From Chryseobacterium gleum (GTDB taxonomy: Bacteria; Bacteroidota; Bacteroidia; Flavobacteriales_D; Crocinitomicaceae): 42,471 nt of DNA. Below are positions 1 to 42,471 of the stretch, in pieces. The DNA lies in contig CAMDMY010000019.1 of NCBI GenBank assembly GCA_945902775.1, forward strand, positions 1-42,471, read 5' to 3'. Position 1 is the stretch's first letter. Every line of letters begins with the position of its first letter. A program made the translations under genes and the position numbers. Under the pieces are notes generated by a model. The model was given only the letters and a program-made list of their open reading frames with translations, searched no databases and was not told where the DNA came from.

Positions 1-18
1 GGCATGCCTTGTACCTAC
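1..18. repeat. Half of a palindromic intergenic element, cut by the window edge
   Basis: The window opens on the self-complementary core GGCATGCC (1-8), followed by TTGTACCTAC. The complete palindrome at 34950-35005 has the same core followed by TTACGCCTAC, so this is probably the right arm of a related element whose left arm lies outside the window. It lies just downstream of the dnaE stop on the minus strand, where a hairpin could act as a terminator. The left arm cannot be seen, so the call rests on similarity alone. Confidence 0.5.
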
Positions 19-35
19 AGACAAAATAATAAATT

Positions 36-3000
36 TCATTTAATCTCAAACTCCAAATTAAATTTCTTTAACTCGCTAAACAATTGATTGTTAGGGTCTA
101 TTTTAATCGATTTTGAAGGCATTTTTACCTCAACACCATCCAATCCATCATATATAGTAAAATGTAACGTACAATTACCCTCGTGCGCTAAAAGCAATTT
201 ATTTAAATCTGCAATTAAAATTTGATCTACTGCTTTTGAGTTTATTTTAATATGTAAACTGCTAGCTCTTTGTTCACGCAATCCTTGAAGCATATCGATT
301 GAATGAATCACAAATTCTAATTCAGACCTTCTTGGCGGGACTTCAATTCGTCCTTTGATTGCTAAAAATGCTCCTGGAGTTAAAAAATGCTTGAATTTCA
401 AATAGTTTTCTCTCCAAAGGAATAACTTATAAGAATCGGTGTAATCTTCAATCAACAACGTACCGAAAGGGTCTCCATTTTTAGTGAAACGATGTTCAGC
501 GTCAGAAACGGTAGCAGCAATTAATAATTCACGGTTTTTATTTGTATCCATATCGTTTAGCATTCCGATATTTCCGTTACAGAAAGAATCAATTTCAACT
601 CTAAAATCATCCAAAGGGTGACCAGAAATAAATATACCAATGACATCTTTTTCACGGTTCAATTTATAAATGCTTCCCCATTCTTCCGCTTTAGGAATTT
701 CAGGTTCAGGCATTTTAGTTCCTGTAGCTTCTCCAAACATTGAAACTTGTGATGAGTTCTCACTTTCTTGAAAACTTGCTCCAAATTTCATTACGTTTTC
801 AAGAAATAATCTTCCGTTGCTGTCTTCTTTGAAATATTGCGCTCTGTGAATGTTTTTAAATCCATCAAAACCACCTGCATAGGCTAAACTTTCGAATGCT
901 TTTTTAGTACAGATTCTCAAGTTAACACGTTTTGAAAATTCAAAAATTGAAAGATACGGTCCATTTTCATTTCGCTCATTGATAACAGCATCAACTGGCG
1001 CACTCCCCATTCCTTTAATTGCCCCTAAGCCAAAACGAATAGCTCCTTCTTTGTTTACAGTAAAATGGTAATTCGATTCGTTTACATCTGGTCCGAGTAC
1101 AGGAACACCCATTCTTTTACATTCCTCCATGAAAAACGTCACTTGCTTGATGTCGTTCATGTTGTTACTCAAAACCGAAGCCATATATTCAGCAGGATGA
1201 TTTGCTTTTAGATAAGCTGTTTGATAAGCAATCCAAGCATAACATGTTGAGTGAGATTTGTTAAAGGCATAAGAGGCAAATGCTTCCCAATCTTTCCAAA
1301 TTTTCTCTAGTTTTGTTACATCGTGACCTTTTTCTTTTCCTTTTTCCAAGAAAGAAGGCTTCATTTTATCAAGCGTCGGTCGGTCTTTTTTACCCATCGC
1401 TTTTCTCAATGTATCGGCTTCACCTTTCGTAAAACCAGCTAATTTTTGAGAAAGCAACATTACTTGCTCTTGATAAACGGTAATACCGTAAGTTTCTTTT
1501 AAGTATTCCTCGCAATCGTCGACATCATAAACAATTTCTTCTGTACCATGTTTACGTTTAATGAATGAAGGTATATAAGCAATTGGACCAGGACGATACA
1601 AGGCATTCATGGCAATTAAATCGGCAAAAACAGTCGGTTTTAATTCACGCATGTATTTTTGCATTCCGGGTGACTCATATTGGAAAATACCAACCGTTTC
1701 TCCTCTTTGGAATAATTCATATGTGTTCACATCATCAACTGGGAAATCGTCAGGAACTAAATCAATTCCAGCACGTTGCTTCACATTGTTGACAGCATGT
1801 TTGATTAATGTTAATGTTTTAAGACCTAAAAAGTCCATTTTTAGAAGTCCTGCAGACTCAGCAACAGAGTTATCATATTGCGTACAATACATCTCTGAAT
1901 CTTTAGCCAATGCAACTGGAACATAATCTGTTATATCTCCAGGAGTAATAATGACACCACAAGCGTGAATTCCAGTATTCCGAACAGAGCCTTCAATTTT
2001 TCGAGCTTGATTTAAAACTCTGCTTATAAGGTCATTACCATTCGAAATAGCTTTTAATTCATTTGCTTTATTGATGTCTTCTTGGTTGTTGTTAAAACGT
2101 TCAGCAATTTCTAAATCAGAGAATTTGAATAATTTAGCTAAAGAAATATCAGGAACTAATTTTGCCAATCTATCTGCTTCAGAAAGCGGTAAATCCATTA
2201 CCCTTGAAGCATCACGTATAGCTGATTTAGCAGCCATTGTACCATAGGTTATGATTTGAGCAACTTGATTCGCACCATATTTTTGAATTACCCATTCGAT
2301 AACACGTCCACGACCTTCATCATCAAAATCGATATCAATATCGGGCATCGATACACGGTCTGGATTAAGGAAACGCTCAAAAAGGAGATCGTAACGGATT
2401 GGGTCAACATTTGTAATTCCTGTACAATAGGCAACAACCGAACCAGCAGCAGAACCACGGCCTGGGCCTACCGAAACTCCCATATCGCGTGCAGCTTGAC
2501 AGAAATCTTGTACAATCAAAAAGTATCCAGGATAGCCCGTTTTAGCAACTGTAGCAAGTTCAAAATCAATTCGTTCTCTTATTTCCTCTGTGATTTCAGG
2601 GTAACGTTTATCAGCTCCAACATAGGTTAAATGACGTAAGTAATTATTCTCACCTCGTTTTCCTCCATCTACATCATCTTCAGTGTCTTTGAATTCTTCA
2701 GGAATGTCGTAAGCAGGTAAAAGTACATCACGAGCCAATCCGTAATGTTCACATTTATCGACTATTTCTTGAGTCGATTCAATTGCTTCAGGTAAATCAA
2801 GAAATAGTTCCTTCATTTCGTCGCTCGATTTGAAGTAATATTCCTGATTATCAAGACCATATCTAAATCCTCTACCACGACCTTTAGGAGTAGAAACCAA
2901 TTCGTTATCTTTAACACACAACAAAACATCATGTGATTCAGAATCTATTTTTTCAGCATAATACGTATTGTTAGAGGCAACTAATTTTACATTGTTTTTA

Positions 3001-4400
3001 GTAGCTAAACGAATCAAAGCCTCATTGACACGATTTTCATCTTCCTGACCATGACGCATGATTTCGATATAGAAATCGTCGTTGAATTGAGATTTCCACC
3101 AAATTAATGCTTCTTCTGCTTGATTTTCACCTACATTTAAGATGAGGTTAGGAATTTCCCCGTATAAATTTCCAGAAAGACAAATTAAATCCGCCTTGTA
3201 TTTTTCAACTGCTGCTTTATCAATTCTTGGAACATAATAGAATCCATCTGTAAAAGCCATTGAAGACAATTTTACTAGATTCTGGTATCCATTTTTATTT
3301 TTCGCTAACAAGACAACTTGGTATCCATTGTCTTTGTTCTTTTTATCAGTTAAATCTTTACAAACATTGAATTCACAACCAATAATCGGCAGGATTTCTT
3401 TTTTGGTAAATTCTACACCATCTTTTAATGCTTTTTCTCTTTCTTCTTTTACTCCTTTGTTATAATTCGTAATCGCTTTTTCAAAGTGAAAGGCAGCATA
3501 CATATTTCCAGAATCGGTTAATGCAACTGACGGCATATTTAATGAAGCCGCTTTATTCACCAAACTACTCACGTTGATGGTAGATTGGAGAATCGAAAAA
3601 GAAGTATGATTATGTAAATGCGAAAAAGTAACGGCATCCAAACGAGATCTAGATTCACTAATATCTATTGTCGGAATATCAGTTTGAGGTACATCTTTTT
3701 CTTTTAATTTTTCACTTGCTTCTTTTAGATTGATGTGTTTTAAACCAATATTTTGAATCGTATTTGGATTCGCATGTTTGAAGTTGTGAAGATAGACTTC
3801 CTCTTGTTGTAGTTTTTCTAAACTGAAAGAATCAATTCTAATTAACTCGAAAAAACAACGAGTAGTTGCTTCAACATCGGCAGTGGCATTGTGTGCTTCG
3901 CCGAATGGAGTTCCGAAAAGTTTTTGATGTAATTCTGTTAAAGTTGGAAGTTTCCATTTTCCACCTCGACCACCAGGAATTTGACACATTGTAGCGGTAA
4001 CTTCTGTACACGTATCTAAAACTGGCATCGAAGCCATCGGTGAGTCTATTCCTTTTCTTACAAACTCACAGCCTAAAATGTTTACATCGAATCCAACGTT
4101 TTGTCCAACAACAAATTTAGCTTTTTCAAGAGCGATATTGAATTCATTTAAAACCATTTCTAGGTCAGCACCAAGCTCATCAGCTAATGCGGTAGAAATT
4201 CCATGAATACGTTCAGCATCATACGGAATATCATATCCTTCAGGTTTAATTAGATAATCTTTCTGTTCGAGAAGATTACCCATATCATCATGTAATTGCC
4301 AAGCAATTTGAACCGCACGAGGCCAATTGTCAGTATCCGTTATCGGAGCATTCCAATTACGAGGTAAACCTGTTGTTTCGGTATCAAATATTATATACAT
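36..4400 (-). CDS. dnaE: DNA polymerase III subunit alpha with fused N-terminal 3'-5' exonuclease
   Basis: Catalytic subunit of the replicative polymerase, 1454 aa. A DnaQ-like DEDDh exonuclease comes first: D6 and E8 in FDTETTG, D105 in VGFDVNIL, H170 and D175 in EAHNATAD. A PHP domain starts near residue 259 with HLHNH (261-265). The polymerase core follows, with GPGRGSAAGS (645-654) and the palm aspartate cluster PDIDIDF (686-692), and the C-terminal third carries the OB-fold and tail region. E. coli DnaE is about 1160 aa; the extra length is the exonuclease plus a linker (about 195-255). Proofreading and synthesis are therefore on one chain, an arrangement found in Bacteroidota. The stop is TGA at 36-38. 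Downstream of accC on the same strand with 115 bp between, so co-transcription is possible. Confidence 0.97.
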   Translation of the reverse strand: MYIIFDTETTGLPRNWNAPITDTDNWPRAVQIAWQLHDDMGNLLEQKDYLIKPEGYDIPYDAERIHGISTALADELGADLEMVLNEFNIALEKAKFVVGQNVGFDVNILGCEFVRKGIDSPMASMPVLDTCTEVTATMCQIPGGRGGKWKLPTLTELHQKLFGTPFGEAHNATADVEATTRCFFELIRIDSFSLEKLQQEEVYLHNFKHANPNTIQNIGLKHINLKEASEKLKEKDVPQTDIPTIDISESRSRLDAVTFSHLHNHTSFSILQSTINVSSLVNKAASLNMPSVALTDSGNMYAAFHFEKAITNYNKGVKEEREKALKDGVEFTKKEILPIIGCEFNVCKDLTDKKNKDNGYQVVLLAKNKNGYQNLVKLSSMAFTDGFYYVPRIDKAAVEKYKADLICLSGNLYGEIPNLILNVGENQAEEALIWWKSQFNDDFYIEIMRHGQEDENRVNEALIRLATKNNVKLVASNNTYYAEKIDSESHDVLLCVKDNELVSTPKGRGRGFRYGLDNQEYYFKSSDEMKELFLDLPEAIESTQEIVDKCEHYGLARDVLLPAYDIPEEFKDTEDDVDGGKRGENNYLRHLTYVGADKRYPEITEEIRERIDFELATVAKTGYPGYFLIVQDFCQAARDMGVSVGPGRGSAAGSVVAYCTGITNVDPIRYDLLFERFLNPDRVSMPDIDIDFDDEGRGRVIEWVIQKYGANQVAQIITYGTMAAKSAIRDASRVMDLPLSEADRLAKLVPDISLAKLFKFSDLEIAERFNNNQEDINKANELKAISNGNDLISRVLNQARKIEGSVRNTGIHACGVIITPGDITDYVPVALAKDSEMYCTQYDNSVAESAGLLKMDFLGLKTLTLIKHAVNNVKQRAGIDLVPDDFPVDDVNTYELFQRGETVGIFQYESPGMQKYMRELKPTVFADLIAMNALYRPGPIAYIPSFIKRKHGTEEIVYDVDDCEEYLKETYGITVYQEQVMLLSQKLAGFTKGEADTLRKAMGKKDRPTLDKMKPSFLEKGKEKGHDVTKLEKIWKDWEAFASYAFNKSHSTCYAWIAYQTAYLKANHPAEYMASVLSNNMNDIKQVTFFMEECKRMGVPVLGPDVNESNYHFTVNKEGAIRFGLGAIKGMGSAPVDAVINERNENGPYLSIFEFSKRVNLRICTKKAFESLAYAGGFDGFKNIHRAQYFKEDSNGRLFLENVMKFGASFQESENSSQVSMFGEATGTKMPEPEIPKAEEWGSIYKLNREKDVIGIFISGHPLDDFRVEIDSFCNGNIGMLNDMDTNKNRELLIAATVSDAEHRFTKNGDPFGTLLIEDYTDSYKLFLWRENYLKFKHFLTPGAFLAIKGRIEVPPRRSELEFVIHSIDMLQGLREQRASSLHIKINSKAVDQILIADLNKLLLAHEGNCTLHFTIYDGLDGVEVKMPSKSIKIDPNNQLFSELKKFNLEFEIK

Positions 4401-4403
4401 TAC

Positions 4404-4512
4404 TTTTAGATATTAGATATTTAGACATTAGATAGTAGACCAGTTCACTTTACTTTTCAACGAATGAAATTCGGAAAAGTCTAATGTCTAAAATCTAAAA
4501 ATCTATTGTCTT
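4404..4512. repeat. Intergenic inverted repeat built of TCTAATG/TCTAAAA-type words
   Basis: The 115-bp gap between accC and dnaE is almost entirely repeat. TTTAGACATTAGA (4420-4432) and TCTAATGTCTAAA (4480-4492) are a perfect 13-bp inverted repeat with 47 bases between, and flanking TAGAT/ATCTA words extend it imperfectly. The same words recur in the gaps before accA and before rpsF. No promoter of the TAnnTTTG type for dnaE is visible here. A hairpin in the accC-dnaE transcript is plausible; its role is unknown. Confidence 0.75.
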
Positions 4513-4515
4513 ATT

Positions 4516-6000
4516 TTATGCTCTAGTATTAATCCAAGAACTTGTAATTTCTCTTGAAGCAAATTCTTTTTTGTTTCTTTCTTTGATTGAATCCCAAATT
4601 TCATCTATACCGTGAGAAAGAGCCTCTTTTTCCTCTTCCATAGCAGTATACATAATTCTAGGATCTTCGAAATAATGTTTCACGAAATTCGTATCAAAAT
4701 CTCCGCTAATAAAGGCAGGATGTTTTAATACATATTTTCCGAAATCAAGTGTTGTTTTCACACCAGAAATTTGATATTCATCGATTGCTACAAGTGTACG
4801 TTTAATGGCATCTTCTCTTGTTTTTCCCCAAACAACTAATTTCGCAATCATTGGATCGTAATAAATTGGAATATCCATTCCTTCCAAGAAAGCATCGTCA
4901 ACACGAACACTTCTTCCAGTTGGTATTCTATATCTGTCCAATCTTCCAATATCAGGAGTAAAGCCGTTCAAAGTATCTTCAGCATATACTCGAACTTCAA
5001 TCGCATGACCGTGAATTTGTAATTCATCTTGTAATTTTGGTAAATTCTCACCTCTAGCGACTCTAATTTGCCATTCTACTAAATCAAGTTTTGTAATCTC
5101 TTCAGTTACAGGGTGTTCTACTTGAAGACGTGTATTCATTTCTAAGAAGTAGAATTTTTTATCCGCATCCACTAGGAATTCAACCGTACCTGCACCTTCG
5201 TAATTACATGCTTTACAAACAGCAACAGCAGCTTCTCCCATTTCTTTTCTCAACTCGGGAGTTAATAATGCACTTGGAGCTTCTTCTACAACTTTTTGGT
5301 GACGTCTTTGAATTGAGCATTCTCGTTCAAATAAATAAACTGTATTTCCAGTTCTATCAGCAAATACTTGAATTTCAATATGACGTGGTTTTGTAACAAA
5401 TTTTTCAATGAAAACAGCATCATCACCAAAAGATGAACGTGCTTCGTTTTGCGCTAATTTCATCTGATCAATAAATTCAGCAGAATTTTCTACTAAACGC
5501 ATTCCTTTTCCTCCACCACCAGCAGAAGCTTTGATAAGGATCGGATAACCAACTTCTTCAGCAACCTTAATTGCTTCATTTACATCGGTAATAGCGTGGT
5601 CAACACCCGGAACTAAAGGAACACCAAAATCTTTAACTGCTTGTTTAGCACTTAATTTATCTCCCATTACTTCCATTGCTTCAGGAGATGGACCTATAAA
5701 GATCATCCCAGCTTCTTTTACTTTTCTTGCGAAACCTGCATTTTCAGATAAGAAACCATATCCAGGGTGAATTCCATCAACACCTAATTCTTTACAATAT
5801 TGAAGAATTAAATCTTGTTTTAAATAACTTTCAGAAGAGGGACTTTCACCAACATAGACAGCTTCATCAGCTTCTAAAACATGAGGAGCATTTCTGTCAG
5901 AATCTGAATAAATAGCAACACTTGCAATATTCATTTTTTTTAGAGTTCTAATAACTCTTCTAGCAATTTCCCCTCTGTTGGCAATAAGAACTTTTTTCAT
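4516..6000 (-). CDS. accC: Biotin carboxylase subunit of acetyl-CoA (or propionyl-CoA) carboxylase
   Basis: ATP-dependent carboxylation of biotin on the carrier protein, the first half-reaction of acyl-CoA carboxylase. 494 aa. The N-terminal biotin carboxylase fold opens KKVLIANRGEIA. The ATP-grasp domain has the glycine loop GGGGKGMR (161-168), ERECSIQRRHQKV (226-238) and the metal/ATP and catalytic segment EMNTRLQVEH (287-296). It is about 45 residues longer than E. coli AccC, with a charged helical tail (about 450-494). There is no biotin carrier (accB) or carboxyltransferase gene beside it; accA lies about 12 kb away on the other strand. Stand-alone biotin carboxylases of this length also serve propionyl-CoA carboxylases, so substrate assignment is open. 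A good promoter lies 68 bp upstream. Confidence 0.85.
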   Translation of the reverse strand: MKKVLIANRGEIARRVIRTLKKMNIASVAIYSDSDRNAPHVLEADEAVYVGESPSSESYLKQDLILQYCKELGVDGIHPGYGFLSENAGFARKVKEAGMIFIGPSPEAMEVMGDKLSAKQAVKDFGVPLVPGVDHAITDVNEAIKVAEEVGYPILIKASAGGGGKGMRLVENSAEFIDQMKLAQNEARSSFGDDAVFIEKFVTKPRHIEIQVFADRTGNTVYLFERECSIQRRHQKVVEEAPSALLTPELRKEMGEAAVAVCKACNYEGAGTVEFLVDADKKFYFLEMNTRLQVEHPVTEEITKLDLVEWQIRVARGENLPKLQDELQIHGHAIEVRVYAEDTLNGFTPDIGRLDRYRIPTGRSVRVDDAFLEGMDIPIYYDPMIAKLVVWGKTREDAIKRTLVAIDEYQISGVKTTLDFGKYVLKHPAFISGDFDTNFVKHYFEDPRIMYTAMEEEKEALSHGIDEIWDSIKERNKKEFASREITSSWINTRA

Positions 6001-6067
6001 AATCTAATTAATTCATTTATAGTTAATTGCGTAACAATTAAACGAGTGTATAATTTATTTTTATATA

Positions 6068-6098
6068 CAAAAATAATTAAAAGGAATTCAGAATCAAA
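6068..6098 (-). promoter_or_regulatory. Bacteroidota-type promoter for accC
   Basis: Reading the minus strand, TTTG (6098-6095) is followed after 19 bases by TATTTTTG (6075-6068), matching the -33 TTTG and -7 TAnnTTTG pattern. It sits 68 bp before the ATG at 6000 and suggests that accC is transcribed independently of tamB. Confidence 0.6.
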
Positions 6099-6131
6099 AT
6101 GGAGTTTTTAGCATTTTTGAACAAAGAATGT

Positions 6132-9100
6132 TTACTTAAAAAAGAGACGTTTATTCTTTGTATTCAATGGGGTAGAAGGTAAATAATTATAAGAAGGTAC
6201 AGGTTTACTATTTTTCTTTTTATTAGTTTTCATTTTTTTATTTCCTTTTGATCTAAAAACATCCAGAAAGTATTGATATACTTTGAAATTTTTGAAAGAA
6301 TTAAATTCTTCTTGGTATTGAATTCCAGCTCCTTGTGTAAATAATGCCGTGTTATTTGAATAAATTCTATTTTGGTTGGATTCGTTAAATATATTTACTT
6401 TAAATGTTCCTGCATCATTCAATTTATATTCTAAATTCACATCTCCAATTGGTAGGTTTTTGTTGTTGTAACTACTTGCTCCCGTATTTTCAACGCCAAA
6501 ATTCCCTTTTAAAATAAGTTTATCGCCATAAAAACCTTTGGTAATTCCAACCGAGTAAGAGGTGCCTAGAGTTAAATTATTTTTATCTAAACCAACATTT
6601 AGTTTATAATCTTTCGATACTTGAGAAAGCATGGAATTTATTTTACTTTGAGCAATATCTAAAGCAGCACTACTTCCACCACCACCTGTAGCATTTACTT
6701 GACCGTCAATTGGTTGGAATTTTTTAAATAACAATAAAGAGAAAAATTCTCTATTTAATAAATCTCTATCACTTTTGATTCTATTTAATAATGATTGTTC
6801 AGCTTCGTTTGTTTTTGCAGCTTGAATATCAAAAGAGATAGTGGGTTTTAGAAGGGATTCTGTTAAGTTTAAATAACATTTAATCTCTTGATTTCCAGTA
6901 CCTGTACTAGAGCTTGTATTCTGAAGTGTTGAAATTTCATTCAGATTTGCATTTACTTTATAGAAACATTTTAAATCTAACATAGCATTGTATGGATCTC
7001 CTGTCCATGTTACAGTTCCATTTTCTTGAATTATAAATTCTTGATTAATCGGACGCATAACGAAATTATATTTCCCTTCTTTAACTTTGAAAGACCCATT
7101 TAATGTCAAATCATTTAAATTATCAAGTGCTAGATTAATTTCTCCGTTACCTCGCGCGAAAATTTCATCTTCCGTTTTATCGTCCAAAATGATTTTTATT
7201 TCAGCTTCAGGAGTTACAACAAAATTCATTTTTAAATCAATGCCTGTAAAATCAAATTTTGGATCTGCAATTTTTTCAGTCGAATCTTTAATCGATTTAA
7301 ATGAAATGAAGCTTTCTTCTTCATCAATATCTTCCATTCCATACATAGGGAAGTTAACTTTTGTGCCTTGTTCTGTTTTTACGTTTACATCAATTGATAA
7401 GTTGTCTGAATAACCTGAAAGTTCGACAATTCCTGTACCATATCCTTTTCCATAATAAACATTTTCTTTGTTATAAGAAGTGTTCATCATCAAAAAGCGG
7501 TCTAGTGGTTGAATATTTCCAGGAGCAAAACCACTTCTATTTCCATTGTCTTCGAGATTGAAAACTAAGTCGTAATTCCAATCATAATAACCTTTGTGAT
7601 AGACCGATCCGATAATAGAACCTGTATTTCCTTCTTCATCAGTTAAAGGCATATTGTTTATATAAAACCCATACTCATCAGCAGTTATATTTCCCTCTAC
7701 TTTATAATTGACATTTAGCAACTCTAAACGTGCTTCACCATTCGATAAATGAACATTTCCATCAAGTTTTGGCGAATCCAAAGATCCATTTACTTTAATT
7801 TGACCTGAAATATTTCCTTTCATGTTGTTTAATATTTCTGGGTCAACAAATGCATTAACAAACTGTAAGTCAGTATTATCGAATGTTACGTTAAAATCTA
7901 AATTATTTGCCTTTCCAATTAAATATTGACCATTAAATCCAAATGTTTCATTATTAGCATAAATCAAATCTCCAGACATCCCGATACTATTATTCGAATT
8001 AATCCACTGAGACTGAAGAAAAATATCACCAATTTCTTTTTGATTGATATATAAATCTTGAATATTTGCATCCCCAACATAGGTTAAATTTGTATAAGGG
8101 TTTGATAAATAACCCCATCCATTTACTAGTCCTTTCAGTTGGATGTCGGTACTAATTAGAGAACTGAAGTCATCAAGTTTAAAATCATTTAATTTAAAAT
8201 TTAATTGATCTTCATTTCGTTTTGAAATACGACCATCTATAGAAAGATATTGTCGTTCACGTTCGAGAAGAAAATGACCTATATCAATAGTGCTACCATC
8301 GATTGAGATTGCTGATTTATTCACTACATCCCATTTTTTTTCTTTCAATGAGAAGTAGGAAGGTAATAATGTAATATTGTATTTATCTAGACCTAAAACG
8401 GATGTATTCCATTCAATTGTAGACTCATTTTTAGTAGCTGGATTCCAATTTAATTTTGAATATAAAATATCCTTATTTCCATTTAATTTGAAGGTTAAAT
8501 TTTTGACATTAATAGAATCATTCAAGTTAAAAGATTGAATTGAATAATTGGCATCAATGTTTTTCGCATTCATTAATTGAAGAACATTTACATTTTCAAA
8601 TTTCATGTCTTTGAATAAGATTGAATTTGAAGTTATTTTCATAGAAGCATCTTCACTCAGGCCATTATAAAAGCCTTCTATTTTAGTTTTAGGGGCAATT
8701 TTAAAATCAGGTAATAATACACTAAGTAACTCATTTAATTCATTCGTTTCAATTGAATATTTAAAATTATTCGTAGTCCTCAATTTATTTTTTTTACTTA
8801 TTTTTTTGATAGGTATGATAGCTGGAAAAAGTTTACTTACCTGATTTTCAAAATCATATATAATTGTGTTAAAGTCTACTTTTCCAATAAAGGAAGCTGT
8901 GCCTAATTTACTCTTAATAGAAAGTAAGTCTTCTATTGAATTTCTGTTTATTAGTATTTGAAGGGAAGGAATATCGAAATTTTTATTTTCTTCTGAATAA
9001 TTTAGTTCATTTATTTTAATCGATCCAGAAATATTATTTGAATGATTTCCAATTAAGTCAATTTTAAATTTTGAAGACAAAGAACTATTTTTAATATTAG

Positions 9101-10745
9101 TTAGATGTAATTTATCAAGTTTTGCTTCATTCAGTTCTATTTCAATTTCAACGTGTTGTTTGTTTTTAAAATCTATTTTTCCATTGTATGTCAAATTCAA
9201 ATTTTCGTCTTTAATTTCAATTTTTGAATCAAAAACATTATCAATGTATTTTCCTTTCGAAATGATTATGTTTTTATATGAATACCCTAAATAATCAAAC
9301 TGATCAATATTCCCTTCAATATCATTAAATTTAATGTTACCAAAAGAAGAGGCTTCACCACTTAAATCTAAAATACCATCAATTACTCCAATATCCTGAT
9401 TATCTAAAAAATCTCCTAATTTAAAACTGTCAATTTTTATATCGAAATCCTCAGCAGATGATTTCTCGAAGAAGTAAGACTTGTTGATTTTGTTTTCTGT
9501 AAATAATATTCCATTTTTAAACTCGACTTTACCTAAACGTGTTTTAACTGTTTTAGCTGCAATTACAAATTGTTGCTGAAACCCATCCAAACGAGCATTT
9601 TTAGTTTCAAAATAACCTAACTTTTTGAAATGTTCATCTAGTTTTAAATAGTTAAGACCACTTATTTCAGGTAATTTAAAATTTTGAATATCTTTTACAT
9701 TTAGATAAGCGTAATCTACTTTTTCATTAAAAAATGAACCTTCAATATCTCTGAAATCAGGTAGATTGAATGTGCCTACTATTCTTGAATGATCACCAAA
9801 TTTCAAATCGAAATCGGAAACTCGAATATTTTTTGTCTTTCGTGACACAACCCCTTTTACATATACTGTTTGATTCATTCCCTTTAATTCTGGTGCAAAA
9901 TAGGCAACTTCTTTCAGGCTTATTTTACTTGGAACCATATATCCATCAAAGTTTACGCTATCAGTAAAAGAGAAGTAATCACTATACTGATGCATAATTA
10001 AATTTAATTTTGGTGTATAAATGATTGAATTTGGGGTTGTTATTTTTACATTTTTAGCATATACACCTTTTGAGGATACTTTCACTTTACATTTGAAAGT
10101 GTCTAATATAAATCCGGATTTTTCAATAGCAGAAATTTGTTGAATATCTCCTCTAATAATTCCTTTGTTAAATGAAATGTTTTCAATATCTAGATTTATA
10201 TTTTTAATATCCAGATGCTTGTAATCCATTCCCCAAATTTGCTTAGTGTACTTGTTGTCATCAAACTGAAAAGAGACATTTTTAAAATGCAGCTCGTTAA
10301 GTTCTAGTATAACGGGTTTTGATTTTGTTGAATCGCTGCTTGAAAAATAATCAACAATAAATTCATAATTAAAATCCCTTGTTTTTTTATCTTGATTAAT
10401 TTTAAAAACTGAATTGTCTATTTCTGCTTTCTTGATTATAAATTTATGGTTTAAACTTAAATCATCCAGCGTAATATATGCATTAGAAATATAGGCAATT
10501 GTATCCTTTTTTAAATCTTTAATAAGCATACCTTCGACCTCTATTTTATTTATAAATAAAATAGATAATTTCTCAATTTTGATATCTGTTTTTAATTCTT
10601 TTGAAAGGTAACTAGTAGCAATTTGTGCTAGATAGGTTTGAACTTGACTAGTTCGAATAAAAAAACAAAAGGAAATAATAAAAATCAATATCCATTCAAA
10701 TGAGATACCGATAATTTGTCCTGATATTTTAAGTAATTTTGTCAT
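6132..10745 (-). CDS. tamB: TamB/AsmA-family translocation and assembly module protein (DUF490 domain)
   Basis: Very long envelope protein, 1537 aa, of the AsmA/TamB group of bridge-like proteins linked to outer-membrane protein or lipid transfer. A single N-terminal membrane segment (about 11-30, rich in Ile/Phe) is followed by a long periplasmic region of repeating beta-strand sequence. The C-terminal third resembles the TamB domain, with NGSFKVKEGKYNFVM and a VTWTGDP motif. The last 40 residues are lysine-rich (KMKTNKKKNSK). E. coli TamB is 1259 aa; Bacteroidota versions are usually longer. The partner tamA is not in the window. It diverges from tsaD with 21 bp between start codons. A TAAATTTG match (minus strand, 10759-10752) lies only 7 bp before the ATG, so any promoter must be in or near tsaD. 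Confidence 0.88.
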   Translation of the reverse strand: MTKLLKISGQIIGISFEWILIFIISFCFFIRTSQVQTYLAQIATSYLSKELKTDIKIEKLSILFINKIEVEGMLIKDLKKDTIAYISNAYITLDDLSLNHKFIIKKAEIDNSVFKINQDKKTRDFNYEFIVDYFSSSDSTKSKPVILELNELHFKNVSFQFDDNKYTKQIWGMDYKHLDIKNINLDIENISFNKGIIRGDIQQISAIEKSGFILDTFKCKVKVSSKGVYAKNVKITTPNSIIYTPKLNLIMHQYSDYFSFTDSVNFDGYMVPSKISLKEVAYFAPELKGMNQTVYVKGVVSRKTKNIRVSDFDLKFGDHSRIVGTFNLPDFRDIEGSFFNEKVDYAYLNVKDIQNFKLPEISGLNYLKLDEHFKKLGYFETKNARLDGFQQQFVIAAKTVKTRLGKVEFKNGILFTENKINKSYFFEKSSAEDFDIKIDSFKLGDFLDNQDIGVIDGILDLSGEASSFGNIKFNDIEGNIDQFDYLGYSYKNIIISKGKYIDNVFDSKIEIKDENLNLTYNGKIDFKNKQHVEIEIELNEAKLDKLHLTNIKNSSLSSKFKIDLIGNHSNNISGSIKINELNYSEENKNFDIPSLQILINRNSIEDLLSIKSKLGTASFIGKVDFNTIIYDFENQVSKLFPAIIPIKKISKKNKLRTTNNFKYSIETNELNELLSVLLPDFKIAPKTKIEGFYNGLSEDASMKITSNSILFKDMKFENVNVLQLMNAKNIDANYSIQSFNLNDSINVKNLTFKLNGNKDILYSKLNWNPATKNESTIEWNTSVLGLDKYNITLLPSYFSLKEKKWDVVNKSAISIDGSTIDIGHFLLERERQYLSIDGRISKRNEDQLNFKLNDFKLDDFSSLISTDIQLKGLVNGWGYLSNPYTNLTYVGDANIQDLYINQKEIGDIFLQSQWINSNNSIGMSGDLIYANNETFGFNGQYLIGKANNLDFNVTFDNTDLQFVNAFVDPEILNNMKGNISGQIKVNGSLDSPKLDGNVHLSNGEARLELLNVNYKVEGNITADEYGFYINNMPLTDEEGNTGSIIGSVYHKGYYDWNYDLVFNLEDNGNRSGFAPGNIQPLDRFLMMNTSYNKENVYYGKGYGTGIVELSGYSDNLSIDVNVKTEQGTKVNFPMYGMEDIDEEESFISFKSIKDSTEKIADPKFDFTGIDLKMNFVVTPEAEIKIILDDKTEDEIFARGNGEINLALDNLNDLTLNGSFKVKEGKYNFVMRPINQEFIIQENGTVTWTGDPYNAMLDLKCFYKVNANLNEISTLQNTSSSTGTGNQEIKCYLNLTESLLKPTISFDIQAAKTNEAEQSLLNRIKSDRDLLNREFFSLLLFKKFQPIDGQVNATGGGGSSAALDIAQSKINSMLSQVSKDYKLNVGLDKNNLTLGTSYSVGITKGFYGDKLILKGNFGVENTGASSYNNKNLPIGDVNLEYKLNDAGTFKVNIFNESNQNRIYSNNTALFTQGAGIQYQEEFNSFKNFKVYQYFLDVFRSKGNKKMKTNKKKNSKPVPSYNYLPSTPLNTKNKRLFFK
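10715..10741 (+). promoter_or_regulatory. Candidate promoter of tsaD inside the tamB 5' end
   Basis: TTTG (10715-10718), 15 bases, then TAATTTTG (10734-10741), 26 bp before the tsaD TTG start. The -7 match is exact, but spacing is shorter than the usual 17-23. It lies over the first codons of tamB, which would be forced by the 21-bp divergent gap. Confidence 0.4.
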
Positions 10746-10766
10746 TCGTTACAAATTTACATAAAG

Positions 10767-11789
10767 TTGAGTCAAAAAGATACAATTATACTAGGTATTG
10801 AATCATCTTGTGATGATACTTCTGCTGCAGTTCTCAAAAATGAGCGTATTTTATCCAATGTGATAGCTAGTCAAGATATACATAAATTGTATGGTGGGGT
10901 TGTACCAGAATTAGCCAGTAGGGCTCATCAACAGAATATTATACCTGTTGTAGATCAAGCAATTAAGAAGGCTGGTATAACTTTAGATCAGATTGATGCA
11001 ATTGCTTTTACAAAAGGTCCTGGACTTTTAGGTTCTTTAGTGGTTGGTACTTCATTTTCAAAAGCATTTTCTTTAGCATTAGATATACCAATGATTGATG
11101 TGAATCATATGCATGGACATGTTCTAGCCCACTTTATAGATGATGAAGGAAAAGACAAGCCTAGATTTCCTTTTTTATGTTTAACAGTTTCTGGAGGACA
11201 TACTCAAATTGTACTAGTAAAAGCGCCTTTGGAAATGGAGGTAATAGGTTCAACTATTGATGATGCAGCAGGTGAAGCTTTTGATAAATCAGCGAAAATA
11301 TTAGGTTTTCAATACCCTGGCGGACCATTAATTGATAAATATTCAAAAGAAGGAAATCCATTAAAATTTGAATTTGCCAAACCTAAAATGGAAGGATATG
11401 ATTTTAGTTTTAGCGGATTGAAAACATCAATACTTTATTTTCTTCAAAAGCAAATTAAATTAAATTCAAATTTTGTAGAAGAAAATCTAGCTGATATTTG
11501 CGCTTCAATTCAAAAATCAATAATTGATATTTTATTTGTGAAATTAACAAAAGCAGCAAATGATTTAAATATAAATCAAATTGCAATTGCCGGAGGTGTT
11601 TCTGCTAATTCGGGTTTACGAAACGAATTGATTAGAATTGGAGAGGTTAAAAAGTGGAAAACTTTTATTCCTAAGTTTGAATTCTGCACTGATAATGCGG
11701 CAATGATCGCAATTACCGGAAAGTATATGTTTGAAAATGAGCTTTTTGCAGAACATAGCGTTTCGGCGATGGCTCGAATGAAAATGTGA
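10767..11789 (+). CDS. tsaD: tRNA N6-adenosine threonylcarbamoyltransferase
   Basis: Transfers the threonylcarbamoyl group to A37 of ANN-decoding tRNAs, working with TsaB, TsaC and TsaE (none in the window). 340 aa, normal family length. Visible motifs: the N-terminal ILGIESSCDDTSAAVL, the metal-binding HMHGH (H114 and H118), VSGGHTQIVL (141-150) and the C-terminal AGGVSANSGLR and CTDNAAMIA segments. The start is TTG at 10767: no ATG precedes the conserved ILGIESSCDDTS segment, and the next Met is far inside the fold. It diverges from tamB, a pairing I recall from other Bacteroidota. Confidence 0.97.
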   Translation: MSQKDTIILGIESSCDDTSAAVLKNERILSNVIASQDIHKLYGGVVPELASRAHQQNIIPVVDQAIKKAGITLDQIDAIAFTKGPGLLGSLVVGTSFSKAFSLALDIPMIDVNHMHGHVLAHFIDDEGKDKPRFPFLCLTVSGGHTQIVLVKAPLEMEVIGSTIDDAAGEAFDKSAKILGFQYPGGPLIDKYSKEGNPLKFEFAKPKMEGYDFSFSGLKTSILYFLQKQIKLNSNFVEENLADICASIQKSIIDILFVKLTKAANDLNINQIAIAGGVSANSGLRNELIRIGEVKKWKTFIPKFEFCTDNAAMIAITGKYMFENELFAEHSVSAMARMKM

Positions 11790-11832
11790 TTAATACATTG
11801 TTTAAATCTTTTTAATCATAACTTAATTTTAG

Positions 11833-11863
11833 TTGTACAAATAATTTTTTTTTCTTAGATTTG
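11833..11863 (+). promoter_or_regulatory. Promoter of the small unknown gene at 11927
   Basis: TTG (11833-11835), 20 bases, then TAGATTTG (11856-11863), a full match to the Bacteroidota pattern with acceptable spacing. An upstream in-frame TTG at 11861 falls inside the -7 box, which argues that translation starts at the ATG at 11927. Just downstream, CACAAGAAA occurs twice within about 30 bases. Confidence 0.6.
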
Positions 11864-11926
11864 TTTTCACAAGAAATTTTTTCACAAGAAAAATCTGAAT
11901 TAATAATCTTTTTAAACTATATCGTT

Positions 11927-12211
11927 ATGTCAGAAATTACTCAAACTCCGCAAACAATCGAAAAAGAGATGATTGCATCATTGACATTTCACGATCATAC
12001 ACCTATTAAACAGTCTCCTGATTTAATGAGAAGCATAGAGCAGGCTGTTACTTTAGGGAATGGTCATCATAGTAAAGTAACAATTATTTTTCAAGACGAT
12101 ACAGGATTGAAAAGGGTAGATACTACGTTATGGGCAAATGGAGCAAAATTTGTTTGCTTAAAAGGTGGTATTTGGATTCCAATCTCAAGAATTTTAGAAA
12201 TTAAACTTTAA
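11927..12211 (+). CDS. Small conserved-looking protein of unknown function (94 aa)
   Basis: I do not recognise a named family. It is a soluble protein with no signal peptide or membrane segment. The N-terminal 20 residues are polar (MSEITQTPQTIEKEM). The rest reads as short helices (SPDLMRSIEQAV), then strands: SKVTIIFQD, LKRVDTTLWA, AKFVCLKGG and IPISRILEIKL. The pattern of a glycine-bounded strand ending LKGGxxIPIxRI suggests a small beta-barrel, but this is only a reading of the sequence. ATG at 11927 is preferred because an upstream TTG lies inside the promoter. It has its own promoter and a strong terminator, so it is a monocistronic unit between tsaD and the dsbD pair. Its codon use and composition match its neighbours. 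Confidence 0.8.
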   Translation: MSEITQTPQTIEKEMIASLTFHDHTPIKQSPDLMRSIEQAVTLGNGHHSKVTIIFQDDTGLKRVDTTLWANGAKFVCLKGGIWIPISRILEIKL

Positions 12212-12228
12212 AATAATATCAAATAAAG

Positions 12229-12267
12229 AAGCCTGTTTTGCGTTTGCATTACAGGCTTTTTTATTTT
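12229..12267 (+). terminator. Rho-independent terminator after the 94-aa gene
   Basis: AAGCCTGT (12229-12236) pairs perfectly with ACAGGCTT (12251-12258); the 14-base spacer forms the loop and a T-rich run follows. Confidence 0.85.
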
Positions 12268-12312
12268 TATCTAGTTGATTTTATGAATGATTATTTTAAC
12301 ATAAAAAATCAT

Positions 12313-12320
12313 TAACTTTG
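12313..12320 (+). promoter_or_regulatory. -7 promoter box for the dsbD-alpha/dsbD pair
   Basis: TAACTTTG lies 15 bp before the ATG at 12336, immediately after the preceding terminator. No clear -33 TTTG is seen at 17-23 bases. The upstream in-frame TTG at 12318 is part of this box, supporting ATG 12336 as the start. Confidence 0.5.
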
Positions 12321-12335
12321 AACAAGCATATAACT

Positions 12336-12764
12336 ATGAAGATTTTTATCTTACTACTTTTAATTTTAACGAATGGTTTTATTTTTTCACAAGAAAAAGT
12401 AGATTGGTCTGTTCAATACAATAAAAGTGAAAGTAATGTTGATATTATTGCAAATATTGCAAGTGGTTGGCATTTGTATAGTCAACATATTAACACTGAA
12501 ATCGGTCCAATTCCAACTCAATTTAGTTTTTCAGAGAATAAATATATTGAGTTAATAGGGGAAACAGTTGAAGGAACACCTATTGAAAAATTCGATGAAA
12601 ATTTTGAAGCAAAACTTGCATTTTTTGAAGGGAAATCGGTTTTTAAGCAAAAAATAAATTTAAAAGCATCCTCAGTTTTAGAATTACGCGTTACTTTTAT
12701 GGTGTGTAATGATGTTATGTGTTTACCTCCCGTAGAAAAACAATTATCCATTGAATTAAAATAA
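12336..12764 (+). CDS. Free-standing DsbD alpha-like (DsbD_N) periplasmic domain protein
   Basis: 142 aa with a signal peptide (MKIFILLLLILTNGFIFSQ) followed by a single domain matching the N-terminal alpha domain of DsbD. Key points are the WHLYSQ segment, the FFEG strand and the redox pair Cys124/Cys129 in CNDVMCLPP. The gene directly downstream encodes full DsbD, whose own alpha domain has CNDVKCLPP, so the two are tandem paralogues. In DsbD the alpha domain receives electrons from the membrane domain and passes them to periplasmic partners. A separate copy could be an additional electron outlet for a particular client. Spacing to dsbD is 8 bp, so they form one operon. Bacteroidota also have unfused proteins of this family, and the exact client is unknown. 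Confidence 0.85.
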   Translation: MKIFILLLLILTNGFIFSQEKVDWSVQYNKSESNVDIIANIASGWHLYSQHINTEIGPIPTQFSFSENKYIELIGETVEGTPIEKFDENFEAKLAFFEGKSVFKQKINLKASSVLELRVTFMVCNDVMCLPPVEKQLSIELK

Positions 12765-12772
12765 AATAAAAT

Positions 12773-14824
12773 ATGAAAAAAGTAATTCTTAGTCTGTTTG
12801 TCTTATTCTTTACCGTTTCATTTTTATCAGCTCAAATTGAGTTGGGTGATTCTAAAGTGAAGTGGAAATTTAGTGTTGACCAAAAAGGAGACGAAGCTGT
12901 TATTTCTTGTCAGATATCTGTTGTTGATCATTGGCATGTTGGTCCAACTCATGTTCCAAAAACGAGTTTTACTTTACCTACATTGTTGAACTTTAAAAAA
13001 TCGTCCAATTTTAAATTATTGGGTGAAATTTTAGAGCCAAAACCTATTTTTAAACATGATGAAGAAATTGGTGAAGATTTAGTTTATCATGAAGGGACAG
13101 TTGTTTTAAAACAAAAAATTAAAATATTGTCGACGAAAGATTTTACGATTGATGGACTTTTTTCTTTTCAAACGTGTAACGACGTAAAGTGTTTACCTCC
13201 TTTTGATTCAAACTTTTCTTTAAAATTGAAAGGTGTGGTAATTGAAGGTATTAATGAAACTAAAGATTCGGTTAAGGAAACTAAAGCGGTTGTTTCTGAT
13301 TTAGATGATAATGAAAATATTCCTTCAATTCATAAAGTAATTAATGAAAAAGAGGTAGTTATGGGAGTTGGGCACAAAAAAGAAGATAGATCTATGTGGA
13401 CTATTTTTATACTCTCATTTATTAGCGGTTTGGCTGCTTTATTAACGCCTTGTGTTTTTCCAATGATTCCTATGACAGTTAGTTATTTTACGAAACAAAG
13501 TAAATCCAAAGCACATGGTATTAAAAACGCATTATTATATGGATTGTCAATTATTATTATTTATATCCTTTTAGGTACTGTTGTTACCCGCGTTTTTGGT
13601 GCTGAAGTTTTAAATGAAATGTCGACTAACCCAACTTTTAACATTGTTTTCTTTTTAATCTTAGCCATTTTTGCGATTTCCTTTTTGGGTGCTTTTGAAA
13701 TAAGAATGCCTAATTCTTGGTTAAATAAAGCGGATAAAGCTTCAGATAGAGGAGGTGTAGTTGGAATTTTCTTTATGGCATTAGCATTAGCTTTGGTGTC
13801 TTTTTCTTGTACTGGCCCAATTGTTGGAACTCTTTTAGTAGAGGCCGCTTCGATTGGTGGAATAGCACCCTTTGTAGGAATGTTTGGATTTTCAATAGCA
13901 TTAGCTTTACCATTTGGCTTGTTTGCTGCTTTCCCTGGATGGATGAATACCTTACCTAAATCAGGAGGTTGGTTGAATTCTGTAAAAGTAGTTTTAGGCT
14001 TTTTAGAATTGGCTTTAGCTTTTAAGTTCTTATCAAATGCAGATTTAGCTGTTCAAGGACATTTTTTAGAAAGAGAATTATTTTTAGCTATTTGGATTGG
14101 TATTTTCGGAGTTTTAGCATTGTATTTATTTGGTTTTATTAAGTTACCTCATGATAGTCCATTGGAAAGATTATCTGTTGGAAGAGCTTTATTTGGAACT
14201 TTCGTTTTTATTTTTGTAATCTATATGATTCCAGGTATGTTTGGCGCACCCTTAAAATTAATCAGTGCTTTTCCTCCTCCGTCGAATTATAGTGAATCGC
14301 CTTTAGGTTTTGGAGGTAATAAAAATTCAACTAATTCAAACGAAGAAATTATTGAAGGTACTCACTTAGGTCCTCAAGGTTTAATGGTTTTTGATGATTA
14401 CGATTTAGCTTATGCTTATGCTCAAAAAGTAGATAAACCTTTATTCGTAGATTTTACAGGACACAACTGTGTTAACTGTCGAAAAATGGAAGAAAGCGTT
14501 TGGGGAGAAAAAGGAATTATTGAAAATTTAAGAAATAATGTTGTTATTGTTTCATTGCATGTAGATGAAAGAATCCCTTTGCCAAAAAGTGAACAAAAAG
14601 TGGTAGAATTAGTACCTGGAAATAAAAAATTATTAGAAACAACTGGTGATAAATGGATGTATATGGAAATCAGTAAATACAAGGCGGCATCTCAACCTTT
14701 TTATGTGATGTTAGGTCCTGATGGTAAAGATTTACCTATTGGTTCAGCAGATTATGAACACCATAGTAATCCTAAAGATTTTAAAAAATGGATTGATAAA
14801 GGTTTGGAGTTGTACAAGAAATAA
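12773..14824 (+). CDS. dsbD: Thiol:disulfide interchange protein DsbD
   Basis: Moves reducing power from cytoplasmic thioredoxin across the inner membrane to periplasmic thiol proteins. 683 aa with all three modules. A signal peptide (1-20) is followed by the alpha domain with Cys135/Cys140 in CNDVKCLPP. A charged linker (about 160-205) leads to a multi-spanning CcdA-type domain (about 208-500) with Cys227 in TPCVFPMIP and Cys346 in SCTGPIVG. The C-terminal thioredoxin-like gamma domain has Cys566-Val-Asn-Cys569. All six catalytic cysteines are present. E. coli DsbD is about 565 aa; the extra length is mostly the linker and the stretch between membrane and gamma domains. Likely co-transcribed with the free alpha domain upstream. 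Confidence 0.95.
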   Translation: MKKVILSLFVLFFTVSFLSAQIELGDSKVKWKFSVDQKGDEAVISCQISVVDHWHVGPTHVPKTSFTLPTLLNFKKSSNFKLLGEILEPKPIFKHDEEIGEDLVYHEGTVVLKQKIKILSTKDFTIDGLFSFQTCNDVKCLPPFDSNFSLKLKGVVIEGINETKDSVKETKAVVSDLDDNENIPSIHKVINEKEVVMGVGHKKEDRSMWTIFILSFISGLAALLTPCVFPMIPMTVSYFTKQSKSKAHGIKNALLYGLSIIIIYILLGTVVTRVFGAEVLNEMSTNPTFNIVFFLILAIFAISFLGAFEIRMPNSWLNKADKASDRGGVVGIFFMALALALVSFSCTGPIVGTLLVEAASIGGIAPFVGMFGFSIALALPFGLFAAFPGWMNTLPKSGGWLNSVKVVLGFLELALAFKFLSNADLAVQGHFLERELFLAIWIGIFGVLALYLFGFIKLPHDSPLERLSVGRALFGTFVFIFVIYMIPGMFGAPLKLISAFPPPSNYSESPLGFGGNKNSTNSNEEIIEGTHLGPQGLMVFDDYDLAYAYAQKVDKPLFVDFTGHNCVNCRKMEESVWGEKGIIENLRNNVVIVSLHVDERIPLPKSEQKVVELVPGNKKLLETTGDKWMYMEISKYKAASQPFYVMLGPDGKDLPIGSADYEHHSNPKDFKKWIDKGLELYKK

Positions 14825-14905
14825 GTTAGATATCAATTGTATCCATCTAAAACTAGTACAATTTGTAAAGGTTTGAAATTGAATAAGAAGACGACACAAT
14901 AAGAA

Positions 14906-17002
14906 ATGAACGATTTTCTGCAAACTCCAATCGAATTTTTAAAAGGTGTTGGTCCTCAAAGGGCGCAGCTTTTGAAAAAAGAATTGGGAATTGTTTCAGT
15001 GGATGATTTAGTGAATTATTTCCCATTTCGATATGTAGATCGTTCTCAGTATCATACAATTTCAGAATTGCCAACATTGGATGGCCCAGCTCAGCTAAAA
15101 GGAATGATTGTTCAGGTTTCAGAACGACAAGTTGGGAAGCAAACACGGTTAATCGCTAAATTTCAAGATAGAACGGGGATTATTGAATTGGTTTGGTTTC
15201 AAGGAGGAAAGTGGATTAAACCATTATTGAAATTAAATACTGAATTTCAAGTTTATGGTAAGGCAAAGTTTTTCGGTTCTAATTTTACCATCCCACATCC
15301 TGAAATAATAGAATTCGAAAAAGTAAAATCAGAAAAAGGACTTCAAGCTGTTTATTCAAGTACTGAAAAATTGAATATGAATGGTTTAAGTTCTAAAGGA
15401 ATAGCTAGAATCACAGCACAATTAGTAGAGGTTATTAAAGGGAAAATTCAAGAAACTCTACCTCAATCGATGGTGAATGAATTAAGGTTGATGTCTCGAG
15501 AAGCATCTTTAATCCAAATTCATTTTCCAACTGATGACGCGAGAGTAGCTTCAGCTCGAATACGTTTAAAATTTGAAGAATTATTTTTTCTTCAGTTAGA
15601 AATGTTGATGCGGAAACAAATCAGTATTCGTAAAACGGGTGGACATATATTTCCAGAAGTAGGATTTGCATTTACAGAGTTTTACGAAAACCATTTGCCT
15701 TTTGAATTAACAGGAGCTCAAAAAAGAGTTCTCAAAGAAATTAGAAAAGATTTCATGACAGGACATCACATGAATCGTTTATTACAGGGAGATGTAGGAA
15801 GTGGTAAGACACTTGTAGCCTTGTTAACGATATTGATGGGGATTGGAAATGGTTTTCAAGGAGCATTAATGGCTCCAACAGAAATTTTAGCGACTCAACA
15901 TTTTGTTACTTTATCCGATATGTTGAAAAACATGGATATTAAGCTCGAACTATTAACCGGTTCTGTTGGGAAGAAAGATAGACGAAGAATTCATGAAGGG
16001 CTAGAATCGGGCGAAACACATATTTTAGTTGGGACACATGCTTTGTTAGAAGATGTAGTTCAATTTAAAAATTTAGGAATCGTTGTTATAGATGAGCAAC
16101 ACCGTTTTGGAGTAGCACAGAGAGCTAGGATGTGGAAGAAAAACACAATTCCACCTCATGTTTTAGTTATGACAGCAACACCTATTCCAAGAACACTTGC
16201 AATGACATTTTATGGAGATTTAGATGTATCTGTAATAGATGAATTACCACCAGGTAGAAAGTTAATTGAAACTTCACACCGCTTTGAAACTAATCGTTTG
16301 ACCGTTTTCGGTTTTATGAAATCCGAGATTGCAAAAGGGAGACAAATTTATGTTGTGTATCCTTTAATAAAAGAGTCAGAAACATTGGATTACAATAATT
16401 TAATGGATGGTTATGAGGCAATATCAAGAACTTTTCCATTGCCCGATTATCGTGTGAGTATTGTTCACGGTCAAATGAAAGCAGCCGATAAAGAATTTGA
16501 AATGCAACGATTTGTGAAAGGAGAAACACAAATTATGGTAGCAACAACGGTGATTGAAGTTGGTGTGAATGTACCGAATGCATCCGTAATGATTATTGAA
16601 AGTTCGGAGCGATTTGGATTGTCACAATTACACCAGTTAAGAGGTAGAGTAGGGCGAGGAGCTGAGCAATCCTATTGTATTTTAATGACAGGAATAAAGC
16701 TTTCAAAAGAATCGAAGAAACGATTAGAAACAATGGTTAGAACAAACGATGGTTTTGAAATTGCAGAAGTTGATTTAGAATTAAGAGGTCCTGGAGATAT
16801 TATGGGAACGCAACAAAGCGGTGAATTAGATTTGAAAATTGCCGATTTAGCCAAAGACGGACAAATAGTAGTTTTAGCCAGAGATAGTGCACGAAAAATT
16901 TTGGAAGAAGACCCATTTTTAGAGCAACCAAATCATTCTTTAATTCGAGAAAAATTACGTAAAATAATGATGTCTAAACCGAATTGGAGTTCTATATCTT
17001 AA
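14906..17002 (+). CDS. recG: ATP-dependent DNA helicase RecG
   Basis: Branch-migration helicase that remodels stalled forks and recombination intermediates. 698 aa, typical length. The N-terminal wedge/OB region (1-about 240) includes FLKGVGPQRAQLL. Helicase domain 1 has the Q-motif-like LTGAQKRVL (268-276), Walker A GDVGSGKT (295-302), MAPTEILA and the DEQH box (396-399), followed by TATPIPRTLA. Domain 2 has VATTVIEVGVNVPNA and QLRGRVGRG, then the conserved C-terminal LRGPGDIMGTQQSG. The gap to dsbD is 81 bp with no clear terminator or promoter. The stop codon (17000-17002) touches the stop of the opposite gene ispE. Confidence 0.97.
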   Translation: MNDFLQTPIEFLKGVGPQRAQLLKKELGIVSVDDLVNYFPFRYVDRSQYHTISELPTLDGPAQLKGMIVQVSERQVGKQTRLIAKFQDRTGIIELVWFQGGKWIKPLLKLNTEFQVYGKAKFFGSNFTIPHPEIIEFEKVKSEKGLQAVYSSTEKLNMNGLSSKGIARITAQLVEVIKGKIQETLPQSMVNELRLMSREASLIQIHFPTDDARVASARIRLKFEELFFLQLEMLMRKQISIRKTGGHIFPEVGFAFTEFYENHLPFELTGAQKRVLKEIRKDFMTGHHMNRLLQGDVGSGKTLVALLTILMGIGNGFQGALMAPTEILATQHFVTLSDMLKNMDIKLELLTGSVGKKDRRRIHEGLESGETHILVGTHALLEDVVQFKNLGIVVIDEQHRFGVAQRARMWKKNTIPPHVLVMTATPIPRTLAMTFYGDLDVSVIDELPPGRKLIETSHRFETNRLTVFGFMKSEIAKGRQIYVVYPLIKESETLDYNNLMDGYEAISRTFPLPDYRVSIVHGQMKAADKEFEMQRFVKGETQIMVATTVIEVGVNVPNASVMIIESSERFGLSQLHQLRGRVGRGAEQSYCILMTGIKLSKESKKRLETMVRTNDGFEIAEVDLELRGPGDIMGTQQSGELDLKIADLAKDGQIVVLARDSARKILEEDPFLEQPNHSLIREKLRKIMMSKPNWSSIS

Positions 17003-17812
17003 TTATAACTCAACAACAAGTTCCAAAATTTCATCTTTATCTTGAAAAGTTTTATTCGGTTTCTTTTCGAAAATTCCAAACATAGTTGAACCGCTTCCTG
17101 ACATAGCAGCATAAATAGCTCCTTCAGAATACAGATTTTCTTTCAATTGATTTAATTCAGGGTAAATAGCAAAAACTGTTTTTTCGAAATCATTTGTTAA
17201 TTCATTTTTCCAAGTTGAAATAGGTTGAGAAATAATTTCAGCAACTGTTTTAGTAGATGTTGAAAATTGAGCGCCTGCATACGCCTCTTTTGTTCCAACA
17301 TGTAGTCCTATATTGATGATTTTTAAAAAGTAACCTTTTAAATCAAGCTCAATAGGAGAAAGTATTTCACCTCTACCTTTAGCAACTTGAGAAGTATTTT
17401 TTACAAAAAAAGGACAGTCGCTACCTAATCTACTAGCTAATTCTTCTAGTATTGAATCTGAAAGATTTAAATTGAAAAGTGAATTTATCCCTATTAATAT
17501 AGATGCAGCATCTGAAGACCCACCTCCAAGTCCACCACCCATTGGAATAATCTTTTTTAAATGAACAAAAATTGGAGGAATTTGATATTCTTCCTTCATT
17601 AATTCATATGCTTTAACACATAAGTTGGACGACGTTTCACCAGGTATTGGAATTCCTGATTGTTTAAATTTAAATGAGTCAGCAGGTAAAATCTCCAAAA
17701 TATCTGTAAAAGGAATCGGAGTCATTACAGTTTCCAATTCATGAAAACCATCTTCACGTTTAAATAAAATGTGAAGTCCTAAATTTATTTTTGCAGAAGG
17801 AAATAAAATCAT
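17003..17812 (-). CDS. ispE: 4-diphosphocytidyl-2-C-methyl-D-erythritol kinase
   Basis: Phosphorylates CDP-methylerythritol in the non-mevalonate (MEP) isoprenoid pathway. 269 aa, GHMP kinase fold. N-terminal SAKINLGLHI carries the substrate-contact lysine (K8), the ATP loop is PMGGGLGGGSSDAAS (90-104), the catalytic aspartate is in GSDCPFF (130-136), and the C-terminal GHMP motif appears as MSGSGSTMFG. It is convergent with recG with no bases between the two stop codons, so no dedicated terminator fits between them. Confidence 0.95.
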   Translation of the reverse strand: MILFPSAKINLGLHILFKREDGFHELETVMTPIPFTDILEILPADSFKFKQSGIPIPGETSSNLCVKAYELMKEEYQIPPIFVHLKKIIPMGGGLGGGSSDAASILIGINSLFNLNLSDSILEELASRLGSDCPFFVKNTSQVAKGRGEILSPIELDLKGYFLKIINIGLHVGTKEAYAGAQFSTSTKTVAEIISQPISTWKNELTNDFEKTVFAIYPELNQLKENLYSEGAIYAAMSGSGSTMFGIFEKKPNKTFQDKDEILELVVEL

Positions 17813-17881
17813 AAAACAAATATAGGAAGTTGTTAATTAAAATAAGCGTTTTCGCTGAAAATCTACTTTTATCTTTTTATT

Positions 17882-18060
17882 ATTTTTTTAATAGACTATA
17901 AGATACAAGACTAAAAGAAAAACGACTTATTCAAACTGCTGATATAAATAAGTCTTACTATCTTGAGTCTTTAAGTCTTTAAGTCTTTAAGTCTTTAAGT
18001 CTTTAAGTCTTGAATCTTGAATCTTAAATCTAATGTCTCATGTCTAACAATCTATCGTCT
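17882..18060. repeat. Repeat-filled gap between ispE and accA
   Basis: The 333-bp gap (17813-18145) holds no gene. AGTCTTTA is repeated five times without interruption (17966-18005), followed by the variant AGTCTTGA, two TCTTGAA copies and then TCTAATG/TCTCATG/TCTAACAA/TCTATCG words to about 18060. AAGATA-CAAGACT (from about 17901) and AGTCTTAC-TATCTT (about 17951-17964) form an imperfect inverted repeat. The same vocabulary occurs at 4404-4512 and 26211-26540. Confidence 0.8.
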
Positions 18061-18090
18061 CACCAAATCGTTAACAAATAATTTGAACTG

Positions 18091-18124
18091 TTGAAAAAGA
18101 AGCAAACTTTTATTAGTAACTTTA
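18091..18124 (+). promoter_or_regulatory. Candidate promoter for accA
   Basis: TTG (18091-18093), 23 bases, then TAACTTTA (18117-18124), one mismatch from TAnnTTTG, 21 bp before the ATG at 18146. It lies immediately downstream of the repeat array. Confidence 0.4.
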
Positions 18125-18145
18125 CGCTTTCAAAAAAGAAAATAA

Positions 18146-19099
18146 ATGGCAACATATTTAGACTTCGAAGAACCGATTAAAGCTTTAGAAGAACAAATCG
18201 AGCAAACAAAAGAGATTGGCGAAAGTGCTGATCTTGACATGACTGATAAAGTTAAAGAATTAGAAGATAAGTTAATAAAGGTAACAAAGGATATTTTTTC
18301 GGGGTTAACTCCTTGGCAACGTGTTCAACTTTCTCGACACCCAGATAGACCATATACATTAGCTTATATTGACGCAATTACAAACGGAAATTTCCAAGAA
18401 TTACATGGAGATAGAACAGTAAAAGATGATAAAGCCATGATTGGTGGTTTTGGATCTATAGATGGTCGTTCAGTTATGTTTATTGGTCAGCAAAAAGGAA
18501 TCAATACTAAAATGCGTCAATACCGTAATTTTGGTATGCCTAATCCAGAAGGATATAGAAAAGCTTTGCGTTTAATGAAATTGGCAGAGAAATTTAATAA
18601 GCCGATCGTTACAATTATTGATACACCAGGAGCTTTTCCAGGACTAGAAGCTGAAGAGCGTGGTCAAGGTGAAGCAATTGCAAGAAACATCTATGAAATG
18701 ATGCGTTTGAAAGTTCCTGTAATTTGTATTATTATAGGTGAAGGAGCTTCAGGTGGTGCATTAGGAATTGGAGTTGGAGATAAAGTGGTGATGTTAGAAA
18801 ATACTTGGTATTCAGTAATTTCTCCTGAATCTTGTTCGTCTATTTTATGGAGATCATGGGATTACAAAGAAAGAGCAGCAGACGCTTTAAAATTGACTTC
18901 TGTGGATATGAAACGTTTGAAATTAGTTGATGATGTAATCAAAGAACCATTAAGTGGTGCGCACCGTCATCAAAAAGAAATGTTTGCTACAGTTAAAAAA
19001 TCGATTGTGAAATATTTGAAAGAATTAGACACAATTGAACCAGAGCAAAGAATAAACGACCGTATTGAGAAATTTTGCTCAATGGGAGTTTGGAAATAA
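18146..19099 (+). CDS. accA: Acetyl-CoA carboxylase carboxyltransferase subunit alpha
   Basis: Together with AccD it transfers CO2 from carboxybiotin to acetyl-CoA to give malonyl-CoA for fatty-acid synthesis. 317 aa, the same size as E. coli AccA (319). Clear signatures are [14 protein letters not shown] at the N-terminus, [57 protein letters not shown] and [17 protein letters not shown]. Neither accD nor accB is nearby. It is monocistronic by appearance: candidate promoter upstream and strong terminator downstream. Confidence 0.97.
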
Positions 19100-19104
19100 T
19101 TTAA

Positions 19105-19150
19105 ATTACAAATTACAGATTACAAATTACAGATTGAAAAATTACAAATT
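19105..19150. repeat. Tandem 14-bp repeat (ATTACAAATTACAG)
   Basis: Two exact tandem copies (19105-19118 and 19119-19132), followed by a degenerate third (ATTGAAAAATTACAAATT). It lies between the accA stop and the terminator. Each unit itself contains two ATTACA words. Confidence 0.8.
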
Positions 19151-19151
19151 C

Positions 19152-19185
19152 AACAACCGGTGTTCCAGCATCGGTTGTTTTAGTT
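19152..19185 (+). terminator. Rho-independent terminator of accA
   Basis: AACAACCGGTG (19152-19162) pairs with CATCGGTTGTT (19169-19179) over 11 bp with one G-U pair and a 6-base loop; TTTTAGTTTT follows. Confidence 0.88.
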
Positions 19186-19237
19186 TTAGAGAAATAAATT
19201 AGTAATAAGGAGTTACATTTAGATAAAAATTAAACAA

Positions 19238-20047
19238 ATGAGATCAATTATTGAAGCAGCATGGCAAAACCGTGAATTATTAAAACAACAAGATACAATT
19301 GACGCAATTAATCATGTAATTGAAGAGATCGATAAGGGAATTTTAAGAGTTGCTGAACCAACAGATAACGGTGAATGGATTGTTAACGAGTGGGTTAAGA
19401 AAGCCGTTGTTATGTACTTTCCAATACGACAAATGGAAACAATTGAAGTTGGACCGTTTGAGTTTCATGATAAAATGGCACTTAAAACAAACTATAAAGA
19501 GTTAGGTGTAAGAGTTGTGCCTCCAGCAGTTGCTCGCTATGGTGCTTTTATAGCATCTGGAGTAATATTAATGCCTTCTTATGTAAATATTGGAGCTTAT
19601 GTTGATGCTGGTACAATGGTTGATACTTGGGCTACAGTTGGATCTTGTGCTCAAATTGGTAAAAATGTTCATCTAAGTGGAGGAGTTGGTATTGGAGGAG
19701 TTTTAGAACCTTTACAAGCTGCGCCAGTTGTTATTGAAGATGGAGCTTTTATAGGTTCTAGATGTATTGTAGTTGAAGGAGTTAGAGTAGGGAAGGAAGC
19801 TGTTTTAGGGGCAAATGTTGTTTTAACAAAATCAACTAAAATTATTGATGTTTCAGGCACTTCTCCAGTCGAGCATATTGGTTATGTTCCTGAAAGAAGC
19901 GTAGTTATTCCAGGATCATATACAAAGAAATTTCCAGCGGGTGATTTTCAAGTTCCATGTGCTTTAATTATTGGGAAAAGAAAAGCTTCAACCGATTTAA
20001 AAACTTCGTTGAACGATGCTTTAAGAGAGCACAATGTAGCAGTTTAA
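19238..20047 (+). CDS. dapD: 2,3,4,5-tetrahydropyridine-2,6-dicarboxylate N-succinyltransferase
   Basis: Succinylates tetrahydrodipicolinate in the succinylase branch of lysine and meso-diaminopimelate synthesis. 269 aa, close to E. coli DapD (274). The N-terminal helical domain (MRSIIEAAWQNRELL) is followed by a left-handed beta-helix of hexapeptide repeats (about 105-210: YVNIGAYVDAGTMVDTWATV, GKNVHLSGGVGIGGVLEP). The C-terminal AGDFQVPCALIIGKR segment is also typical. No other dap gene is in the window. It follows the accA terminator, but I do not see a convincing promoter in the short leader. Confidence 0.97.
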   Translation: MRSIIEAAWQNRELLKQQDTIDAINHVIEEIDKGILRVAEPTDNGEWIVNEWVKKAVVMYFPIRQMETIEVGPFEFHDKMALKTNYKELGVRVVPPAVARYGAFIASGVILMPSYVNIGAYVDAGTMVDTWATVGSCAQIGKNVHLSGGVGIGGVLEPLQAAPVVIEDGAFIGSRCIVVEGVRVGKEAVLGANVVLTKSTKIIDVSGTSPVEHIGYVPERSVVIPGSYTKKFPAGDFQVPCALIIGKRKASTDLKTSLNDALREHNVAV

Positions 20048-20092
20048 TCGATGAAATGTAAAAAAAATAATAGTCTATTTAAATTAATTATC

Positions 20093-20100
20093 TAATTTTG
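20093..20100 (+). promoter_or_regulatory. -7 promoter box for the barrel protein gene at 20126
   Basis: TAATTTTG, an exact TAnnTTTG match, 25 bp before the ATG, in a very AT-rich stretch. No clear -33 element. Confidence 0.45.
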
Positions 20101-20125
20101 GCATATAATTTTAAAAAAATAAATA

Positions 20126-20770
20126 ATGAAAAAACTAATTTTACCATTGATAGCTTTAACGATGATGTTAGCTCCAACTAAGTCAAATGCTCAAGCAATT
20201 GGGGAAGGAAAAATCATCGTAGATGGTTATTATGGATTTGGGAATCTTTATAACGCTGTTTTCGAATCTTTAGCAAGTTCTTCAGGTTTAAATATAACGA
20301 ATAAGTTTATGGGACCTTTAGGAGTTAGAGGTGAGTATTTGATAAGTGATAAAGTAGGTTTTGGATTAGACTTAGGATACTCTTCTGCTTCTATGAATTA
20401 TGATGAAACGATTTCTTCGAATATTTATGACATTAATGGTATACTTACAAATTCCACAACTAATACATATAATTATAGTGTTAAGTCATCTAAAATTGGA
20501 GCTATGGTTACTTTTAATTATCACTTTGTCGAAAGCGATAAATTTGATGCATATTTCGTTACAGGTTTAGGATATGGAAATAGAACTACAACTTATACGT
20601 CTACAAATAAAGATTACATTGTCCCATCATCAACAAGTTCATTATTTCCTGTAGCTGCAAGAATAGGAGTTGGAATGAGATATTTTTTCACAGAAAACAT
20701 TGGTGCTAATTTAGGTTTAGGATTAGGCCAAGGTGGATTAGTGAATATTGGTATTACTGCAAAATTCTAA
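20126..20770 (+). CDS. Outer-membrane beta-barrel protein (OmpW/porin-like), paralogue A
   Basis: 214 aa with a signal peptide (cleavage near SNAQA, residue 24) and alternating aromatic/glycine strands of a small outer-membrane barrel, ending in a terminal strand VNIGITAKF with the usual C-terminal Phe. Landmarks are GPLGVRGEYLISDKVGFGLDLGY, MVTFNYHF, GLGYGNR and ARIGVGMRYFFTENIG. It aligns along its length with the convergent neighbour at 20827-21495. Function is unknown; barrels of this size are often listed as porin-family or outer-membrane beta-barrel proteins. It has its own promoter box and a strong terminator. Confidence 0.85.
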   Translation: MKKLILPLIALTMMLAPTKSNAQAIGEGKIIVDGYYGFGNLYNAVFESLASSSGLNITNKFMGPLGVRGEYLISDKVGFGLDLGYSSASMNYDETISSNIYDINGILTNSTTNTYNYSVKSSKIGAMVTFNYHFVESDKFDAYFVTGLGYGNRTTTYTSTNKDYIVPSSTSSLFPVAARIGVGMRYFFTENIGANLGLGLGQGGLVNIGITAKF

Positions 20771-20792
20771 AAAAATATTTTAATTTTTAGAG

Positions 20793-20826
20793 AAAGGGAT
20801 GTAGATTAGTGCATCCCTTTTTTTGT
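20793..20826 (+). terminator. Terminator between the two convergent barrel genes
   Basis: AAAGGGATG (20793-20801) pairs perfectly with CATCCCTTT (20812-20820) around a 10-base loop; the plus strand continues with a T-run to the stop codon of the opposite gene at 20827. The minus-strand side lacks a long T-run, so it should work better for the plus-strand gene. Confidence 0.85.
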
Positions 20827-21495
20827 CTAAAATAATTTGTAAGATATTGAAGCTGAAAACAAAGCGCCTCCTAGTCCTAGTTCTATTCCACCAGCAATTC
20901 TTGAATTAAAATAGTAATTTACTCCGCAAAAGATTCTTAATGAAATGGGAAATGTTTTGTTTTGACTTGAAGTAAAATTAGTTGTGCTATCTTGTGTTTG
21001 TGTTTGAGTTGGTGTAATTGCTATACCGTTTTCTAATTGTTTGTATTTTCGAGAATTTGATCCAAAACCAAATCCTGAATACCAATCTAAATTAGGATTA
21101 GAAGAATCAAAATGATAATTATACCTAAATTGAAAACGCAAACGTTTCATTTCTTTTTGTACTTCGGTATATTCTGTTAACCATTTATCGCTATTTCCAT
21201 CATAAGTTGATGTTTCTCTTGTGAAATTTAATTTGTAAGAATTGTAAAGTATATCAAAACCTATCCCAGTATTATTAGATACTAAAAATTCTGCTCTGAT
21301 TCCTATAGGTCCTATTGTTTTGTATTTTGCATTTAAACCATTCAGTTCTGAATTTGGTAACATTAAAAATCCAAAATTTGGAAATCCAAAATATGGAGTA
21401 ATTATTTTATTTCTTTCAAAATGAGTTTGTGAAAAAACTGTTTGCTTTGAAAAGGAATAGAATAATAAGAAAATAAGAAAGGATGCTCTTTTCAT
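20827..21495 (-). CDS. Outer-membrane beta-barrel protein, paralogue B
   Basis: 222 aa. Signal peptide MKRASFLIFLLFYSF... ending near FSQ (23). It shares its layout with paralogue A: GPIGIRAEFLVSNNTGIGFD matches GPLGVRGEYLISDKVGFGLD, the FRYNYHF strand, GFGFGSNSRKY, and SLRIFCGVNYYFNSRIAGGI matches ARIGVGMRYFFTENIGANL. The C-terminal strand is SASISYKLF. Most likely an old inverted duplication. It lies downstream of the aconitase gene on the same strand with an intervening terminator and no obvious promoter, so low or read-through expression is possible. Function unknown. Confidence 0.83.
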   Translation of the reverse strand: MKRASFLIFLLFYSFSKQTVFSQTHFERNKIITPYFGFPNFGFLMLPNSELNGLNAKYKTIGPIGIRAEFLVSNNTGIGFDILYNSYKLNFTRETSTYDGNSDKWLTEYTEVQKEMKRLRFQFRYNYHFDSSNPNLDWYSGFGFGSNSRKYKQLENGIAITPTQTQTQDSTTNFTSSQNKTFPISLRIFCGVNYYFNSRIAGGIELGLGGALFSASISYKLF

Positions 21496-21503
21496 TTTAA
21501 TAG

Positions 21504-21539
21504 ATAAAAAAAAAGCAGGAGATAATTTCTCCTGCTTTT
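21504..21539 (-). terminator. Rho-independent terminator of the aconitase gene
   Basis: On the minus strand a 12-bp perfect stem (21539-21528 with 21522-21511, core GCAGGAGA/TCTCCTGC, 5-base loop) is followed by a run of T's (A's at 21507-21514 on the plus strand). Confidence 0.9.
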
Positions 21540-21556
21540 GATATAAAAAATTACGA

Positions 21557-23821
21557 TTAAGCTTCTTGAAATTTAATTAAATTTAATGCTGAACCAGCTT
21601 TATACCAATCAATTTGTTGATCGTTATAAGTATGATTTAATTTGATTGTTTCTACAGCACCATTTTCATGTGTTAACTCTAAGGTTAATTGTTTTCCTGG
21701 AGCGATTGAACTTAAATCAATAAGACTTAGGGTATCATTTTCAAGAATTTTAGCATAATCAGCTTCGTTAGCGAAAGTTAATCCTAAAATACCTTGTTTT
21801 TTCAAGTTTGTTTCGTGAATACGAGCGAAAGATTTTACAATAATCGCTTTTACACCTAAATGACGAGGTTCCATAGCTGCATGCTCTCTTGAAGAACCTT
21901 CACCATAATTATGATCTCCAACTACGAATGTTGGAACTCCAGCAGCTTTGTAAGCTCTTTGAACAGCAGGAACTTCACCATATTCACCCGTTAATTGATT
22001 TTTAACACTGTTCGCTTTACCATTGAAAGCATTTTCAGCACCAATTAACATATTGTTTGAAATATTATCTAAATGCCCTCTGTAACGTAACCAAGGTCCA
22101 GCCATAGAAATATGGTCAGTTGTACATTTTCCTGCAGCTTTGATTAATAATTTAGCTCCAGTTAAATCTTTACCATCCCAAGGTTCGAAAGACTCTAATA
22201 ATTGCAAACGACTAGAGTCTTCAGCTACAGCTATAACAACACTTGAACCATCCTCAGCAGGTGCTTGGTAACCAGAATCTTCAACATCAAAACCTCTTGG
22301 AGGTAATTCCCATCCTGTTGGTGCGTCGAATTTTACTTGTTCACCTTTATTATTAGTTAAAGTGTCTGTTAAAGGGTTAAATCCTAAGTCACCAGCGATT
22401 GCAATTGCTGCAACGATTTCTGGAGAAGCTACAAACGCATGCGTGTTTGGATTTCCATCAGCTCTTTTAGAGAAATTACGGTTGAAAGAGTGGATAATTG
22501 TATTTTTCTCACCTTTTTCAGCACCAGCTCTATCCCATTGACCAATACAAGGACCACAAGCATTTGTAAATACTTTCGTTCCAATTTTTTCGAAAGTATC
22601 AATGATACCATCTCTCTGAATTGTATATCTAACTTGCTCTGAACCTGGATTGATTCCGAATTCAGCTTTAGGAGTTAATCCTTTTTCGACAGCTTGTTTA
22701 GCGATTGAAGCAGCTCTAGACATATCTTCATAAGAAGAATTTGTACATGAACCAATTAGTCCCCATTCTACTTTCATTGGCCATTCATTTGCAGTAGCTT
22801 CCGCTTTCATTTTAGAAATAGAAGTTCCTCTATCAGGAGTAAATGGTCCATTAATTTGTGGTTCTAATTCAGATAAGTTAATTTCAATTACTTGATCAAA
22901 ATAAGCTTCTGGATTTGCATAAACTTCAGCATCACCTGTTAAATGTTCAGCAATCGCATCTGCAGCATCAACAACTTCTTGACGTCCAGTTGCTGTTAAA
23001 TATCTTCTCATTGAATCATCGTAGCCAAAAGTTGAAGTTGTAGCTCCAATTTCAGCACCCATGTTACAAATTGTTCCTTTTCCAGTAGCAGATAATGAAA
23101 TAGCTCCCTCACCAAAGTATTCAACGATTGCTCCAGTTCCACCTTTTACAGTTAAAATATCAGCAACTTTAAGAATAACATCTTTAGCAGAAGTCCAACC
23201 ACTTAAAGTACCAGTTAATTTAATACCGATTAATTTAGGGAATTTTAACTCCCAAGCCATACCTGCCATAACATCTACAGCATCAGCACCACCAACTCCA
23301 ATAGCAACCATTCCTAAACCGCCAGCGTTTACTGTATGAGAATCAGTTCCAATCATCATTCCACCAGGAAATGCATAGTTTTCTAAAACTACTTGGTGAA
23401 TAATACCAGCCCCTGGTTTCCAGAATCCAATACCATATTTATTTGAGATTGAAGATAAGAAGTTAAATACTTCGTTGTTTTGATTGATAGAATCTTGTAA
23501 ATCTTTTGTAGCACCTACTTTAGCTTGGATTAAGTGATCCGCATGAACAGTTGAAGGAACAGCAACTTTCGGTTTACCAGCTTGCATAAATTGTAACAAT
23601 GCCATTTGAGCTGTAGCATCTTGCATTGCTACACGGTCTGGAGCGAAATCAACATATGAATTTCCTCTTTCAAAATTTTCAGTTGCATTCCCATCCCAAA
23701 GGTGAGTATAAAGAATTTTTTCTGTCAACGTTAAAGGTTTGCCAACTATTTTACGAGCAGCTTCTACACGCTCAGGAAATAAGGTGTAAACCTTCTTAAT
23801 CATATCTAAATCGAATGCCAT
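21557..23821 (-). CDS. acn: Aconitate hydratase (mitochondrial-type aconitase)
   Basis: Interconverts citrate and isocitrate in the TCA cycle using a [4Fe-4S] cluster. 754 aa from the ATG at 23821 ([19 protein letters not shown]); an in-frame upstream ATG at 23872 adds 17 residues (MLIFASHIS...) that do not look like the family. Landmarks are [20 protein letters not shown] with [35 protein letters not shown], cluster cysteines in GSCTNSS and [13 protein letters not shown], and the C-terminal swivel domain with [15 protein letters not shown]. The sequence is the ACO2 (mitochondrial) type, not AcnB or the longer AcnA/IRP type, as is usual in Bacteroidota. Confidence 0.95.
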
Positions 23822-24147
23822 AATTTGTGTTATTTTAAGATCTATACTAATGTGCGACGCGAAAATAAGCAATTTGAGTTAATTCTCTTTGTGTTTTTTA
23901 CAAAAGTTTTTTGATTTTTACAATCAATACTTCAGAGGTTTATGATTGGTTCGATCAAAGCGATTTTGTTTTCAATCGACCTATTCTATTTTTTTGATAA
24001 ATTAACTTGTTTATCATTCTCATTTTAGATAGAAATTGGGCAAAATGAGTGGTTTTTTTATTTTCAATCAATGATAGTTACCGTTTAAAATAAAATATTC
24101 ATTTGTTTTAGGTTAATTAATTACATTTAAAAAAAACTTTAAATACT
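23822..24147. other. Divergent intergenic region between acn and the M1 peptidase
   Basis: 326 bp with no ORF I can support. It must contain the promoters of both flanking genes, but I find no exact TAnnTTTG with a spaced -33 element on either strand. GATAAA/TTTATC (about 23996-24016) is a weak hairpin. Nothing else stands out. Confidence 0.5.
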
Positions 24148-26121
24148 ATGAATTTTAAAACTACACTATTGTCTTTAATGGCCTTTTTTGTACCATTCTT
24201 ATTTTTTGCTCAGAATAAAGAATTTTCATGTTCTTCTGTGAAAATTAAAAATAAGAACATGAAAAGTAACACACTTTCTATAGCGCAGATTGCCGAAACT
24301 GAAAAGTACGATGTTCACTTTTACGATTTAGATTTAAATATGACGAATACTTCTACTACTCTTTCAGGAACGGTAGAGATTCATGGAACGGCCAGAGAAG
24401 AATTAGATTCTGTTTGGTTGGAATTATTTGAAACTTTTACAATTTCTGAAATTAAATTTAATGGAACTCCGGTTAATTATAAAAGAAGTTTATCTGTAAT
24501 AAAAGTCCCTGTTAACATTTCAATGAATGATTCTTTTGTAATTTCTATTTCATATAATGGAACACCTCCCGATGGTTCCACAAATCCATTAGGCGGTTCT
24601 GGCATGACCAATGATAACTCACCATCTTGGGGAAATCAGGTTACTTGGTCTTTAAGCGAACCTTTTTCAGCATTCGAATGGTTTCCATGCAAACAATCAT
24701 TAACAGACAAGGCGGATAGTGTTTTTGTTTCGATTACTGTGCCTTCATCATGCAAAGCTGGTTCAAATGGCGTATTGGTTCAAGTTTTGGATTTAGGAAA
24801 TGGATTTAAAAAGTTTAGTTGGGAGCACAGATATCCAATTGATTACTATCTTATTTCTGTTTCTGTAGCTGAATATATAGAATATACCGTTTATGCAAAT
24901 CCTATCGGGACAACTAATCCAATCCCCATTCAAAATTTCATTTATAATAATCCTGCTACTTTACCAAAATTTAAGAAAGACATCGATGAGACGGTTGATT
25001 TTATTGAATATTTTTCTGATATTTTTGGATTGTATCCATTTCATAAAGAGAAATATGGTCATTGTATGGCGCCGCTGAGCGGGGGGATGGAGCATCAAAC
25101 AATGACTACACAAGGATTCTTCAATAATACTTTGACAGCTCATGAGTTAGCGCATCAGTGGTGGGGAAATCATGTTACTTGTAAGTCATGGTCAGATATT
25201 TGGGTGAATGAAGGCTTTGCTTCTTATGCAGAGTATTTGATGTTGGAAGAACTCTATCCAGGAGATGAACTTGTGGATATGCTTGATCGTCACAATACTA
25301 TAATGTCCCAGTTGGGGGGGAGTATTTGGGTAGAAGATAGTTTAGATGGTGACCGAATTTTCAGTTCTAGACTCACCTATGATAAAGGAGCAGCTTTTGT
25401 TCATACCTTAAGATATTTAATTAACAATGATGAACTTTTTTTTACTTCGTTAAAGAATTTTCAATCTAGTTTTACTTTTTCGACTGCTTTAGGAGTAGAT
25501 GTGCAAGAAGTAATGGAAAATGTATCAGGTTTAGATTTGAGTGAAGCTTTTGAACAATGGTATTTCGGAGAAGGTTATCCTACCTATTCAGCAAAATGGA
25601 ATGTAGTTGGGAATGATTTATTGGTAAATATTTCACACAATGGATCGATGCCGAGTAGAACGCCTCTATTTACAAATGATCTGGATGTTCGATTTAAAAG
25701 AGCAGGCTTAAGTGATACAACTATTCGATTTTCAATTACTTCAAACGATGAAAATTTTAAAATTGAAGGTTTAAATACTGTTACAAGTTTAAGTTCAATC
25801 GATCCAAATAATTGGATTATAAACAAAGTTGGATTTATACAACGCGACTTGAGTCTGAAAATAGATGAATTGAAAAAAGAGGATAATCAAATTAGTATTT
25901 CGTTGTATCCGAATCCAACAATGGATTTTATTGAAGTTAAATCCAGTAAAATGGAAGTGTTTTATTTGAAGATTACAGACACTACAGGTAAATTGTGTTT
26001 TTCTAAATCGGTCAAGACAGGTGAGAAAATTGATATTTCCGAATTTCATTCTGGATTATACATGTTTCAAATTGAGTCGGAAAATGGAGAACAGATTACG
26101 AGAAAAATTGTAAGAAAATAG
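24148..26121 (+). CDS. Secreted M1-family metallopeptidase with T9SS C-terminal sorting domain
   Basis: Zinc aminopeptidase-like protein, 657 aa, exported by Sec and then predicted to use the type IX secretion system. Signal peptide 1-21 (FLFFAQ). The N-terminal beta domain of M1 peptidases spans about 50-250. The catalytic domain has GGMEHQT (312-318), replacing the aminopeptidase GAMEN motif, then the zinc site HELAHQWWGN (332-341) with the third ligand E355 in WVNEGFA. The C-terminal 75 residues (about 582-657) form a T9SS type-A domain: SLYPNPTMDFIEVKS, ITDTTGKL, GLYMFQIE and a basic end. The GGMEHQT variant is common in Bacteroidota M1 enzymes. Two G-homopolymers lie in the catalytic region (six at 25081-25086, seven at 25314-25320), unusual in such an AT-rich gene. 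Confidence 0.93.
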   Translation: MNFKTTLLSLMAFFVPFLFFAQNKEFSCSSVKIKNKNMKSNTLSIAQIAETEKYDVHFYDLDLNMTNTSTTLSGTVEIHGTAREELDSVWLELFETFTISEIKFNGTPVNYKRSLSVIKVPVNISMNDSFVISISYNGTPPDGSTNPLGGSGMTNDNSPSWGNQVTWSLSEPFSAFEWFPCKQSLTDKADSVFVSITVPSSCKAGSNGVLVQVLDLGNGFKKFSWEHRYPIDYYLISVSVAEYIEYTVYANPIGTTNPIPIQNFIYNNPATLPKFKKDIDETVDFIEYFSDIFGLYPFHKEKYGHCMAPLSGGMEHQTMTTQGFFNNTLTAHELAHQWWGNHVTCKSWSDIWVNEGFASYAEYLMLEELYPGDELVDMLDRHNTIMSQLGGSIWVEDSLDGDRIFSSRLTYDKGAAFVHTLRYLINNDELFFTSLKNFQSSFTFSTALGVDVQEVMENVSGLDLSEAFEQWYFGEGYPTYSAKWNVVGNDLLVNISHNGSMPSRTPLFTNDLDVRFKRAGLSDTTIRFSITSNDENFKIEGLNTVTSLSSIDPNNWIINKVGFIQRDLSLKIDELKKEDNQISISLYPNPTMDFIEVKSSKMEVFYLKITDTTGKLCFSKSVKTGEKIDISEFHSGLYMFQIESENGEQITRKIVRK

Positions 26122-26141
26122 TTGTTTAGATGCTCATAGAC

Positions 26142-26540
26142 ACAAGACCGCTATCGCTCATAGACATAAGACCGCTTCGCTCAAAGACTGATGAGTTTTG
26201 GTGTTGCATATAAGTCTAATGTCTACTGTCTAAAAATCTAATGTCTAAAAAGATACTAGACCGCTATCGCTCATAGACATAAGACCGCTGCGCTCAAAGA
26301 CTGATGAGTTAGAGTTTGATTTAAAGATAGAAAGACAAAAAAAATAAGACTGATGAGTTTTGGTATTGCATAAAGTCTAATGTCTAAAAAGATACAAGAC
26401 CGCTATCGCTCATAGACATAAGACCGCTTCGCTCAAAGACTGATGAGTTTTGGTGTTGTAAAAAAGTCTAATGTCTACTGTCTAAAAATCTAATGTCTTT
26501 TAGTCTTGAATCAAATGTCTTTCAGTCTTGAATCTAATTT
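26142..26540. repeat. Composite direct-repeat array between the peptidase gene and rpsF
   Basis: The 507-bp gap (26122-26628) is mostly repeat. Copy 1 (26142-26246) and copy 4 (26394-26498) align without gaps at an offset of 252 bp over 105 bases with three mismatches that I can count. Copy 2 (26258-26310) keeps the first 53 bases with one change (T to G at 26290). Copy 3 (26346-26395) keeps only the second part. The first part is a doubled module: AGACCGCTATCGCTCATAGA, then AGACCGCTTCGCTCAAAGAC, then TGATGAGTT. The second part is a run of TCTAATG/TCTACTG/TCTAAAAA words. GTCTTGAATC words finish the array near 26535. Its GC-richer first module differs from the surrounding sequence. No ORF spans it. 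Confidence 0.9.
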
Positions 26541-26585
26541 TTTAAAATAAATCCAACGAAAATAAGGATTGTAAGAAAAATTCTC

Positions 26586-26593
26586 TATCTTTG
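26586..26593 (+). promoter_or_regulatory. -7 promoter box of the rpsF-rpsR-rplI operon
   Basis: TATCTTTG followed by CA, 36 bp before the rpsF ATG. The nearest TTG (26569-26571) is only 14 bases upstream, so the -33 element is uncertain. Confidence 0.6.
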
Positions 26594-26628
26594 CACTCTT
26601 AAAAATTATCAATTAATTAATAATACTT

Positions 26629-26985
26629 ATGAATTCTTACGAAACTGTTTTCATTTTAACTCCCGTTTTGTCTGACGATCAGACAAAGGAAGCAGTGCAA
26701 AAATTCGAAGCTGAAGTTAACTCATTAGGTGGAAAAGTTAAGCACACAGAACATTGGGGATTACGTAAATTAGCGTATCCAATCCAAAAAAAATCAACTG
26801 GATTCTACTTCTTGTTAGAATTTGAAGGTGAAGGAAACATCGTTGCCGATTTAGAACTTACTTTCAAACGTGACGAACGTGTAATGCGTTTCTTAACAAC
26901 AAGAATGGATAAAGATCACTTAGAATACTCTGTTAAACGTAGAGCGAAAATGGGTGATAAAAAATCAGCTTCAGTTGAAGCTTAA
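26629..26985 (+). CDS. rpsF: 30S ribosomal protein S6
   Basis: Small-subunit protein that pairs with S18 on the platform. 118 aa. N-terminal [15 protein letters not shown], central [20 protein letters not shown] and [17 protein letters not shown] are diagnostic. First gene of a three-gene ribosomal operon; 24 bp to rpsR. As is usual for Bacteroidota ribosomal genes, the leader is A-rich without a Shine-Dalgarno sequence. Confidence 0.98.
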
Positions 26986-27009
26986 TATTAACATTTAAAA
27001 CAAAGCACA

Positions 27010-27273
27010 ATGGCTCAAAATGATGTTCGTTATTTGACTCCTATCGCGATAGAGATCAGAAAAGATAAATACTGCCGTTTCAAAAAAAGCGGAATTAAAT
27101 TCATCGATTACAAAGATGGAAGCTACTTATTAAAGTTAATTAACGAACAAGGTAAAATTTTACCTCGTCGTTTAACTGGAACTTCTGCGAAATATCAGAA
27201 AAGAGTAGGTCAAGCAGTGAAACGTGCTCGTCACATTGCTATCCTTCCTTACGTTGCAGATATGTTGAAATAA
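27010..27273 (+). CDS. rpsR: 30S ribosomal protein S18
   Basis: Binds S6 and 16S rRNA on the platform. 87 aa. [17 protein letters not shown] near the N-terminus and [20 protein letters not shown] followed by [11 protein letters not shown] at the C-terminus are typical. Middle gene of the operon with 33 bp to rplI; the cysteine in KYCRF is single, so no zinc site. Confidence 0.98.
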
Positions 27274-27306
27274 GACGATTGTTAAACAGGAAAAATATTT
27301 AAAAAA

Positions 27307-27753
27307 ATGGAAGTAATTCTTAAAAAAAACGTAGACAAACTTGGTTACAAGGATGAAGTAGTTACGGTAAAACCTGGTTACGGTCGTAATTTCTTAATCC
27401 CTCAAGGATATGCTTTATTAGCTACATCATCTGCTATAAAAGCGCATACAGAAACTATGAAACAACGTGCTCACAAAGAAACTAAGATTTTAGCTGAAGC
27501 GGAAGCATTAGCTGCTAAATTGGTTGATGTAACGTTAACTATCGGTACTAAAGCTGGTGAAAATGGTAAAATCTTTGGATCTGTTAATACAGTTCAAATT
27601 TCTGAAGCATTGAAAGCATTAGGTTTTGATATAGATCGTAAATCTTTAAAAATCAAAAATGAGCCAATCAAAGAAGTTGGTTCTTATGAAGTTGAGGCTA
27701 ACCTTCACAAAGGGGTTAAACCAACTTTCAAATTTGATGTTGTAGGTGAGTAA
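27307..27753 (+). CDS. rplI: 50S ribosomal protein L9
   Basis: Large-subunit protein anchored near the L1 stalk. 148 aa. The N-terminal rRNA-binding domain has EVILKKNVDKLGYKDEVV and VKPGYGRNFLIPQGYA, followed by the connecting helix (about 42-75) and the C-terminal domain (IGTKAGENGKIFGSVNTVQI). Last gene of the operon, closed by a strong terminator. Confidence 0.98.
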   Translation: MEVILKKNVDKLGYKDEVVTVKPGYGRNFLIPQGYALLATSSAIKAHTETMKQRAHKETKILAEAEALAAKLVDVTLTIGTKAGENGKIFGSVNTVQISEALKALGFDIDRKSLKIKNEPIKEVGSYEVEANLHKGVKPTFKFDVVGE

Positions 27754-27775
27754 TCATCTTTAAAATTATATTTAA

Positions 27776-27807
27776 ATGCCTGCTTTTATAAGCGGGCATT
27801 TTTTTTG
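27776..27807 (+). terminator. Rho-independent terminator of the rpsF operon
   Basis: ATGCCTGCTT (27776-27785) pairs with AAGCGGGCAT (27790-27799) with one G-U pair and a TTAT loop; a run of T's follows. Confidence 0.92.
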
Positions 27808-27892
27808 TTTTAACTTTACTTAATTCGTTTTATTATGTATCTGAATTACACAATGTTTTAGAGTTTTGAATCAAAATAGTTATCTTTACTAA

Positions 27893-28990
27893 ATGAAATA
27901 TCTAGAGTTGCTACTTGTCTGTTTCTTGTTTTTTTCTTGTTCATCTAATGAAGATAGTATTGAAGTTGATAATCAAGATTCCGAAATAAGGTATGCGAAA
28001 AATTTAGAAATTCGTCACAAAGGAAATGATATACTAATACATATATTAAGTCCTGAAAATCAAAAAATTGAAAAAAGATATTTTCTTCGAAAGAACCAAA
28101 AATCAATAACTCCTAAAGGTTATACTTTATTAAATCAACCTATAAAATCAATTGTTGCTTTGTCAAGTACTCAAATAGGGATGCTTCAAAAATTGAAATC
28201 AACTTCTTTAGTTGTAGGTATTTCTAATCATTTATATGTGCATGATCCAGTTATATTAACTAAATATAATGAGGGTAAAGTTATCGAAATGGGTGATGAG
28301 AGTTCTATTCCTGTTGAATCTATAATTGCCTCAAAAGCTCAAGTGTTAATGTATAGCGGTTTCGGGAAATCATTTCCGCATGAAGACCAATTGGAAAAAT
28401 TTGGAACGAATTGTATTGTAAATTACGATTGGAAGGAAGTTCATCCATTAGGAAAAGCGGAATGGATTAAATTATTTGGTTGCCTTGTTGGTAAAGAGAA
28501 AGAAGCAAATTTGTATTTCAAAAAAATTGAAAACGAATACAAAAAATTGAAGAAATTGGCTTTGAAAGCTCGAACAAAAGCATCTGTTTTTAGTGGGAAT
28601 CTATTAGGGGATGTATGGTTTTCTCCAGCTGGTGAAAGTTACAATGCAATTTTATTTAAAGATGCGCAAAGTGAGTATGTATATGAAAATTCTAAAGGAA
28701 CTGGAAGTATAGAAAAAAGCTTTGAGCAAACATTAGTAGACAATAAATCAACAGATTATTGGTTTAATCCAGGAGTGGTATCTAAAAAGGAGTTACTTGA
28801 ATTTCAACCAAAGTTTATTCATTTTAAAGCGGTTAAATTGAATAAAGTATTTAGTTATTCTTATTCTGGAAATGAGTTTTGGGAAAGAAGTTGCATAGAG
28901 CCCCACCATGTTTTGTCTGATTTAATCCAAATTTTACATCCAGAACTAGGTATCAAAAAGAAATACTATTTTTATAGAAAATTAAATTGA
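27893..28990 (+). CDS. ABC transporter substrate-binding lipoprotein (BtuF/FepB-like)
   Basis: Periplasmic receptor for an iron-chelate, haem or cobalamin importer. 365 aa. The signal sequence ends in a lipobox-like FFSC with Cys16 as lipidation site. The class-III binding-protein fold is seen in the first lobe (SIVALSSTQIGMLQKLKS, VVGISN), the long connecting helix (about 195-225, ENEYKKLKKLALKARTK) and the second lobe (SPAGESYNAILFKDA). It is the first gene of a three-gene operon, one base before the permease. No TonB receptor, riboswitch or enzyme gene nearby indicates the ligand. A TATCTTTA box at 27881 lies only 4 bp from the ATG, so the promoter is unresolved. Confidence 0.88.
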   Translation: MKYLELLLVCFLFFSCSSNEDSIEVDNQDSEIRYAKNLEIRHKGNDILIHILSPENQKIEKRYFLRKNQKSITPKGYTLLNQPIKSIVALSSTQIGMLQKLKSTSLVVGISNHLYVHDPVILTKYNEGKVIEMGDESSIPVESIIASKAQVLMYSGFGKSFPHEDQLEKFGTNCIVNYDWKEVHPLGKAEWIKLFGCLVGKEKEANLYFKKIENEYKKLKKLALKARTKASVFSGNLLGDVWFSPAGESYNAILFKDAQSEYVYENSKGTGSIEKSFEQTLVDNKSTDYWFNPGVVSKKELLEFQPKFIHFKAVKLNKVFSYSYSGNEFWERSCIEPHHVLSDLIQILHPELGIKKKYYFYRKLN

Positions 28991-28991
28991 A

Positions 28992-29984
28992 GTGAGTAGT
29001 AAAAATAAAATTCTTTTTTTTAGCTTATTTTTATTATTACCGATTGTTTCGATCGTACATCTTTTTGTGGGTGAAATAAATCTTACTTTTTCTGATTTTT
29101 ACAATTCACTTTTCAAATTTAAAAGTTCGAATACAAATCACATCATTTTTCAAGAATTTAGAATACCCCGTTTGATAATGGGTATTATTGCTGGAAGTGG
29201 ATTATCAATTGCAGGTTTGCTAATGCAGACAATGTTTAATAATCCTCTGGCAGGACCATATGTTTTAGGAATTAATTCGGGTTCAAGTTTATTTGTTGCT
29301 TTTAGTATAATGACTGGAATTCCATTTTTAACTTCCGATATAGGGACAATTTCAAGTGCTTTAATAGGCGCATTTATATTTGGGTTAATCATTTTATCTT
29401 TTTCCTTTGTTGTTCGATCTCATGTTTCATTATTATTGATTGGTATTATGTTAGGTAGTTTTACAAGTGCTTTTGTTTCTATTCTTCAATCAATGAGTGA
29501 TGCTAGTCAGTTGAAATTATTTACAATGTGGGCGATGGGATCACTTCAGCAAGTAGAAATGGCTCAAATTCCATTAATACTTACATTTTTTATAATTGGG
29601 GTAATTGCAAGTTTATTTGTGATTAAGCCTTTAAACGCATTGATATTAGGAGAGACTCAAGCGTTGATGCTAGGAATTCATATTAAATATATTCGCTTAG
29701 TTTTAATTATAATTACAGCAATTTTGACAGGAGTCATAACTGCATATTGTGGACCAATAGCGTTTGTTGGACTAGCTGTCCCGAATTTAGTAAAACTGTT
29801 ATTTAAAACTCAATCACATGGTGTATTGTTATTTGGTTGTTTTTTAATCGGTAGTTTGTTTTTATTGCTTTGTGATATTTCAGTTCAGTTGTTAGAAAGC
29901 ACAGTCCATATACCAATAAATGCTTTGACTTCAATAATAGGTGCTCCGTTTGTTATTGTAATTGTATTAAAAAGATTAGCATGA
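28992..29984 (+). CDS. FecCD-family ABC importer permease
   Basis: Inner-membrane channel subunit for the same importer, 330 aa with about ten hydrophobic segments. Family signatures are FQEFRIPRLIMGIIAGSGLSIAGLLMQTMF split across the first helices, NPLAGPYVLGINSGSS, and the EAA-like loop AYCGPIAFVGLAVPNLVK. The start is GTG at 28992, one base after the previous stop, and the gene overlaps the ATPase gene by four bases (ATGA), indicating translational coupling. Confidence 0.93.
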   Translation: MSSKNKILFFSLFLLLPIVSIVHLFVGEINLTFSDFYNSLFKFKSSNTNHIIFQEFRIPRLIMGIIAGSGLSIAGLLMQTMFNNPLAGPYVLGINSGSSLFVAFSIMTGIPFLTSDIGTISSALIGAFIFGLIILSFSFVVRSHVSLLLIGIMLGSFTSAFVSILQSMSDASQLKLFTMWAMGSLQQVEMAQIPLILTFFIIGVIASLFVIKPLNALILGETQALMLGIHIKYIRLVLIIITAILTGVITAYCGPIAFVGLAVPNLVKLLFKTQSHGVLLFGCFLIGSLFLLLCDISVQLLESTVHIPINALTSIIGAPFVIVIVLKRLA

Positions 29985-30688
29985 TAAGTTTAAAGGAGTT
30001 AGCTATAGGTTATAAAACGACCTTATTTTCTATTGAGAATATTCTTTTAAAGAAAGGAGAAGTATATGCTCTAATCGGTTCTAATGGGGCAGGTAAAACG
30101 ACCTTATTACAATCTATAATTGGAGTTGTTTCACCATTGAAAGGTTTGGTTGAAATTAATAATAGGTCTATTTCTACTTTTGATCGGATGGAAAAAGCTA
30201 AAACAATTTCTTTTGTAGGTTCTAAGTTTGATGGCGTTGATTTTCTGAGGGTTAGAGAGTATGTAAATCTAGGCCGCTCACCATACACAAATGCTTTTGG
30301 TAGATTAGTTGATAAAGATTATTTAATTGTATCTGAAGCAATTAAATTGCTTCAGATTGAATATTTGGAACCTAAATTTACTACTGAGTTAAGTGATGGA
30401 GAACGTCAATTAACGGCTATAGCTAGAGCAATTGCTCAGCAAACAGGTATTATTATTTTGGATGAGCCAACTGCTTTTTTAGATTACGCAAATCGAAAGA
30501 AAGTAATGGTTTTGATGAAAAAAATAGCTACAGAACTAAATAAATGCATTATTGTTTCTTCACATGATTTAGAATTGTGTTTAGAATCGGAGGTAGAGCT
30601 ATTGGTTGTCAATAAAGAGTTGAAAAAATTAGAATTACACCATTCTAATACAATCACGAAAGAACATTTGATTGAAATTGGGTTTTGA
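29981..30688 (+). CDS. ABC importer ATP-binding protein (FecE/BtuD-like)
   Basis: Nucleotide-binding subunit of the preceding importer, 235 aa. Walker A GSNGAGKTT (about 33-41), signature LSDGERQLTAIARA in place of the common LSGGQ, Walker B IIILDEPTAFLDY and the switch histidine in SSHD. LSDGE is a frequent variant in FecE-type ATPases. It starts within the last codons of the permease gene. No terminator is visible after it, and the following gene has its own promoter. Confidence 0.93.
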   Translation: MISLKELAIGYKTTLFSIENILLKKGEVYALIGSNGAGKTTLLQSIIGVVSPLKGLVEINNRSISTFDRMEKAKTISFVGSKFDGVDFLRVREYVNLGRSPYTNAFGRLVDKDYLIVSEAIKLLQIEYLEPKFTTELSDGERQLTAIARAIAQQTGIIILDEPTAFLDYANRKKVMVLMKKIATELNKCIIVSSHDLELCLESEVELLVVNKELKKLELHHSNTITKEHLIEIGF

Positions 30689-30713
30689 TATGAAGTTTTA
30701 ATTACTAACTTTG
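30684..30713 (+). promoter_or_regulatory. Promoter of the band-7 gene
   Basis: TTTG (30684-30687), 18 bases, then TAACTTTG (30706-30713), 22 bp before the ATG. The -33 box overlaps the stop codon region of the ABC ATPase gene. One of the best promoter matches in the window. Confidence 0.7.
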
Positions 30714-30735
30714 AACAACTTAATTTTTATACATC

Positions 30736-31671
30736 ATGAATTTACCTTTTATTATTATCATTTTAGTTGTACTAATTTTAGTTGCATCTTTTATAACAGT
30801 CAACCAAGGAACGATTGCAGTTATGACTATTTTTGGGAAGTATAGTCGAATATTAAGTCCTGGATTAAGTTTGCGAATTCCATTAATTGAAAAAGTTGAA
30901 AAACGTGTTTCAATACAAAATCGCGCTTTAGAGATGGAGTTTCAGGCAATTACTCAAGATCAAGCAAATGTGTATTTTAAAGCGATGTTGGTTTATTCGG
31001 TTTTAAATGCAAATGAAGACACAATTAAAAATGTCGCTTTTAAATTTGTAAATGATCAGAATTTTAGTCAAGCATTAATACGTACGATTGAAGGTTCTGT
31101 TCGTGGTTTTGTTGCAACTAAAAAACAAGCAGAAATTTTATTATTGAGAAGTGAAATTGTAAATGATGTAAAAGAAACCATAGACAATACTTTAGAAAGT
31201 TGGGGGTTTCATTTGATTGATTTACAGTTGAATGACATTACTTTTGACGAAGAAATTACGACTTCAATGGCAAAAGTTGTTGCTTCTAATAATTTAAAAG
31301 CTGCTGCTGAAAATGAAGGTCAAGCTTTATTAATTACCAGAACTAAAGCAGCGGAAGCGGAAGGGAATAGTATTAAGATTGCAGCAACTGCAGAACGTGA
31401 AGCTTCTCAATTAAAAGGTCAAGGTATTGCTTTGTTTCGTGAAGAAGTAGCTAAAGGAATGAGTGAAGCGGCAATTAAAATGCGTGAAGCTAATTTAGAT
31501 ACATCTTTGATTTTGTTTTCAATGTGGACTGAATCTGTTAAAGAATTTGCTGAAAAAGGAAAAGGAAATGTTATTTTCTTAGACGGTTCAACAGATGGAA
31601 TGCAAAATACAATGCATAAAATTATGGCCATGGATCAATTGAAAACAATTGAGAAAAGTAAAAAAGATTAA
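30736..31671 (+). CDS. SPFH/band-7 membrane protein (stomatin/QmcA-like)
   Basis: Membrane-anchored scaffold of the stomatin/prohibitin/flotillin group, 311 aa. A single N-terminal membrane segment (about 3-23, FIIIILVVLILVASFI) is followed by the PHB domain (TVNQGTIAVMTIFGKYSRIL..GLSLRIPLIEKVEKRV) and an Ala/Glu-rich coiled coil (about 190-250, TKAAEAEGNSIKIAATAERE). Such proteins form large oligomeric rings and organise membrane proteases or microdomains. No NfeD partner is next to it, unlike many bacterial slipins. It has its own promoter and converges on the comM gene. Confidence 0.9.
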   Translation: MNLPFIIIILVVLILVASFITVNQGTIAVMTIFGKYSRILSPGLSLRIPLIEKVEKRVSIQNRALEMEFQAITQDQANVYFKAMLVYSVLNANEDTIKNVAFKFVNDQNFSQALIRTIEGSVRGFVATKKQAEILLLRSEIVNDVKETIDNTLESWGFHLIDLQLNDITFDEEITTSMAKVVASNNLKAAAENEGQALLITRTKAAEAEGNSIKIAATAEREASQLKGQGIALFREEVAKGMSEAAIKMREANLDTSLILFSMWTESVKEFAEKGKGNVIFLDGSTDGMQNTMHKIMAMDQLKTIEKSKKD

Positions 31672-31690
31672 AACTATAACGAAATCTGGA

Positions 31691-31713
31691 GGGCGAGGTT
31701 TATTACCCCGCCC
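31691..31713. terminator. Hairpin between the convergent band-7 and comM genes
   Basis: GGGCGAGGT (31691-31699) and ACCCCGCCC (31705-31713) form a GC-rich stem with one A-C mismatch and a 5-base loop. The right arm is inside the last codons of comM. Only a short T-run follows on the plus strand, so termination is likely but not certain. Confidence 0.6.
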
Positions 31714-33241
31714 AATTTTCTCTATCTAAACTTCTAAATTGAATTGCTTCAGCTAAGTGCATCGCTTCAATTTCGTCAGATTTTTCAAGATCAGCTATGG
31801 TTCGTGCTACTTTTAATATTCTATCATAAGCTCTTGCAGATAAACCTAATCTATCCATTGCGTTTCGTAATATTATTCCACCGGCTTCATTGATTTTACA
31901 AAATTTTTGAATGTCTTTACTTTCCATTTGAGCATTACAATGAATCCCTTTTTTTGATTCATACCTTTTTTCTTGAATAAGTCTTGTTTCAATTACTCTT
32001 TTTCTAATTTCTGAACTCCCTTCTCCTGGCTGATGATTTGCTAATTCATCATAACTTACTGGAGTGACTTCAACATGTAAATCAATTCTATCTAGAAGTG
32101 GTCCAGAGATACGATTTAAATATTTCTGAACAATTCCTGGCCCACAAACACATTCTTTATCAGGATGGTTATAATACCCACACGGACAAGGATTCATAGC
32201 TGCAATTAACATAAAACCTGCAGGGAATTCGACTGAAAATCTAGCTCTAGAAATGGTAACGTTTCTATCTTCAAGAGGTTGTCGCATAACTTCTAAAACA
32301 GTTCGCTTGTATTCTGGTAATTCATCTAAAAATAAAACTCCATTGTGAGCTAATGAAATTTCACCTGGTTGAGGATAACTTCCTCCACCGACCAAAGCAA
32401 CATCTGAAATTGTGTGGTGCGGTTTTCTAAAAGGACGTTGAGTTATTAGTCCCACATCTTTTCCTGTTTTTCCTGCGACACTATGAATTTTAGTTGTTTC
32501 TAAAGATTCTTCAAGCGTCATGGGTGGTAAAACTGTAGGCAATCTTTTGGCTAACATTGATTTACCTGATCCAGGAGGGCCGACTAGAATTACATTATGT
32601 CCGCCTGAAGCCGCTATTTCAAATGCTCTTTTTATATTTTGTTGACCTTTAACATCTTTGAAATCAACGTCGAATTCGTTTAATTTTTGTTTAAATTCTT
32701 TTTCAATATCAACGAATGTAGGAGAAACATCGGTTTTATGATTTAAAAAGTTGACAACTTCTTTTAAGGAAGTCATTCCGTAAATGGATAATCCTTCAAC
32801 TACAGCCGCTTCTATGGCATTTTCTTTAGGTAAAATAATTCCCTTAAATCCTTCTTTTTTAGCCTGAATAGCAATGGGTAAAATACCTTTTAAAGGATTT
32901 AGTGTTCCGTCTAAAGAAAGTTCTCCAAGAATGATATAATCTTCCAGTCTATCTATTAATACTTGTTCACTTGCTGCTAAAATCCCGATAGCGATAGGTA
33001 AATCGAAAGTTGATCCTTCTTTTCGAATATCAGCAGGGGCCATGTTGACGGTGATTTCTTTTCCTGGAAATTTTAACTCATTGTTTTTGAAAGCTGCTTT
33101 AATTCGTTGTTGACTTTCCTTGACTGCACTATCAGGTAATCCAACTAATAAAAAGTTAACACCATTTCCAATATTAACTTCAACTGTGATGGTTGTAGCA
33201 TCGATCCCGAAAACCGCACTACCATAGGTTTTTACAAACAT
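31703..33241 (-). CDS. comM: ComM/YifB-family AAA ATPase (Mg-chelatase-like)
   Basis: Hexameric helicase-like ATPase implicated in branch migration during integration of transforming DNA. 512 aa, typical length. An N-terminal Lon-protease-like (S5) domain ([18 protein letters not shown], 33-50) precedes the AAA core with Walker A GPPGSGKS (221-228), Walker [12 protein letters not shown] and a sensor in [11 protein letters not shown]. The loop C-P-C-G-(8)-C-x-C looks like a small metal site. The C-terminal Mg-chelatase lid has [20 protein letters not shown]. It is widely conserved in bacteria not known to be competent. Confidence 0.93.
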
Positions 33242-33409
33242 TTATAAAGTATTTTTTAAGTTTACTTTATTGAATTTAGTCAAATAGTTGAGATATAACA
33301 AGTTAAAAACCTTTTTTTTAAAATTATTTAATTGTGTTATTATTGTTAATAAATAAACATATTTTACTTTTTTTGTTCATTTATTTTATTTTTTTCCCTT
33401 ATTTTTTGT

Positions 33410-33417
33410 TAGCTTTG
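33410..33417 (+). promoter_or_regulatory. -7 promoter box of the OmpA-family gene
   Basis: TAGCTTTG, an exact TAnnTTTG match, 24 bp before the ATG at 33442, at the end of a very T-rich 200-bp gap. No -33 TTTG at the usual spacing. Confidence 0.5.
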
Positions 33418-33441
33418 TTATCTAAATAATTATTAATCAAT

Positions 33442-34938
33442 ATGAATAAAATATATACGCTTTTCTACATACTAATTTTAACTTCCTTTAATTTATTTTC
33501 ACAAGGTTGGATTACATCAGTGCCTATAAAATTAAAAGAACAAGTAAATTCAATTTACAATGATGTTTCTCCTCTTTTTTATGTTGATAGTACTACTTTG
33601 TATTTTACTAGAAGTGCAGATGGAAATCAATATAAAGGATATTTCAATCAAGATATTTGGATGTCAAAGCAAGAGAAAATAGGTGTTTGGACTGAAGCTA
33701 TACCTGTAAAAGAATTAAATAATCCATATAACAATTCTGTTTTAGGGTTTAATATGAAAGGTGATAAAGTCTATTTATTGGATTCATATAATAAAAAAAA
33801 TTATATAGATGGTATAGCAATTTCAGAGAAAGTAGACGGTAAATGGTCTGCTCCGAAACATTCAGCAATTGAAGGTTTGAAAATTGAAGAAGACTTTTGT
33901 GGATTTACGATTAATAAGGAAGAAAATGTGTTGTTAATGTCATATAAAGGGCCTTTAACATTAGGGCAGGAAGATTTGTATGTTAGTTTTAAGCAAGAAA
34001 AAGACAATTGGTCAGCTCCAATTCATTTAGGTGAAACGATTAATTCTGAAGGCTTTGAGATTAGTCCCTTTTTAACGTACGATTCAGATACTTTGTATTT
34101 TTCAACTGATGGAAGAGGAGGATTTGGGGGTGCAGATATCTTTTTTTCTGTTCGATTAGATGATTCTTGGCAAAATTGGAGTAAACCTAAAAATTTAGGT
34201 GGAATGATTAATTCAAAAGGATTTGATGCTTATTTACATTCTATCGGAAATCGTGTTTTTTGGTGTTCAGATAAAGATATAGCTGGGAATGAAGATATTT
34301 ATTATGTTCAAAAAGTAAAACCTCCAAAATTGAAAGCAGATGTTAAGGAAACGAAAGCTATTTCTGTTTTCAAGGGTACAGATGGTAAAGTGACTATTTC
34401 TGTGGAAGGTGGGGTTCAACCTTATACTTATAAATGGTCAAATGGCTCCACTGAAAAAGAATTAGTAAATGTTCCAGATGGAGAATATACGGTAGTAGTA
34501 ACAGATGCGGTAGATCAAGAGATTACTTTAAAAGCAGTCGTATCAACACCTAAATTGGATGTTGGAAAAAACATAGCCGTTTTCTTTGATCCGCCTGTAG
34601 TATTGTATTATGGATTAGAAAAGGCCGACTTAACAGAGGAAAGTGAAAAATCTTTAGACCGTGTTATTTCTGTTTTAAATAGTAATCCTGACGTGAAATT
34701 AGAAGTTAGATCATATACAGATTGTAGCGGAGATTTTAATTACAACATGGAATTATCAAAATTAAGAGCCGCAACAACTGTTAACTATTTACAAAGTAGA
34801 ATTGTAAATCCTGATAGAATTAACGGAAATGGATTTGGTGAAACAATGTTAGTTGTAAAATGTAATTGTGATAAAGATGAATGCACAGAAGAGAATCACA
34901 AAAAGAATAGAAGAACAGAATTTGTTATCCTAAAGTAA
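33442..34938 (+). CDS. OmpA-family lipid-anchoring/peptidoglycan-binding protein with PD40 propeller and SprB-type repeat
   Basis: Exported envelope protein, 498 aa, with signal peptide (about 1-19, FNLFSQ). Residues about 25-290 carry WD40-like (PD40) propeller repeats, shown by recurring LYFTRSADG, LYFSTDGRGGFGGADIFFS and VFWCSDKDIAGNEDIYYV. A single SprB/Ig-like repeat follows (about 305-365: GKVTISVEGGVQPYTYKWSN then LVNVPDGEYTVVVTDA). The C-terminal OmpA domain (about 385-498) includes LEVRSYTDCSG, NMELSKLRAATTV and the ending KNRRTEFVIL, with a Cys-rich loop CNCDKDEC before it. OmpA domains bind peptidoglycan, and PD40-OmpA proteins in this phylum are often linked with gliding or T9SS machinery. 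Monocistronic. Confidence 0.88.
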   Translation: MNKIYTLFYILILTSFNLFSQGWITSVPIKLKEQVNSIYNDVSPLFYVDSTTLYFTRSADGNQYKGYFNQDIWMSKQEKIGVWTEAIPVKELNNPYNNSVLGFNMKGDKVYLLDSYNKKNYIDGIAISEKVDGKWSAPKHSAIEGLKIEEDFCGFTINKEENVLLMSYKGPLTLGQEDLYVSFKQEKDNWSAPIHLGETINSEGFEISPFLTYDSDTLYFSTDGRGGFGGADIFFSVRLDDSWQNWSKPKNLGGMINSKGFDAYLHSIGNRVFWCSDKDIAGNEDIYYVQKVKPPKLKADVKETKAISVFKGTDGKVTISVEGGVQPYTYKWSNGSTEKELVNVPDGEYTVVVTDAVDQEITLKAVVSTPKLDVGKNIAVFFDPPVVLYYGLEKADLTEESEKSLDRVISVLNSNPDVKLEVRSYTDCSGDFNYNMELSKLRAATTVNYLQSRIVNPDRINGNGFGETMLVVKCNCDKDECTEENHKKNRRTEFVILK

Positions 34939-34949
34939 TTTTCGAAGGA

Positions 34950-35005
34950 TGTTTTTATTTTTAGTAGGCGTAAGGCATGCCTTACGCCTACTAAAAATAA
35001 AAACA
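34950..35005. repeat. Perfect 56-bp palindrome
   Basis: Each 28-base arm is the exact reverse complement of the other, with no spacer; the centre is between 34977 and 34978 in GGCATGCC. Outer parts of the arms are T-rich then A-rich (TGTTTTTATTTTTAG on the left), so it has the form of a two-way Rho-independent terminator between the OmpA-family gene and rpmH. A half copy of a related element opens the window. Confidence 0.95.
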
Positions 35006-35011
35006 AATACC

Positions 35012-35048
35012 AATTAAAAAAACCGATACTCTAAAAGAATATCGGTTT
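35012..35048 (-). terminator. Rho-independent terminator of rpmH
   Basis: On the minus strand AAACCGATA (35048-35040) pairs with TATCGGTTT (35028-35020) around an 11-base loop and runs into a T tract (A's at 35016-35022 on the plus strand). Confidence 0.88.
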
Positions 35049-35069
35049 CAAAAATGTATTTATAAAATC

Positions 35070-35231
35070 TTAACGTTTGTGCATTCCTTCGTCAGAAACA
35101 GATAATCTTTTTCTACCTTTTGCGCGACGTGCAGCCAATACTTTACGTCCATTTTTAGTAGCCATACGACTACGGAAACCGTGCTTGTTTCTTCTTTTTC
35201 TTACAGACGGTTGAAACGTTCTTTTTGTCAT
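35070..35231 (-). CDS. rpmH: 50S ribosomal protein L34
   Basis: Small basic large-subunit protein, 53 aa, translated from the ATG at 35231 to TAA at 35072-35070. It opens [19 protein letters not shown], continues [20 protein letters not shown] and ends in an extension [13 protein letters not shown] typical of Bacteroidota L34. In many bacteria rpmH heads an rnpA operon; here it is alone, with its own promoter and terminator, facing away from an ABC exporter gene. Confidence 0.97.
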
Positions 35232-35274
35232 GATATATACTTATTAGTCTTGTATTTCTTTTAAATTCGGAATG

Positions 35275-35304
35275 CAAAGATAAGTATTTTTTCTATTTTT
35301 CAAA
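35275..35304 (-). promoter_or_regulatory. Promoter of rpmH
   Basis: Minus strand: TTTG (35304-35301), 18 bases, TATCTTTG (35282-35275), 43 bp before the ATG. Full match with the same 18-base spacing as the band-7 promoter. Confidence 0.75.
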
Positions 35305-35354
35305 GTGTTTCGTTAAAAATATCAAAAAAAAGTATTAGAAACGATAGAGTACGC

Positions 35355-35362
35355 TATTTTTG
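35355..35362 (+). promoter_or_regulatory. -7 promoter box of the ABC exporter gene
   Basis: TATTTTTG 19 bp before the ATG at 35382; no -33 TTG at the usual spacing. Confidence 0.45.
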
Positions 35363-35381
35363 TACAAAATAGAAAGAAAAT

Positions 35382-37202
35382 ATGTTGCGTCCGAAGAAAG
35401 ACAAAGAGCCAAAAATTAAATTATCAAAGGAAAGTATAGCTAAGGCTAAAGGAATCTTCACCTACCTTAAACCTTATCGTTTTATATTTAGTATAGGTTG
35501 GGTTTTTCTTCTATTGTCTTCATCTGCAATGATTTTGTTTCCTTATTTAATGGGGCAATTATTAGGTAAAAGCGGAGTGAAATCTACCTCGATGAATGAT
35601 TCATTGTCATTAATCAATTTGGATAATTTGAATTCAGTTGTTTTAATGCTGTTTGTTTTGTTCGCTGTTCAGGCAATTTTTTCTTATTTCAGAGTAGTGA
35701 TTTTTACCAATGTAACTGAAAATGCGTTAAGAGATTTAAGAAGATCAGCTTTCGAGAAATTGATTTTTATGCCAATGGATTTCTTCAATCAAAATAAAGT
35801 AGGCGAACTGACAAGTAGAATTTCATCAGATATAACTCAAATACAAGAAACTTTAAGAACCACAATTGCTGAATTTTTTCGCCAAGTGGTGACAATTGCA
35901 GGTTCAATTATCTTACTTGTATTTATTTCATGGAAATTAGCATTGATAATGGTAGCTACAGTTCCAGTTATGGCTTTGATTGCAGTTTTCTTCGGTCGTT
36001 TTATTAAAAAGTTATCGAAACAAGCCCAAGATTTTTCAGCTGAATCAAATTCAATTGTGGAAGAGGCTTTAATGGGGATTTCCAATGTTAAATCGTTTAC
36101 AAATGAATGGTTTATATTGGGTAAATACCAAAAATCAATTGATGAGATTAGAACGTTGAATATTAAAAGTGGAATGTGGAGGGGATTATTCATCTCGTTC
36201 ATCATTTTTTGTATGACAGGTGCAATTATATTTATTGTATGGCAAGGTTTATTAATGACACAGGGAACGAATCCAGAATTGACGTCTGCAGATTTCTTTT
36301 CTTTTATGATGTATACGATTATGATGGTAGCATCAGTGAGTTCAATTCCTGATTTATATGCGGCTATTCAAAAATCGATTGGAGCTACAGAGAATCTGAT
36401 GAACATTATTAATGATAAAAGTGAAAAAGAATTATTAAAAGGAACTCAAAAACCTACTTTAAAAGGGAAAGTACATTTTGAAAATATCCATTTTTCATAT
36501 CCTCAACGAATAGATATTGAGGTATTGAAAGGAATTACTTTCACAGTCAACACAAACGAGACTATTGCTTTAGTAGGATCATCAGGTGCAGGTAAATCGA
36601 CTATTTCATCTTTGTTATTAAATTATTATAATTTGTCTTCAGGAGCAATTGTTTTTGATGATGTAAACGGGAAAGATATTGATACAGAACATCTTCGTAA
36701 ACAAATGGCCATAGTTCCGCAAGAAGTGATTTTATTCGGAGGAACAATTGAAGAGAATATTGCTTTTGGAAAACCAAATTCGACAGAAGAAGAAGTTATC
36801 GAAGCAGCACGTCAAGCAAATGCATTGGAATTTATTAATTCTTTCCCAGAAGGATTAAAAACACAAGTAGGGGATAGAGGGATTCAATTATCAGGTGGAC
36901 AAAAACAACGTATTGCAATCGCAAGAGCAATTTTGAAAAATCCAACCATTTTAATTTTAGATGAAGCAACATCAGCATTGGATTCAGAATCAGAAAGATT
37001 GGTTCAAGATGCGTTGGATAAATTAATGGTAGGAAGAACTTCTTTTGTGATTGCACATCGACTTTCAACGATTCGTAAAGCAAGTAAGATATTGGTTTTA
37101 AACCAAGGTGTTATAGCTGAATCAGGTACACATGAAGAGTTAATTTCTCAGCAAGGAATTTATGCTAATCTTGTTGAATTGCAAGGGGTGGAAGGGAATT
37201 AA
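35382..37202 (+). CDS. MsbA-like ABC exporter (fused permease and ATPase)
   Basis: Half-size exporter of the ABCB/MsbA type, 606 aa, acting as a homodimer in the inner membrane. The membrane domain (about 30-330) has six helices, starting with FIFSIGWVFLLLSSSAMILF, and the intracellular coupling segment TSRISSDITQIQ. The ATPase domain (about 365-606) has Walker A GSSGAGKST, the Q-loop in AIVPQEVILF, signature LSGGQKQRIAIARA, Walker B ILILDEATSALD and the switch AHRLSTI. Substrate may be lipid A/glycolipid or a drug; a role in lipid A flipping is possible but cannot be told from sequence alone. Monocistronic. Confidence 0.9.
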   Translation: MLRPKKDKEPKIKLSKESIAKAKGIFTYLKPYRFIFSIGWVFLLLSSSAMILFPYLMGQLLGKSGVKSTSMNDSLSLINLDNLNSVVLMLFVLFAVQAIFSYFRVVIFTNVTENALRDLRRSAFEKLIFMPMDFFNQNKVGELTSRISSDITQIQETLRTTIAEFFRQVVTIAGSIILLVFISWKLALIMVATVPVMALIAVFFGRFIKKLSKQAQDFSAESNSIVEEALMGISNVKSFTNEWFILGKYQKSIDEIRTLNIKSGMWRGLFISFIIFCMTGAIIFIVWQGLLMTQGTNPELTSADFFSFMMYTIMMVASVSSIPDLYAAIQKSIGATENLMNIINDKSEKELLKGTQKPTLKGKVHFENIHFSYPQRIDIEVLKGITFTVNTNETIALVGSSGAGKSTISSLLLNYYNLSSGAIVFDDVNGKDIDTEHLRKQMAIVPQEVILFGGTIEENIAFGKPNSTEEEVIEAARQANALEFINSFPEGLKTQVGDRGIQLSGGQKQRIAIARAILKNPTILILDEATSALDSESERLVQDALDKLMVGRTSFVIAHRLSTIRKASKILVLNQGVIAESGTHEELISQQGIYANLVELQGVEGN

Positions 37203-37311
37203 GTTTTATCCACAAATTACGTGTTGTTTTTTTGCGGAGTATTCAATAAAAAAAACTTTGTGAGACTCGGTGAAGAAACTCAAAAAATACTCTGTGATTA
37301 AAAACAAACAC

Positions 37312-38355
37312 TTACTCAACAACTTCGTTCATTAATTTGTGTTGAGTTACTGCGAGTAAATCATTAAAAAAAACATTAATCGGACTTTCAGTATATACAG
37401 CATTGATTCCATGAATTACAAAGATTTCTAATGCTTGAGTTCTTAAATTATTCGCATGAAAAATAAATTTATCTTGGATTTGATTTGAAGTGTTTGAATC
37501 AATAGTTGGTTGATTAATTAAATCAGTAATTACTCCAGAAATCTCTTTTTTTGCATTTTCAAGTAGTATTAAACCTTTCGAATTTAGATTGCTCATTTTC
37601 AATAATCTATCGGATTGTCGGTTGTTAAAAGTTTGAGATTCTTTCATCGTATTTTCCGTTTCGTCTAGTAAACGTTTGAAGATTCCAAAGGCTACAGAGA
37701 TAAAAAAGGCTTGAGCATAGATTATAAAAGGGAGTTTGAAAACTGTTTCATCCAAAAAAGATTTTTTCTCGTAAACACTGAAAATATGTTCATTCGGAAT
37801 AAATACATTCTCTATTTCAATTGAATTCGTGGATGTGTTTTTCATTCCAACTGTTTTCCAATCTTCAATTATTTTAACTTCATCTCGAGGTATGATTCCA
37901 GATTTAATTTCTTCTGAATCTCCCATTTTGAAAGTAACCGTAAATAATGTAGCATATTCAGAACCGCTACAAAACTTCCATTTTCCTGAGACAATGACTC
38001 CACCTTCAACAAGAATGGCATTAGTAGTTGCAGTTCCACTTCCTGCTATAACAGCATTTTTTTTTGAGAATAAATCAATCCCTATTTTTTCTTCGAAATT
38101 GGTCAAAAAGTAATTGCCTCCATTTCCAATCTGAATTAACCATCCGAGACTTCCATTCAAGTAAGAAGCATCTTCAATAATTGAAAGAGTTTGAGGAATA
38201 GTTAGACCCAAGCCGTTCACTTTTTCGGATAGAAAACATTTAAATAACTTATGTTCAAACAATAAATCGATTTCTTTTTGAGTCAATTTATTGGAATATT
38301 CACCATTTGAATTTTTAAATGAATCTTTGAAAATTTCTTTAACGGAAGGAATCAT
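37312..38355 (-). CDS. Acyl-CoA dehydrogenase-fold flavoprotein (possible flavin monooxygenase)
   Basis: 347 aa, short for the family (about 380). The three-domain plan is visible: N-terminal helices (EIDLLFEHKLFKCFLSEKVNGLGLTIPQ split by the ECKVNGLG-like turn), a middle beta domain (AVIAGSGTATTNAILVEGGVIVSGKWKF cut here to its key words AGSGTAT and SGKWKFCSGS), and C-terminal helices ending FNDLLAVTQHKLMNEV. The WKFCSGSEYA segment and the lack of an obvious catalytic-base Glu bring it nearer to HpaB/DszC-type oxygenases than to true dehydrogenases. It follows the TonB-dependent receptor gene by 87 bp on the same strand and may be under the same TPP riboswitch. Substrate unknown. Confidence 0.75.
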   Translation of the reverse strand: MIPSVKEIFKDSFKNSNGEYSNKLTQKEIDLLFEHKLFKCFLSEKVNGLGLTIPQTLSIIEDASYLNGSLGWLIQIGNGGNYFLTNFEEKIGIDLFSKKNAVIAGSGTATTNAILVEGGVIVSGKWKFCSGSEYATLFTVTFKMGDSEEIKSGIIPRDEVKIIEDWKTVGMKNTSTNSIEIENVFIPNEHIFSVYEKKSFLDETVFKLPFIIYAQAFFISVAFGIFKRLLDETENTMKESQTFNNRQSDRLLKMSNLNSKGLILLENAKKEISGVITDLINQPTIDSNTSNQIQDKFIFHANNLRTQALEIFVIHGINAVYTESPINVFFNDLLAVTQHKLMNEVVE

Positions 38356-38369
38356 ATTTTTTCTATTTT

Positions 38370-38440
38370 AAGGTTAAGGTTAAGGTTGAGGTTAAGGTTG
38401 AGGTTGGACTAACTTTATCTCAACCTCAACCTAAATCTCA
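38370..38440. repeat. AAGGTT/GAGGTT hexamer repeats with inverted partner
   Basis: Six uninterrupted hexamers (38370-38405: three AAGGTT, GAGGTT, AAGGTT, GAGGTT), then after 14 bases the complementary AACCTC/AACCTA/AATCTC words (38422-38440). AGGTTGAGGTTG (38395-38406) pairs perfectly with CAACCTCAACCT (38421-38432). It lies between the receptor gene and the flavoprotein gene and could be a terminator-like or processing hairpin, but it lacks a clean T-run. Confidence 0.85.
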
Positions 38441-38442
38441 AT

Positions 38443-40941
38443 CTACAATTTTAAAGTTACTCTTATCAAGAAATTTCTCCCTGCTTGTGGGTAGTAATAA
38501 TTTTCTGTAATTCTTTTTCCTCCTGAAATATATCCAAAAGTATATCCATTATTTTCATACAAATAGTTGAAGATATTATTAACTAAAGCTCCAATTTTAA
38601 TTTCTTTGAATCCCCAAGTTTTGATGGTGTAATTGATAGAAAGATTAGAAGTATAGTATGAATTTAATTTTTTATTTTCATCAGATGTGTTATCTAAATA
38701 TTGTTTACCAACGTATTTTGATTGTAGCGTAACATCTAGATTTTTAATCGGTTCATACATAACTCCTAATGCAGCAATCGTTGATGGAGAGAAAGCAATG
38801 TCCGTATTTTTATGAGTAATTACTGTTTGAATCATATTTCCATTTGCATCGTAATTGTCATAATTATCTACGTACTCATTGAATTCGTTGATTTTATTTT
38901 TACTAAATGTAATATTCCCAGTTAAACTTACTTTTTTACTAATTAAATATCCGGCTTCAAATTCAATTCCTGTTCTGTAACTTTTAGCAACATTCGCTCT
39001 ATTATAAGCACCAACGTCATTAATTTGACCTGTTAAAATTAATTGATCTTTGTAATTCATTAAATAGTAATTCACATTCGTAAATAATTTACGAGCATGG
39101 TAACGATATCCTACTTCAAGGTTTTGTAATTGCTCAGGCTTTGGTCTACTATATATTGAACTCTGAACAAAATCATCTCGAACTGGTTCACGATTTGCCA
39201 TACTAAATGAAGCATACAAATTGTTTTTATTGTTGAAGTCATACATTATTCCCGCTTTAGGATTGAAAAATGTAAACTCAACATTTTGTTTTAAAGGAAC
39301 AAGATTTGCATAATATTGGTCGTCTCCATTGTAATCATAGCCAATATGACGAAACTGTAAATCTGCGAAAACATTTGCTTTTTTGATTTGATAGTTTAAT
39401 TTCACATATCCATTCAATTCAGATTTGTGAGCAATATTATCATAATAATGTTGGTTTACTTCACTGGTTGAAGCGTTTCTAGCCCAAATGATTTCTCCAA
39501 AATGTTTACCATCATATTGATTTGCACCACCACCAATAATTGCTTTAAAGTTTTTTAAATTGTTATACGAAACTGAAAAAATTGCTCCGTAAAAATTGTT
39601 ATCCAACCATCTTCTTCTGATTAAATCAGTTTTTGAAATAGTATCATTTCCTTTAAAAATAGTATCTAAACCATACGTTGAGAATTTTTGATCGATACGA
39701 TATTGCTCATAGTATCCTTCTCCGTGTGTAAAATGTGAAGCTAGATTTAAAGTAACTTTTGGATTAAGTACATGAGAGAAATGAAGTTGATAATGCGTTT
39801 GTTGGTAATTATCAGTTTCATTTTTATAATTGTAATAATTGTATTTTCTTGGGTCTGAATTAAATAAATTTAATGAGTCTTTCGCTGTTTGATACGTTCC
39901 TCCAGGATAATAGTTAGTGTAAAAATGTGAAGTTAAACTATCAATGTTTCCTTTTAATTTCGCTTCAGGAATACCATACCAAGCTTGATATGTTTTTTCT
40001 TTTCCACTAAAAACGTTTGCTTTTATAATTGATTTTTTTCCAATCCAAGCACCTGATAAATAATAAGAAGTTAAGTTAGAATTCGCTCTGTCGATATAAC
40101 CATCTGAAGAAATTCTAGATAACCTTGCATCTACAACAAACTTATTGTTTATTAATCCTGTACCAACTTTAATTGTGTTTCTTAAGGTATTAAATGAACC
40201 TCCAGAATTGTCTAATTCAGCATAAGTATCTTTACGAATATTATCCGTTTTCACATTGATACTTGAACCAAAGGCCGCTGCTCCATTCGATGATGTACCA
40301 ACACCTCTTTGAACTTGAATGTTGTCTGTAGATGAAGCAAAATCAGGCATGTTTACCCAAAAAACTCCGTGCGATTCAGAATCATTAAGCGGTATACCAT
40401 TTACCGTAACATTTGTTCTGGTTGGGTCAACCCCTCTAATACGAATTCCTGTATAACCAACTCCTGCTCCTGCATCAGAAGTTACAACCGTTGATGGTGT
40501 AGATTGCAGTAAATAAGGTAAATCTTGACCGAAATTATTTTTTTGAATTTCTTTTTCGTTCAAATTAGTATAGGTTGTCGGTGTTTTTTCAGTTGCCCTA
40601 ACCGCTGCAACTTGAACTTCTTCCATCATTAACGCAGAAGGAATAAGAATTAGATTTTGTTCAAGGTCAGCATCTTTTAATACCAAATTGAAATACTGTG
40701 TTTCATAACCAATAAATGAAATGTTTAGTCTCAAAGAATCGTCTTTGATGTCATTTAAAAGATAAACACCTTCCGAATTTGTATAAGCACCATTGTAAGT
40801 GTTTTCTATATTGATTCTAGCTCCTGGAATGGGAGAACCTTCTTGGTTTGTGACTTTTCCTTTGATGGAGTGTTGTGCATTTGCTCCGAACGATGTAGCA
40901 AGTGCAAACATCAAAAGCGCTTTAGAAATTCTTGTTTTCAT
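38443..40941 (-). CDS. TonB-dependent outer-membrane receptor, predicted thiamine receptor
   Basis: 832 aa. Signal peptide 1-22 (GANAQ), then a carboxypeptidase-regulatory-like beta domain (about 24-100: SIKGKVTNQEGSPIPGARI and the SFIGYETQ end). A TonB-box-like EEVQVAAVRA (107-116) precedes the plug (about 118-232: TGIRIRGVDPTRTNVTVNGI, with IQVQRGVGTSSNGAAAFGSS). The 22-strand barrel follows, ending NFLIRVTLKL. Its leader contains a TPP riboswitch, which is the main reason to propose thiamine or a thiamine derivative as ligand; regulated receptors of this kind in Bacteroidota have been called OMR1. It lies 150 bp from the kinase gene on the same strand. Confidence 0.92.
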   Translation of the reverse strand: MKTRISKALLMFALATSFGANAQHSIKGKVTNQEGSPIPGARINIENTYNGAYTNSEGVYLLNDIKDDSLRLNISFIGYETQYFNLVLKDADLEQNLILIPSALMMEEVQVAAVRATEKTPTTYTNLNEKEIQKNNFGQDLPYLLQSTPSTVVTSDAGAGVGYTGIRIRGVDPTRTNVTVNGIPLNDSESHGVFWVNMPDFASSTDNIQVQRGVGTSSNGAAAFGSSINVKTDNIRKDTYAELDNSGGSFNTLRNTIKVGTGLINNKFVVDARLSRISSDGYIDRANSNLTSYYLSGAWIGKKSIIKANVFSGKEKTYQAWYGIPEAKLKGNIDSLTSHFYTNYYPGGTYQTAKDSLNLFNSDPRKYNYYNYKNETDNYQQTHYQLHFSHVLNPKVTLNLASHFTHGEGYYEQYRIDQKFSTYGLDTIFKGNDTISKTDLIRRRWLDNNFYGAIFSVSYNNLKNFKAIIGGGANQYDGKHFGEIIWARNASTSEVNQHYYDNIAHKSELNGYVKLNYQIKKANVFADLQFRHIGYDYNGDDQYYANLVPLKQNVEFTFFNPKAGIMYDFNNKNNLYASFSMANREPVRDDFVQSSIYSRPKPEQLQNLEVGYRYHARKLFTNVNYYLMNYKDQLILTGQINDVGAYNRANVAKSYRTGIEFEAGYLISKKVSLTGNITFSKNKINEFNEYVDNYDNYDANGNMIQTVITHKNTDIAFSPSTIAALGVMYEPIKNLDVTLQSKYVGKQYLDNTSDENKKLNSYYTSNLSINYTIKTWGFKEIKIGALVNNIFNYLYENNGYTFGYISGGKRITENYYYPQAGRNFLIRVTLKL

Positions 40942-40972
40942 TTTTTTTATAAAATTTGAACAAGAACAAGGG

Positions 40973-40999
40973 GCTAATTCTTATTAATAAATAATTAGC
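40973..40999 (-). promoter_or_regulatory. Hairpin in the presumed expression platform of the TPP riboswitch
   Basis: On the minus strand GCTAATT (40999-40993) can pair with AATTAGC (40979-40973) between the aptamer and the receptor start at 40941. No U-run follows, so a classical terminator is not evident and the switch may act on translation. This is a reading of the sequence only. Confidence 0.3.
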
Positions 41000-41017
41000 G
41001 TTTGTAAATAAAAGTAT

Positions 41018-41100
41018 CATCTTCCCTTCGCAGGCATTATCCTGACAGGTTCAATGGGTATAATCTCAGCCAGTCTTTCGTTTGGCACCCCTTAGAGATG
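41018..41100 (-). promoter_or_regulatory. TPP (THI-box) riboswitch
   Basis: Minus strand shows the conserved aptamer in order: GGGGTGCC (41091-41084), CTGAGA, ACCC, TTGAACCTG, GGATAATGCC and GCGAAGGGA. P1 can form from CATCT (41100-41096) and AGATG (41022-41018). GGGGTGCC directly follows the TAA stop of the kinase gene, and the 5' P1 strand lies in its last two sense codons. The aptamer is read into the TonB-dependent receptor gene, which starts 77 bases downstream. It should reduce receptor expression when thiamine diphosphate is plentiful. Confidence 0.97.
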
Positions 41101-41601
41101 GGGTAAAGATAGTCTTTCAATTACCTCCTTGCAAGTTTTTAAGCGGGTTTCTAAATTTCCTGAAATCACATTGAATGGTAAGTTATTCTTTTTCAATTCA
41201 TTAAGATAGATATCGAATAGCATTTCTCTATCGTTTGGATTTTCTCTTAATGGATCTTCTTCCCAAGGAATATCCGGATAACAAAGAAAGTAATGATCAA
41301 ATTTTTGTTGCTTGTAAAGATTTAAAATAGTTTCACTACACGATTTGTATTTGAATTCAGACCAAATTTTGATGACAGTCATTTCGGTATCGCATATCAA
41401 AAAATTAGTTTGAATCGCTTCCAATGAATTTACTTGACCTATTGCAATTGTATCTAAATCTTGTTGATTATAAATTCCATTTCTATCTAACAAATAATTT
41501 CGCGCAAATTCAGGAACCGAACTAGCATTGTATTTAATAGCTAATTTTTCAGTCAAGGTTGTTTTACCAGAAGACTCAGGACCTGTAATTGCAATTTTCA
41601 T
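41092..41601 (-). CDS. NadR-like AAA-family nucleoside/vitamin kinase
   Basis: 169 aa P-loop kinase resembling the ribosylnicotinamide kinase domain of NadR. Walker A GPESSGKTT (7-15), VPEFARNYLL as the lid/substrate segment, ICDTEMTVIKIW containing the catalytic-type Asp, and CYPDIPWEEDPLRENPNDRE matching the NadR PDIPW..D..R loop. It lacks the NadR NMN adenylyltransferase and DNA-binding domains. Its start overlaps the pnuC-like stop by four bases (ATGA), so transporter and kinase are translationally coupled. In PnuC systems the kinase traps the imported nucleoside by phosphorylation. The TPP riboswitch at its 3' end suggests thiamine as substrate, but nicotinamide riboside remains the alternative. 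Confidence 0.88.
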   Translation of the reverse strand: MKIAITGPESSGKTTLTEKLAIKYNASSVPEFARNYLLDRNGIYNQQDLDTIAIGQVNSLEAIQTNFLICDTEMTVIKIWSEFKYKSCSETILNLYKQQKFDHYFLCYPDIPWEEDPLRENPNDREMLFDIYLNELKKNNLPFNVISGNLETRLKTCKEVIERLSLPHL

Positions 41602-42206
41602 ATCGAACTTTGTAATTTAAAGATTTTTCTCCATTGAAAATAGCCAATTATGGCAATTGTGGTATAAAGTACAAATAGGAGGGATGTTAAGTAAAGTCCT
41701 CTTGAAGCAAAAATATAGATACAAACGGCATCGATGATTATCCAATAAATCCAGTTTTCTACTACCTTTTTAGTCACCATAAAAGTGGCAACTAAACTAA
41801 AAATGGTTGAAAATGCATCCGTATATGGATTTGCTTGTGCTGTGTATTTGTCAAAAATAAATCCAATAGTTAAAGTTAAAATCCCACTAAAAAAGAAATT
41901 TATCAAATGATGTTTTAGTTTCCATTGAATCAATATTCCATCATTTTTATTTAGGTCTTTTTTCCATATTAACCAACCATAAATAGCCATAGCAACGTAG
42001 AAGAATTGAAGTCCAGTTTCTAAAAATAAATTAGAAATATAGCACAAGTAAATATAAATGGAAGAACTGATCAAAGCAAAAAGCCAAGCAGCAATTTTTT
42101 TGAGAGAGATAAGAATCACATAAATTATTCCTGATAAAACTCCAAACCACTCTATAAGTGAAGTATTTAAAATACCTGATTTTATATTTTGAATGATTTC
42201 TAACAT
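41598..42206 (-). CDS. pnuC: PnuC-family vitamin transporter (PnuT-like thiamine or nicotinamide riboside)
   Basis: 202 aa inner-membrane protein with about seven hydrophobic segments. Family features are WFGVLSGIIYVILISLKKIAAW at the start (shown by GVLSGIIYVILI), the SSSIYIYLCY helix, LQFFYVAMAIYGWLIWKKD with the aromatic YGWLIW motif, and the C-terminal LTSLLFVLYTTIAIIGYFQW. PnuC proteins are facilitators that depend on an intracellular kinase. Here the kinase gene overlaps directly. Proximity of a TPP riboswitch and TonB receptor points to a PnuT-type thiamine transporter; I see no NAD gene nearby. No riboswitch or clear promoter is visible before its start. Confidence 0.9.
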   Translation of the reverse strand: MLEIIQNIKSGILNTSLIEWFGVLSGIIYVILISLKKIAAWLFALISSSIYIYLCYISNLFLETGLQFFYVAMAIYGWLIWKKDLNKNDGILIQWKLKHHLINFFFSGILTLTIGFIFDKYTAQANPYTDAFSTIFSLVATFMVTKKVVENWIYWIIIDAVCIYIFASRGLYLTSLLFVLYTTIAIIGYFQWRKIFKLQSSI

Positions 42207-42326
42207 TACGACAAAGGTCTATTTTTTTATCAAAGAATCAAATCTCAATTCAAACATCGTTTCGAGAAGTTTTATTCTTTTTATATTTAGTAACGTAATT
42301 ATTTTCAAATCAATTAGATATAAAAG

Positions 42327-42470
42327 TTAAATCTTTGATATTTTAAAACGTATACCGATGTTCATTTTAAAATAATTTACATAAGAAAATTTAATCAATC
42401 CTTTAGTGTCATTAAGTAGTGCCTCTGAATTTGGACTATAATAATAGGGGGAATATGTCATTGAAATAAA
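42327..42470 (-). CDS. 3' end of an unidentified gene (probable outer-membrane barrel protein), cut by the window edge
   Basis: Only the last 47 residues and the TAA stop (42329-42327) are in the window. The open frame includes MTYSPYYYSPNSEALLND and ends in VNYFKMNIGIRFKISKI. The alternating pattern of the last 12-15 residues looks like the closing strand of an outer-membrane beta-barrel. The family cannot be named from this fragment. It lies 120 bp upstream of the pnuC-like gene on the same strand, with no obvious terminator. Confidence 0.55.
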   Translation of the reverse strand, partial: FISMTYSPYYYSPNSEALLNDTKGLIKFSYVNYFKMNIGIRFKISKI

Positions 42471-42471
42471 T

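Follow-up and report, generated by a model that had tools for sequence, protein, structure and literature searches.

The PnuC-family transporter and the short NadR-like kinase encoded near the end of the 42,471-nucleotide stretch of DNA analysed here (the window) very likely form, together with the neighbouring TonB-dependent receptor, a thiamine salvage module that would supply ThiL with thiamine monophosphate; substrate, product and regulation are predicted here from sequence. We propose that the receptor would carry thiamine across the outer membrane, that the transporter, of the PnuT type, would mediate facilitated diffusion of thiamine across the inner membrane, a mechanism borrowed from the characterised PnuT, and that the NadR-RNK-like kinase would use ATP to phosphorylate the hydroxyethyl group, trapping the vitamin as thiamine monophosphate; ThiL would convert this into TPP, which may in turn shut off the receptor through a riboswitch. 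On a wider scale we favour, on balance, the view that the kinase represents a widespread family of thiamine kinases originating from the RNK domain of NadR, which would have arisen while PnuC shifted its specificity from nicotinamide riboside (NR) to thiamine, the pair switching vitamin together, and would have replaced thiamine pyrophosphokinase (TPK) in many Bacteroidota.

As reported in Table 1, inspection of the sequence with profile and covariance searches gave the minus-strand order transporter, kinase, TPP riboswitch and TonB receptor. The initial annotation, which had described a PnuC-like transporter paired with a NadR-like kinase and adjoining a TPP riboswitch and a predicted thiamine receptor, was confirmed in these points: the transporter matched PF04973 with 171 bits (cut-off 27.3) and TIGR01528 with 114 bits (cut-off 42.45), as expected for a membrane protein of the PnuC fold, and by sequence the solved PnuC structure 4qtn (E 3.4e-11); PF13521 was the only Pfam family matching the kinase (97 bits); and the aptamer scored 60.5 bits with the covariance model RF00059, above the gathering threshold of 54.3 (E 1.4e-9). 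The two reading frames share the four nucleotides ATGA, an overlap found in 55 of the 105 PnuC-kinase pairs in the loci retrieved, and are probably translationally coupled through it. In the Crocinitomicaceae genomes surveyed, 81 of 85 short kinases were immediately preceded by a PnuC gene in the same orientation and 38 of 85 were immediately followed by a TPP riboswitch, hence the arrangement is more than a chance one.

Table 1. Features of the proposed thiamine salvage locus, in minus-strand order (positions in the window)
Feature	Position	Strand	Size and basis
PnuC-family transporter, assigned PnuT-type thiamine transporter	42206..41598	-	202 aa; PF04973, TIGR01528; tree placement
ATGA overlap, transporter stop / kinase start	41598..41601	-	4 nt; sequence
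Proposed thiamine kinase (NadR-RNK-like, P-loop, no NMNAT domain)	41601..41092	-	169 aa; PF13521; AlphaFold fold; catalytic residues
TPP riboswitch aptamer; overlaps the kinase stop codon and lies ahead of the TonB receptor gene	41102..41006	-	RF00059
TonB-dependent receptor, predicted outer-membrane thiamine receptor (OMthi-like)	40941..38443	-	PF00593, PF07715, PF13715

Beside the locus lies a gene for an acyl-CoA-dehydrogenase/HsaA-like flavoprotein (37312-38355, minus strand), separated from the receptor gene by a short degenerate repeat of the GGTTAAGGTTGAGGTT type (38362-38437). The flavoprotein also adjoins thiamine loci in two relatives (L077, 420-1430; L068, 2244-3257); it follows the TonB receptor in genome G038 and stands directly after a riboswitch and PnuC in G056. 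A second PnuC match in the genome of the window (contig G000:C57) was rejected as a separate gene, being a strain variant of this locus, nearly identical to it and located at the end of a contig; this contig (1-1683, L002) overlaps the end of the window. The assembly, with an estimated contamination of 4%, probably mixes close strains.

The claim that the locus is thiamine-regulated was borne out only in part. A TPP aptamer is present, but it is located on the 3' side of the pair, and its start falls within the kinase gene, whose last codons, CAT CTC, and stop TAA are part of its 5' strand. Because of this downstream position, the riboswitch can govern the receptor and not, by the usual mechanism, the upstream pair, so that its regulatory direction at this locus is predicted to be towards the receptor. 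A Bacteroidota-type promoter was sought in front of the aptamer and none was found. Other arrangements were observed among the loci retrieved: one of them (L143) has a TPP riboswitch before the PnuC-kinase pair and another after it, and in G056 a weak TPP riboswitch (38.9 bits) stands in front of an intact PnuC, the kinase-adjacent copy of PnuC having decayed.

To what extent the organism depends on imported thiamine was evaluated by profile searches, on which all the gene absences reported here rest. In its genome, 99.6% complete, neither ThiC, ThiE, TPK (PF04263) nor ThiK (TIGR02721) was detected, only one TPP riboswitch was detectable, and ThiL (308.8 bits) was found encoded away from the locus; the possibility that a separate thiamine set exists elsewhere in the genome was thus not borne out. 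With this gene content thiamine must be imported and phosphorylated, and the searches detected none of the known enzymes that could carry out the first phosphorylation; a ThiE or a thiamine kinase of unrelated origin may be too divergent to be recognised. The same gap recurs in the family: 71 of the 150 Crocinitomicaceae genomes have the kinase and PnuC and lack TPK, ThiC and ThiE, and none of the 150 gave a ThiK match above the cut-off. ThiC occurs in 4 of 84 kinase genomes versus 38 of the 66 others, and within the genus of the window five genomes carry the pair and no ThiC, five others ThiC and no pair. Three genomes of the family survey have ThiC in addition to the PnuC-kinase pair, which counts against the thiamine reading.

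The kinase shares its fold and its active site with NadR. Its AlphaFold model (pLDDT 95.3) gave as best structural match the RNK domain of NadR 8x7f (Z 22.0, rmsd 2.1 over 169 residues, 26% identity), followed by 6gye (Z 21.2), 1lw7 (19.1) and thymidylate/deoxynucleoside kinases (about 16–17). An active-site skeleton comprising G7, E9, G12, K13, E31, R34, D48, D71, D116, R119, R125 and R153 is common to the kinase and NadR, and includes the catalytic residues of the RNK domain (the P-loop, D71, D116, R119 and R125). Other positions are conserved among the short kinases and differ in NadR, among them Q56 (mostly His in NadR), W80 (Tyr/Phe), E120 and Y132. Given the shared skeleton and these divergent positions, the protein is probably active as a kinase, and its substrate pocket, as read from sequence conservation, is probably altered. 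The alignment to the 325-residue NadR model TIGR01526 is confined to residues 165-318 and, at 73.8 against a cut-off of 341, far below the threshold, which identifies the kinase as the RNK half of NadR only; in fact, its 169 residues contain no N-terminal NMN adenylyltransferase (NMNAT) domain and its PDB matches cover RNK residues only. It is a small and probably soluble enzyme. A weak PF13521 match on contig C48 was set aside, since the sequence looks like that of a deoxynucleoside-kinase-like protein. In the kinase tree, members linked to TPP riboswitches are scattered among the short kinases and do not form one clade. A kinase homologue whose P-loop is destroyed (GNLSNTSE) was observed immediately ahead of a thiC operon and its TPP riboswitch (L070, 3959-4435; G023:C17); it is probably a remnant, either dead or repurposed.

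In the transporter tree, the PnuC proteins linked to NadR are united in a single branch (99/82) to which E. coli PnuC is adjacent (91/90), and the PnuC of the window sits apart from this group, among kinase-linked PnuC and the PnuC of TPK genomes. The latter, when they belong to the same family, interleave with the kinase-linked proteins, and the TPK-linked PnuC of L185 is nested inside a kinase-linked group (99/96). The deep branches of the tree are weak and the long-branched N. mucosa PnuC (4qtn) has no firm place. On the basis of this grouping, in a tree without a biochemically characterised PnuT, and of the linkage to TPP riboswitches (38 of 85 loci in the family) and, in the window, to the adjacent receptor, we assigned the transporter to the PnuT type; the clustering with NR-type PnuC that would have contradicted the initial annotation was not observed.

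Kinase and TPK exclude each other in the family. Among the 150 family genomes TPK was found in 11, none of which has the kinase and ten of which have PnuC. Considering the 93 genomes with PnuC, the kinase occurs without TPK in 82 and TPK without the kinase in 10, one genome has neither, and no genome has both (Fisher p 1.4e-12); on the PnuC tree of the family the switch is certain only about 2–4 times, which gives just 2–4 independent pairs, not enough for a test that corrects for phylogeny. In two TPK-bearing genomes of one genus (G018, G125) PnuC is followed directly by riboswitch and receptor, with the kinase missing and TPK elsewhere in the genome; other members of this genus carry the kinase between PnuC and riboswitch. 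In another family (L193, L194) TPK itself occupies the slot of the kinase, in a TonB receptor-PnuC-TPK operon, the arrangement described for Bacteroides (PMC5613172). Phylum-wide, the short kinase occurs in 66 of 391 genomes, and TPK in 2 of these 66 versus 185 of 303 without the kinase. The main exception lies outside the family, in genus g30, whose kinase carries a DUF4301 fusion and in which 20 of 20 genomes contain TPK as well; in one (L159) of the two g30 loci examined, a TPP riboswitch and a TonB receptor are still downstream. Fusion to DUF4301, or a position just before it, was observed in the Bacteroidota family f6 (L158, 1536-3716; L159, 3200-5440; L163, 1555-3674). DUF4301 has a nucleotidyltransferase-like motif, PASGAATRM, and may belong to vitamin salvage, since some f6 loci keep a TPP riboswitch and a TonB receptor downstream.

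The alternation with TPK also bears on whether the kinase might act on a precursor or breakdown product of the HMP or hydroxyethylthiazole type instead of on thiamine. A TPP riboswitch would suit any thiamine-related substrate, and a ThiE-like gene is present in a few relatives that lack ThiC, but such precursors could not be joined without ThiE, which is undetectable in the 71 kinase genomes mentioned above, including that of the window, and the substrate of the TPK with which the kinase alternates is thiamine itself; we regard this reading as very improbable.

Another alternative is that the pair performs canonical NR salvage, in which PnuC imports NR, the RNK-like kinase makes NMN and the thiamine receptor is a chance neighbour. 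By family model both proteins are closest to NR proteins (TIGR01528, TIGR01526), and both this locus and PnuC-NadR salvage employ the same transporter and kinase families, with the RNK-domain fold and its catalytic residues. The locus differs in the missing NMNAT domain, the PnuC clade, the TonB receptor, the TPP riboswitch and the alternation with TPK; a pair devoted to NR would not be expected to show recurrent riboswitch linkage or to be mutually exclusive with TPK. Moreover, of the NAD biosynthesis and salvage genes NadR was the one surveyed, and no full-length copy was found in the genome of the window. What genuine NR operons look like in this family can be seen in three relatives (G027, G055, G131), which possess, in addition to the short kinase, a TonB receptor-PnuC-full-length NadR operon with no TPP riboswitch nearby, a PnuC of the separate clade, and a receptor matching that of the window with 86–120 bits, versus 950–977 bits for the receptors of relatives' TPP loci. 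We therefore consider NR salvage improbable; the preference for thiamine expressed in the initial annotation is supported by the clade of the transporter, by the finding of no TPK, ThiE, ThiC, ThiK or full-length NadR in the genome, and by the mutual exclusion with TPK in the family.

Thus, the substrate of the kinase is, from the sequence comparisons, highly likely to be thiamine. With somewhat less confidence, from fold class and ThiL, we propose thiamine monophosphate as the product. A P-loop fold of the NadR/NMP-kinase type normally transfers one (gamma) phosphate and, with ThiL present, the monophosphate is likelier than TPP. Of the earlier suggestion of a thiamine kinase or pyrophosphokinase, the first half is accordingly retained and the second appears less likely. 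A one-step pyrophosphokinase, making TPP directly in place of TPK with ThiL as a leftover, would explain why the kinase holds the slot that TPK has in the operons of L193 and L194, and why ThiL persists in TPK genomes, in which it is not obviously needed; against it, the NadR-RNK/NMP-kinase-like fold, with its P-loop and LID arginines, is typical of gamma-phosphate transfer, and ThiL is kept in nearly every genome of the family, so that we judge it unlikely. ThiL is retained in all 11 TPK-positive genomes as well, all without ThiE, therefore its retention alone is no proof of a monophosphate product, and its distribution was set aside as non-discriminating.

The kinase, usually behind PnuC, is spread across the Bacteroidota: a scan of named genomes yielded at least 567 confirmed stretches, 80 of which were kept for locus analysis. 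Of the 80 loci, 21 have a riboswitch behind the kinase, including records from Cyclobacteriaceae, Cryomorphaceae and Saprospiraceae; many distant loci among the 80, mostly from Bacteroidales, have no TPP riboswitch nearby. Pfam and NCBIfam label the family only as an AAA/NadR-like ATPase, and for this reason NR salvage could be wrongly read into many Bacteroidota genomes, or thiamine salvage wrongly taken to be absent from them. If the proposal is true, the kinase would fill the missing step from thiamine to its phosphate in these genomes, and the pair would be a clear-cut example of a joint switch of vitamin by a transporter and its kinase. In the literature searched we found no NadR-like thiamine kinase; subscription journals and curated databases of the kind of RegPrecise and SEED were outside the scope of the search, and an earlier prediction is possible there.

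In E. coli, ThiK (YcfN) converts thiamine into thiamine monophosphate, which is then processed by ThiL. The same reaction is proposed here for the kinase, which differs from ThiK in its NadR-RNK fold and in giving no match to TIGR02721. On the transport side the closest described system is the thiamine salvage operon PnuT-Tnr3 (TPK) of Bacteroides, BT2396-BT2397, with the receptor OMthi, BT2390 (PMC5613172). PnuT is established in the Bacteroidota, as the initial annotation had maintained, and its combination with TPK is a known one. In both loci a PnuC-family inner-membrane transporter is followed immediately by its thiamine-phosphorylating partner, and both include a TonB receptor and TPP riboswitches. 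By contrast, in the locus described here the aptamer follows the pair and precedes the receptor, and the partner is a 169-residue NadR-RNK-like P-loop kinase in place of a thiamine pyrophosphokinase, suggesting that the same job, the phosphorylation of thiamine, would be done by a different kinase family.
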